Source of the DNA: Quercus robur
Taxonomy: Eukaryota > Streptophyta > Magnoliopsida > Fagales > Fagaceae
Length of the DNA stretch: 64,000 nt
Direction: 5' to 3'
Assembly (NCBI RefSeq): GCF_932294415.1
Contig: NC_065535.1
Coordinates: forward strand, 11,688,282-11,752,281
Below the pieces are notes generated by a model. It worked only from the letters and a program-made list of their open reading frames with translations. It was not told the DNA's origin and ran no database searches. Of the stretch, positions 1 to 64,000 are shown piece by piece. The position numbers and the translations under genes are program-made. Each line of letters starts with the position of its first letter. Positions within the stretch are counted from its first letter, which is position 1.

Positions 1-1443
1 AACACCTTAATGTCACATTACCGTAATGTGCACCACATTAAGGGCACATCACGGTGAACCAAATGCCTCCATTAGGTATGGGTACAATGGCTATTTTGAT
101 GTATTTGTGCTTCATATTTTGTTATTAATAAGTGAAATAGGTAATAACACATCAGTTATGACTTCCCTTTGTATGGGGCAACAAACCCAAAACATTACAA
201 AAAATATGAGCATTACTTATAAAAAAAAGGGGATTGGATGCAGGATTGCAGGGCTTGCTTAGTCCCATAACTTTCAAGAGTTTGGTGTTTGGATAAATCC
301 AACTGGCTAGTGTGAATTCCCACTTACTAAAACACTTTAATTGCCAATAAACATGGTCTTCCACGTCACCATTCCTTTTGCTATGATGCACTACAATCAA
401 CATATCACACACAGCCCACTTAATGATTTTTCTGAAGTTCTAAGAAATTGATTGTGCTGCTCCCTGAGTTCACCCCCGGTGTGTACATGGGTGGTTTTTT
501 TTCAATAAAATTTTCAGAACTTATCCAAAAAAATAAAAATAAAAATCTGCAGTTCTTTTTGGTGCTCAATTTGATCATTTATCAAGATCAAGAATGTGTA
601 CATTGTCAAAATCTGAGTGGATGATGACCATCAAAGTAAACTCTAATTAAAGATGAACCAATTACTAGAGTAGAAATTTTAAAGGATATGGGAATGGGTG
701 ATCCAAGAGTGGAGGTCCATATGCTAGGATCAGCTGAGCAATTGGCCTCTGCCCTATTGTTATGGGTGGGTTTGAAAGTTGTAGTTGGAGTCACCATGCT
801 TGCACTTGTACTGCCTTTTAGATGATAAAAAGATTCAGTGTTGATTAGTTGTGATGTGTAGGTAATTCAACTAGGAAAGATTGTGGATACCTAGCTGAGT
901 TAGTCAGATCATTAGGAAGGGAAGAAAAAGATGAGAAAGACAAGAAGTCTGTTCATTGAGGATATGTTTTGGGGCTGTGGAGATCTCTTTTTTATTTTTA
1001 ATAATAATGCTGTGTTGATAGAATGCATATTGAGGCATTATTTCAAGAAAGAGCCACCACTATCTTGTCATTTTAATTGCTAAGCATGCTCAAATTTAGT
1101 GGTTGAAGCGACATCAAAAAGCTGGGAGCTTACTAATATACACTAGTGTGGTGAAGTAGAATAGAAATATTTTTTTCCCATTTCAAAGCAGATCTAGTCT
1201 GTTTCTGAAAGCATTTGTTTACTTTGTGTTCTATATTTTTATTTGAAAATATTTTTGTCTTTATTTATATATACATTTATTTATTTATTCCCCCACCCCA
1301 TCTGCTGCCTTTCTTGCTTTTATACTAATATAAAATTTTGATGTTGGAGATAAATCAAAGAAATTAAAATTTCTTCAAGTATCGTTTAATATATGGCAGT
1401 CAAAACTCAAAGGAATTAATTATTTTTGCCCCTTTGTTACCAG
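1..1443. other. Probable intron or intergenic DNA at the window edge
   Basis: This AT-rich stretch has no exon I can assign. If the short exon at 1444-1503 is real, part or all of this is the intron before it. One open segment (640-825 +) would encode a hydrophobic peptide ending in an LLLWVGLKVVVGV-type stretch, but it has no recognised homologue and no clear splice context. Confidence 0.4.
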
Positions 1444-1503
1444 GCAAAGGCAAAGACAAAGGCAAACGCACATAAGAAGGCAGAAGCTAAGGATCATCAT
1501 TGA
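1444..1503 (+). CDS. Possible 3'-terminal coding exon of an unidentified gene (partial)
   Basis: A pyrimidine-rich tract ending in CAG at 1441-1443 is followed by an open stretch that encodes a Lys/Ala-rich tail ending in EAKDHH and then a TGA stop at 1501-1503. About 270 bases of T-rich, 3'UTR-like sequence follow, to around 1770. This is how the last exon of a plant gene usually looks. The preceding exons lie beyond the window edge or cannot be recognised in it. The tail is low-complexity and gives no family assignment. It could equally be a chance open stretch behind a polypyrimidine tract. Confidence 0.35.
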   Translation, partial: AKAKTKANAHKKAEAKDHH

Positions 1504-2640
1504 TGGGCCCTGGTAGTTACATTTTGCACGACTGGCAGTGAGATACGCACAGAGAGAGAGAGAGGAGACAGACAGCTTCACTTATGTTTCTTTTATAAGA
1601 TGAAGATATTTTTTTCTTTTATAATGATCTTTTGGGTATTTGTTGGCTCTCTGGCCCTGTACGATGTCCTTTTATGAATGGCAGATGGATAGTTTGTTGC
1701 GGCTAATGGCATGATTGTTCAAGCATATGCATTTCTTTTCCTCAATAATATATTACTTGTATGGCGTTCGTGCTTTATTCTAGATTTTCAAATTGGTTAC
1801 TGATTCATTGAGATTGTTGTGTAGAGAAATTGATCATTAGAAGGTGGGGTGGGAAAAACCATACAGGGGGAAACACGTGAAAGCTTCTTCCTATGTCTGT
1901 TGACGTTCATATGCCCCTTATATTCTACATGACAGTAATACTGGAAATGCTGTTAATTTTGTAGCAGCGACATGATTCAGTTTTACTTTTGTGGTCATAT
2001 ATTCAATAGGAGCCTAACTGATTATTTTTTTTTTGGAGAATAGCTTGACTGATGATTGAATGACATTTACCCCTAATATTCAGTACTATTGATATGATGG
2101 TTGGTAGCTACGGATCTCAACAAACTGTGTACCTAGGTGCAGCAGAGGGTTTACAGGTTGGTTCAACATGCTGGATTTGGAGGGGGATAGAGAGCTGCAA
2201 ATCTATCATTAACAAAAGCATATGTATTTTTGAATATTAGGGTATTGCTGGATCCCTGGGCTTGATGGGTTCAAACCGAACCCTGAACCCCAAAGATGAA
2301 GATTTTCAATACAACCCCATATGGTTGTTAATCTAATAAATTCAAATGATAAAATTTGAGACAGGGAAGATCTATTGGATGAATGATGAAAGTTCTAAAG
2401 AAGAAATTCTCAATCATCCCTTGCCGTTCTTACCACCAGAGGATTGTGTGATATGGGTGGGAGATAGAAAGTTCCTTTGCTGTAAAATAAGCCTATTGGC
2501 TCCTGTGGAAGCGTCGTTTTAGAAGGGAGATTCAATATTTGTGTGATTGTGTCTTCTATAAAGATTGAACCTGGATGAAAAATATTTCTGTGGAGAATTG
2601 TAGTTGGTGTTTTAGTTTTAGTTTTAGTTTTATCCTTTAA
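1504..2640. other. Flank of the partial gene and intergenic DNA
   Basis: 3'UTR-like sequence runs to about 1770, then unassigned intergenic DNA. A short (GA)n run lies at 1551-1564. The interval from about 2400 to 2640 may be the decayed upstream part of the retroelement relic that follows. No gene is seen. Confidence 0.5.
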
Positions 2641-3270
2641 AAGGTAAAGTTGGCCCAGCATAGGAAAGTCTTAAACATAGATTGCCCCCTTTGTGGAGTA
2701 ATGGAAGATTCTACTTTTCTTCTATTTAAAAGGTGTCTAATAATCCAGCACAAAAGGAGGAGTCCAATTGCAAAGGCCTTTGTTTCAAATCCAAATGTGG
2801 TTTTAATTCAGATGCCTTTTCAGTCAATTCTTTGGAATTATTAACCAACCTACAGAGCATTTAGGTAAAGGTATTGATAATTTGATAGTAACCTGTGTTG
2901 TATTGATAATTTTGCTAGATTCTCTCGACAACGGAACTCCTTGACTATGGATGGGTTAATTTGACAACTTCATATGGCTTATAATTCCTATTCTCCTAAG
3001 ATGGCCACTAATAATAGTAACAGGTTTTGTGAAGTAACATGGTTGGGTTAAACCTCCCTTTAGTTACATAAAACTTGACTTTGATGCGACTACAGATCAA
3101 TGACACTTGGTTTACTTTGTTGTTGAGGAGTCATGGGGGAAAGAGCTAGAAAATTTGGACCAAGCTCATTCCCAAATGTGATCCTAATATAGTTGCAGCT
3201 TTAGTTGTAGATGCGCAGTATGTTTAGCAATTGAATTAGAAGGTAGTAATTCCCCAAGGGTTGACTTAGT
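2641..3270 (+). pseudogene. Relic of a non-LTR retrotransposon: zinc-binding and RNase H-like remnants
   Basis: At about 2656-2735 the reading NIDCPLCGVMEDSTFLLFKRC keeps the CPLCG...E(D/T)...LF..C pattern of the zinc-binding domain (zf-RVT) found downstream of reverse transcriptase in plant LINEs. About 300 bases later, at 3044-3095, the reading WVKPPFSYIKLDFDAT matches the W.PP.....K.N.D.A opening of the RNase H domain that normally follows. In-frame stops and frame changes separate and follow these pieces, so nothing here can be expressed as a full protein. The motif order and spacing fit a decayed LINE 3' half or a captured RNase H-like gene. Identification rests on motif recognition only. 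Confidence 0.5.
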
Positions 3271-4060
3271 GGTTCTAAGGCCTCATGATATTTATAAGAT
3301 TATGGATTCATTTTGGAGCTACTCCCATTAAATTCCTCCTTGTAATAACCTAGTACGTGTAGGATGGGGGATTGCATACACTCGAGGAAATAATCAGATA
3401 TTTGATGTGAGTTTTTATTTTCTTTGAAAGTGGAGTTTGATAGGTAATTTTAAAATTTTCAATTAAGCGTTATGTTTTTAATTTTTTGTTTATTGATAAA
3501 TCACTTTCAATTAGGCAATATATTTTGTTTTGTTTTTTGAGATTAGATAATAGGCATTTTTAAAGTAAGTAAAATAGGACACTATATTATCTTTATATAT
3601 TAATCTTTATAGTTTATATATTAAGAGGATTCATAAAGTTAGTTATAATTTCAGAAATGTCAAAAATACCCCTAATTTAACTAGATAATCCTTATTCTTA
3701 AAAAATATAAAATAAGGTTAAAATTGTAATTCAACAAAATTCAGAAGAAAAAAAAAACTACCGGAGAAATTTTTTTCCTAAAAATTAGCATACTCTCTAT
3801 TTCAATATATCTCACGCACATTTGATACATTTTTTTTTCCTAAAAATTAGCACACACTAAACCCAACAGTTTACTCTATTTCAAATTCTAAATTTTAGTT
3901 TCTTAAAAATCACTTCTTGTGTATTCTCACTAATAATAGAAAAATTCAAATTGAAAAATTACATTAAACTCAAAAAAAAAAAAAAAAAAGTCTCATCGCA
4001 TATGCGAAGTGCATGTAATGAGGCTAATACTTAATTAATAGGAAATAAAAAATTATCTTG
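3271..4060. other. AT-rich intergenic DNA
   Basis: No gene is seen. A segment reading TTTTTTTCCTAAAAATTAGCA occurs twice (about 3771-3792 and 3832-3853) as a short direct repeat. A poly(A) run lies at 3972-3989. Confidence 0.5.
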
Positions 4061-4136
4061 TGGGATCCAGTTAGCTCAATTGGTAAAGTTTTTTATAATT
4101 AAATAAGAAATCTGTGATTCAACTCTTGCCTACACC
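4061..4136 (+). mobile_element. SINE-like tRNA-derived fragment
   Basis: The segment contains a box A-like TTAGCTCAATTGG and, about 40 bases on, a box B-like GATTCAACTC, the internal RNA polymerase III promoter of tRNA-derived SINEs. It is closely related to the copy at 11393-11483, which has a clean target duplication. No matching duplication was found here. A T-run follows at 4154-4174. Confidence 0.5.
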
Positions 4137-4520
4137 ATAATTTTCAATTTAGTGTTTTTTTTTTTTTTTTTTTTGGTTTTTGTTTTAATTTTTTCAAATC
4201 TCTTCTTCTTTATTTTTGAATTATTAAAAAAATGTCATTTTTAATGTACTCCCTTTTTTTCATTTTAATGATTTATTTATTTATATTGGTGTTTGTTGTT
4301 TTCTCTTCACATCTGTTTTGTATTTTTTTTCTTTTATTTTTTTTTTCATTTTAATGAATGTATTTTCTATGTCCAAAATAAAAATCAATATGTGTGTGGT
4401 TTAATTGGATAAAATGGAGAAATGTCTCAAATTGAGATGAATGGAAAATTATGACATTAAACCAAAAAAAAACCTCTTTGTGCATGTGACGAAACTAGTT
4501 TTATTTGTTTAGATGATATA
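4137..4520. other. T-rich intergenic DNA
   Basis: Low-complexity T-rich sequence with a long T-run around 4154-4174. No gene or bounded element is seen. Confidence 0.5.
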
Positions 4521-4760
4521 GGTGGAGTTTGGATCCACGTTTCTACGTTCACATTTGTGCGTTTGCGAGTTTTCTCTTTTTTTTTTTCTTTTTTTTTAGA
4601 TTAGCGCCTGGTACACTGTTCATGGGACATGAATAGTACACCAAGACATATGAATAGTAAAAAAGGATGAACAGTAATTTTTTATATATTTAAAAATTAT
4701 TTTACTATAGTGTTTTCAGTTTTCAGCAAAATAAGTTGTATTCAAACGGATCCATAAAAT
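4521..4760. mobile_element. MITE-like element with GGATCC-containing inverted ends
   Basis: The left end reads TTTGGATCCACGTTT (about 4528-4542) and the right end, read on the opposite strand, ATGGATCCGTTTGAA (about 4741-4755). The inside holds GAATAGTA/GAACAGTA repeats. Size (about 240 bp) and terminal inversion fit a MITE. The target duplication is not clear, so the ends are approximate. Confidence 0.4.
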
Positions 4761-5350
4761 CATTTTAATTTGGAATTGAGATTTTTTTTATCTACAAAGA
4801 CTCGTGAATTCTAATTAATTTTTTTTAATAATTTAAATAATACAGTAGAAGAGGAGGGAAATTTTAATTAATTTAAACTAACATAATTTAGTGCTATAAA
4901 TGATTCTAAAACTATAAAATAAAAAATACAGATATAGATATAGATATAAAGTTTTTTGTTTTTTGTTTTTTGTTTTTTTTGGTTTTTTGTTTTTTTTTTT
5001 TTTTGATAGGTGATAAAAACTACAATTATTTAGAACGTATAGAGAATAGAGTACAGTCCATCCTTCAAAATTCAAAATCAAATCCAGAAGCGGCGATGTG
5101 TAATTTCTGAAGGATAAAAGCCCAAAATCTTATTTCAAGGCGGCGATGCGTAAATCTCTGTTACTTCGCATATATACTCCGATTTCAAAGCGGTGAGTTT
5201 TAGTTATATATAGTATTTCCTTAGTACCAACAATTTAAACTTTCACACAGTGGAATTAGGGTTTCGCTTATCAAAAATCCCTAAATCCTCAAATCTCTCC
5301 CTCTATCTTTTTTCCTTCATTGAATCTCTGCTATATCTGTATCTTCAACA
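4761..5350 (+). promoter_or_regulatory. Promoter and 5' leader region of the PRP22-type helicase gene
   Basis: AT-rich upstream DNA with a T-run at 4988-5004, TATA-like stretches (ATATATAC near 5169; TTATATATAG near 5204) and a pyrimidine-rich leader from about 5270 to the ATG at 5351. The sequence TTAGGGTTT at 5256-5264 is a telo-box in reverse orientation, common just upstream of plant housekeeping and RNA-processing genes. The transcription start is not fixed by the sequence. Confidence 0.5.
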
Positions 5351-8300
5351 ATGGCCCCCGCCGCTAAAGACGACGGGTTGAAGAAGCTCGAATACCTGTC
5401 ACTCGTCTCCAAGGTTTGCTCTGAACTCGAAACGCATTTAGGGTTTGGAGACAAAGTTCTCGCCGAGTTCATCACCGATTTGGGCAGAAACTGCGAGACC
5501 GTCGACGAATTCGACTCGAAGCTGAAAGAGAATGGTGCTGAGATGCCCGATTACTTTGTCCGTACGCTTTTGACGATTATCCACGCCATTCTTCCTCCGA
5601 AGCCGAAGGAATCGAAGAAGGAAAGCGTTGTGGACGGTGAGAAACCTAAGTATGGTGCCCTAGCGATTGCGGATACTAGGGAAAGAGCTAAGGAGCTCGA
5701 TAGGGAAATCGAACTGGAGGCCCGAGAGCGGCGTAGAGAGAGGGAAGAAGAAGAAGAAGCAGAAGATAGGCATAGAGGTAGAGACAGGGACAGAGATAGA
5801 GATAGAGGTAGAGGTAGAGGTAGAGATAGGGACAGAGATAGAGATAGAGATCGAAACAGAGATGGAGAAAGAGATCGAGACAGAAGAGATAGGCGTGGTT
5901 ACGACAGAGACGAGAGGCGTAGAGAAAGGGATGTTGAAGATGATGAGTATGATGATAGAAGAGACTACAGGAGTAAAGGAAGGCATGGCGATCGCCATGA
6001 GAAGCATTGGAGGGACGATGAGAATGAAGATAATAGTGGTAATGTTGATTATAGGAGAGGCAATAAGGATCGGCGGTACCACTCAGATGAGCCGGAAGTT
6101 TATAAGGTTTACAAGGGAAAGGTTTCGAGAGTGATGGACTCTGGCTGCTTCGTGCAATTGAGTGATTTTAAGGGGAAAGAGGGTATAGTCCATGTTTCGC
6201 AGATTGCAACTCGGAGGATTACTAATGCCAAGGATGTTGTGAAGCGGGATCAGGAGGTTTATGTGAAGGTGATCTCTGTTTCGAATCAGAAGATGAGTCT
6301 TTCAATGAGGGATGTCGATCAGCATACTGGTAAGGATCTTCTTCCGCTGCCGAAGGGTCCGGAGGATGATTTGAATAGGGCAAACCCAACTGGGACGAGG
6401 GAGGGGCCTACTATGAGGACGGGCCTTTCGGGGATTAGGATAGTGGAGGAGGATGATGTTGTTCCTTCCCGGAGACCGTTGAAGAGGATGAGTTCGCCAG
6501 AGAAGTGGGAAGCGAAGCAGTTGATTGCTTCAGGTGTTTTGACACTTGCAGACTATCCCACTTATGATGAGGAAGGAGATGGATTATTATATCAAGAAGA
6601 GGGTGCTGAGGAGGAGCTTGAGATTGAGATGAATGAGGATGAACCAGCGTTTCTACACGGGCAGAGCAGGTATTCAATGGATATGTCACCTGTGAAAATT
6701 TTTAAGAATCCAGAAGGGTCTTTGAGTCGTGCAGCGGCACTTCAGTCTGCGCTTATAAAGGAGCGCAGAGAAGTAAGAGAACAGCAGCAGAGAACTATGC
6801 TGGACTCTATTCCTAAGGATTTGAATCGTCCTTGGGAAGACCCTATGCCTGAGACGGGTGAGAGGCATCTAGCACAGGAGCTTAGAGGTGTTGGTTTATC
6901 AGCATATGATATGCCAGAGTGGAAGAAGGATGCTTATGGACAATCACTTAGCTTTGGGCAGAGATCGAAGCTGTCCATTCAGGAGCAGAGGCAGAGCTTG
7001 CCAATCTACAAATTAAAGAAGGAACTCGTTCAGGCGGTGCATGAAAATCAAGTCCTAGTTGTAATTGGTGAGACTGGTTCGGGTAAGACAACTCAGGTAA
7101 CTCAGTATCTAGCAGAAGCTGGATACACAACGAAGGGTAAAATTGGCTGTACTCAGCCCCGTAGGGTGGCTGCAATGTCTGTGGCTAAGAGGGTTGCTGA
7201 AGAGTTTGGTTGTCGTTTGGGTGAGGAAGTTGGATATGCTATTCGATTTGAAGATTGTACTGGTCCAGATACTGTCATCAAGTACATGACTGATGGTATG
7301 CTTCTTAGGGAAATTTTGATCGATGAAAACCTTTCTCAGTACTCTGTTGTTATGCTTGATGAAGCACACGAGAGGACTATACACACAGATGTTCTTTTTG
7401 GATTACTCAAGCAACTAGTAAAACGGAGACCCGACCTGCGCTTGATTGTCACGTCTGCAACACTGGATGCGGAGAAGTTTTCAGGGTATTTCTTTAACTG
7501 TAATATATTTACAATTCCTGGTAGAACTTTTCCTGTTGAGATACTCTACACCAAACAGCCAGAAAGTGATTACCTGGATGCATCTCTAATTACTGTGCTA
7601 CAGATCCACTTGACAGAACCTGAAGGAGACATCCTTCTCTTCTTGACTGGTCAGGAGGAGATTGATTTTGCGTGCCAGTCTCTTTATGAAAGGATGAAGG
7701 GGCTAGGTAAAAATGTTCCAGAATTGATTATTCTACCGGTTTATAGTGCACTTCCTAGTGAAATGCAGTCAAGGATATTTGAACCTGCACCTCCGGGGAA
7801 GAGGAAAGTGGTAGTTGCTACCAATATCGCTGAGGCATCTTTGACAATTGATGGAATTTATTATGTTATTGATCCTGGGTTTGCAAAGCAGAATGTGTAT
7901 AACCCAAAGCAAGGGCTTGATTCGCTGGTCATAACTCCTATTTCACAAGCTTCAGCCAAGCAGAGAGCTGGGCGTGCTGGGCGTACGGGACCTGGGAAAT
8001 GTTATCGTCTCTACACAGAGAGTGCATACCGCAATGAGATGTCCCCTACTTCAATTCCTGAAATACAGAGGATAAATCTTGGGTTGACTACGCTTACCAT
8101 GAAAGCTATGGGGATAAATGATCTTCTGTCTTTTGATTTCATGGATCCACCTTCTCCCCAAGCTCTCATTTCTGCCATGGAACAGCTGTACAGTCTAGGA
8201 GCTCTTGATGAGGAGGGGCTTCTGACCAAATTGGGCCGGAAAATGGCAGAATTTCCTCTTGAACCACCATTATCTAAGATGCTGCTTGCCAGTGTGGACC

Positions 8301-9637
8301 TTGGATGCAGTGATGAGATTTTGACTATCATTGCAATGATTCAAACAGGGAATATCTTCTACAGGCCTAGAGAGAAACAAGCACAAGCTGATCAGAAGAG
8401 GGCCAAGTTTTTCCAGCCAGAGGGAGACCATCTGACATTACTTGCGGTTTATGAGGCTTGGAAAAGTAATAACTTTTCTGGGCCCTGGTGTTTTGAGAAC
8501 TTTGTTCAGTCTAGATCCTTGAGGAGGGCACAGGATGTCAGAAAACAGCTACTCACCATCATGGACAAGTATGCTTTCTATTTTCTTTTGAAGTTGTTCT
8601 ATTGTTTCCTGCCTTTATCTTTGCTCCAAGTGTTTCTTTCATATCTTCTGCAAATTTTAGGCACCTGAGACTAATCTCTTGGGTGTCCTTGTGTGTCTGT
8701 ATTTCTTTAGTAGTGTCTTATTATTTTGCATCTTATACTAGTAAATTGAGAATATTGTTTTCTTTTCATGCTTGAAAGAATAGTGTTTGTTGTCCATCCT
8801 AGTTTGGATACCACAATTATGATATTTGGTCCCTAAGCACCAAATAGGTCAAATGGCATTTCCTGGCCTTTCCAAGGGAGACTTCCAGGGTTTGAGTCCC
8901 CCCTCCCACACTTAAATGTAACAAACTGTATGTCTGTGTGGTATCAATCTGTGTGATATCAGGACTTTTCATGAGCCCTAATGCTTGCTGGAAGAGAAGT
9001 TTACTTTTTCCCTCATTATCCATTTAACTAGTTGCAAAATTGGCAGCAAATGCTATAGACAACTTTTAATTTGTTGATTTAGCTAATCATTACTGTACCT
9101 TTTTGAATATATAATTTTATGGGTGCCATATCTGTTCTACTGGTTTTGTTGATGAAGCAATAGGTGATTATTGTTTATAGTTTTTTGTCTGTGGAGCTTA
9201 CTTGACACATTTATACTGATATATGAAGTTTAAACCATTGCAGATATAAATTGGACGTAGTGGCTGCTGGGAGAAATTTTACAAAGATCCGAAAGGCGAT
9301 TACTGCAGGGTTCTTTTTCCATGCATCTAGAAAGGACCCACAAGAGGGCTATAGGACCCTAGTAGAGAACCAACCGGTCTATATACATCCAAGCAGTGCT
9401 CTTTTCCAGAGGCAACCTGACTGGGTCATCTACCATGAGCTGGTGATGACTACAAAGGAGTACATGCGAGAGGTCACAGTTATTGATCCTAAATGGCTCG
9501 TGGAACTGGCGCCTAGATTTTTCAAAGTAGCAGATTCTACAAAGTTGAGCAAGCGAAAACGACAAGAAAGGATTGAGCCACTCTATGACAGATATCATGA
9601 GCCGAATTCTTGGCGTTTGAGTAAACGCCGTGCTTGA
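5351..9637 (+). CDS. PRP22: PRP22/DEAH5-type pre-mRNA splicing DEAH-box RNA helicase (2 exons, 1203 aa)
   Basis: Spliceosomal ATP-dependent helicase of the DHX8/PRP22 family, which acts in the second splicing step and releases mature mRNA in the nucleus. Coding exons are 5351-8568 and 9244-9637. The GT at 8569 and the AG at 9242-9243 join in frame as MDK-YKLDVV. Domains in order: a helical N-terminus (about 1-90), an Arg/Asp-rich repeat region (about 110-240), an S1 RNA-binding domain (about 249-325), the helicase core with GETGSGKT (573-580), DEAH (670-673), SAT (702-704) and QRAGRAGR (871-878), then HA2 and OB-fold regions. The C-terminus ends LSKRRA. Length fits the family (about 1170-1220 aa). 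Reading through the donor would add an unrelated tail and stop at 8668, losing the C-terminal domain, so the spliced form is preferred. Family identity is very secure. Confidence 0.97.
5776..5900 (+). repeat. Coding microsatellite (degenerate GAYAGR hexamers) in the PRP22-type gene
   Basis: An imperfect run of GACAGG/GATAGA/GGTAGA units encodes alternating Arg-Asp and Arg-Gly dipeptides at about residues 142-183. It gives the RD-rich segment typical of this helicase family. Repeat number is likely to vary between alleles; because the unit is six bases, such changes keep the frame. Confidence 0.8.
8820..8965 (+). mobile_element. SINE-like insertion inside the PRP22-type intron
   Basis: Within the 675-bp intron there is a box A-like GTCAAATGGCA (8849-8859) and, about 40 bases on, a box B-like GGGTTTGAGTCCCC (8888-8901). 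That arrangement is typical of tRNA-derived plant SINEs. The element is on the same strand as the gene. I could not fix the target-site duplication, so the boundaries are approximate. Confidence 0.5.
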
Positions 9638-11060
9638 GATGTATTAGCGTCATTCATTTTGATTATGAGTATTGCTGTAAATGCTGTTTTCCTTGTATAA
9701 TTTTCTGATTATATTTTGACATGCTAGAGACCCTTGAAATGATAATGATCAAAAGTTTTCCCAAATTTGAGATGTTGGGTCATTTGCTGGTTTTCAGTTA
9801 ACACTGATCTTAGTTTACATTACTGCGTTTTATTAATTGAAGTTATGACTCTTGACTTAATTTTGTCTGTTCAATCCAAAATATTAAGGAACTTATCCTC
9901 TTAGTCTGTAAGTGGTTTGCTTGTGTAATATGGGATATGCAAAGAATACTTGCTGAAGTCTTTAAAATGGACTTGTCAGAATCTGGTTGACTATGGTTTC
10001 TCCCTAATTTGGTCCTTGGTAGCTTTACATTTTTCTTAGTTAGATGAATTCTTTATCTGAACAGAATTTGGATGAAGTTTGGGGTGTTCTTTTATCTGCT
10101 GCAGTGAAGACCCAAGACTCTATGATGTTGCAGCCTAGGTTTTTGAGTATATGTGAGGCAAACTGTTATTGCAAAAGCTGTGAACTGGTCCTTGCAGCTT
10201 CAAGTTGTGGAATCTAAACTATGATGGAGCATGAGTATCAAAGAATCTGGCAAGGCAGGTATCTTTCCTTACAAAGCCAGAGTATTTCTTTTACCTTTGA
10301 ACATGCATTTTGTCAGTTTCCTCATTTGTTTAGTTCACCGGTCAGGATTATCATTTTGGCTTTTATCCTCTTCTGACTATATCTAATTACTCCGTAATCA
10401 TCATTTCTTATTGCTTCATTACAAACTTTACGTGGTTGGACTTAAATAATATAAGTGTATGCATCCTCTTCAGCTATCCTAGGATTAATTATTAGGTGTA
10501 TGCCAATGTTAATCTCTCATCTATACATATTTAATAACGGAGGCATAGCCATAAATTCAGCTTAGCCTCCTATTAAGCCACGTCAGCCTTATGAAAATCT
10601 CATCACCCCTCTCCCTTTCTCTTTGCTTGCAGAATGTTATCCCTTCTTAATTGCCATCCATCTTAACCTTTGAGGCGTTGAATTGAAGGCCAAATGAACC
10701 AGTGTAACATTCCTTGCGGGAGTTACTCCATGTTACAATATCTATCTATATATGATTTCATCTCTCCCCCTCTCAGCCCTTCCTTTCTCCTTTAAACCAA
10801 TTTGCCTCGAGAATTGACTCTCTTTGTTGCCCTCCTTTATCTCCCTTCAACTCAGTCTCTCAATTTGAATCGTGTTACTCCGAATCGAAGCCTCTGATGA
10901 TGGGTATGACACAGACACAAATAGGGGAATTTCTCTTCTGAAAAAGCATGTTGGGTGGCTTTGATTTCACTTTCAAATTCTCATTCAGAGTAAGCTAAGA
11001 AATTTGCAGCGTTTTGTATATGTTATTTTGGTATTATCTCGTGATTATATGTTATTTTTG
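9638..11060. other. 3' flank of the PRP22-type gene and intergenic DNA
   Basis: The 3'UTR of the helicase probably ends within the first few hundred bases. From 10740 to 10900 a pyrimidine-rich, leader-like stretch ends in two adjacent ATGs at 10897-10902, but the reading frame from them closes after about 14 codons. The 16-nt sequence CAGCGTTTTGTATATG occurs at about 11007 and again at about 11085. No intact gene is seen. Confidence 0.45.
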
Positions 11061-11068
11061 AATGCCAT

Positions 11069-12521
11069 ATGTTCAATGAATCCCAGCGTTTTGTATATGG
11101 TTTGATAATTAAATTAAACGAAAAAACCTCTTCAACTGATGCTGAGGGGAAGGGTAGTTATCAAAAAATAAAAAGGAAAGAAGAAGGCGATCTTCTTGTG
11201 TTGTCTGCCGTAGATTTACTCAAACAGGTAAGGGAAATGACTAGTTTCCATTTTATTGAGTTTTCTTTAAATTGCTTAGTTCTACTCTGTGTAGAACCTG
11301 CTGTATAATTGATATGTGCATTCCATAGGCATGTGATAACCTCTGTTGAGGATGGATGGACGTTTTTATCATCTGTAATCAAATAGGAAGCTTTGGGTTC
11401 TAGTTAGCTTAATTGGTAAAGTCTTTGACGATTGAATAAGAGAGTGCTAGTTCAATCACATTTACCTATATAAAAAAACAAAAGTAATCAAATAGGAAGC
11501 TGAAGTTGTTTATCATCAAGTCCTGAGTTGTATGCTCGTGTTAGAAATAGTTTTATTTAATTATTTGGCCATGTTAAAATATTGAAGTCTAGATTTGGGA
11601 TATGGAACAGCACTGTCTGCATATTTGCATCTTAAAGCTTTACAGCTTGAAGTTTGATACTGAGTCACTAGTAGTTGGAAAAAAACCAAACTATTTGCTT
11701 GCTTGGAAGTTGAAACAACCAATCTCTCTTGTATGCTTAATAGTTTTTAAGTTGAGTCGTATTAAAATATGAGTTATTAGGACTAAAAGAGAGAGAAGGA
11801 GAAAAGAAGTGGAGAGAGAGAGATTTGAGGAAAGGTATAGGGTTGCGTTAAGCTCTTTAGGCCCATATTTATATTAGGTTTTTTGCTATGACTAAGAGGA
11901 TATCCTTATGCTAACGTAAAATAACAGGCTAATATAAAAAATATGGAGCAAATCTTAAGACTTTTGCGTTATCCGTGATTGTTGAATTGATATTGTTCTG
12001 AGCTGAAACATACAATGATGTCACTTTGGATCTATAAAGTTGCTCTGTCAAACTTCATTGTCAATGTCTTCCATTGTAATTGTGAGAAACCAGATCGCCT
12101 TATGTAAATAAATTGTCATGGTAGCTTTTTATTTCAAGATATTACTGCTTGAGATGAAGGAATTCCCTTACTAAATTTATTTCAGATAACTTCTGCGTAG
12201 TTATTTATTATTTATAAATCTTGATATAACTGTACCTGAAGTTCTTTTTCCTGGTTGAATAATTTTCAATTTGAAATATTTATAATCCTGGTCCTGACCA
12301 AAAAAAAGAAAAGAACAGCTTAGAAAGGACTTCAATTTAAGATGCTTGGTATTGATTGCAAGAGAATTATGGAAGATGAGCATGCTCTTCGAATTCACAG
12401 ATACAATAAGCCTCTCTAGCTGTATACAAGCCAAAGCTTTTGCCTGAAGAGGATGTTAACCAGCGACTGCTCTGCCTGAGAGTTGAGACTCGAGGATGAT
12501 CCTCTGCTCATTGTTGATGGT
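11069..12521 (+). other. Exon-like segments of an unidentified, probably broken gene
   Basis: Two segments look coding but are not recognised. The first (about 11069-11227) is open and ends EEGDLLVLSAVDLLKQ at a consensus donor CAG|GTAAGG (11228). The second (about 12340-12511) reads IMEDEHALRIHRYNKPL, then, after a stop and a frame change, PKLLPEEDVNQRLLCLRVET and, after another shift, DDPLLIVDG ending at a donor GATG|GTATGT (12512). Codon-like composition followed by donor sites suggests real exon ancestry, while the internal stop and shifts argue for decay. They may belong to one pseudogene or be unrelated. No function is proposed. Confidence 0.3.
11393..11483 (+). mobile_element. Short tRNA-derived SINE with an 18-bp target-site duplication
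   Basis: A 91-bp insert with box A-like TTAGCTTAATTGG and box B-like AGTTCAATCAC, ending in an A-rich tail. It is flanked by a perfect 18-bp direct repeat, GTAATCAAATAGGAAGCT, at 11375-11392 and 11484-11501. The long duplication and A-rich 3' end are the marks of LINE-machinery retroposition. It is related to the fragment at 4061-4136 and more distantly to 46495-46690. Confidence 0.85.
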
Positions 12522-13957
12522 ATGTTTCCTTGTTTTGTCTTCATAAATCTAAAATTTACTCGTCAACAAAAAATTGTCAAGCTTAATGTTGTTCCCATAA
12601 AATCATCATTGGTCACTGATATTGTTCTGTGGTTGTCATCATTTGAGCAAACACAACCCAGTAACTCTGGTATCACAGGGAGCGTTCTATATTCCACACT
12701 TGGAATAATGCACAGAACCTCTGTATATGAAATACAAGTGGATAGAGGTTCTTTTATTTTATGACAAAGTTTTAGTCATTAGAAAACTAGGCGTATGGTG
12801 TCACTCCATTTAAAATCAATTCAAGTAATTATTCTCTTTATATGGTGGAATGAAATTTTAAATAAAGATTGCCATATATTTTTGAGAGTATCAAAATTAT
12901 ATCTTTTCCATAAAATGAATAGTATATATATAAATATCCTAAACGACGTCTCCAGTAATTAATTTTCAATAATATAGCCAAGTCTTTTTTTTTTTTTTTT
13001 TTGAACCAACGGTAATATAGCCAAGCTTTTGATTCCATTGTTTTCCAAGTATCGCACTGCTTTCTGAATGTTCAATCCTAACAGCGATTAGATTTTAAAT
13101 TGTCTTTGTCAAAAATCTGAAAGTGACATTACTTGGTCTTCTTTATAAAAAGAAGTAGGATTCAAATCCTTCTCCCATTCTAACAATTGAATTGCCATAT
13201 ATTATTATTATTTACTAACGGATGTCTCTAAGACATCTATTAATCATTCATTTTTTTATATTTTTTATGAGAAATTTTTTATCAGTACCTCTTAATTGGG
13301 CTCATATAAAATTGGGTTAAAGTTACTTGGTTAAATAATATTACAACTATTTAATTTGGATCCTTTCCTAGTAAAAAATTCTTTTTTTCTTTTTTGTTGA
13401 TAACAAGGGTGTCCAAACTTTTTCGAATATTTAACTATCCCCTTAGGCATGTACAGATCTCTCGTCCCACAGGATTTCATGGATATTATAAAACTTTCGG
13501 AACTACTAGTAATTGCTAATGTAGGAGGTTCAATGTAAAAACTTTTTTTTTTTTTTTTTTTTTTTGGGCTTGAATAGCTTAAGCCTACTATTAGTCGATT
13601 ATGGGTGTAACGGGCGGCTCAACCATTAAGGCTATGTTTGGTTTGGTGGATTTTGGAAAGGATGGAAAAAAATGAGTGGAAAATAGGAAAGAAAATGAAT
13701 ATGAGTGTTTGGTTGGAAGGAACAGAAGGAGAGAAAAATAGTAGGGTTAGCTGTTTTCTCTATGAGTCTACTAAATCTCAATCTCTCCAAAATAGGAAAA
13801 AAATTGGAGTGAAAATAGGGGGCAAATTTTTGGACTAAAATGCCCCCCCCCCCTCCCCCCCCCCCCTTCCAATGTTATGAGGTTTTGCTTCTTTTTTTTA
13901 GTCATTTGTTTCTTATTGACAGTTTTGTTTTGTTTTTTTTATTAGCTATTCGTTCCT
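12522..13957. other. AT-rich intergenic DNA
   Basis: No gene is seen. It holds T-runs at 12986-13002 and 13543-13565 and a poly(C) tract at 13842-13866. The interval from 13630, opening GGCTATGTTTGGTTTGG, resembles the terminus of plant MITE-like elements, but no matching far end was found. The last 79 bases (13879-13957) are one copy of a direct repeat that recurs at 15535-15612. Confidence 0.45.
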
Positions 13958-14706
13958 GAGTCTTCTGGGTTAATATTGTAAAATTTAAAGTTTATTTGCG
14001 TTATACCAACTGTTCAAAGATAATTGGGAATCTGAGGAGAGAGACTGAATTTCGGCAATGGCATTGCCGAAATTCAGCCAAAAATAGGAGAGAGAATGAA
14101 GAAAGAGGAGAGAGAAAATCTTTGAATTTCGGCAATGGCATTGCCGAAATTCCACTGCCCAATTTTCCCACTCTTGTGCGTCCAAGTGTGCCCAAGTGTG
14201 GAGTGCTCTTAAAATAAAAAATAGCAATGACAGCAATGTCATTGCCGAAATAGGGGAATAATTTTTTTTTTAGCAATTATGATAATGGCATTGCCGAAAA
14301 TGGAAAAAAAAAAAGTGGTTTCGAAATCTTTAGAAGAGTAAAAAACAGATTTCATGTCCATAATATTTTTACAATAAATCCCATATAATTAGTTATTATT
14401 AGTTAAAAAAATTGGTGACAACTAATTGTGGCAATGGCATTGCCGAAATAGGAAAAAAAAATTGTGGTAATATCATTGCCGAAATAGTAAAAAAATAAAA
14501 ATGACAAACTACTTGAAACAATTACATTGCCGAAATAGGGAGAAAAAAATTGGAAATACCATTGCCCAAAAAATATTTTCCCCTATTTTGGCAACATTGC
14601 CGTAAATGGAAAAAAAAAAAGAAAAAAAAAGAAAAAGAAAGAAAACGGCAATGGGATTGCCGAAATAGGGGGGAAAATTCCCCCCTATTTCGGCAATCCC
14701 ATTGCC

Positions 14707-14744
<38 letters not shown>

Positions 14745-15500
14745 CACAATTACGGCAACGGTATTGCCGAAATAGAGGGAAAAAATTTTTCCCCCTATTT
14801 CGGCAATCCCATTGCCGTTTTCTTTCTTTTTTTTTTTTTTTTCATTTACGGTAATGTTGCCGAAATAGGGGAAAATATTTTTTGGGCAATGGTATTTTCA
14901 ATTTTTTTTCCCTATTTCGGCAATGTAATTGTTTCAAGTAGTTTGTCATTTTTATTTTTTTCACTATTTCGGCAATGATATTGCCACAATTTTTTTTTCC
15001 TATTTCAGCAATGCCATTGCCACAATTAGTTGTCACCAATTTTTTTAACTAATAATAACTAATTATATGTGATTTATTGTAAAAATATTATGGACATGAA
15101 ATCTGTTTTTTACTCTTCTAGAGATTTCGAAATCACTTTTTTTTTTCCCATTTTCGGCAATGCCATTATCACAATTGTTAAAAAAAAAAAAAAATTATTC
15201 CCCTATTTCGGCAATGACATTGCCGTCATTGCTTTTTTTTTATTTTAAGAGCACTCCACACTCGGGCACATTCGGACGTACAGGACTGGGAAAATTGGGC
15301 AGTGGAATTTCGGCAATGCCATTGCCGAAATTCAAAGATTTTCTCTCTCCTCTTCCTTCATTCTCTCTCCTACTTTTTGGCTGAATTTCGGCAATGCCAT
15401 TGCCGAAATTCAGTCTCTCTCCTCAGATTCCCAATTATCTTTGAACAGTTGGTATAACGCAAATAAACTTTGAATTTTACAATATTAACCCAAAAGACTC
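13958..15500. mobile_element. Foldback (Mutator-like) element, almost entirely inverted repeat, 1543 bp
   Basis: The sequence from 13958 is reverse-complemented in the stretch ending at 15500. The left end GAGTCTTCTGGGTTAATATTG matches the right end CAATATTAACCCAAAAGACTC, and the match continues inward through two arms of about 700 bp to a centre near 14.67-14.80 kb. It is flanked by a perfect 10-bp direct repeat, ATTCGTTCCT, at 13948-13957 and 15501-15510. Target duplications of 9-11 bp with very long terminal inverted repeats point to a non-autonomous Mutator-like element, but the superfamily is inferred from structure only. It encodes no transposase; the open frames inside are artefacts of the repeats. 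The T-runs at 14709-14744 and around 14829-14841 lie in the central region. Confidence 0.85.
14048..15411. repeat. About twenty copies of a small palindrome based on TTTCGGCAATGNCATTGCCG
   Basis: The unit, itself a palindrome of about 22 bp with one ambiguous central base, recurs through both arms of the foldback element. Near-perfect copies start around 14052, 14130, 14432, 14646, 14687, 14798, 15206, 15307 and 15385; degenerate copies lie near 14236, 14284, 14470, 14526, 14592, 14752, 14848, 14914, 14967, 15001 and 15154. Spacing is irregular (about 35-150 bp), with A- or T-rich filler between units. It is unlike a CRISPR array: there are no uniform spacers and the units degenerate freely. 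Confidence 0.8.
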
Positions 15501-15534
15501 ATTCGTTCCTCCTCTTTTTTTTTTTTTTTTTCCT

Positions 15535-15612
15535 GAGGTTTTGCTTTTTCTTTTTTAGCCATTTGTTTCTTATTGACAGTGTTGTTTTGTTTTTTTTATT
15601 AGCTATTCGTTC
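15535..15612 (+). repeat. Second copy of a ~78-bp direct repeat flanking the foldback element
   Basis: This stretch, from GAGGTTTTGC to GCTATTCGTTCT, is nearly identical and in the same orientation to 13879-13957. The foldback element with its 10-bp duplication sits between the two copies, so the host locus was probably already a short tandem duplication when the element arrived. Confidence 0.75.
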
Positions 15613-15969
15613 TTTTTTTTCCCAGTTTTTTTTTTTTTTTAGAAACCAAGTTTGGGTTCTTCATTCTTGTGCTCTTTTTAAAATGAAGTGTCCATTTGTA
15701 TTATTTATACTATCTATAAAAAGATTTCTCTTTTTGAACTGCTCTTTAGACTAAACTTTTATATGATTTAAAAATACTCTTAGACCTTAAATTTAACAGG
15801 GATAAAACTTGAGAACAACCTGGTAAAAATATATCTCAAACTCCACTTAAAATACCTACAGAATAAGACACTCTCCTATTAATCCATAACTTCAAAACAA
15901 ATTTATCCAAAATTTGTTTAAAAAAAAAAAACTTCACCGGTTTCTTTTATTTAATTTTTGGGTTGTGTC

Positions 15970-16636
15970 TAGGGATGGCAATTTTTCCCCGCCCCGCTTA
16001 ACCCGCCCCTCCCCGCTTTGCCCCGCGCGGGTTTTCCCCGCCCCGCAAAAGCGGTGGGGCGGGGATGGGGCAAGATTTTAGCCCCGCATCACGGGGCGGG
16101 GCGGGGATGGGTTTAGGCTTTTTAGACCCACCCCGCCCCGCCTCGCCCGCGTTACTAAAGGTTATAATTATAAAATTTTCATACCCTAAAACCCTACTAT
16201 TTAAACAAACATATTAATATTAGCATATTTTATTCTACTCAATGTGATTCTTTGCCTTTATTTTGTTGTGTTATACTATGAGATTTTTATTTATTTATTT
16301 TTTTAATGATTGTCTTGATAAACACTTGGATATATTATTCAATTTTTTCTAAAAATTGATTTGATTTGATGGGATAAATTTAGTTGTAATTTCAAGTATA
16401 TTTTTATTAATGAAATAGGTTTCATTAAAAAAATTGTACTATTTGTAGGGCAAATTAACAAAAAGTAGAGTTTTACGGGGTGGGGCGGGGCTTCGTGGAG
16501 CCCCAAGGGGCGGGGATGGGGTGAGAAAGTATTCCCCGTCATGCGGGGCGGGGCGGGGATGGGGCAAGATAAAACTATGCGGGGCGGGGACGAAGACCCC
16601 ATCCTTCGGCCCCGCCCCGCCCCATTGCCATCCCTA
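15970..16636. mobile_element. hAT-like non-autonomous element with GC-rich ends (667 bp)
   Basis: The ends are exact inverted repeats of TAGGGATGGCAAT, flanked by a perfect 8-bp duplication GTTGTGTC at 15962-15969 and 16637-16644. An 8-bp duplication and TAGGG-type termini are characteristic of hAT elements. About 170 bp at each end is rich in CCCCGCCCCGC-type repeats and their complements, so the ends can fold on each other; the core (about 16155-16470) is AT-rich. No transposase is present. The 116-codon frame on the minus strand here is an artefact of the GC repeats. Confidence 0.88.
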
Positions 16637-16644
16637 GTTGTGTC

Positions 16645-17859
16645 ATAATCTAAAAATTGAGATGAATGGAAAATTATGACACTAGACAAAAAAAAAAGTA
16701 AAGCCTGTCACTAAAAAAAGAAAGACATTTATTATTGGTTAATATTTTTTTTAGAACACTCTTATTGGCTACTATAATGTCTTATTTATCTGTTTTGCAA
16801 TATAAAAATATTAATTAAGACCCAAAAATTTAATAAATAAAAATTATTTTTAAAATATTATACTCTTTTCGAATCTTCAACATTTTATTAATACATTTTA
16901 CTAAGTTTTTGGTAGTTTAAGAGTAAAAATTTTAATTTTCCAAAAATTTTACTTTTCATTTCTCTCTATATCAAAATTAAAATTAGAATTAATAGTTTTT
17001 GGAACAAATTCATTACTAAAAATTCATTGTTCAATAACTAAGGTCCAAAATTGTCAAGAGAGACAATGACCATTTAAAATATGATATTTATTCTGATACT
17101 GATTGTTTCAATATTTTTAGAATTAAAAGTTTTAAATTAAGTTTTATAAATATATGAAAATAAACTAATTAATATATTAAATTAAGTTTTAAAATATGTT
17201 TCTAATTCATGTATCGCTTATAAAATATTAAGTAATAATACATTTTATATTTACATCTGAACCTAAAATGTGTTAAGTCAACCCTATACTAGGCTCTATT
17301 TTTACAAACCGTAAATTTGAGCGACGTATGAAAAGAATCTATCTGAAACTGAATTTTGGTATTTAATAGAAACAACACCGTTTATAATCTACAAGTTTTT
17401 AAAACCTTTTGTTTTATATTTAAAATACTTTACGCCTATGAAAAATCTTCATAAAAATATGGCCATATTTTTTGCATGAAAGAAATTTAACATGCTAATA
17501 ACATAGTTAATATTGCATAATTTTGGCATGATCATAGTGATATTTGTAATTTAAAAAAAAAAAAAAAAAAAAGAGTTTAAAGTTTTTTTTTTTTTTTTTT
17601 TTAAATCAAAATAATGACTTTTTGTAAAGAAGTGTTTAACGATAGTACCACTATTTAGGATATTGAAAGAAATTAATAATTCTTCATAAAAATGTCTCAT
17701 TTTAAATTACCGATTTATACCATAAAATGTGTTGAGTCGGCCGTAGGTGTGACTCTATTCTAACCTTCATAACAATCCTAGCAATTTCATTGATGTAACC
17801 CTAGTTTTGAGTGAACAACATAGATTTAAATGATATTAATTATAATTTGATAAGACATG
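16645..17859. other. AT-rich intergenic DNA
   Basis: No gene is seen. An A-run (17552-17571) is followed by a T-run (17584-17602), giving a small A/T foldback. Confidence 0.5.
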
Positions 17860-17867
17860 TCTAAGAA

Positions 17868-19224
17868 GTGTGTTTGGCTAAATTTCCATTTTTAGTTCTC
17901 ATCACCCATAACTCATCAAAATGAGTGATGAGTGAGTGAAAATGAAAACAACATTTTGGTGTTTCCGAGTGATGCAAACAGAGTAATGGTAGCAATGTTG
18001 TAATTCCAATCAAGCTATGGGCCCACGGTTAGTGTGTTGTCTAATCCCTGCCAGCCCATCAACAATGGGTCTCCAACATAAATGTGTTGTTGTGGAGTGT
18101 TTGTGCTTTATCATCTCGGTGGCCTAGAAGCTAAAATCGGCTGAAGTTCTTGGTTTCGGTTTCCACAAGGAATCAAAGGGGAAATCAGAAGTGCCTAAGG
18201 GTCACCAAATAGCCCATGGCCTGACCTAGAAGCCCAACAGCCCATTGGGCTAATGGGCGGCCTGACCCATTGTTATTGAGAACCATGGATAGCCCACTAG
18301 CCTAGTGGGTCAAGTCGTGGGCTAGTTTTTATGCCCATGGCAGTTGATGGGCTAGCCCAGTAGCTCAACCCGTTGGCCCAATCCTTTGCCCAACCCAATA
18401 ACTCAGAATTCATAACAAAAATATATAGAAGGTGTATAAAGAATTAATCTTGAGACATTATAGAGGAATTTCTTAAAAAAACTCTCTGTGCCAACCGCTA
18501 AGATACTTAAAGTAATTGTGCTAAATTTAATTTACTAAATATATTTTTTTTCTAGTAGTCTAGCAACTTTGAACTAACCATTTGACATTTTTATTATTTA
18601 AGATTAAAAAAACCATTTAAAGCCTTAATAAAAAAAATTAAATAGGTTTCCATCAACAAAACAAAGAATTAAATAGATTTGACTGTAAAAAAAAAAATTA
18701 TAATTAAGTATTAAATTCTTTGATTTTTTCCTTTAAAAAATTATTCTCTTCTAAAAAATTGATTATTTTCTTATAAAAATAATAAAATAATATACTAACA
18801 CAAGCTCATAAGTAACCCATTTGGCCCAACCCCATTTGTCCAGCCCACTAAAGACAAAATGGGCATTACCCATGGGCATAGTCATGGGCTGGAGTTTTCT
18901 CTTTTGGCCTAGCTTGACCCAACCCGTTAACTAGTTAATAGCCCACTATACCCAGTCCATTATGCCCACGGGCCAAGTAAAAATAGGCCGGGCCGGCCTC
19001 ACCTGGTCCATTGACATATTGTCCAATCTAAGTGAGTTAGTACAAGTGGGTCTCACGTGAAGTGCAAAAATTTGAGTATTTAAAGTGAAAACTCCACCAG
19101 ATTTTAAGCCAAACGGACCTGGCTTTGGGTCACGGGCATTTTCAAGTTACAATTATGCATTATGGGTGATGAGATTAGAGTAGTCACTCTAGTGAGATAT
19201 GAGATACCCACAAACCAAACAAGC
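17868..19224. mobile_element. hAT-like MITE composite (1.36 kb) with a further GCCCATGGGC-rich insert
   Basis: The left end GTGTGTTTGGCTAAA and the right end, read in reverse as GGCTTGTTTGGTTTG, are imperfect inverted repeats; both arms also share TCTCATCACCCATAA. It is flanked by TCTAAGAA (17860-17867) and CCTAAGAA (19225-19232), an 8-bp duplication with one mismatch, which fits hAT. The middle (about 18190-19015) is full of GCCCATGGGC and GGGCCGG-type repeats in inverted order and is probably a second element nested inside. It ends at the edge of the RNase III-like duplication that follows. Confidence 0.6.
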
Positions 19225-19226
19225 CC

Positions 19227-19590
19227 TAAGAATCACATAAAGGTTGGTTACCGATCATCAATATTATCTCAAGCTAAAAATTTATTAAACACACCCATGT
19301 AGTAGTACGAAGGAAAAGAATAAAATTAAATAATTAGCTTGTTACAACTTACAAGAATCACGAGTTTGCAGGAAAATGTATCTGAGATGGTGTCATAACC
19401 AACTAAACCAAGTCTTGAAGAAGTTTAGCTGATTCTAGGATATGAGTTTAAAGATAAATACTCACTGGTGGAAGTTTTTACTTTTTACTCATGCCCATTC
19501 CACAATTCAGGTAAGTATTAAGAAAAGAACAAATCTTACGAACAACTGGGACAGTTGATGACAAGAAAACTATTTTCTTATATATGCAAG
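19227..19590 (+). pseudogene. Truncated tandem copy of the RNase III-like exon 1 and its upstream DNA
   Basis: This segment aligns along its length with about 19950-20350, the upstream region and first exon of the intact gene. The equivalent of the ATG at 20134 is lost. A TAA has replaced a sense codon near the start (in TCATAACC, 19396-19403), and GAG has become TAG in TTTAGCTG. About 30 bases covering the LMGDSVLN catalytic segment are deleted near 19550-19560. Similarity stops near 19590; exons 2 and 3 have no counterpart here. It is a partial, decayed duplicate and cannot make a ribonuclease. Confidence 0.85.
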
Positions 19591-20088
19591 AATAAATGTA
19601 GATTGTTCAAAAATAATGTTGTAAATGATAAACTATACAGGAAATTATTAACCCTAGGAAAAAATCCTAATAAAAAAATAGAAAAAAGAAACTAAAAATA
19701 ATTTTGACGGATAGACATAAATACGAGCATGACAATGGAAAGGATTTAATTGCACATGGATAATATTAATTGCAGTAATTTGATATCATCGGGCACGAAG
19801 ATGACATGCACAATGCAATATTAATTGCAGTAATTTGAGTCTAATTTCTTTTTTGCTGGACTAAAATGCAATGTGATTAAGTTGATTACATAAATATAAT
19901 TATAATTATATTTGTAATATTAATTTTCAAAAGTATGCAAATTTTTACTCATTAAGAATCACCTAAAGATTGATCACCAGTCATCAATACTATCTCACGC
20001 TTTTTAGATTTACTCCAAATGGTTTTAATTGCTAAATAACTATTATTGCCTAATATAACAAACTCAAAAAGCTGTACCAAGCAAAAGA
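19591..20088. other. Upstream region of the RNase III-like gene
   Basis: AT-rich spacer between the pseudo-copy and the intact gene. The 21-nt segment AATATTAATTGCAGTAATTTG occurs twice (about 19763 and 19820). From about 19950 the sequence matches the pseudo-copy's upstream part. An in-frame ATG at 20089 would give a 15-residue extension. Confidence 0.5.
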
Positions 20089-20133
20089 ATGAAATTAACA
20101 ATTAGCTTGTTACAACTGACAAGAATCCCAAGT

Positions 20134-22355
20134 ATGGAGGAAATGGTGTCAGAATCAAGTCTTGAAGAAGTTGAGCTGATTCTAGGATACGAGTTTAAAG
20201 ACAAAAACTTATTACTGCAAGCTTTTACTCATGTTTCATTTCATGATTCAGATAAGTATTCAGAAAAGCACACGTCTTATGAACGATTGGAGCTTATGGG
20301 TGACTCAGTACTCAACTTATTAATGATAAGAAAACTATTTTTCTTATATCCGAAACTCTCTCCTGGAAAGCTAACTTATCTTCGCTCAGATAATACTGAC
20401 AATGAAAAACTTGCACGTGTGGCCTTCAAACAGGGTTTGCATCGATTTCTACACCACAAGAAACCTCATCTTGAGCAAAGTGTAAGTCATTCTGAAAATT
20501 TTCACACCATTTAAAGGTTAGAGATTCGCATAATAGAAAAATGTATAAAATTTATATAGTTTTACCTAAAAATGACCTACATTAGTTTGTGTATAATTGC
20601 GTAAATTTATAATTTTGCTATAGTAACTATGTAAATTTACACTAACACTATTTATTTTGTATTTAATTGTTTATTCTTTCTTTAAGTATCTTGAGATGAA
20701 AAAAAAAATGGATAGTGGTTGTTGTGTGTGAAGAAAGAGAAACAATTTTAAAAATTAAGAAAATTTGATATTTTAATGAAATGTAATGTAAAATAGATAA
20801 TTTGATGTGGAGTGTTTTGAAAAGTGAGTATGTAAAATAGAAAAAGTAAATTCTTATGCTAAAATAGACACAGAAATCTTTGCATGGAATGATGATTAAG
20901 GGGCTTTAATCTCACCAAAACATACTTTTAGACTATTTCTATTTTTGTCTTCAATTCCTTTTGTGACTACACTATGGGACTAAAGTTTCTAGCATGAATT
21001 TGTATAAGGTCAAGCAGAGAGGTGAGGCTCCAAAATAAACATAAATATTCAGTTAAACTAATCTCAAGGTGAGCTCAAAAAGTAGAAAAAAGAAAAACAT
21101 ACAGATTAAATGAAATTGATTTTATGAAATGATACTCCCCTCTGAACTTTAGTCAAAATGACAATTAATCCCAAAGGCTAACTATGGCTTAGCACTATTA
21201 GTTACAAGTTTGATTTTGATGTGATTTTAGTTATTAAGAATCACCTAAAGATTGATTTTAAAAACCAAGAATTGTTTACTTGTTGAGCATCAATGCAATG
21301 ACATATTTTTATGTGTTGATTTTTCAATTAACTTTATGTACACTTGTATCAGATTCGAGAATTTGAGAAAGCAATGGTGGATTATCCTCTGCATTCCCAT
21401 CGCCTTATTCGTGCACCAAAGATCCTAGCTGATGTTCTTGAAGCTGCAATAGGGGCTGTATTCATCGATAGCAATTCAATAGAAACTGTGTGGAAGGTAT
21501 TTCCTCTTCCAATCCTCTCATGATCTCCATAATCAAACTTTGCCTAACAGAGTAAATGTGCAAAAAGTAAGGCTTCATTCATAAATTTACATTACCACTT
21601 GTGTCTTGCAACTCAAAACATTTTGTCATCCTTAGGTGAGAGGTGACAATTAAGAAAGAGATCAGCCTATTGATATTTGGGACTAGATTGAATTATGGTT
21701 GCGATCATTGACAACATTATAGCATTGTATCATTTTATTTTCTGTAAGCATAATTTAAAAATTGGGAATAATTGACCAAACTACCAAATATTAGCATGCA
21801 CCTATATCTTGCACTTGCAACTATTGTTTGAATAATTTTATGAACATATTTACTGAATTTAATTGATGTAGCCGAACCATGGCTTGAAATCATACCTTCT
21901 GGAGAAAAAGAAAAGAAAAATCGATTAATTATGCGTGATACTTACTTAGATAAGTAAGCAATTCATGCTAGGCTTCATATTATAGCAGCACTTGACTGCA
22001 CATTACATTGTTTATCATGTGGTAGGTTTTTGAGGATGTGTTGGAGCCCTTCATTAGTTTGGAAAAGCTTGGAGAGAACCCTGTTACAACACTCTTAGAA
22101 ATATGCCAAAAGAATGGATGCAAGCCTAGATATGATACAGATTCATGGGACAAAGACCAAACTGCTAAAGTCTATGTAAAGGACTGCTTAGTTGGGAAGG
22201 CCACGTTTGGAAAAAAAGACATAGCAATCAACAGGGCAGCTAAGGATGCACTAGACAATATTGATCAAACTTACTTGGTGTTTTCCATGCATGAAAAGGA
22301 TCAAAAATCATCAGATGAAGTGCGTTCTGAGGAAGAGAATAATGAAGATAGTTAA
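20134..22355 (+). CDS. Ribonuclease III-like protein, RTL type: RNase III domain plus one dsRBD (3 exons, 273 aa)
   Basis: Predicted double-stranded RNA endonuclease of the plant RTL group, non-Dicer RNase III proteins linked to rRNA and small-RNA metabolism. Coding exons are 20134-20481, 21353-21496 and 22026-22355. All junctions are GT-AG and phase 0 (EQS-IREFE; VWK-VFEDV). The RNase III domain spans about residues 10-165. ERLELMGDS carries E50, E53 and D57; KILADVLEAAIGA carries D143 and E146, matching the E. coli catalytic set E38/E41/D45/D114/E117. A dsRNA-binding domain follows (about 184-250), ending in the usual AA-rich helix (INRAAKDAL), then an acidic tail. The start at 20134 has a good context; an in-frame ATG at 20089 would add 15 residues. 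One dsRBD resembles RTL1 or RTL3 rather than the two-dsRBD RTL2, but I cannot choose the orthologue from sequence alone. The active site looks intact. Confidence 0.92.
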
Positions 22356-23110
22356 AAAGGGACAAATGCCTCGATGAAATTTGAGTAGTTTTTTTTTTTT
22401 TCTTGGGATGAGTTTTGATCCTCTCCAATAATCAAGGCAGTTCAATACACCCACATTGGATGAAGTCCATGATTTGGGGTGCATTGAAACATTTTGGTCA
22501 TTGGAGAGGACCTAATTAAATCCAACTCTGCAATAAAATGAATTGTGAAAGAGCAAACAATTGTTTGCTGTTGTTGTTACTATTCTATTCTTTTATCAAA
22601 ATTTACCCTTTAATTATTTTTACTTTGACTTTACAACAAGCAATCTCACAAACTTCATTATTTCCTATATGATATTCTAATTCCGATCCTAGTAGGAGAT
22701 GTCGGTATATATGACCCATGGGGTGGGAAATTAAGCTAAGGGGTAGGCTAAGTAAAATGGTACGGTGGTAAACGAGTCGGGTCAACATATGTATTAAAAA
22801 TTCAAGATTTGCTCATTTAACTTTACTCAAACACAAGTTGAGCTGGGTTTCATCACCAAATTAAATTTTATGTTCAAGCTTAATTTATTTTCTTGTTAAA
22901 CAAATCCGAACTTGTTCATTAGTTACTTGATAAACTTATATATTCTTTCTCCATTTATAATAAACATCAACAATAAAATTGTTTATACCTCAACAAATCT
23001 ATAGTAATAATAAATAACTAAATTATCTATAAATTTATATTATTTGAGTTAATTAAAAAAATTATTTTTATTTTTCTCAAAAAAATAAAATAAAATGATT
23101 TTATTTATAC
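22356..23110. other. 3' flank of the RNase III-like gene and intergenic DNA
   Basis: Probable 3'UTR, then AT-rich DNA without a gene. Confidence 0.5.
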
Positions 23111-23420
23111 TAAAATATTATTTTGGTCCCTAAATTTTACTAAATGTTTGTTTTTCATCTCTAAATTTTAAAATGTTCTCTCTTTTTTCATTCCTAAACT
23201 TTGTAAAAAGTTTTTTTTTTTTTTAATAGTTTAGAGGCAAAAAATAGGGATGAATTTTTTTTTTTCAATATTTTAGGGATGAAAAAAGATCTTTTTGAAA
23301 GTTTAAGGACATAAAGTGAAACATTGTCAATAATTTAAGGACAAAAATGAAAATTTTTAAAGTTTAAAGATGAAAACAAAATTTTTTTTATGAAGTTTAG
23401 AAATCAAAATAATATTTTAT
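23111..23420. mobile_element. Inverted-repeat MITE-like element
   Basis: The left side TAAAATATTATTTTGGTCCC is mirrored on the right by a segment whose reverse complement begins GATAAAATATTATTTTGAT. The interior is built of repeated CCTAAA(C/T)TTT-type motifs on one strand and their complements on the other, so the whole folds back. No clear target duplication was found; ends are approximate. Confidence 0.5.
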
Positions 23421-24970
23421 CCTTTTGTTTATGAACTTATTAAAATAAATTCACTAATGTTGTATTATTAAAAATTAATTCACTCAAGTCTATATAATTG
23501 AGTCTTGTTAGTCCAAGGCCTTAACAGCCTAACCACCAATAATTATATTGGTTTGTTTTAGAAACAATGAAACTATTAAATAATTTTTTTTTAAAGCATA
23601 TATGATTAACTTTATAAAAAATCGTGGCCGTTTATCATTACCTCATGATTTCAATAGAAACAAACTCAAATTTCTCTCCTCCCAGTCTTTATGGGTCTTT
23701 GCTTTTCCTCCCATTTCGATTATAATAATAAGATCAGTACCATGTTCACACTGAGTTCAAATCATGTCGTGTAGTTACTACTTGCTATTTAAGCATTCAA
23801 AACTGAGTACAGCTGCAAATATATATTACAATGGCATGGCATCATTGGGCCTTGGTGCTTGAAAATACAGCAAAATGAGTTGCATCTTTCTTTCTTTGAG
23901 CTTTGCTTTTCAATTCTGTACGTCATACTTAATATTGACCATATGATCATCATCAGGTTCTTTACCGAGGATAAACTCTAGAGTCTCTATTGACTTTGAA
24001 ATACTGGGCCCATCATTCTTCTTTCTTTTCTTTTTTTTCAGAAGTGGGTCCATCTATATTGGATGCTTACACGTGGACAGACATACAGATTCACGAGGAA
24101 TCTCAACTTTTTCATTAGTTTTTACTTTAAAGTTTTTTAGGGTTATTTTCTTAATAATTTGTTATTTAATTAGTATTTGATCATAGTATAAGTATTCAAA
24201 TAATAATATTATTACCATTTTAATGTTTATTTTAATTATTAATAAAGCGATAATTTTTTTTAAGAAAGATAAAGCCATCAAATTTAAGTCCCCAATTTAA
24301 AAAAGTTTCATTAGGAAAACATTTTTAATCATTTTGTGCCAATCCCATAGGATTGATCTAGTGATTAATAAAACTTCATAAAATAGAAGGTTCAATGTTC
24401 AAATTCCTAGTTAATATCTTGGAATCACACAAAAGTATTTTCCCTTGTAATTAATCATGTGTATGGAAGAGAGAATGAGATTAGTTTTTTTTTTTTAATT
24501 CATTAGTTAAGGGTAATGAGATTTAAATTTTGAATATCTCTATTAGAAACATTAAAAGCATCCAACTCTTGACATATTTGGGAATCAATTAAACACATAA
24601 TAATGTTGTAAAAGAGTTCTGGATACTTACGATAACTTAAAAATAATTATTTATTATGCCTTCAACAATTGTAAGTGCTTAGAGCTTATTGGTCTATTAA
24701 CATTTTTAGTTAAATTCCAAAAAATTTAGGTCTCTAGTGTAATAAAAATTTAGTCGATAGTTTTGTAACTCAGCTGATATTCAAATCTCCCTCCATGAAC
24801 TATTAAATTATTAAAAAAAATACAAAATTCAGCAAATGTATTAAAAAAATTAAGATTTAATTACAACACCACGGGAAATTAGTAAATATTCCTACAGTAA
24901 ACACAAAGTGCACAACCGACAACTAACAACTCCACAAAGCTTTTACTGTCTTACTTTACACATGAATTAA
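23421..24970. other. Intergenic DNA and upstream region of the methyltransferase gene
   Basis: AT-rich sequence without a gene. At 24348-24415 a tRNA-like pair of motifs (ATCTAGTGATTAAT and GTTCAAATTCC) suggests another old SINE fragment. The last 100 bases before the gene are more balanced in composition and probably hold the core promoter. Confidence 0.45.
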
Positions 24971-25045
24971 TTGCAATCCTTTGTCTTTCCTTCCTCATCA
25001 CTTCTACTTGCTCCACTTCACAAATCTCACTCTCTCACAGGACTC

Positions 25046-25048
<3 letters not shown>

Positions 25049-25078
<30 letters not shown>

Positions 25079-25079
25079 C
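25049..25079 (+). repeat. (CA)n microsatellite in the methyltransferase 5' leader
   Basis: About fourteen CA units lie 35-65 bases upstream of the ATG at 25115. They are part of the probable 5'UTR; a longer open frame from 24971 reads through them as Thr-His repeats, which is unlikely to be protein. Confidence 0.9.
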
Positions 25080-25114
25080 GCTTTGGACTTGGAAGTAGAA
25101 GAAGCAGAACGAAG

Positions 25115-26380
25115 ATGGGTTCTGTATCTCTAAAAATAGGTGATGGAACAGCCAGATTCAGAAGAGCAACTCTGTGCTCTTCAGCACTCAACATTCTCAT
25201 GCTCTTCTCTGTCCTCACCACCAATCTCTTTGCTCTCTACGCTTTCACATCTTCCCCAAAGGACCACCAAAACCAACTACTTCACCACACTCACAAGAAC
25301 ATCTCTCTCATATCCGAGCAGGTCTCACTTATCCTCGGTGAGATCGCTGTCTCACAGAGAAAGCTTGCCAGGATGGAAAAAGAGCTTCTTGGCTATGAAA
25401 GCTTCGATCTTTCAAGACCCAACCTTGCAAACGAGCTCAAACTCTTTCTCCACCATCATCAGCTCCCATTAGGTAAGGACTCAAAAAGTGGGATCACTGA
25501 AATGGTGGCTTCTGTGGGCCATTCCTGCGAGAAATCTGTGGACTTTTTGTCTCAGTATATGACTTACAAGGTCTCTGGGCCTTGCCCTGATGATTGGAGC
25601 GTTGCCCAGAAGCTAATTTTGCGTGGATGTGAGCCTTTGCCCAGAAGGAGATGCTTTGCCAAGTCTATTCCCAAGGTGGGTCTTTTTCCTTTTCCTATTT
25701 CGCTTTGGAAACCTGTTAGTGATAAGATTGTTAGTTGGAGTGGACTTGGATGTAAGAATTTTGAGTGTTTGAATAACAAGAAATTTAGTACTAGAGATTG
25801 TGTGGGTTGTTTTGATTTGGTTAATGGGTATGAGAATCAGAGATTTGTTAAGGCTAGAAGCAAAAATGATTTTCTTGTTGATGATGTTTTAGCTTTGGGA
25901 AATGGAGGGATAAGAATTGGATTTGATATTGGAGGAGGGTCTGGGACCTTTGCTGCTAGAATGGCAGAGAGGAAGGTAACTGTGATCACCAACACTTTGA
26001 ATATTGATGCCCCTTATAGTGAATTCATAGCTGCAAGAGGACTTTTCCCTCTATACTTAAGTTTAGACCATCGGTTCCCTTTCTATGATAATGTGTTTGA
26101 TCTGGTTCACGCATCGAGTGGATTGGATATCGGTGCTAAACCTGAGAAACTGGAGTTCTTGATGTTTGACATTGATCGCATTTTGAGGGCTGGTGGGTTG
26201 TTTTGGTTGGATAATTTTTACTGTGCTAATGATGAGAAAAAAAGGGAGTTAACAAGGTTGATTGAAAGATTTGGATATAAAAAGATGAAATGGGTTGTGG
26301 GGGAGAAGGTGGACACAGTTGGGGCAGGGAAACTGGAGATCTATTTGTCTGCAGTTTTACAAAAGCCGGTGAGAGTATGA
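25115..26380 (+). CDS. At1g29790-type S-adenosylmethionine-dependent methyltransferase, membrane-anchored (421 aa, one exon)
   Basis: Belongs to a plant family of putative SAM methyltransferases related to the QUA2/DUF248 group; the substrate is unknown. After a short basic N-terminus, a hydrophobic segment at about residues 23-46 (ALNILMLFSVLTTNLFALYAF) makes a signal anchor, suggesting a type II protein of the Golgi or endomembranes. A coiled-coil-like stretch follows (about 57-95), then a Cys-rich region (CPDDW, CEPLPRRRC). The SAM-binding motif I GFDIGGGSG lies at 269-277, with later motifs DLVHASSGLD and RILRAGGLFWLDNF. The ATG at 25115 gives the family-like start MGSVSLKIG; an in-frame ATG 144 bases upstream would add a peptide read from the CA repeat and is rejected. 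A donor-like GAG|GTAAGT near 26412 may mark an intron in the 3'UTR. Confidence 0.93.
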   Translation: MGSVSLKIGDGTARFRRATLCSSALNILMLFSVLTTNLFALYAFTSSPKDHQNQLLHHTHKNISLISEQVSLILGEIAVSQRKLARMEKELLGYESFDLSRPNLANELKLFLHHHQLPLGKDSKSGITEMVASVGHSCEKSVDFLSQYMTYKVSGPCPDDWSVAQKLILRGCEPLPRRRCFAKSIPKVGLFPFPISLWKPVSDKIVSWSGLGCKNFECLNNKKFSTRDCVGCFDLVNGYENQRFVKARSKNDFLVDDVLALGNGGIRIGFDIGGGSGTFAARMAERKVTVITNTLNIDAPYSEFIAARGLFPLYLSLDHRFPFYDNVFDLVHASSGLDIGAKPEKLEFLMFDIDRILRAGGLFWLDNFYCANDEKKRELTRLIERFGYKKMKWVVGEKVDTVGAGKLEIYLSAVLQKPVRV

Positions 26381-29300
26381 TACTCAGGAGCTTCAGTAGG
26401 AAACTGCAAGAGGTAAGTTATCTCTTGATATTCTCGTCTTTGCTCGCACAGAGATCGTGTGAGTTAATTGCTTATCATCCTCATGATATTGCTTCAAAAG
26501 CAGAATAAGTGCATCAATTGTTTCTTTTCCTAGCTGCAAATCATCAGTGAAGGATAATATGTTCTGTAGCTTAGTAAGGCTGTTATATCTCTTATATGGT
26601 ACATTAGGGGATTGTAGCTAGCTTGGTTATTTGGACAATCAATTGTTAGGAAATGAAAGAATCATAGTGTATTTTTGCATTTTTTATGTTGTAAGTTTTT
26701 AGTGTTGAAATATGCTGTCCTCTGAATAATACTATTACTTGAATCAGGATGTTCATGCTCTTTGATCCTAAAAGCTAAGCATAGTTCTGACATTTCATTC
26801 GGATCTTGAAGAATTACTTACCAATAATTTCTGTGATGACTGTATTTCAAATGCTAAAACCACTCGTATAGTTATTTGCCTTTTCAGCAGGAATTGTAGT
26901 GCTTGTATTTATGGAATGTTTGAGTTTGTACAATGTCAATATCCACTAGTCATCCTTGTATAAATGAAACCTTGGCTGCTTTATGGACCAAAAAAGGATT
27001 ATCTCCATTTGAAATGTATCAATTTCATAGTTTAAATTAAATACTATAAATTCAAAGGTGTATCCATTACAAAATTTAAAATTTTAATTGATGTGACACT
27101 CTATACACTTGTAGATCCAGGAAATAAAATCTTAACAGTAAAATAGAGTCTCTCCATTTCACTTGAAATGGAGAGGATGTTGATAATGCTTAGTGCATAA
27201 ACCATAGTTTTGTAATTCAGAACCCCATGCCTTATGCAGTAATGGATAGGGTATTTTACTGAATCAATATTCCATGTTATCCACTTTATCAACTTCTGTT
27301 TCCTCAACCCAGACCTAATCCCCGTCATACAATTACCATGGACTACTGTACACCAAATTTGGCTAATCAAAAAAACAACACAACATCCATTTACTTCACT
27401 TTCCCTGATCTGTTTAATTGGGGTAAACTGTGAAATTAATCAGAAAACCAATTGAGCTACTTTGTTCATCTTAGGTATAGGAGATGTCTGATCTTCTAAT
27501 ACATTGAGAAAATTTTATATCAAATGGTTGAAATAAAACATCAGGTGATGTTTCACTTGTACATGTTTTGGTTCTATATAAAATGTGGAGACCTAAATTT
27601 CTGGTTACTGAAGAAGGTTCTTGCTGAAGTGCGGCCTTGATTTCCTAGATCTCTCTCAATGCCTACCAGTAGTGAGGAAGGTATCTATCATGTGTATTTT
27701 TGACACTGCAATGTTTAATTTAGTGCATTGAACCCATGAGGAGTATGCTGAAGAAAGCAAGAAATGCTGAGTATTATTAAACAAGTTCAACCTCTCAAAA
27801 AAGATCTTTAACAGTGGCACAAAACTATTAATGTTGTGAGGATTGAAAGGTGTGATTGGTAGGCGGCTTTACCCATCAATATTTGTCCAATATTGCTCCG
27901 AGCGAGAGAGGCTATAGAGAGAAAGACAAGCATGGCCTTTGATGCTTATGTCCTAGAATTTGGGCCTCAAACACACTGAACTGGACTGCAGCCAATCAAT
28001 CTCTATGATGGAGGCGTATGAATTAATTCAGTTATGGTCCAGTTGTGAAAATGGGGACCAGATCACTCTTATACATATTGCAATCGTTCTGCCCTTTTTA
28101 TTTTTATTTATTTATTTTTTTTTTTTTTATGGTAGTGCCCACCAACCATAATGCCAATTTTCATCATATATATATTGCTAAACAATTTTCATGTACATAT
28201 GATTAATCTTGTTGATTTTTCAATGAGTTAGAATGAACGACCCTCTCTGTCTATTTACATCTCTCTCCTTCATGGTGAATAGAATTGGTGTCTATTCCAT
28301 CTCTCTCCTTCATAAACTTGCCCTATTTGCACTGCCTTTCCTTGCTACATTATTTTGTTTCCATCAACTCCGAACAAATTAACATGCAATTTTTACGAGC
28401 CCGACTAGGAGTGTTTTTATAGGGGAACAATAACTAGTCACTTGGTCCTTGTAAGCTTTTACCCAAATAGAAAAAATCTCACTTTTATCATATCTTCTGT
28501 CATTTCTTGCATCTAAAAACTCTTTATCAATACCACTTCAAAACACTTTATCATTGTAATTTGTTCAACCTCTCAAATACAAAAGATGTACAACTATCTC
28601 TATTTTCTTCAGTAATTCCAAATGGACTCATAGAATAGTTTCCTTAGTGTGTGGAAGCATAGGATACAAACTGTTTCAGCTATTTCATTACTGTTAAACC
28701 AGCAGACATGTAGGAGAGAACTAAGCCAATTTGGGTACTGATAGAGGCATTATGCAGCAGCACTTAAAGCAACATAGGGGATGGTCAATCTGTGAGGATT
28801 AGCAACAAATTGTGTTGGACTGATACAGGACGAGACATATATACCATTGTCATTGTCGGTACTTAGTACACTCCATAAAATGGTTGCCCGAATCAACTCT
28901 GCTAAATAGGAGTTTCTGAGATTTTGGGTGGTGCCAGTAGACCACAACTCATTTGCAAAGGTTTAGTTACAATGGGAAATAAGAAATCTGAACCTCAAAT
29001 GTCATGGCATTTGCAACTTTACTAGACCTTTTGATCATGGGCGTTGTTCTTTCTTTCAGATTATTTTTTTCCCTAGCCCAGCACAAAGATAGATCCAGAG
29101 CATTATAAAAAAGATGGGCATCTCTAGCCAGTTGTTTACTCAGAAAGAGGTTAATAATGGGATATATATTTTCCTCTTTAACTATTCTAATTTGGTCAGC
29201 CATATGTTTTCTTTCTTCACTTTTTCTGTCCAACTAATTTGGCATCAATGGAAATGGCTTTCAGCAAATTGGCTTATCTCATTTGGTCACACTCTTATCG

Positions 29301-29470
29301 TATTTATGGCCCTACTCTCTTGAAACTGGCATTTTCAATATGGTTTCACTCAAAAATAAGATCTTGATTTATCGCCTCGATTATAGCAAATTAAGCTATC
29401 CTAGAAAACCTTAATCATACTGTCTCACATGCAGATGTTGCAATGAATAGCAATAAATCCCACGAACCAA
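26381..29470. other. 3' flank of the methyltransferase gene and intergenic DNA
   Basis: The methyltransferase 3'UTR lies at the start. The remainder, more balanced in composition than most of the window, has no gene I can support. Short open frames on the minus strand at 28750-29233 faintly resemble retroelement-type protein (ILWSV...DND) but are too weak to call. Confidence 0.45.
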
Positions 29471-29479
29471 CACATTAGT

Positions 29480-29694
29480 TGACATAGTTGTAAGGGCTTG
29501 GGTCAACATGTCTCAAGGCATGGGTTCAAGTTTCCCCACTAGCGGCATGTTGCAGCTCCTTATACCCTACTTGCCGGCTATCCACCTAAGTCATCAATGA
29601 CTGTGATGTGGGAGTCTTAGTTAGGGAGCTATTAGGGTGCTACTATGGTCTTTAGCTAAGAACCGTTATTTTTATTAACCAAAAAAAAAAAAAA
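29480..29694 (+). mobile_element. SINE-like element ending in poly(A)
   Basis: A box A-like AGTTGTAAGGGCTTGG (29488-29503) is followed by a box B-like GGGTTCAAGTTTCCCC (29523-29538), and the element ends in a 14-base A-run at 29681-29694. The promoter-box pair plus terminal A-tail is the usual SINE layout. The flanks share only a weak short repeat, so the start is approximate. Confidence 0.6.
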
Positions 29695-30002
29695 TTTCCC
29701 ATGAGACAAACTATAGAATCATCTAACAATTTCATTATAACTATGAACCATAAGTTCTATTACACTACAAGGGTTCTTCACCTAATTTCAAATTCTTACA
29801 AAGGTGACTGCAAGTCTAACAGCACATTGCACCATTACAAGGCGAAAGCAAGTAGAAGTACTCACATTAAGTGGCCATGGTTGAGGTGAAATAAATTAAA
29901 CGACATTAATATTTCAAGCCCAAAGAAGCTGAGATCTCCCCCCCAAACATGGCAGCAAATCAGACTTGTGTAATCACATGCGGCATTGCAGTTAAGTTGG
30001 TG

Positions 30003-33000
30003 TCAAGCATATCCACCTTCTGACATGGGGCCGTTAGTCCCTTGCATTGCAGCACTGTTTAGAAGCTGCATTCCCTCTTCGCTCATCTTCTGAACTTCTG
30101 AAGGTGATAAAATTTTGATGCAGCGTACACAACGAACAAATTGCCTGCACGGACACAATGCATGTTTAAAATGGAGATCTGTAGGACTAGCTGTCACTCC
30201 TAAAAAGAATCTTTACGCAGAGAAAACATGAAACATCAAGTAGATGAAAGAAAACTCACTCCCAAGGATCATCCCCAACGAGTAGAACATCATTCTCATA
30301 ATCCACATATACTAGTTTCCACCCTGAACCTCTTGGGTCATTGAGCAGCCCCTCAAGTCCAAACATGCACTCAATTGCAGCACATAGTTCATCATAATTT
30401 CTAAAACCTGTGACATCAATTGACCTCCCAACAGATCCTTTTTTTTGAACCTGTCAGCCAAAACCCAAATCCATTACCCATGGTTATACAAATGTAGCAC
30501 CTTCATAAAACACACAAGGCACAAGCACAGAGAGCTTATAATCCATGAGATAATAACTGAAACAATGGACACCTTATTGAACAATTCAACGGATGACAGT
30601 TTAATCTAAAGAAAGTGCCACCGTTTGAACCTAGGAAACATGAGAGTTTAAACCAATTTAGCCAGTGCACCAGTCTTTGCCAATTTGGCAATCTGAGCAG
30701 GGGCATCATGTACTCAATGAACAATAATGATGAAACTCATAGCAATCTAGAATATACGTTTTTTCAGATTGAAAGTTTATTCTGACTACATAATACACAT
30801 ACTTTAATAATATATATGTGGGGGTAAATTCTATAAATTCAACATAATTCATACCTTTGTATAGGTTCGCACAAGTGGAACTACTTGCTGCCACGAACTA
30901 TTCTGCAGAAGACTGCCCTCATCAAAATCCACATTGCTTGAAGATGTACCTCCTGAGCTGTCTGGTAATTCTTGCCGAGAGAAAGCTTGAGAGTCTCCTA
31001 GGCTTGCTGAGGTAATCTGAGATTGAACATCCTGACTTGAACTGAAGTTGCCAACTAAACAATCAGAAGGATTCTGGAATCCAGCGTTCTTCACTGTACA
31101 TAGGTCATCCAGAATGGTGCTTGAAACGGAAGGATCTAGTGCAGTACTTCCACCATTATTAACATCAATGTTAGCACAACTGTAAATCCCACTTTGATTG
31201 TAGCTCTCATCTGACAAATCTCTTAGACCACTTGAATTGGATATACAACTAAGGTTACGTGAGTCTTGGTGAGAAAATGAAGTGAGCTGGTCAGCTTGGG
31301 ATAAAATCCTTAAATTATTTAGTTGATGATCCCACATTTCCTGACCCACTGGAGGTAAAGCAGGATTAACCGCTTCAGGAAACAATGCCGAAGAATCTTG
31401 CAATCCAAACATGGATAAAGGTCCAGGAGATCTAAACATTCCACCAAGAGGCTGGCAAGAGGGGTAAAATTTCCATTCATCAGGGTCTAGGGATGGAAGA
31501 AAGCCATTTGGATTAGAACAATCAGACTGTGGAACATCAAGTTGTTGGGGATGGTAGATCAATGATTCCAATTGTGGCTGCATAGGCCACGAACTTGTTT
31601 GTGATTGCAATGGCTCCTGGTTCTGGTTAATGAATGTTGGCTGGTTCACAAGGTTCTGAGTTACGGGGCATGCAACCAGTTTTTCCTCGTTGCACTCTCC
31701 TGTTGAAGTCAACTGGCTTAACTCATCTGTTGAAATCTCAGGTTCTATAATTGGCTTTTCAGTATTAATTCCAGCCAGTGTTCGGTTTTCACATTCGGCT
31801 AGAGAGTTAAATTTTCCAGGTGGCATTGCTTTTGATGATGAATTTAAGTTCATGGCATCAGGTTGGTCAAGGCCTGACTGAGGCTGAATTGGAGGTGTAC
31901 CCTCTGAACAGATAAGATGAGATTTTTGGTTGGTTGTGCCCTGCTGCATGATCTTCATATCTCGTAATGGATCTACTTTAGTAGCAGATTCTTGTTGTAC
32001 AGTAGGATAAAAGTTTCCAGGATGGTTCATATGTTGAGGTTTCAATAGCATCTTGATTAGTTGTTCTGAGTATATATTAGGTATCGGGTATGGAAGATCT
32101 CCATTTCCATTATCAGGAACCCGGACAAGGGGTCTTTTAACCATATTTCCCCATTCGGTTTCTGTTCCTGGTAGCATAGAAATGGCCATAAGATTGATAT
32201 TTAACAAACCTGAACAGTAAGAAACAATGACAAAAGATAAACTTACCCAAAAATCCAGAGTGAAACGGGCGTTTGAGACCTGAAGTCAGAGAAGGAAAAA
32301 TGAAAAGACTTTCGGGAGTCTCAACTTCCCACGGACTAACCCTATTCTGTTTATCACAACACCCTGGCTCATCCCACTCCACCTGTTAATGAAACAGGAA
32401 TATGTAGTTTAACTGCTAGACTATCACAAGACAAAATAGTTTCTGGCTTCTTTTACTTCACAGGAACAACAAACAAACATCAATATGAAAGAACCATTTG
32501 GTTATTTAGTTATATTAATAAGTATCTAGTCCACCTGAAGATTTCTCCACTTGGAACCAGGCCACCTCAGTGGATCTAAGTCACTAATGCCAACTATTGT
32601 ACCCATATACCTGTAGAAAAGAAGAAAGATGTCAACCCCTTTCTGCATATTCAAGAAATGAACTCATGATAATAACATCGGCAACAATATACCTTTGTCA
32701 TGCAAAAAAATGTATTAAATTTTTATTGTCCACTAGATTATAAATTAACAAATATAAAATAGTAATTCACCACTATGATAACTCTTTTAGCCAAAACGTA
32801 GTCACAATACCCACAGGCTATAAATAAGTATGAAACAGGATCTAGTCATTCGGAAAATTACCTCCGCTTACCGGACTCCTCTGTTTCAAACATCATCCCG
32901 AACCTCATGCCAACAGAGAGTTGCGTCCCAAAGACAGATTTACGGAATCTTGACAAAGGGATGACAAATTCTGAAGGACATGCCCTACAAATAAGATAAA

Positions 33001-36000
33001 ATAATGGGAGGGTCATGAAGTAATTCAAAATCCAGAGACGTGGGAAAAAAAATATAGAAACCATAAATAGGTGAAAGATTTCATATTTGTGAACCTTGGG
33101 TTGTAGAATATTGTGAATGGGCTTCGGTTCGCTGCAGCATGAGCTGCGGCAGCCAGGACACCAATGTGCATGCTATCAGCAGATAAAACTGATGAGGGTA
33201 ATGTTGTTTGCTGACGGTTTGCACGCCTCACACCTACCATTAAATGTGACTTTTCATCCCTGGTTGAATATATTGAAATGTATGATCAGGAGCGGCCGTA
33301 AATTAGAAAATCATATGTGCCAGGTAGAGTTACACACACACACACAGAGGCAACAGACAATCATTCTGACCTTTTATGTATTTATTCTATAACATAAATT
33401 GCCAAAGCAAATGGTAAAGCTTCCATAATAGTTTAACTACATAATAATCTGCAAGTAATTGGTAAGTATATAGCACCATGCTTAGGATGACTTCCACTAT
33501 TATTTGGATTACAAGCTCCAAAAAATGATATGAATCTCAATACACCATGTTAATATGATCAAAATGGTCAAAGCTGCATATCACTATGAATTCACAGGTT
33601 GTTACCACAAAGCCCAGTTATCATTCCTACAACTTTGCAAGTAACAGAAAGAATCTGCACTCTTTTTTTCTTTTTTTAATCCTTTCTCAAAACATGCGAC
33701 AACCAGAACAAAAACAGTCCGCAAAAGAATTCCTTGAGGTTGTATAAGCAAACTTAAGGCAGCACATTCAAAGCAGATGCACCTAACAGGAGAGAGTGTC
33801 CAATATCGTTTTATGCCTTGCCAATTGCCACAAGACTTCAAGCTACGTAACTACAGTTTACCTGATAAACAGGACAGCATCACCTGCTTTAAGCCTTTTG
33901 GCACCAACAAACAAACTCCATCCAGTTGTGAGAAGGTGTCGCTTCGGCTGGCCTGAATAAAAGACAATAATAGGTCATACTCAGGGAAACAAAATCCAAC
34001 ACATTGCAAACGTATAAACTGGAAAATTATTCAGAATGGAATAGTATACGGTGCAGAATTCCATCTTTTGGATAATTCTGCACCATAAATATTGAATTAC
34101 TAATATCTTGGACTTTTTCTTAAAGCTAAGAAAGCCAAATTTAAAGTTCAAGACCCGTATAGTATCAAAATAGATACATATGTCAGCAACCTCACCTCGG
34201 TATATGTGGCGAAACGTCCAAGTGTTATCATGCAAGTCCCGGACAACAAGTTCTTGAGTTGGTGGTTGCATTGTATAATCCTGGAATGGTTATCCATTTG
34301 AATTTGAAATTTTGAATACATATGTAAAATATAACACAAATACATCATAGCATGAAAAGGTATGTCAAGTCATCAACCAAAAACATTTAAAGCCTCACCA
34401 AAGGAGGAAAAAGCTTTTCTGCTGCCCTGCGTGGTACTGAAAAGCCACCATGCGTGCTTGTATCACTTGCAGTTAAAGTTTTGCAGAAAAACTCACTTGG
34501 ATGTTTGTTGGGCTTGAGTCCAAAGTCTGGTACAGGGAAGATGTCTTTTTCCTAAGCCAAAGGTAATTCATAAATGGAATCAGCATCCAATATCAAGAAC
34601 TCTTGCAGAATTATTCCTTTTTCTTTTTTGGACTATATATATACATACATATATTATCAAGACAATATCTAATGGTAACTATACTTACGGTGTTTACTGG
34701 TTGAAGACTCATTTGAGCATAAATTTCGTCCGTCTCTTTGTCTGCCTATCAAAAAATGTGAAGCAAAGATAAATCATAGATGTTCTAAAGACATTTTTTG
34801 CAATTATATCGCTATTTAGGGAATTGAACGCAGATAATAACTGACAAATACATACATGCAATGTAACATTTTGAAGTTGACACATCAATTGAGATGGAAG
34901 ATTCGGATAGTTGGGAATTTGTGACGTTACTGTCCGTTTGGTGGAAGCAGCTACCTGTTCCAAGAAACAATATGCACGTTACTTATATTAATTACTATGA
35001 AATAAACAGCAAAACTCAGCGGAGAAACTGTTGCCAATATATTTCAGGAAAATCATTTCCAAAAAGCTCCCATCACACTTCTTATATTATATATGGGATC
35101 TTGCTTTTTATGATAAAAACCTAAATATACAAATTTCTTCATTAAAAGGTGCAGCAGTTAAATTATAATGCACTGACTTTACAATCAATATCAACAATTT
35201 GTACAATCACTTGAAAGAGATGCCTATGTATTATATAGCAACCTGCCTCCAGGACTAATCCCTGATTGGGATAGATAGTCTTATGGCAAGGTTTCAAACA
35301 TCTCTAGAGTTCCCCCATAAAGTGTAGGTGTGACATAATTGATGGGAATGCACGCTTGATTTGCTTAAAAAAAGGTATGCAGATAACATACAATCCATGC
35401 AATAGCATCATTTCACCAATTTCATCATTACATCATTTTATCGGGCCATACAGCACTCACATTTAAATTCTACAAAGTAGACCAAGCATAAGAAAACAAT
35501 TTGGCCAATACTGGTCTTTTAAACACGCAAGTCATAATGTTCACACAAATTAGATGTGTAAAACATTATCTTGTGCTGTTTATGTATCAGATCTGTAACA
35601 AGTACGAATCAGATATGGATACACCTACTATTTTGACATATCCATGCTTCCTAGGGTGAAACAGGAGCTAGTTGCCTAGGATCACAGGTACTTTGCTACA
35701 AAACAACTTAATGGGGAAGAAAGGTGGCTGCCTCTAGATGTCAGCTTGTATACTTTTGATTATCCTTGTAGCTTATGAGCTTAGTTGTAATTCTTTAAAA
35801 TATCAGTACTTCCTTACAAAGTAATTTTTGCGATGGATTGAATTGAAAAGTTAGGTTTGTTTGAGTTTACTTGGAAACGCCCCCCTCCCCACCTTTTTCT
35901 TCTACCTTCCTGGTTAGCGCAAAGCTTCCATCTAGCGCTCCTGTGCACTGGACCAAAACCAAACCCTCTTGGTTACTCCTCTCCCTGATGCTGATATACT

Positions 36001-37063
36001 TGGCATTTCTTTTCTTTTCTTTTTCTCCTACTTACTTAAAATTCCATTATCTCATAAACTTTCCCTAGCTTCTATTTCTCTCTTCTAAAAATCCTCCCAA
36101 CTTGATTCTCACCACATTCCTCGCATCATAATTCCTTAATTACAAGGACTCCCAAGGAAGTTGTATATATTAACCAGATACAGATAAACGAATTTGACTC
36201 ATAAACGTGACCAAATTACTGCAAAGTGTGTTTTGTTTCCCTTAAAAAATGATAAATCTAGGCGGAAAAGGCAAATTAGAACCTGTTTGGTACATGTATT
36301 TAAACACATATTTTCAATTTTTAAACAACATTACACATATTTTTACACACTTTTTTCCTACACGTATTTTTAAAAAATACAAACAACGTTACCAAACGGT
36401 CACATTGAAATCGCTGAGACAAAAGTTCATGCACTGGGAACTCAAAGGTTGGCCAAAACCCCAAAAAATAGAAAAGAACAGAAATTCCAAAAAAGATAAA
36501 AGTCATAGAACAAAACTGTGGAACTGTAGAAAGTAGAAACAGGACAAAAGAAATTTGTAGCAAAAGAATAAATGCTAAAGGTCAGTAACATTGAAAAGCA
36601 AAGGAAATAAATGCAAACCTGCTCGCTGTGACCTTGAGGGAAGTAGTATACTAGACTACCCAGCTGAGGCAGTGAAACTAGAGGACCAGCACACGCGTGC
36701 CATAACTCAGAGTTTATAGTCTTCCTGGCCCCTGAAAATCCCAACAGTAAAAATCCTTAATAAGAACTTATCTTTTTCAAGATTCTACCAAAAACCAATT
36801 TCGTTCAAATTATAAAACAAACAAAACTACACTATAAATGAGCCACTAATGGCCTAATGAAGTGTATTAAATTTACTCCAAGTTACCAAAACTTGCAAAA
36901 AACCAAAGAAAGAAAGTGGAGTTTTTCTAGAAATGAACAAACCAGACTGATCCTGCATTTCTTTCAACAATTTCATCTCCTCAAGCAGACATGTTGTGTG
37001 TGCTCCACTTCCACCCATGAACCCACTTCCTCCAGCTTTGACTTTCTCTTCAACACAACCCAT
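30003..37063 (-). CDS. ARF5: Auxin response factor 5 / MONOPTEROS (14 exons, 954 aa)
   Basis: Nuclear transcriptional activator that binds auxin response elements and drives embryo axis, vascular and flower formation; it is held in check by Aux/IAA proteins. Coding exons in transcript order: 37063-36943, 36731-36619, 34954-34856, 34745-34689, 34551-34399, 34280-34196, 33952-33862, 33259-33095, 32984-32862, 32610-32535, 32382-32247, 32167-30855, 30450-30260, 30144-30003; all GT-AG and in frame. The B3 DNA-binding domain is at about 151-255 ([16 protein letters not shown]), the ARF dimerisation region at about 277-362, a Gln/Ser-rich activation region at about 400-840 encoded mostly by the 1313-nt exon 12, and the PB1 domain at about 845-930 with the basic QKKGSVGRS face and the acidic [14 protein letters not shown] face. 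The N-terminal [17 protein letters not shown] and C-terminal [12 protein letters not shown] are distinctive for ARF5. A stop lies immediately upstream of the ATG in frame, fixing the start. Confidence 0.97.
36281..36403. mobile_element. Small MITE in ARF5 intron 2
   Basis: In the 1664-bp second intron, the left end ACCTGTTTGGTA is inverted at the right end (TACCAAACGGT), and the interior (TTTTTAAAAAATAC) also folds. Size is about 120 bp. Target duplication not clear. Confidence 0.5.
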
Positions 37064-37640
37064 TTATGCGTGTCCCATTTACAAGTTCAATACAACACAC
37101 ACACCCACAACCTCAAATCCCAAAACCCCTTAATTCCCAGAACCCAAATTCTCATTTCTCATCTAAAACAAGTCCAAGCTAGAATCTTTTTCCCTGTCCC
37201 CCATTACTCTCACTCTTTTTCTTCAGAAAGGTGAGAAAACCACCATTGACCCACGTCTCAAAATTTAGTAGAGAATACATATACACTGACAAAAAAACAA
37301 AAACATCCAATCAGGCCAAAAAAGCAAGAGCCAAGAGACCCCCCTCAAGAATCCAAAATCAAGGAACAAATACTGCAAAAAGAGACTGTGAATCTAAGAG
37401 GTGGGGCTTCAGGGCTCAACCCCAAAAGACTAAAAAAATAAAAACAAAGCCCATGAGTTTGTATCAAAGCACGCGGACCAAAGCATGAGTGAGAGAGAGT
37501 GGCCCTTTCTCTATAATAATCGAGTGCTTGTTTTTTCACACCAAAAGAAACCGACCTTTCGATGAACACACCCTATAGTCCCCACACTCATCACACTGGT
37601 TCCTCCTTTGCCTCTCTCTCTCTCTCTCTCTCTCTAAAAG
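37064..37640 (-). promoter_or_regulatory. ARF5 leader region rich in upstream ATGs
   Basis: On the transcribed (minus) strand this region has about ten ATGs upstream of the main start, at 37078, 37155, 37162, 37204, 37246, 37280, 37306, 37454, 37486 and 37591. The nearest opens a four-codon frame, ATG GGA CAC GCA TAA, whose stop touches the main ATG at 37063. A (CT)n tract on the plus strand at about 37611-37636, i.e. (GA)n in the transcript direction, may mark the promoter-proximal end. ARF5 and ARF3 leaders in Arabidopsis are known to carry inhibitory upstream frames. How much of this region is transcribed here is not shown by the sequence. Confidence 0.55.
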
Positions 37641-40600
37641 TCCTGTCTTTCTCTCTATGGTTTGGTTAAAACGGGAAAGAGTATGCAAGCTCTCTAAAAT
37701 CGTCAGCTAGCTAAAGCTTTGCACAGTGGACACACTTTCTGTATTATGAGTGATTCCATTGCAGCTTTAAAAAGTTGTCAAATTCTGAAAAAGGTAATTT
37801 TAAAAATAAGGGAGAAAGTAATTTTTATAATAAATAAATAAATGATAATAATAATAATAGTAATAAAAGCAGAGCAAGACAATGAGAACACGAAAACAGT
37901 ACAAGAAACAGTGAGAGAGAGAGAGCGAAAACTTTTTTATTTTAAAAAAGGAGGGAGCTAGGGACTTTTGGGTTGTTCTCTTTTCAGGAAATGGTAAAAG
38001 ATTGTTAAAGGTGTGGTGTATTTCACTATTTTATTACGTGGATTACGAGGATTTGTACGGTTTTTTTCGTTAGTTTTTCTACTCTCAACCTTTTTTTTTT
38101 TGGTTTTTCTAAAGTAATGACAAATTTCATACAAAAATTGACCATTGATAAATAAGTGATGACTTAAAAACTTTTACTTCTTCTTTTTCTTTTTCTTTTT
38201 CTTTTTTGACATTTCAATTATTATGAAAAATATTATAAAATTTAATTTATTGGTAACATTATTCTTGGATAAGTACAATCATAAGAGGATATTTATACCT
38301 AAGTTCTCAACACCCATATTGTGTAAAAAATTTCTGTATAATTTAGCACAAAAAGTCACTTTTTTCTATTTTATATATTCATTTTTTTTAAATATATCAT
38401 ATCATATTATTTATTTTAGATTATGTTTCATTAAAATATCAATTTTTCTTAATTTTTTAAATTGTTTTTTTTCTTCATATATAACAACTATAATTTACTC
38501 TTTTCCTTTATATTATAGGGATGTGTAAAGAAATAATAAAAAATTAAATGCAAAATGAATAGAGAGAGTGTAAATTTATATGGTTACTGTAACAATCATA
38601 TATTTTTACACAATTTTATATTGCTAGACATGCATGAATTTTTTGCATGGTTGGTTAAATGTAGTTCTTTGTTATGCCACTCAATTACAAAACTCTTATA
38701 ATGAATATTATCACTTTAGTAATATAATAAAGGTTTTAGTTAAAGGATGTCCTTAAAACATTTGTTAATAAGCTATTTTATGAAAATTTCAATATCACTT
38801 TTATAAAAAATATAAAAAGTTGTCAAAGAATTAGTTTTTTTTTCTTTTCTCATATAGAATTTATAAAAAAAACATTTTGTAAACTAACCAGAAGAGTCGA
38901 TGGATTTTCTCTTCCTATATATTTCATTCTTATCGGTATTGACATGTGGAGTGGGACTCTATATTTATTCTCGTACAATAAATATAATAAATTATCAATT
39001 CTTTTGTTAAGACTGCTTACACAAGTTTGTAACACTTATTTAATAAATTTTTTCAATGAGTTTGAATTCAACTAGCATATCTTTACTTGCTAAGTATTAA
39101 ATAAAGAATAAGACCTTAAATTCAAGATCAATTAAACACATGCGTAGCTTATCAATTTAAAAATAAAATAGAATAAAAAGATTTTAGTATACCAAGCATC
39201 AATTTAAAGATGGCATTTATTATATTATCATATGATGTAAATTATTTTTATTATAAAAATTAGTTTTTTTCACCTCCACTGCATTTTTTTTTTTATATAC
39301 ACTGTTTCTACTTCATTTTTGAAAGTTATTTCTGAACTTTCTGAGCTTCTGCCTAAGGTATTTGAGTCATTTGACCACTCGGCACGCGTGCAGTTCACGA
39401 CAACTAAAACCAGGAGCTACACGTTAACTCTACTGACACGTGTTACAGAGGTGACTGGGCTGTCACGGCGCAGTTTCTATTTTTCACATTCCTTTGCTTT
39501 GGTTTTTTAAGCCACTTGGAATAGATACCAAACTTCCTTTCATGCCCCTTTGGCATGCTTCTATACTTGCCAAAGCTTGAATGAATCAATAATAATATTT
39601 TATTCTTTTAATGGGAAATTACCCAAAAAAAATTGCAAACGTTTCTATGCAGTTGTTTTAAAGTTACAGACAGTGCATAACTTCAAAGTAATTAAAGATG
39701 AGTTTTACTTTTTATTCAAATTTACGATACTTCTTCCTCAATTAGATACATGAGTATGTAACAAATTAGCGGTATGAGATACATTAATATTGTTAAGTAA
39801 ATGGATCAATGATATACAGTATTTTTTTTGGTGATAAAAAAAATTTGCATAGAAAGGGAGAATGACAACCCATATCAATATGCGCCTTTAACAACACAAA
39901 AGAAAATGAACATTAATGTGCTCACTAGTAGGGATTAGAAGGACTCGATCCCAATGAATTAATGATATTTATAAGTGTCAAGTCATAAATTCAATTACAG
40001 TACCGTTATATTAATGGATGTTCTTAGAGTAATTATTTATAAACCATATTAAAAAAGTTTTAATACCGCTTTTATGAGAAATATAAAAAGCTGTAAAAAA
40101 TAAAATCATTGTTTTAGCATTTTCATATAAAATGTTTTTAAAAATAGTGCATAAATCATTAATGCCTCTAGTGCATTCATTGACATTTCTCAAAAAATAA
40201 AATCAAAAGCAATATTTTATGTATTTGAACAAATCTAATGGTACAATTTTTGTTTTGGATTCACCAAATCTTTTCCTTTTTTTTTTTTTTTTTAATAAGG
40301 CAAGTTAATAGTATGAGAAATAAAAATAATATTAAAAATGGCCGGTGTGAAAGTAATTGTCATGTATTAAGAACATGTCACGCAAACAAATTGTTAGATC
40401 AAAAAAAAAAAAAAAAAATGGGCATGGAATTTGGCTATTCTTGAACTTATCTAGTCAGATTATGGATTCAACAAAAATACTTTGGTTTTAGGATTCTTAT
40501 ACTGGCAATTTATACTTTATAGAGGCATCAATCTTGAGCAAATTTTTTTATACGCTTGATTCATTCCCAGTCTCATTAATAAAAATAATAATAAAAAAAA

Positions 40601-40908
40601 TCCCTTACAATTCCATCAATTTTCCAAAACAGCAAAACTTCAGATTATTTACTGGTTATTTTACAGAGCCATTAAGAGTGAACAGATTATCTCAACCAAA
40701 AAAAAGACCAAATTACGCATTAAAAGATAGTGACATCATTCATTTTAGCTGGAAACACTTTAATTTGAATGAGAACTCAACTGAAAAAAAAAGGGATAGG
40801 CTGACTGATCAGACTGTGGTCTTTCCGTAATTGGATGGATCATGCCAAATACATGATAAAAGAAAACTGTTTTTTTGGCCAATATTTAATGGTTCCACTC
40901 GCATGGCC
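37641..40908. other. ARF5 upstream region and intergenic DNA
   Basis: Mostly AT-rich. The patch 39360-39475 is richer in GC and contains ACACGTGT-like and GGCACGCGTGC motifs; it may be a regulatory block about 2.3 kb upstream of the ARF5 start. Decayed copies of a MITE family lie at about 38745-38890 and 40016-40190. No gene is seen. Confidence 0.45.
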
Positions 40909-40962
40909 AAAAATTACAGTGCATGACGCGTTTACGTAAATGCGTCATGCACTGTAATTTTT
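40909..40962. repeat. 54-bp near-perfect palindrome without a loop
   Basis: Arms of 27 bases (40909-40935 and 40936-40962), centred on TTTACGTAAA, include ATTACAGTGCATGACGCG and its complement. The only mismatch (G40930 against T40941) would be a G-U pair in RNA. It may be the collapsed remnant of a MITE with its interior lost. Confidence 0.9.
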
Positions 40963-42240
40963 TTTTCCTTTTTAGCTTTATTGTTTACTTGTAATATACA
41001 ACCTTTTTAAAGTTTCATTTTTAAAAAATAATATATATTTATACTATTATCAAGTATCAACTTCAATAGTCTTGGCCTGTTTAGCAGTAGCTTTTTAAAG
41101 GGTTGTTGTTTAAAATAATATAATGACTATTTTAAAAAATGTTGTAAAAATATGTGTTTTAACTTTGAAATACACATAATGCAAAAAATATATTTGGTGC
41201 TATGTTTCAAACAATGTATTTTAAAATATGAAAATATATAATTGTGTATTTTATATGTGTATATATATATTTTTAAAGTGGTAATTTTCTAACAAGTACA
41301 ATTATTTTATTAATATTTATTAGAAGAGTACACTTGAGAGAGAAGGGAGAAAAAGAGAGAGAATAAAAAAAGAAAAAGATGAGGTATGCATGAGAGAGAG
41401 AGAGAGAGAGAGAGTTAGGTTGAGTTTTATCAAGTGATTTTCATACTTTTCTAAATACTTACAAAAGTCTCATTGAATAATGTTATTTGAAAGCTGAAAA
41501 TTGGTAGGAAATATTCTCTAAATTTAGTATTTAAATACCCTAATTGAAATGAGAGACGTAACTCAAATACTACTAAATGAAATCTTTTACCAAACGCGTT
41601 TTTTTTTTTTTTTTTTTTTACCTACATTTTTCAGTATTTAAATATTGAAAACTTTTGTTTAAACTACCTTACTTATCTCTGAAAAAAAAAAAAAAATTCA
41701 ATCATGTTGAGCTATTCGATATAAACAAAACCATTCCACTTTGAAGAGATGCAGTTGTTTGACAAGGGTTGTTCTAAGACAGTAGAAGTTGTGTTCTTTG
41801 CTCACAACATCGGGCATTTCTTCTATCTTTTTTTTTTCTTAAGGGTGATTCTAAAAATAACTTTGAACAGTGATGATGATTCCTTCACTTTCAATGGTCA
41901 ATTGATTGACGAGACAAAATCTATACTCGTGACTTCCTTTGTTGTTTTCTACTATTTTCATATCCGAAATTAAGGAAATCTTATAGATTACAATCTTATC
42001 ACGCGTGTTATACATGTTAGCGATTTTTTTTATGTAAAAAAAAAAAAAAAAATACATATCAACTTTAACAAATAAACAAATAGTTTAAAAAATGTAAATA
42101 ATCTAAATTCAGTCTTTCACAGCATCTCTCTATTATTATATCTAAAAGAAAAAAAAGAAAAAAAAGTTAAAGGGGTGTATCTTTGGCTACCCCATTAGAA
42201 TCTATAGCCTTGACAATAATTTAAGCAGACCATGATAAAT
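40963..42240. other. AT-rich intergenic DNA
   Basis: No gene is seen. A (GA)n microsatellite lies at about 41393-41414 and T-runs at 41600-41619 and around 41828. Confidence 0.5.
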
Positions 42241-42720
42241 GCCTAAAAATGGGGCCACGTGGGACCACCGTCTGCTGCTATCTTCAAACATCCGAAAGAT
42301 CTCCTCATTATAGATGCCTTTAAACATCAGCCAGCCAAGATGGCCTTGGATCAATCGGTTTTAGACTTTACAGTGGACAATTTTTACAGACAATTAGCAT
42401 GTACTGCCAAGCCAAACCGACACTGTTTTAAACGGTTACCTTGTCGTTTTAGACTTTTATAGTTCCTCAAATTACGTATGAGGGCAAAACGGTCTTCATG
42501 GTTTGCTGTAAATTTGGATTTTGGACCAACTACTTCTGTCGGTCCCCCAATCTGCCTCCAAGTCAAAACGATAAAGACTAATGACTTTGACCAAGTTCGA
42601 CAATGTAATTTCACAGCAATGTAGTATAGGAAGGAAGTTAGGAAACTGATTCGGTTGCTATTGAGTATTGAGTGTAAGTTTAACATCCCCAATTTTTCTG
42701 TAGTTTAATTATTGGTTACA
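42241..42720. other. GC-richer intergenic patch
   Basis: This block stands out from its AT-rich surroundings and starts with a G-box-type GCCACGTGGGACC (42253-42265). It has no convincing open frame. It could be a conserved regulatory block or the decayed remnant of a gene or element. Confidence 0.35.
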
Positions 42721-42920
42721 GTTAACCTCCTGAGTTTTGGGTTAGTGTCAATTGCGTTTAAATTTTTTTTAAATTGACTAATTTTACCTCTAAATCTTTC
42801 TTAAACCCCAAACCGTTACTATTTTTTCTCATTTGTCTCACATTGATTACAGACCAAGTTAATCGGTTTTGAATAATTTTAAACCTAATTGGCATTAGTC
42901 CAAACTTAAAGAGTGTTAAC
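42721..42920. mobile_element. MITE-like 200-bp inverted-repeat element
   Basis: GTTAACCTCCTGAGTTTTGG at the left is mirrored at the right by a segment whose complement reads GTTAACACTCTTTAAGTTTGG; the similarity continues inward to GT(C/G)AATT-type sequence. No target duplication identified. Confidence 0.5.
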
Positions 42921-45703
42921 TATATATTTTTTTTTTTTGTTTAATAAGAGATAACGATATAGTTTTTAATAGCTTTTATACTAAACGTGTGACTTTATAG
43001 TTTATTCAAAAAATTAAAATTAAAATAACTAATTTTATTAAATTAAAAGGAAAAAAGAAGAAGGCAAAAACATGTTGCCAAGCATGCACTAAGTTTAAAT
43101 ATTGGCAAACTTCTTATCTTTTAAAGATATTAGGGTTGTGTTTTCAGGACTTCACTTTTTATGTTAACAAACAATTAGAATTTTCGGGACTTGACTTTTT
43201 TATGTTGGTTTATGTTTATAATTTGAGTTCATATTATAATTTAAATGAACAACATTTAAATAAATAAAAGACTCTATTGAATCAAGTTTTTATATAATAA
43301 TAGACAAAAGTTTTGTACTTCAATGTCGTGGCATGCTCTCCTTTACTAGGAGAGTCAAAATTTTGAAAATTTCTCTCCCCCAATTGTAACTATATAATTA
43401 TTTTTAAAAATATATTATTATTATTATGATAATCATTTTCTATCTTATTCTAAAGGAATGCTTTTTAAACAATTTCCAATAATTTACATTTCTCACCTTG
43501 AATGTTTCATCTCCTAATATATATTTTATATTAAATTATTTGCTCCTCAAACCTTTTAACATTTGTTTCACAGTCGTTATTCTTTAGAATATTTAACTTT
43601 AACGAATATCTTGGCAATTTACAATGCATGTTATAGGAGATCATAAGATGATATAAGTAATTCATATTATATAGTAAGGGATGGCATCCAGCGTGACAAA
43701 GTCAAATTATGTGTGCCTGTTGGGTCATGTTCTGGGTAGGTTGAAAATATTTGACTAATCCTAATAATATGACTTGATTATCTTAAGGTAATTAACTTTT
43801 TTACTATAAAATACTAATAAATTTACATGCAATAAGTATGATTGGTGATATTCAATCATTTAATGTAATATAAATATTAAATAGTACTCATTAGTTTATA
43901 AACTTGGATGTACTTATGATGTAGGATTTACTTAATGTACATTCTTAAGGAACACATTAATCATTTATTTTAGAATACCTGTTATGAAAAATTGAAAAAA
44001 TTGTCCAAAAAATTTAATCAATTTTTTTGTTTTTTCATAAAAAATTTCTTAAAATAGTTTACTAACATATATCTTAAGTAATGGAACGATAAGATTTATA
44101 CAAAAAAAAAAAAAAAAAAAAACACATTTCAGCATATTCCTAAATACTTTTATGATTAACAAATGTAACAACCCTAAATTAGGGTGAGTTAAACCTTTGA
44201 GAGAGAGAGAGAGGGAGAGGGGGTAGTTAAATTGCGTCCGCAGTTCGTTGGCGTATTAGGCGCGCAAGGACCCGCGTGAGGTAGAGTTTGGTTAATGCAA
44301 AGCCATTAATTCCACGTGGTGTGAATCCGATAATGAGAATCATGCGGCTCGCGCATGCATTTATGAGTTCGTGTGGATGCGGGAATACGATCGGATGGTC
44401 CAGATCTGACATCAAATTCGAGTTGGCACGCGGGCTGGGAAATTGGATTCTCAAGCTGCACGCTCTTCAATGACTGACTTTGGAACTTATTAAATTCGCC
44501 CTACTTATTTCATTTCTTTAGCTACCCTTTGATGCTTTTCACAAATTATTGGTCTTTTCTAAACACCGTTGATCGTTTACACCTGTCAAATATATGTACA
44601 TGATTTATTGATTTATTTTTACAAGTGCATCTTCCCGTTTTCTTTTTCGTAGAATTTGTTTGGATATTGTTTATTATAGAAATTTAAAAATTATATAATA
44701 AAATAAATTTTAAATGTATAAATAGTATCATGAGAGCTAGTTTTATCTAATATTTACATTTTTCCGTACTCACATAAAAAAGGCCAAATACTCCAACTTT
44801 CATTTTTCACTACAATCCAAACTCAAACTTATTCTTTCCTTTATTTTATTTTATTTTATTTTATTTTATTGACATACTTCATCGCAACTTAGCTCAATTG
44901 TATTTGTCCATCGCATTGATGTTTGATCACTCATAATAAGTTATAACAGTCATGTTATTGATTTTTTTTAGAGCAATTGTTAATAAAGAAAAGTTAGCAA
45001 AATGTCCTTATGTCTCTTGTCATTGAAGCATTTTAAGAAATTTTTTATAGAAAAAGAAAAAATGCAATTAATGGTTTGGTAAACTTTTTCAATTTTTCAT
45101 AAATGTAGTATAAAAACTTTCATAAAATGTTTTATTAACAGTTCCCTAAAATACTCATTAATATGACACTTGTTAAAAAAAACCATTTCATGAAGTAAAT
45201 ATAAAAAATCTTTAAAAAATTAATTACATTTTCATTTTCTCATATATATTTTTAAATATTTCTTAAACCAATGTCCGCGTTCATTAGCTTTTCTCAAGCT
45301 TTATTGGTCCAACTTGAGCTCTGGCAACCATCAATTAAGAATTTAAAGCAGATTGAAGTATCAAACTTGTTGGAAATTAAATATAGACCATTGACAGCTG
45401 GATTTTATAGCATATGCTAAGTGAACTTTGATATGAAACACTTGCCAATTTCAATTTTGTATTGTGTATATTTTAACGGAAAAACTTCAACCTTAGTGCC
45501 ACCAAAGTTATCCAATAATATTCCACTTGATTTAGTAAATATATTTAAAATCAACGCATGCAAAAGGCTATAAATAAGAGCATTTTTGTAATGAATGAGA
45601 TATAAGAAAGGTAATTTAATGACCACTTAAATACAAATTTTCTATTACTCTTTAGCTTTATTTTCTTGCAACTATTATGGTACTACCTCCCTTTTTTATT
45701 TTA
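42921..45703. other. AT-rich intergenic DNA with decayed MITE copies and one GC-rich patch
   Basis: Decayed members of the MITE family represented by 45704-45882 are recognisable at about 43930-44080, 44965-45140 and 45150-45270. At 44200-44480 a GC-rich patch begins after a (GA)n run and contains CCACGTGG, GGACCCGCGTGAGG and CGCGCATGC motifs; short overlapping frames there are not convincing proteins. A (TTTTA)n tract lies at about 44841-44870. Confidence 0.45.
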
Positions 45704-46325
45704 GGGTCATGCTAACAAGTGCCCTAAGGGCACCTGTTAACAATCCATTTTAAGAAAGTTTTGACATCACTTTTATAGGAAATGAAAAAAAATTGTCAAA
45801 ATATTAATTTTTTCTTTCCCATAAAAACTTTCTTCAACTGGATTCTTAATCAGTATCTTAAAGGCACTCGTTAGCATTTCCCTTTATTTTATAACAAAAC
45901 TATCAATATAATTATTAACATCTTACATTTTTCTCCAAAAAAAAAAAAACACACGGTGCATAGTCATTTATAACTTCAACAATCGATTTTTAGTATTTAT
46001 ACCATAGAGTAAATGGGTGGGACCTAACAAGATATATTACTGTTTTTTATAATTACTACAAGATATATTATTGTTTTTTATAATTACTACTACGGGACTA
46101 CCTCCCTTTTTATTTTATAACAAAACTATCAATATAATTATCAACATCGTACATTTTTCTCTTAAAACAAAGTGCACTGTCATTTATAACTTCAATAATC
46201 GATTTTTAGTATTTATACCAGAGAGTAAATGGGTGGGACCTAACAAGATATATTATTGCTTTTTATAATTACTATAAGATATATTGTTGTTTTTTATAAT
46301 TACTATAAGATGTATTATTGTTGGA
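45671..46325 (+). repeat. 226-bp tandem duplication; the first copy carries the 179-bp MITE
   Basis: Copy A (45671-46085, interrupted by the MITE) and copy B (46086-about 46325) share their sequence from ACTA..TACCTCCC through AATCGATTTTTAGTATTTATACCA to the repeated AAGATATATTATTG units. Copy B has the uninterrupted CCTCCCTTTTTATTTTATAAC where copy A has the insertion, so B preserves the empty site. Offsets agree: 226 plus 179 plus 9 minus a one-base T-run difference. Confidence 0.88.
45704..45882. mobile_element. 179-bp MITE with a 9-bp target duplication
   Basis: The ends GGGTCATGCTAACAAGTGCC and, in reverse complement, GGGAAATGCTAACGAGTGCC are inverted repeats. The flanks carry a perfect 9-bp duplication TTTATTTTA (45695-45703 and 45883-45891). 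A 9-bp duplication favours a Mutator-like origin. Decayed relatives are scattered at 38.7-45.3 kb. Confidence 0.85.
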
Positions 46326-46494
46326 CATACAACCTGCAATGGGCAATCTTATTGTGGTGTAGTGTCGCTTGGCTGGTGAGGCCCCTATGAGCTGAAAATG
46401 CAACACAGGAGACACTGAGACAGGACAATAAACAATGTGCAGTAGCGACGTGGGGTCAAGGTGAATTACAGCCTATGCCACGTATATGAATAGC
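46326..46494. other. Short unassigned stretch
   Basis: A balanced-composition stretch between the tandem duplication and the SINE fragments; no gene is seen. Confidence 0.4.
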
Positions 46495-46690
46495 TTTTAG
46501 TAGGAGTTTTTAGCAAAATTTTTAACAATTAAATAAGAGGTTTGATATTTAATTATTATTTACATAAAAAATTGATTTGTATATTGATCACGACTTCTAA
46601 CCCATTTAAGACCTATATTTAATCATTACTTACACAAGAAATCGATTGGAAAATCGATGGGTATCTTGATCATGACTTCCAACCCATTTA
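46495..46690 (+). mobile_element. Decayed SINE-like fragments in partial tandem
   Basis: The reading AACAATTAAATAAGAGGTTTGATATTTAATTATTATTTACA resembles the box B half of the SINE at 11393-11483. It is followed by two related units that each contain TTGATCA(C/T)GACTTC(T/C)AACCCATTTAAGAC. Box A is damaged. Confidence 0.45.
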
Positions 46691-46725
46691 AGACTTCTGT
46701 TCAACGAACTAACCACTGAACTGGC

Positions 46726-46783
46726 TGGCTTCCTTGTGTCATACTTGAAATTTATGGCTTCCTTGTGTCATACTTGAAATTTA
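46726..46783 (+). repeat. 29-bp perfect tandem duplication
   Basis: The unit TGGCTTCCTTGTGTCATACTTGAAATTTA occurs twice without a base between (46726-46754 and 46755-46783). Confidence 0.92.
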
Positions 46784-49700
46784 TATTCTATTTATTTTAA
46801 TCGTACAAGATTAATAACTTTGCATTTAATTTTATCACTATTTACTTAATAGTATTTTCTAAATTTATTTTTGTTCAAGAATTATGCTTTTACATCAATA
46901 AATATGAATATAAAATTTGTAAATTTATGTTAAAAATGATTTTATTTTAAATTAAAATGTTTTTTATTTGAAAGATTAATAAACACAATTTTTTAAAGCT
47001 TATTTATATTTATTATTTTCTATTCACTTTATAAAAATAACAAAAATTCATTTGAAAGTTGTTTTAATTTCTTTATATTTTTTTAAGGGTAAATTTCCAC
47101 ATATATGAAATAGGCCTATTTTAACTTTTGGATTTCTAGAAAACTTATTTAAATTTGAGGGGACAAATATGAAATTTTAAACCAAAACATTGTATATTAT
47201 ATTCATATAATATTATTACTAAGAGATTTTCAAATGGCCAGGAGCCATAGCCCCCTTGGCCTAAATATAGATCCGTCTTGATTGAAGCAGCATTTTGTTG
47301 GCCTCCTTTTTGGGATTGGTTTGTTGTTCCTTCACTTTTGGAGGTCTTGACATATGATGCCTTGGTGTAGTTCCTCTTTGTTGCAATAAAAAATTTTGAT
47401 TTAAGAAAGTTAAAAAAAAAAAAATATATACAAACTTGGTACTATATACAATTATTGCTATTTGAGGAAAAATGAAAACGTTGCCAAAATTTTCCAATCT
47501 TAACTTAAAAGGTGAAAAAAGAAGAAGGAAAGAATCCTATGTGTGATGCATGAAAGGATGCTATCACATCTTTTATGTGACATACAGGAATAATTGATAA
47601 TTTATCTTAGCCAAGCATAATTTTCTTTTCTTTTCTTTTCTTTTCTTTCTTCTTTTCTCTAGTGAGTTACTTTTTTATTTTTATATAAATTTTTTTTAAA
47701 TAATTTATTAATATATGTCTTAAGGGCATACATTAATAAAACTATTTTCTAAAAGCTGCTCTGGTACTATTCATAACCATTTCATTCTCCTCTCTTTTTC
47801 TTCCTTCATAAATATTTTAAAAACACTTGCAAAATTTTTATTTTTATTTTTTTCTTCTGAACGCATAATTGAGAACAGTTTTCATCATTATCTCCCCTTT
47901 AAACTCACTGCAATCTATAATTATTTGTCATCAAGGTAGAGTAAAAAAACGTAGTCAACTTATCAGACTCGTTCAAATGCCGTAAAAGGCTTTGTAGAAC
48001 AATAAATTGCCTCTCCAATAAGTTAACAATTTGAAGTCAGAAAAAAGATGAAAAAAAAGTAGTAGCCCTTCAATAAAGTTGATCACCAAAATCATAGCCA
48101 ATTCTGAAAATTTTTCTACAAAGGTGATGATGGGTCATGGTCATATAGTCACCTCACCTGTGATTTGCTTTACAAAAAAAAAAAAAAAAAACAAACAAAC
48201 AAATGATTGAGATTATTATGGAGATCATAACCTTTTATTAGGGTCAAAACAAAAGTAATTAATCAAGAAAAATTATATAATATACATTCAAATCAATTTG
48301 TGAATGCATACAAAAAATATGCATAATAATGAGAATGGGTCCCAAAGTGTGTAGAGACGTGATAATTGAGAGTGAAAGAACCTATATACGGGCGTGGTAT
48401 GAGGGGAACATAGAAGCAGTGAAGTATGTAGGGATATAAGGAGACATTTGCTTCTGAAACTTCTGATTATTAAGACCCTCTATTTTGTCTTCTAGTCTCC
48501 ACCACCCATATTTTAGTTTTTTTTCCCCTACTTTGTATAAACTTTATAAAAAAAAAAAGCAAGAACATTTTGCAAGATATGCTCACTTTTCATTTTAAAA
48601 ATATTTAATCATGATTACTTTTTTCATGCAGTCATTCTCTTCTTCTTCTTTTTTTTTTTTTCTTTTTTTTTTCTTTGGTCTTTGTGAAATGTGGGCCGAG
48701 ATTCGAGGCTCTTTTAAAGGCTTTTTGGAGATTAACAAAGAAGAAGAAAAGGTTTTTTTTTTTTTTTTCAATTTTGAGAATCTTATCACTCTCTAGTGAT
48801 TGAAGCTATACTACTGTAAGCACTAGAGAGCAGGTGAGCTTTAACGTTATAGAAGATTTGCATTTGGGTTTTTTTTAAGGACAAAGACTACACGAAACAT
48901 GAGCTATCAGTCATTGAAAGTGACCAATCCTCGAAATTGGATTGGGATTTGGGTTTTTTAATTGGGTTCTGGGATTTTAATCAATTATCTAGCCAGTTTG
49001 ATTAGTCTAGACTCTAGACATCATTTTTCCGCTGTTGATGCATACGGATCAACAAGGCAGGTTTTTATTACAAATAAAACTAGAGAACTCTTCCAAAAAC
49101 TTCAAAAAGAATGATCACTTTTCACAACAGTTTGAACTTTGAACGCGGGTGTTACTTAAAAAATGCTAATGGTTAAACCAATGTAAAGGCCTTGCCGAAG
49201 TACAGACACTAAAAAGTTAAAACCTATTTTTCCTTAATTTTTTTTATTTAAATTTAGCTATTTTATTTTTAAGATCTCTACTCATCATATCATATGACTT
49301 TTTTTTTTTTTTTTTTAAGAGAAAAATGAGTAGAGGGGTAAATTGAGTTACATTTTTCATATAAGTGTGACCATAATAGCACCTTACTCATTAATGCTAC
49401 ATCAATATTATATAGCAATAAACCAAAATTCATGTGTAAACTAAAAAGTGTTTTAATACTATAACAAAAATTGAACCTAATAAAACTAAAATAACAAAAT
49501 TTACTTTTAGGTAACATATGATTAAGTTTTTATAAAAACAAAAATAATAGATAATGATTTTTTTTTTAATTTAAAACTTCTAGTTTTAAGTTTACTGACA
49601 CTTGCCACATTTAAGTTCTACTGACACTTGCCAGGTTCGGTAGCATGAGTTTGTCCAAAACATAGAATTATCCTTTAGTTTAAAATCAACTTGGGGCACT

Positions 49701-50220
49701 GTCTTCTAGCTTGAACATCCTCTTCCTCGTATTATTTCACTCTCATCCTTTTCTCAATATATTAATGAACAGAATAACATTTGTATTTACTTGATGGGAC
49801 TCAACTCAACCTAAAGCGTAACAGTAGATAATATTTTCATAAATTTCTGTCGACAAACACTCGACGTGAAGTGATATCACCTTAAATCAAGCATCAATTT
49901 GATAGGAAACGCATAGAAATGGTCATTTGTGAAGATTTTGAAAAAGAAAGTTTATAAAAGTAGCACAGGCTATAACAATCTTTTAAAAAACAATCAAGCA
50001 TATGTGTAATTAGTAAAAGTAAAGAAAGCATTTAAGCCATAATAATGGGTTTGATAACTGAAGATTTAGGATTTTGGACTTTGGAGAGTAGTTCCAAAAG
50101 TAATACTCTAGTCCCTTACATAACAATAATCTACAGTAATTTATGTGTGATTCTAGGAGCTTTGCTCTTAAAGTATTTGAATAAAAAATTTTGAACAAAA
50201 TTTAGCTAAAAACTTGGTTG
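46784..50220. other. AT-rich intergenic DNA
   Basis: No gene is seen. Simple repeats include (TTTTC)n at about 47622-47650, an A-run at 48172-48190 and T-runs near 48650, 48752 and 49300. Confidence 0.5.
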
Positions 50221-50249
50221 TAACATAAAATTATAATTTCTTTTAAAGA

Positions 50250-50640
50250 AAGTAATATTGTTACATATCTTGAAAATTTAACTATTAGATTGTATGTTCT
50301 TCACGCTTTTAACACACGTGTCAAATTTTGTGTCATTTGGGTGTTATTTACTATATAATCCATAAACTTATTTTTTATGTATAATTTTAGACTACTAAAA
50401 CTTGTAATTTAAACAATTGATTGATGATATAGTTATTAATCTTTGATATTGTTACATATTCTGAAAATCTAATCATTGGATTGTATATTTTTTACGCTCT
50501 TAACACATGTTAAATTTGATGTTACTCAGATGTTATTTACTATATGATCTATAAACTTATTTTTTATATTTAATTTAAAACTTGCAATTTAAAAAATTGA
50601 TTGATAACATAATTATTGATCTTTGATTTTTTGGAAATTT
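50250..50640 (+). repeat. Diverged tandem repeat, unit about 191 bp
   Basis: A unit starting near GTTACATATCTTGAAAATTT (50260) recurs at GTTACATATTCTGAAAATCT (50451). Both share TTATTTACTATATGATC-type sequence, ATAAACTTATTTTTTAT and the closing AATTGATTGAT.A.AT...TTATT(A/G)ATCTTTGAT. The copies have diverged by scattered substitutions and small indels. Confidence 0.8.
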
Positions 50641-51230
50641 AATAAACATAGAGGATATAAGAAAAAAACGTAATTCAATAGTGGATTTGTCAAAATTCAC
50701 ATTCAATAAAAAGATATAGAGTAAAGTTGTAACCTAAGGCTACAACCAAATTTTAGCCCAAAATTTTTTTTTTTTGGGCCTTCGAAGAAGATCTACTCCC
50801 TCTTTCCATAATTCCATTCCTCATGATTAGTCACATTGGATTATAAAGACTGGACTACTATTTAATGAACTTTACCCAATCAGATCCATCTCATTAATGT
50901 CAAGTATCAACATAGCTTTATCAATAAAACATGCACATACATACTAAATACCTTGAGAAAAATGTGACACTCAGTCAACTTGTGGTTTGTAGATTTTACT
51001 TTTATGCATTAGTGGTTTTAAAAATGGTACTTCACCTATATGTAGTGATTAAAATTGATGATCATCTTTATAAATAAATAAAAATCAGTAGCATAATAAT
51101 ATTAATTAATAACAAAGTATAATGGATAGTAATAGAATGAATCTCACGCGGAAAAAGTGTCATCTTCAAAATCACGTTTTTGGCAAACCAGACTGTCCAC
51201 ACCACAAACTGGAAAATATCTTACCGTAGA
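50641..51230. other. AT-rich intergenic DNA
   Basis: No gene or bounded element is seen. Confidence 0.5.
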
Positions 51231-51332
51231 GTAATATTACAAATTTACAATTATAAATTATTTTACAATGTTTTTACAATCGTTATCGTGGAAAACTTTC
51301 ACTAATTTTCATATGAGCATATTATTGATATC

Positions 51333-51371
<39 letters not shown>

Positions 51372-51428
51372 CAATAATCACTCACCATATCAGTAATTTG
51401 TAAAATAATTTGTAGTTCTGGTATTTTT
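51231..51428. mobile_element. MITE-like element with an internal 37-base T-run
   Basis: GTAATATTACAAATTTACAA at the left is mirrored by TAATTTGTAAAATAATTTGTAG at the right, with ATTATTGATATCA and TATCAATAATCA facing each other around the T-run at 51332-51369. The layout matches common rosid MITEs; target duplication not resolved. Confidence 0.55.
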
Positions 51429-52880
51429 CTTCTTCTTTTAACAGGCAAGTTTATGTCCAAAAAATTTATAGGCCAGCCTCACCTTAGCCAAATTTGAATG
51501 GGCCTTTACAAACTCAGTCACAAGACTGAAAAAGCCCGGTGCAATTCAAGCCCACGTTATCCAAAGCCCAAAACTGACATGCTAGGAAAAAGGGTTTAAT
51601 GTCAAAGAGACTGTATTTGGATTTCTCTAAACATTGGGGTTTGGTAGGGTTTTAGGCCCTGTTTGGTGATTCCATTAGATTTCTCAAACGTATTTAAAAC
51701 ATAAGCAAATCAAGTTTCGGTTGTTTTTATACCATTGCGTCACACAAGGTTTTGAGAACTTACAATTTTAACGCACATTTATTATAATATATGGATATAT
51801 AAATATATGTTAACCAAATATTTTTTTGAAACAAATATGTTAGCTTTTTTTTTTTTAGAAGGAAAACAACTAATATTAATAGAATAAAGGTGGAGAGGAG
51901 CATCCTCCATCCATACAGTCAAATAACCATATAATAGTTAGAATCTTGGCCTATGATATAGTTCTATATACAAACACACACTTTCACTGAATAATATGAT
52001 TTTTATTTTTATTGGGCCTCCAATTTGGAGCCCCAAAATGTTAGTAATCCGTCCCTTTAATTTATTTTTATAGTCAGCCCAAAGGCCCAAACCCGAATCT
52101 GAAGAATACAAAACCTAGCAATTTGGTCCTAAAAAGACAATTTTGTCCCTAAACTTAAAACAAACGCCGTAGCTTTTTAATATTCTCTTCTGTCCCTTGC
52201 CTACAACAGACTCTCTCATCCTCTTTGCGGCGGCGGCGTGGATCGGGCATGGCCTTTGGAGTTCAGATTTTGGTAGTGTTTCTTCAGGAGGTTGGCAGTT
52301 AGGGTTGTATTGATTTCTATGTTGTTTGGCTGAGTTTTTTGTTGGGAATTTACAAAGGTGTACTTTAAGGCATGGGCTGGAGGTGAATTTTAAAAATGGA
52401 TTTCACTTGTTTTTGGTCTGAGCTGAGAGTGCAAGAGAGGAGAGAATCACTAACGGTGTTTATATGTTTAGGGACAAAGTTGTCTGTTGAGTACTAAATT
52501 GGTGGGTTTTAAAATATTTTGGACCTAATTAGTATTATCACAAAAGGTTTGTGAAATTTACCCAAAACCAAAAAAACCTACCCACTAACCCGATAGAAAT
52601 AGAAAGAGGAGGTGTTTTCGGCGGGGCTCCGGCCAATACTTTATCGGGTAAGTTCAGTATACTTCGGGTTTTCAATTTCAGTTTGTGTGTTCTTTTGGGA
52701 ATTTGGGTTTTTTTTTTTTTTTTGGTTCTTCTTCAGATTCGGTTAGGGACGACATCGTTTCGTTTTTATTTATTTATTTATTTTTAAATAACGATTTTTA
52801 AAATTAAGAAATAAATTAAAAAAAAGAAATATTAAACTCATGCCAAAACGGCGTCGTTTTTAGAAGTAAGTTATCAAAAT
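51429..52880. other. Intergenic DNA upstream of the RPA43-type gene
   Basis: Contains a lone MITE-like terminus (GGCCCTGTTTGGTGATTCC, 51655-51673). A GC-richer patch at 52200-52330 has a GCGGCGGCGGCG run and an ATG that opens only about 17 codons. Several AAACGGCGTCGTTT-like motifs lie at 52161-52860. The frame at 52551-52787 includes an open stretch ending at a GTAAGT donor but has no recognised match. Confidence 0.4.
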
Positions 52881-53502
52881 ATTGTTGTTGCCCTAACGCA
52901 GAAAGCCCCCAAATCACTGAGAGAGAGCGAGAGAACTGAATAACAGCTTAGAATTATCACTTTCTCTATTCAATTTTGACTCTCTCTCTCTCTCTCGTTT
53001 CTGTGTTTTTGAAATTTTGTATTGCTTGCTTGTTCGCCAGGAAACCCTGAAAATCATTGGAGGTAACTTTTTATTAATTTGTTGTTCGCCGTAAGTAGGG
53101 GTTTATTATTTTCTTAGAATTCAGTTATTATACGTACACGGTGTCGTTTTAGATTAGGTTTAGGTTATGTGAAACCAACCAGAACTACGTTAAGAGCATA
53201 TGCTTTTTGTGTGATATTAGTGTTTTTTCGTATTCTTAATTTTTTTTTATCTTTCTCCATGCTGATACTATGTAGCTATATACCTAGGTTGAGTTTATGC
53301 TTTTGGTGAGCTTGGTTCGATTGAATTTATTTGAGGTTTTCATCCTGTATATAGTGCTGACATACGAACAACATGGGAAGGCACCTAGGTTACCCAGTAA
53401 CTAGTTCTGGCGGGTGGGGTCAATTACAGTTTGATTAACGGTTAGGATTGTTATACAATATACTCTACGACATGCGACTAATCTGAGTGAAGTTTTCATA
53501 TG

Positions 53503-53543
<41 letters not shown>

Positions 53544-54038
53544 GAAAGCACCACATTGTAGCCTCTATCTTATCTTGGTCCAATTAATGACATCTATGCA
53601 TGATATATATTGGATGTAATCTCATGTCGAAATTTCTTGTATTTTTATTTTGTACTACATATGAACAATATACAAAATAAATTGTAAAAAAAAATGCCTT
53701 TAAAAAAAAACTAATTATATTGTTTAATTTGTTTTTGAAAATTGACCATTAATTGAATTATTTGATTCAAGTATGAACAGTATAAAATTATATATTATTA
53801 AAAACAAAACACTTCTATGATTGTCCTCATTTGTGATTTTTTATTTATAAGTTACTTTCTCAGTTTGTTTATCAAACAAGTGTAACAGCTTCAAAGCATT
53901 TCAGAACTGTAGTTACCAAATGCTAAATAGCTTTTTCAGTAGTAAAGGTCCACTGACGAAAGCTCTACTTGTTACAGTGATCCTGAATGCGCTCTTAGTT
54001 TCTGCTAAATGAAGCACTAGTTCTAATTGGAGCCCGCA
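52881..54038 (+). promoter_or_regulatory. Probable 5'UTR exon and leader intron of the RPA43-type gene
   Basis: A GA/CT-rich leader-like stretch (about 52915-53062) ends at a donor GGAG|GTAACT (GT at 53063). A matching acceptor GTTACAG ends at 53977, 61 bases before the ATG at 54039. This predicts a non-coding first exon and a 915-bp leader intron, which contains a (TA)n microsatellite at about 53507-53541. It is inferred from splice signals only. Confidence 0.5.
53742..54034 (+). mobile_element. Transposable-element-derived sequence ending 4 bases before the RPA43-type start codon
   Basis: From CCATTAATTGAATTATTTGA through AGCTTCAAAGCATTT, AACTGTAGTTACCAAATGCT and the terminus TTCTAATTGGAGCCCGC, this stretch aligns with 60013-60215, which has the same blocks in the same order and the terminus AGTCCCAATCGGGCTC. 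Two copies of one repeated family in the window, one reaching the start codon, indicate that part of the leader intron and 5'UTR comes from the element. Confidence 0.6.
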
Positions 54039-55453
54039 ATGGAAGGATTGAAGGTTTCAGATGCCAATTTGGTAGTTTACGTGCACCCATCAAAGAGTAA
54101 CAAGGTTCCACAAGCGGTTCTCCGTGAGCTTAGTTCTCTGCTTTTCAGGTATCGTCCTTCACCCCCACTAATGTGAACATTTATATCCCCCTTTTTTTAG
54201 CGATTGATGATGTTAAATTTATATGTTGTTATTGTTGTTCATGTGATTTGGAAGACTTCTTATTGGAATCTCTAAGAAAATCTTTATCATCTGTGATGCA
54301 ATCATTACTCACTGTGTTTCAATACCAGTCTACCAAATTTATGATATGGAACTCTTTTGCATAGATAGCAACCCCTATCCTTTTGATAAATGTTGCTGTT
54401 GACCATGATGTTGCTTTCTTACTATCTAGTGCTGAGATGATGTGGTATAAGTTTTCTTATCGTGGAGAACTATTTATTGTGTTATTTTGCATAGTTAAAA
54501 GGCGCGCTTTCTGCAATTTTATAGATTGTTTTGTAGAAATAAAAAATGCAGGATCTATCATTCTCTGAATTCATTAATATTTAGTAGATCTGCATTTGTT
54601 AATGTGCGTATGTGACTTTTGTGGTTTTGATTACAGGTTCAATGAAAGTTTTGATGGTGTGGTTTTAGCTTATGACGTCCAAATTCAAGACAAAATTGCA
54701 AAGATTCTTCCAGGATTTCACCCTTATTTTGGTGTGAAGCTAAAAGCAAAGTTGTTACTTTTTGCTCCAAAGCCAAATATGCTTTTAGGTAGTTTTGTGA
54801 TGCCCCATCTAACTATTTTAGGACTAGTGTGCTTTGCTTTCTTTTCCTTTCTTAAATCACCCCCCCCCCCCCCCCCCCTCCCCCGACCCCCAAAAAATAA
54901 AGAACAGAAAAATTATTATAAGAGTTTGTTAGATAAAGACCAAATGTGAACTTCATTGAAGCATTCATGAACATATGATGTATTTTCTTCATATGCCTTT
55001 TTGTTGACCTTGCTGATTGTTTTCTCATAATGTCACTTACAGAGGGAAAGGTGGTGAAACTTACGGAAAGATCGATTCATGTCATTGTTCTTGGTTTTTC
55101 ATCTGTTGTCATAACAGGTGAAGACATTCGAGAAGATTTCAATCATAAAATTGTAAGTAGTTCATCATCTTTTTCAAAGTCCACATCCTTTCCTCTAATC
55201 TCGTATGTATGAGGACTTGAATGCTGATTGAATTATGTGATATGCATATTTTGTCCTAGAAACATGGTGATGAACTATTTGCTAGCAGATCTCAAAAGCG
55301 ACATGTGATAAAGGTTGGAACCATGATTCGCTTTTTAGTCAAAAGGTGACATTTTTATCACATCAACTTATTTAGACTGGCATGTTCTTTACATGTGTGT
55401 ATGTGTGTGTATTTCACTCATTTAATAACTTAAGTTTGGTCTGTTTCTCCTCC

Positions 55454-55509
<56 letters not shown>

Positions 55510-57116
55510 GGTAATATTGGTCTCTTGGTTTCATAAAGAATATAAAGATTGATATTGATACGATTTTAAATGGATGGTTGTGAAATCTATTTATATATGT
55601 GTGAGGTCTCTTTACATATGTGTTTCTCAAATTCTTAATACCGTAAACATAAAGAGAGGAAGCTTTTATGATGAAGGAAACAAACTTTGATGAAATTCCT
55701 TTATTTTTGACTACTAGTTCAAATTAAAAGAACAGTTAATCTACTCATTTAGGTAAATGTGATTCACATTTGAGGAGATTGTGAGACCTATTGATCAATT
55801 TAAGTCTTTGTTGCTCTGTACCTTCAAACATGGGATTTTACCAACTGTACTTCAAATTTTGATTTCCAACTTTCTCTTAGATCTTCTAATTGACTTGCTT
55901 TTTTATTTTTTTATTTTGAAGGTGCTTTATGTTCATCATTGTGAACATAGAGCAGTCCTTTACATATTCAATAAAATTCTGTTACTTATAAAAAAAAAAA
56001 AAAAGGTAAATTGTTTGCCTTGTGTTACTTCTAAGTCGTTTGTGAATGGCATTTAATAGAGAAACCTATACAATCAATTGCAGCACTTATGAAATTAAGA
56101 ATATGGGCATGCTGATCATCTAGTGGGATTCACTACCTGAGGTGCTAAAAATATTGGGATTCTACCTAACTTATACAACCCCATGTAGTTGGTAACAACT
56201 ATTGTTGTGTATAGATATGATGACCATGAAGGTTCATAAAGGAATAGATCTTATTTATCCATTCCTTTTTTTTTTCTTTCTCTTTTCTGATTATTCAACT
56301 ATTAATAAGAAATAAGGCATATACAATTTTTTTTTAATTGTTTGTTCCTATTCAAGATTTTCTTTTATATTGATTGATCAATTGCAATTTACTTAAAAAT
56401 TTGTTTTACTGCTCCAAGTTGACATATTTAGCTATAATTTAGAAATCATCTCATCTCTTAATGCTGGTGTATCAATCTAAAAACTTTTACATGTTGGTTG
56501 CAGCAAGTCCATCAATTACATAAAAGCTTTGTTGGCAGCTTGAAATTTGTTTTGATAGGTAGATAGTGGGGGCGGGGCAGGTGGTGTTAACCACAAATAT
56601 GTGACACCACAAAGGATGTCATTACAGTTGGGCTCTCACTTGAACCCCGGCAGCTTGAATTTATTGAACTAAGTGTAATTATATACGAGTTAGATATTTT
56701 GTGCTTTAAGTCAAAGTTCTGGAAAATTGGAAAAAATTAAACTTGTTTAATTGCAAAACATTGTGTTGAACTTTATATCATAATTGTGTGTTGAACTTTA
56801 TACCTTCATATTTGCAGTTTTGATGAGGAAAGACTGCACATTTCTGGATCTCTACTTCCAGCTAACACAGGAAGCATTCGCTGGTTGGCTAGACATTCGG
56901 AAGATTTTTCAGTATCTGACAGGTTTTAAACTGAGTTTTGAGTTTAAGAAAATTTTGAGAACTTTTTTTCTGTTGTATAAGTCAGTAACGTAAAAAATTT
57001 GCAGGAGTACAAGGAAAAGGAGTGAAAGTGAAGGAGAATTGGTAGGCGGGGAAACATATTCATTGAACAATGACCATCAAATCAAGAAATCAAAGAAGCA
57101 TAGAATTAGAGAATAG
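54039..57116 (+). CDS. RPA43: DNA-directed RNA polymerase I subunit RPA43-like (6 exons, 224 aa)
   Basis: Stalk subunit of RNA polymerase I, the RPB7-like partner that helps recruit the enzyme to rDNA in the nucleolus. Coding exons: 54039-54148, 54637-54788, 55043-55152, 55260-55345, 56818-56922 and 57005-57116; all GT-AG and in frame. The N-terminal RPB7-like fold covers about residues 1-88 (YVHPSKSNKVP, ILPGFHPYFGVKLKAKLLLF). An OB-fold RNA-binding domain follows (LLEGKVVKLTERSIHVIVLGFSSVVITGEDI, about 86-117, on to about 190), and the C-terminus is short, charged and Lys/Arg-rich (KKSKKHRIRE), as in plant orthologues. The phrase LGFSSVVITGEDIREDF favours RPA43 over RPB7 or RPC25. A poly(C) run (54860-54880) lies in intron 2 and a (TC)n(TA)n microsatellite (about 55456-55510) in intron 4. 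Confidence 0.93.
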
Positions 57117-57236
57117 TCTTAAAGATTGTTGGTTCTACAATACACAAGATGTTCTCTCGTTTTCATGGGATTGTGCAAGGCAATCTGTTCTCATGTATTT
57201 GTTTGCCAAACTTGTTGCGTAGAATTTTTTTAGTTT

Positions 57237-57398
57237 TTTAAGTCTGCTTTTGATTTGTTTCTGACCTCATTAATCTCACTTCGTCATTTTTGTCAATCTG
57301 AAAGCTTTTGTATCATTTTAAGTCTGCTTTTGATTTGTTTCTAACCTCATTAATCTCACTTCGTCATTTTTGTCAATCTGAAAGCTTTTGTATCATTT
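57237..57398 (+). repeat. 80-bp tandem duplication in the 3' flank of the RPA43-type gene
   Basis: The unit starting AGTCTGCTTTTGATTTG is present at 57241-57320 and 57321-57400 with a single difference (G57263 against A57343), so the duplication is recent. It lies about 120 bases past the stop codon, probably within the 3'UTR. Confidence 0.92.
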
Positions 57399-57400
57399 TA

Positions 57401-57979
57401 TGGAATTTTCTTTTATAAGTACATGCTTTATCAGCATACTTGATAACGTGTAATCTCACTGCTGCTCCAACCTGGTACCAATTGGTTGAAATTGTTGATC
57501 CAGAATATTGGAGGCAGGAGCAAAAGCTATGGATGAAGCAGTTCAATTCGCATAGGATATTGGAGTGAGATGTTATTTTCAAAAGTGATTCGAAGCTTGT
57601 TATGACTCCCTAACTGTGGCTCTTCTTCAACCCGTTGCCATTGCCAACATCATCACAGCAATTTGCCACAAGCAGAAAGACTTCAGATCAGTTCAACCGT
57701 CTCACGTTAGACGGGTGAGGAAACAAACTAGCACAATTTTAGCTCAACATGCCAAGCGTCTTCATATCTTTCTAACTTGGATAGAGTAAAATCCGATTTT
57801 GATTGAGTCGGTAAGATGCATTGTATTTATCTTATTCTTAATAAAGTTACTCTATTTTCCATTAAGAAAGAAAAAGAAAAATTAAAGAGTTTCCTGTAGT
57901 CAAATAGGACCCAAACAGAACTTTTCTTATTAGAAAATCCATTTTGTTTACATGGAAATCTTTTAAATACTCTTAAGAC
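57401..57979. other. Intergenic DNA after the RPA43-type gene
   Basis: Balanced to AT-rich sequence with no gene I can support. Confidence 0.5.
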
Positions 57980-59121
57980 CAAGGTTGTTGAAATCAGGAT
58001 CTTACATAAAATTGTAGAAGGTAGGTGGGATCGTAAATCGTAGGATCGGATCGTGGATCGTAAGATCCTACATTATTTGAGAAAAAAACAAAAATACGCA
58101 TTAGTATGTAAAATAATAACATGAATTATATATTCATTCATAAAAAACAAAAAATTTGCATCCATTTGATATAATTATCATACATCATTACATCTATTTG
58201 TAAGTAGGGGTGTTCGCGATGCGGTGTGGTGCGGTTTTGGGTCATTTTTAGCCCTTTAACTAAAACCATAACTGCACTACACTTTATTTTTGCGGTTACA
58301 TGTGTGGTGTAGTTTAGAGTTTAGCTAAAATTATAACTTCTAAACTGCACCGCATCTCATTTTTGCGATCACATGTACGGTGCTATGTATAAGATACAAT
58401 TTGAAATCGGTATATTTTTCAAAATTTGGGCTTTTTTTATCCAGTCCAAAACTTTTTTTTTTATTTTTTTTTTGGCCAAGTTTTAAATTATTGAGCTAGT
58501 TTTTCTTTATTTTGGGTTGACTTTTTTAATCAACACTTGTTAGGGTTATCAAACTTTTTTTTTTGGTTGAAAATTAGGGTTATTAAACTATTAATAATAT
58601 ATTTAATATTAAAAATAAATAAATATATTAATATATAGAGAGGGTGCAGTTTGTGCAGTTTTCTTATTATAAAACTGCAAACCGCATCGCACCATGCAGT
58701 GTGGTGTGGTATGGTATACTGTTACTTGCGGTATGGTACAGTTATGCAATTTTGCGGCGATTTTGGTGCTGTTTTTGCGGTTTGTGCGGTTTGATGAACA
58801 CTCCTCTTTGTAAGCATCATTTAAAGAGGCCAAAAACCTCAAAATGTGACACTATATTGCGTACTGGGGTGTTATTTTTTATTTCAGTCCAATTGACACT
58901 ATATCTCTCTACATGTGAATAGAAAAACTTGGTCTATTGAGATGTTATTTTTCATTTGGATCCAATTGAGCATTCTGTTAAGTTAAAGAAGATTACAAGA
59001 AACTAGGATCGTTAGAATCGTACGATCCTGAATGATCGCAAAGATCCTTGAAAGATCCGGATCGTTTTGGGCAGGTGAGATCGAAAATTGTAGGATCCAT
59101 ATCGAGATTTTAACAACTATG
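57980..59121. mobile_element. GATC-rich inverted-repeat element carrying a nested hAT-like element
   Basis: The left end CAAGGTTGTTGAAATC and the right end (reverse complement CATAGTTGTTAAAATC) are inverted repeats, flanked by CTTAAGAC (57972-57979) and CTTAGGAC (59122-59129), an 8-bp duplication with one mismatch. Both ends are packed with GGATCGT, CGTACGATCC and GATCC motifs in inverted order. The 602-bp insert at 58205-58806 splits it. Confidence 0.65.
58205..58806. mobile_element. hAT-like MITE nested in the GATC-rich element
   Basis: Flanked by a perfect 8-bp duplication TTTGTAAG (58197-58204 and 58807-58814). The ends TAGGGGTGTTC and, in reverse complement, GAGGAGTGTTC are imperfect inverted repeats; GCGGT and TGCGGTTT motifs line both arms. 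The size of the duplication and the TAGGG-type terminus suggest hAT. Confidence 0.8.
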
Positions 59122-59129
59122 CTTAGGAC

Positions 59130-60012
59130 GCATTTGGATTTGAGGATTTAAGATTAAGGAATTTAAAGAACAATTGTTATTATAAATTGCTTTATATTTA
59201 TTTTAATACACATGATAGTTGCTCAAACAAAAATACATGTCATAATTTTGAAATACTGTGACATATGTTTGAATTTATTTACAAATTTCATCCATAAAAA
59301 AATTTTGATATTTGTCATACCTTATTTTTGTTCTTTAAACTCTGAAGAAAAAAAAGAAGGAAGAAGAAAAAGTCTTCAGACATTTTTTGTAATTTCTAAA
59401 TTAAAATTTGAATGAAAAAAAAAAAAAAAAGAGAAAAAAAAAAAAAGTCTCAAGACTTTTGTTATGACAATTAGGAATTGAAGCCCTTGGACTTTAAATG
59501 ATGTATTAACCAGGCCCTTTTATCAGTATATTTCCATTATACTGGCAAATATGGATGAACTATGAAGCCTCACTCGAGAATCCATGTTGTGTACATGGTC
59601 ATCAGTCATCACTATAGTTGATAACAATTTGTTGTCTTAAGCCTCCTCAATTGGGAGATGATAGAGGTACCACTTGAGTTAATGGCTCAATGACAATAAT
59701 TTGATTTCTTAATAATAGAATGACAATTGAGGTCTCATCTAAAGGAAAAATTATCTTATGGAAAAATCAAATAAGATCTCTCTCTCTCTCATAGAATCTA
59801 TGGATCTTACATGTTAATAGAATAATAATTGATGTCTCGTTTAAGGGGAAAATTATCTTATGATAAATGTCAAATTAGACCTCCCTTCTCTCTTTTTTAC
59901 AACATCAATGTATCTTATATGTTGTAAGAGAATGATTTCATGAGACTGTATTATGAGATACCAAAAAATGCAAGAAAAAAAAATGACATAATTATTATAT
60001 ATATTTAAGAAT
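59130..60012. other. AT-rich intergenic DNA
   Basis: Starts with a MITE-like terminus (GCATTTGGATTTGAGG, 59130-59145). Otherwise AT-rich with A-runs near 59416 and 59436 and no gene. Confidence 0.45.
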
Positions 60013-60215
60013 ATCCATTAATTGAATTACTTGAATAGTTTGTATTGAATCCTCTTTTATTATTTTATAGTAAACCTAAAAGCTTTTTATTAGCTTGGTT
60101 ATCAATGGGTTCTACAATTTCAAAGCATTTTATAACTATAATTGACAAATACTAACAAATTTATAGTTAAAAAGCTCTTTTATCTCTAAAATTCTACTTC
60201 CTAGTCCCAATCGGG
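60013..60215 (+). mobile_element. Copy of the element family also found upstream of the RPA43-type gene
   Basis: Shares ordered blocks with 53742-54034, including CCATTAATTGAATTA, TTTCAAAGCATTT, AACTATAATTGACAAAT and the terminus CCTAGTCCCAATCGGGCTC. The left boundary is not fixed; the full element may begin as far left as 59130. Confidence 0.55.
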
Positions 60216-62972
60216 CTCTAAATTTATAAGAGAAAAGTATAAGGCAAATGTATATCATTTTTTCTTTGCCATCCTGCAAATTGAAACAAATCAATTCCAA
60301 ACATATAACTTGAATCAACTTCCAACTAATTATAATGCAACAAAAAAAAAAAAAAAAAACTATTTTTTCCTTTTTAAAAAAAAAAAAAAAATGTTTTTTG
60401 CAATTGTAATTTTTTTGTTAAAAACATGTGTATATTACATGGCTACTAGCCGTACTTTTTGTTTCGAACTCTTACGTGATTGTTTTGTTGGGTTTTGTGA
60501 AGTTTAGTTGTGTTTGATTCGAAATATGACCCAATCTGAAATAATATTGTTACGGTTTTTAATGGGAGATTTTCTGAGGTTTAATCCATGGTTGTGGGAA
60601 ATTTTTTGGCTCGTTTGGTAGTCTATTGTGAATCTTGTGTGCAGGATAGAAAGATTAGGGTTTGATGTAATTTTTGAGAGAGAAAACTGTACTGTCGCAT
60701 CTTTTTTTTTTTTTTTTTTTTTTTGTTTAAGAATAGTGAAATTGTTGCAACTCCGTAGACGTAGGCAAATTGCCAAATCACGTAAATATTATCTTGTATG
60801 ATTGTTTTTTTGGCACATATTTTTCTCTATTTTTGTATCTCACAAACCTGGGAAAAACGTAGATATTCCTTGAGGTTTTTTATTTTTTATTATTATTTAT
60901 TTTTATGGACCAACCAGGCTAGTGTTCAAATATAGAGATTGTTTTGGGACTCTTACTTGATGTTGGATTGAATGATTGATTTCCTTCCTTTGTTCCAGCT
61001 ATATATTGGACAGATGTCAATAACCCAAGACTTTAGATTCGAGATTTTGTCAATCTTATAACATATATAAAAATCTGGGCACATCTAGTGTTGGTTTATC
61101 AATCATTTTTATGGGCGATTTGGGTATATATGGGAAGTACATTCTATTTACACCATGTATGTACTTATCATAGGCATCGCAGTTCCATTATATACTGTAT
61201 AGTATCTATCATGATAAGAAATACTAAGATATATAGACCGTATATATGTTAAGGTGGAATATTTTCCTCATCATTGTGAGGTATGGGGCTTCTATAAAAA
61301 AATGGCCAAAGACCATAGACCATGGCAGTTCTAGTTTCTATTATAAACCCATTAAAAGAATATAAATGATAAGTATAAATATAATTTAAAAGCTATATAT
61401 ATATATTGTTAGCTGAAAGAGGACTGGTGAGTTAGTGAGAAAAGAATTATTTTCTAGTTGGTGAATGATTCTCATTTCTCAGCTTCATCCAACGCCCATG
61501 TGAGCCATTTGTTTTTTTGCATTAAAAGAATAGGAGAGAAGGTTGTGTCCCTGAGATTTGATAAAAAAAAGGTGCATTATAACATGCATTATACTGTCTT
61601 AATTAATATGAAGTAAAAAAAAAAAAAAAAAAAAATTCTCTATATGTTTTGTTAACTTGATTGACTTGCTACGCCAATCTATAATGACACTTTGAAGTTT
61701 GAATGTGAACTGGAAAAAAAGACATATTGGTGAATCCAGAATCTTTGTTTAATTGTTTAGTTTACCTTTCACATCAGACTTTTTCCTCTCATTTTTGTGT
61801 GTGCATGTTGATAAAGATTCTATATATCTTTTTTTGATACGAATATGTTGAAAACTTGAAAAGCGCACAGCAGTTACATATATGCTCACAATTTACATTC
61901 CATTCTTTATGTTTTACTTTAAGTTTTGTTTTTTTGTTTTTTTTTTGGGGTCGAATTTTGTGTAGAAAATGTTAAAGCTTAACAAGAAATACTTTTTTTT
62001 TGGAGGGGTTGGGGGAATAATGTTAAGAGCGATTGTTTGTATAGCATTTGGTAGCATTGTTGTTGATTTTGATATATATGGAAAGTAATTTAGGTACAAT
62101 ATAAAAGGTGCCTTTATTTGGTAGTCTGTTTGGAATTGTTTGTTTTGCTTAAAAGATTATTTATTTTCATCGACTTGTTTTACTTAAAAAAAAAAATGTA
62201 AGATTTAAAAAAGAAAAAAGCTATACATGAATTAACCGTGAATATATATAAGTCAGATTTTAAACCAATCAAAAGTCACATTCGAGTTTCAATTCCATTT
62301 CCAATCTCAATCATCACATTTTAGTATATTAATTTTAAAAATTTATATAAACTAACAATGAAAATAAGTGTATCCAAACACAGATTAAAGTTTCAATTTG
62401 TTTTCCAATCTTAATGATCATAGTTTTTTTTTTTTTTTTTTTTTTTTGAGTGTTAATGATCATAGTTTGTTACATTGATTATACAAGATATAAAGATTAC
62501 AAAATATAACAACACACTGAAAAAAATAATAAAAATAATAAAAAATTATGACAAACAATGGTGAATTAATTTAATCCATCTTGCACTTAAAATTGAATAG
62601 AATTGTGTAAACTGTAAATCATAATGGTCATGTGGGTTAGTGGGCAGTTTCTTTTGAATAAACTTACATTAAACTTTCAAGATTTCTAAGACTAGTGTTT
62701 AAACTCTATTATTAGGACCTCCTTAACGTTGTAGCCGATTTTTTGTGCAAGTGGGCTTTGTCCATTAATGGCTCTTGGGGTTGTATGACTTGTTTCTTCA
62801 GGTGATCTGCGTAGGGAATGGGCCGCATGGCCGGGTGTCTGTATTCTATTTTTCTTATACGGAAGATCATATTCTATCAGGGTGTAAATTTTTTTTTTGT
62901 CTATTTTAAGAATTTACTTATTTATTTATTTTATACAACTATTCATGAAAAACGCCAATATTAAATTATTTA
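60216..62972. other. AT-rich intergenic DNA
   Basis: No gene is seen. Poly(A)/(T) runs lie near 60341, 60381, 60703-60724, 61616-61634 and 62425-62447. The stretch 60500-60700 is less biased and contains AGATTAGGGTTTGATG (60652-60667), possibly a leader-like fragment, but no frame follows. Confidence 0.45.
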
Positions 62973-63650
62973 TGTGGGGCCCGGCCCAAAATAATGGGCT
63001 AGTTAAATACAGGCCCATCCGAGAAGCGTCGTTTCCGAGGAGAAGTCATAGCCAAAACATTATTCAAGCCCAACTGCGGCAAAATAAAACTGTCCAAGGA
63101 GTAACACCTCCTCGGACACCACGAAATCCAGATCAAAAAGCTCGCCTCAACCACTGCAGCTCATCCTCCGAGTATATAAAAAAGAATAAAACTCAAAATA
63201 TCTCATGGAAAGCTGCTACCACCACATTAAATGTGCCACAACCACTTTCTTGGCCGCATTAATGAAGAAAAGACCCCTGAACAGTACTACCTTGACCACT
63301 GCAACTCACAAACGAGTGATAAAGGTGTCTGATAGGACAGGTGCTCAAGTGGGGGCTTAGATGATCAACAAGTGTAAGGTTCAGATAAGAATGAGAGAGC
63401 TATATAATGTAAGGAAGTCCCTCAAAGAAGGGGACGGAAAAAACTGTATTCAGCACTCAGGAAATAGAACTTTCTGTTGAGTATCTATTCTGGTGTTTTT
63501 ATACTTACATCAACCTTCTCCATACCTTAGGCCGACTAGGTTCACTGAGGCTAAGTTCTTTGACCCATCCTCTACAAGTATTTATTGTGGGTTGCATCTT
63601 GGGCCAGGGCTTGATCAAAAGGGTTTGGGCCAGGAAATCGTGCAACTACA
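62973..63650 (+). mobile_element. Solo LTR of an LTR retrotransposon (678 bp)
   Basis: Starts TGTGGGGCCCGGCC and ends GTGCAACTACA, the TG...CA termini of an LTR, and is flanked by a perfect 5-bp duplication ATTTA (62968-62972 and 63651-63655). It contains a TATA-like CTATATAATG (63400-63409) of the kind used as an LTR promoter. No primer-binding site, polypurine tract or coding region adjoins it, which fits a solo LTR left after recombination between two LTRs. The 121-codon frame inside it is not a gene. The superfamily cannot be told. Confidence 0.8.
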
Positions 63651-63655
63651 ATTTA

Positions 63656-64000
63656 TTTTACAATATATTTCATTAAAATATTATTCTTTATCAATTTTTA
63701 ATTACTCTCTCTTTATGTATGAGTAAAGAAGTATTAAATAATAAATTTGTATGTGAATAGTAAATGTGTATATTACTGGGTAATTTTTGGAATTTGAAGG
63801 GTGTCTATAACACCATAACAGTGGTCCCTAAGTCCTAACTACCATTGCAAGCCGAAAAAAAATATCGAGAAGGATTTGGCCATGAAGTCATAGTTGATGC
63901 TTGCAAGTCCTTCAAAATCGAAATCTAATCGCCAACGTATGCCAATCATATTCAATCATTTGTTTTGAGTAAAATATTAAAACAGTTATGGAATGATTAG
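63656..64000. other. Intergenic DNA at the window end
   Basis: AT-rich at first, then more balanced from about 63800. No gene is seen; the last 200 bases could belong to another repeat. Confidence 0.4.

Follow-up and report, generated by a model that had tools for sequence, protein, structure and literature searches.

A 1.5-kb foldback element in Quercus robur shares its ends with large Mutator-like elements carrying a transposase and a PMD gene

Introduction

A stretch of 64,000 nucleotides of the Quercus robur genome (the window; G000:C2:11688282-11752281) contains, at positions 13958 to 15500, a sequence that reads almost entirely as one long inverted repeat. What is this sequence, and how did it come to lie there? 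We compared it with the host genome (785.7 Mb in 42 contigs, nearly all of it in 12 contigs of 43-98 Mb), and we designate other loci read from that genome by L-numbers. The comparison leaves us highly confident that the window element is a non-autonomous foldback transposon of the Mutator-like (MULE) family.

Results

The window element is an almost complete inverted repeat

The features of the element and of its insertion site are as follows.

13958-15500, no strand: whole foldback element, very probably non-autonomous Mutator-like, 1543 bp (ends and flanks, self-alignment, genome copies)
13958-14708, plus strand: left arm, equivalent to the outer portion of the parental terminal inverted repeat (arm alignment 712/739; match to L026/L028 ends)
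14709-14751, no strand: central spacer, mostly poly-T (alignment limits; the centre is repetitive, so the limit is approximate)
14752-15500, minus strand: right arm, the left arm inverted (arm alignment)
13958-13985, plus strand, inverted copy 15473-15500: terminal motif of the GAGTCTTYTGGGTTAATATTGYAAAATT type (genome-wide motif count with reversed control)
13948-13957, plus strand: target site duplication, left copy, ATTCGTTCCT (read directly; 10/10 against right copy)
15501-15510, plus strand: target site duplication, right copy, ATTCGTTCCT (read directly; 10/10 against left copy)
13878-13955, plus strand: host flank, left copy of a tandem duplication of ~79 bp; its right copy lies at 15534-15612 (95% identity)
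14050-15408, no strand: 18 near-copies of the 23-bp palindrome TTTCGGCAATGNCATTGCCGAAA (at most 5 mismatches; pattern count)

A preliminary description of this DNA had proposed a near-complete foldback of 1.5 kb with arms of about 700 bp, little unique core and a clean 10-bp target duplication, and the structure agreed with all of this. The limits were exact to the base, the first being the G of GAGTCT and the last the C of AGACTC, and ATTCGTTCCT on the two sides matched at all 10 positions. Local alignment of the two halves gave 712 identities and 27 mismatches in 739 columns, one of which is the flanking pair 13957/15501, plus 24 gap positions; it scored 1287, whereas 50 dinucleotide-shuffled sequences averaged 31 and never exceeded 50. 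The element also matched its own reverse complement from end to end at 91% identity. The arms make up all of it except the ~43 bp between them, and since the centre is repetitive, the innermost arm parts could pair in other ways. The inverted repeats thus form nearly the whole element and enclose 18 palindromic units, as is typical of foldbacks. A MITE is a short element with short terminal repeats and a size limit of ~800 bp, and the window element, at 1543 bp with ~750-bp arms, does not fit that class.

The insertion site lies in or beside an older host repeat

The ~79-bp host tandem duplication brackets the insertion, with the element at the end of the first copy; one ATTCGTTC is also present in this duplication just to the right of the element. 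The site belongs to, or adjoins, an older dispersed host repeat. When the joined flanks were searched in the genome, we recovered the two flanks themselves and 44 other matches (~38 places) at 67-82% identity, 4 of which spanned the junction. Insertion predicts an empty allele that would read ...CTATTCGTTCCTCCTCT... / ...TAGCTATTCGTTCCTCCTC... Five paralogous sites, T-rich and ~81-85% identical, were read. L063 was clean: it is T-rich and insert-free, has one ATTCGTT and reads ...GCAATTCGTT-TCTTTC... The other four were too T-rich or gapped to judge. The empty site predicted by the preliminary description was thus seen in part, as a single target copy at one of five sites, all of them paralogues rather than alleles, and this paralogous site weakly suggests that the window element was inserted.

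The family has many copies with 9- to 10-bp target duplications

The window element, used as a query of the host genome (786 Mb), returned at least 353 matches. Allowing up to 3 mismatches, we counted the 28-base terminal motif 139 times in forward and 134 times in reverse orientation (273 genome-wide), and its reversed control did not occur at all; 273 ends suggest ~130-140 elements. We examined 41 two-ended copies, which comprise the strongest matches to the window element and pairs among the motif matches listed and so are not a random sample of the ~130-140. L015, L038, L041, L042 and L043, with no facing ends in the stretch read, were dropped before this count; one end seen in L038 was later counted within L059+L060. 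Target duplications flanked 33 of the 41 copies (15 perfect over 10 bp, 14 perfect over 9 bp and 4 over 9 bp with a single mismatch), and the remaining 8 had no recognisable duplication. None was found in 1640 mismatched left/right flank pairs used as a control, and the duplicated sequences varied across the family. Other copies with the same ends and duplications of 9-11 bp, as the preliminary description had anticipated, are therefore present (273 ends; perfect 9-10-bp duplications in 29/41).

Among the 30 elements shorter than 3 kb, 25 matched their own reverse complement end to end or to within 2 bases of both ends, and L007, L014, L039, L040 and L049 showed no such match. The self-match of L044 was at only 63%, and the arms of L020 and L021 were 86-87% alike. 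In L007 (G000:C3:11168050), one end carries the terminal motif as two tandem copies spaced 115 bp (L007:501-616), an arrangement that recalls the tandem-TIR MULEs described in PMC3310237. At G000:C5:84499894-84499996, two end motifs 47 bp apart face away from each other; they may belong to two family members, or to one rearranged copy, lying almost back to back.

Larger members carry a mudrA-type transposase and a PMD gene

Eleven elements longer than 5 kb (6.4 to 17.1 kb) were read. A transposase match was found in 10 and a plant mobile domain (PMD) in 9; a mudrA-type transposase and a PMD gene occurred together in 9 of the 10 elements of 12-17 kb with ends of the window type, and L025 (6.4 kb) had a transposase match without PMD. 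The 911-aa frame at L035:1299-4031 starts with ATG and is closed by a stop codon; in Pfam it matched MULE (PF10551, 2.5e-16), SWIM (4e-10) and DBD_Tnp_Mut (PF03108, 3.7e-09), with a sub-threshold zinc knuckle. PMD was matched at L034:4197-5009 (4.1e-49). Six ORFs in all were scanned against Pfam. Three of them were whole or partial transposase ORFs, one encoded the PMD, one gave no match and one belonged to L036. L034+L035 forms a complete 13,963-bp element with the family end motif, a perfect 10-bp duplication and a stop-free transposase. Genome-wide, there were at least 58 transposase matches, at least 12 of the full length of 911 aa and at least 6 full-length and stop-free, all lower bounds because 50 of 1688 candidates were scored. 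At one further transposase-bearing locus, the two short stretches read were internal array and not ends.

Judged by their reading frames, intact-looking transposase-bearing relatives of the window element persist in the host genome. The Mutator-like partner with the same ends that the preliminary description had called for was thus found in these 12- to 17-kb elements, at least 6 stop-free frames being present, which does not imply activity. The window element shares with these MURA-type transposase/PMD elements its terminal motif and the 9-10-bp size of its duplication. The MULE superfamily is marked by target duplications of 9-11 bp, by terminal inverted repeats throughout the family and by larger members that have the same ends and encode a mudrA/MULE-domain transposase, and the shared ends, the 9-10-bp duplications and the mudrA-type partner support the Mutator-like reading of the insert.

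L036+L037 (G000:C37:60413415-60427538; 14.1 kb) has family ends and a 9-bp duplication, with neither a transposase nor a PMD match. It contains two similar 313-aa frames, of which the one scanned gave ERM_helical below the cut-off, and an internal palindrome array at 6-9 kb. A captured gene or a composite element is possible.

The foldback consists of two parental ends without a core

Positions 1-750 of the left arm aligned to the outermost 772 bp of the left end of L026 and the outermost 791 bp of that of L028, and positions 1-712 matched the outer 774 bp of L030; the innermost part also matched further repeats in those ends. Among the best 8 matches per element in L026, L028 and L030, none to the arm fell in the coding core. 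Over its outer 600 bp, the arm was 90-92% identical to the ends of L025, L026, L028 and L030 and 96.6-98.3% identical to the arms of a sister copy, L006; over their full length, the window element and L006 shared 1447 of 1483 aligned bases, and the alignment contained 96 gap columns. The arms are thus the outer ~750 bp of the parental ends, set head to head and without the coding core. A value of ~60% identity between the ends of L034+L035 and the window element proved to be an artefact of global alignment, since these 600-bp ends differ by an insertion; the pieces aligned by BLAST were 81-89% identical.

We built a tree of the arms of 24 elements (17 short and 7 long, excluding L007, L022, L039, L040 and later-read copies; no support values). 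The arms grouped by side for the window element and L006, for L020/L021, for L012/L017/L018 and for L010/L016. Those of L009/L013 grouped crosswise, the orientation of copies being arbitrary. In L014, L019, L023 and L024, each arm paired with its own partner arm, and L008 and L011 were poorly resolved. Grouping by side indicates that the window element and several other foldbacks were copied as complete units, and it rules out independent birth or arm homogenisation of each foldback as the whole story, although separate birth or homogenisation may account for some copies. The flanks of the window element matched those of none of 17 other copies (E 1e-3, low-complexity filtered), and a few short flank matches linked other copies among the 18 compared. 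The complete foldback has thus been copied to unrelated sites. With arms that are parental ends and flanks that are unrelated, the window element amounts to a pair of ends lacking a core, which has multiplied on its own, most simply with the transposase provided in trans.

These observations fit a mechanism in which aberrant repair or a template switch would have copied one end twice, with loss of the core. The parental transposase would then cut the ends of the foldback in trans and reinsert it, its staggered cutting making the 9-10-bp duplication.

Palindromes are concentrated in ends that diverge faster than the core

Repeated near-copies of TTTCGGCAATGNCATTGCCGAAA make up the arms as arrays of a ~25-bp palindrome. 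With up to 5 mismatches, we counted 515 units in the 47.5 kb of the 30 short elements (10.85 per kb) and none in the remaining 62.3 kb of the window outside the element. With at most 1 mismatch, there were 393 sites in the genome and none for the reversed control, a count that does not imply family membership of every site. In the nine transposase-bearing long elements other than L025, units lay in the outer 2-3 kb, in the noncoding ends, and in all nine a lone unit stood 957-998 bp upstream of the transposase ATG; in L025 it is the array itself that is found near the transposase gene.

The two halves of the palindrome showed no sign of evolving together. Among 116 deduplicated units, there were 52 compensatory double changes, compared with a mean of 52.5 after shuffling, and the complementary fraction was 0.637, compared with 0.651 when partner halves were taken from other units. 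Selection for an RNA or DNA hairpin at each palindrome was thus rejected; half-sites that vary independently fit a dimeric protein site instead. Strong site-by-site conservation was also rejected: in each of three groupings of copies, columns inside the palindromes varied as much as those outside (column-shuffle p 0.82, 0.80 and 0.44), and the lone upstream unit was slightly less conserved than its surroundings (0.957 versus 0.973). We infer that the arrays are multiple protein-binding sites that act by number and not by exact sequence. They may bind the element's own machinery, either the transposase or the PMD protein.

Divergence along the long elements was compared in 28 pairs of 8 elements (L026+L027, L028+L029, L030+L031, L034+L035, L053+L054, L055+L056, L057+L058 and L059+L060; L025, L032+L033 and L036+L037 were left out). 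Mean nucleotide identity between elements was 97.6% in the transposase region and 97.6% in the preceding 1 kb, compared with 89.1% and 88.4% in the two 1-kb ends (aligned fractions 0.65-1.00 for the transposase region and 0.47-1.00 for the ends). The two ends of one element were 93-98% identical. The ends therefore diverge 4-5 times faster than the core, yet stay matched within an element. The same contrast held for the outer 130 bp, most of which the repeat array does not reach, with a mean of 87.9% between elements (82.0-97.7) and 95.3% within them (89.1-97.7), so that the difference is not due to repeat misalignment alone. Two accounts fit this pattern: fast-diverging ends that are homogenised within each element, or cores transferred from one set of ends to another.

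Other explanations of the repeat and of its arrays

Long palindromes are a known assembly hazard, and an inverted repeat produced by chance or by assembly, for instance from a chimeric or mirrored read, had to be weighed. The arms differ at 27 positions and in gaps, which argues against a mirrored artefact; moreover, L006 lies at another locus and groups with the window element arm by arm. Together with this sister copy, the duplications in 33 of 41 copies make an artefact so unlikely that we give it almost no weight. A Rfam structured RNA family was rejected as the identity of the element, as no match was obtained in 13000-16500 at the gathering threshold. The sequence might still be a hairpin locus kept by the host as a source of small RNAs or of the microRNA type, instead of or besides a transposon, its ~700-bp duplex feeding Dicer, perhaps with the RNase III-like gene nearby. 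The predicted RNA fold of a 1000-base piece of the element (14001-15000) was indeed very stable (-505.6 kcal/mol, compared with a mean of -222.2 in 20 shuffles), and a read-through transcript would in principle be a Dicer substrate. The genes of the window include a DEAD/DEAH-box helicase with an S1 domain, RNase III and dsRNA-binding exons, and a methyltransferase; the gene with RNase III and dsrm exons lies ~4.5-7 kb downstream of the element. The preliminary description had connected an RNase III-like gene 5 kb away with small RNAs from the hairpin, as speculation. However, the missing Rfam match, the mirror positions without compensatory covariation and the many dispersed copies with target duplications all speak against such a locus. 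A literature search of main texts with sequence words from the palindrome likewise gave no related paper, by title and abstract start. Silencing siRNAs would be expected from such hairpins anyway and would not imply a host function. We therefore consider a host-kept locus very improbable, and as far as the data go, the RNase III gene is an ordinary neighbour of a transposon. Within the same region, a 77-bp stretch (19406-19482 and 20153-20229) is duplicated 747 bp apart at 86% identity and overlaps the RNase III frame 20059-20514, which suggests a partial gene or exon duplication.

A different proposal concerns the arrays. They could be targets of a VANDAL-like, sequence-specific anti-silencing system, in which the PMD protein or another product would bind to them and remove methylation while the foldback rides along as a dense target. 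The placing of the arrays in the noncoding ends, the single unit ahead of the transposase and the fast divergence of these ends would suit this idea, since the targets of VANC21 are described as tandem, noncoding, fast-diverging and upstream of the transposase as well (PMC5735166, PMC10398659); in addition, PMC7156037 describes the PMD proteins MAIN and MAIL1 as involved in TE silencing in Arabidopsis. On the other hand, the six ORFs scanned against Pfam contained no VANC-type (DUF1985/DUF287) match, although intron-split exons or other ORFs could escape such a scan. The lone upstream unit is not specially conserved, and direct binding of the transposase, as footprinted for Galileo (PMC3688188), would explain the arrays equally well. 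Anti-silencing thus strikes us as unlikely.

Discussion

By all the features compared, the window element belongs to the MULE superfamily in its foldback form, the kind described as FARE and MuTAnT. The FARE elements of Arabidopsis were reportedly introduced by Windsor and Waddell in 2000. They are described as foldback elements of plants that carry long palindromic repeats at each end and are now placed among the MULEs, and like the present family they include a MULE-domain transposase (PMC3169594, PMC4486113). FARE differs in its host. The likeness is one of description; it does not imply sequence kinship, nor does it bear on the PMD gene and the CGGCAATG palindrome arrays of the oak family. 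The MuTAnT/AutoMuTAnT elements of Medicago are likewise foldback MULEs with a putative autonomous mudrA-like relative in the same genome; however, PMC4486113 gives 200-300 bp for 90% of MuTAnTs and insertion in TA microsatellites, unlike the 1.5-kb window element and the varied targets of its family. The Tm1 Mutator/Foldback elements of root-knot nematodes also have 9-bp duplications, composite ends of repeated short motifs, and both MITE-like and transposase-bearing members; they differ in their animal host, a Phantom-like transposase and a 13-15-bp tandem motif, as described in PMC3169594. Galileo of Drosophila has similarly long, internally repetitive inverted ends but belongs to the P-element superfamily, and binding of the transposase to the end repeats, shown there (PMC3688188), is only presumed here. 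VANDAL21 is a MULE with noncoding repeat arrays that diverge fast beside a conserved transposase, the tandem motif arrays being targets of anti-silencing proteins (PMC5735166); VANDALs differ in being non-TIR MULEs (PMC13317346). Among the matches listed in literature searches on oak foldback or Mutator elements and on PMD with MULE, this family was undescribed, which is not proof of absence. We conclude that it is real and well explained, a new family of a known type.

Two aspects go beyond the routine, namely the palindrome arrays in elements that also have a PMD gene, and ends that change fast and together. They raise the idea that this MULE family has its own co-evolving recognition system, in which an element-encoded protein, most interestingly the PMD protein, would read the CGGCAATG-N-CATTGCCG arrays in the ends and before the transposase, countering silencing or marking the family for transposition. 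We regard this as a speculative reading with a rather small chance of being correct. If it were true, the foldbacks would be extreme parasites, consisting of nothing but recognition sites, and the matched, fast-changing ends would be the record of an arms race or of core swaps between sets of ends. Were it to work by countering silencing, it would be a counterpart of VANC based on PMD.

In Arabidopsis, PMD proteins take part in the silencing of transposons (PMC7156037). The presence of PMD beside the transposase of a MULE bears on why transposons keep this domain. With a foldback, its sister copies and intact-looking transposase relatives in one chromosome-scale genome, the oak family offers a system for studying how hairpin transposons are born and move. 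Moreover, the arrays, the PMD gene beside the transposase and the fast co-changing ends make it a testable case for a recognition arms race outside Arabidopsis.
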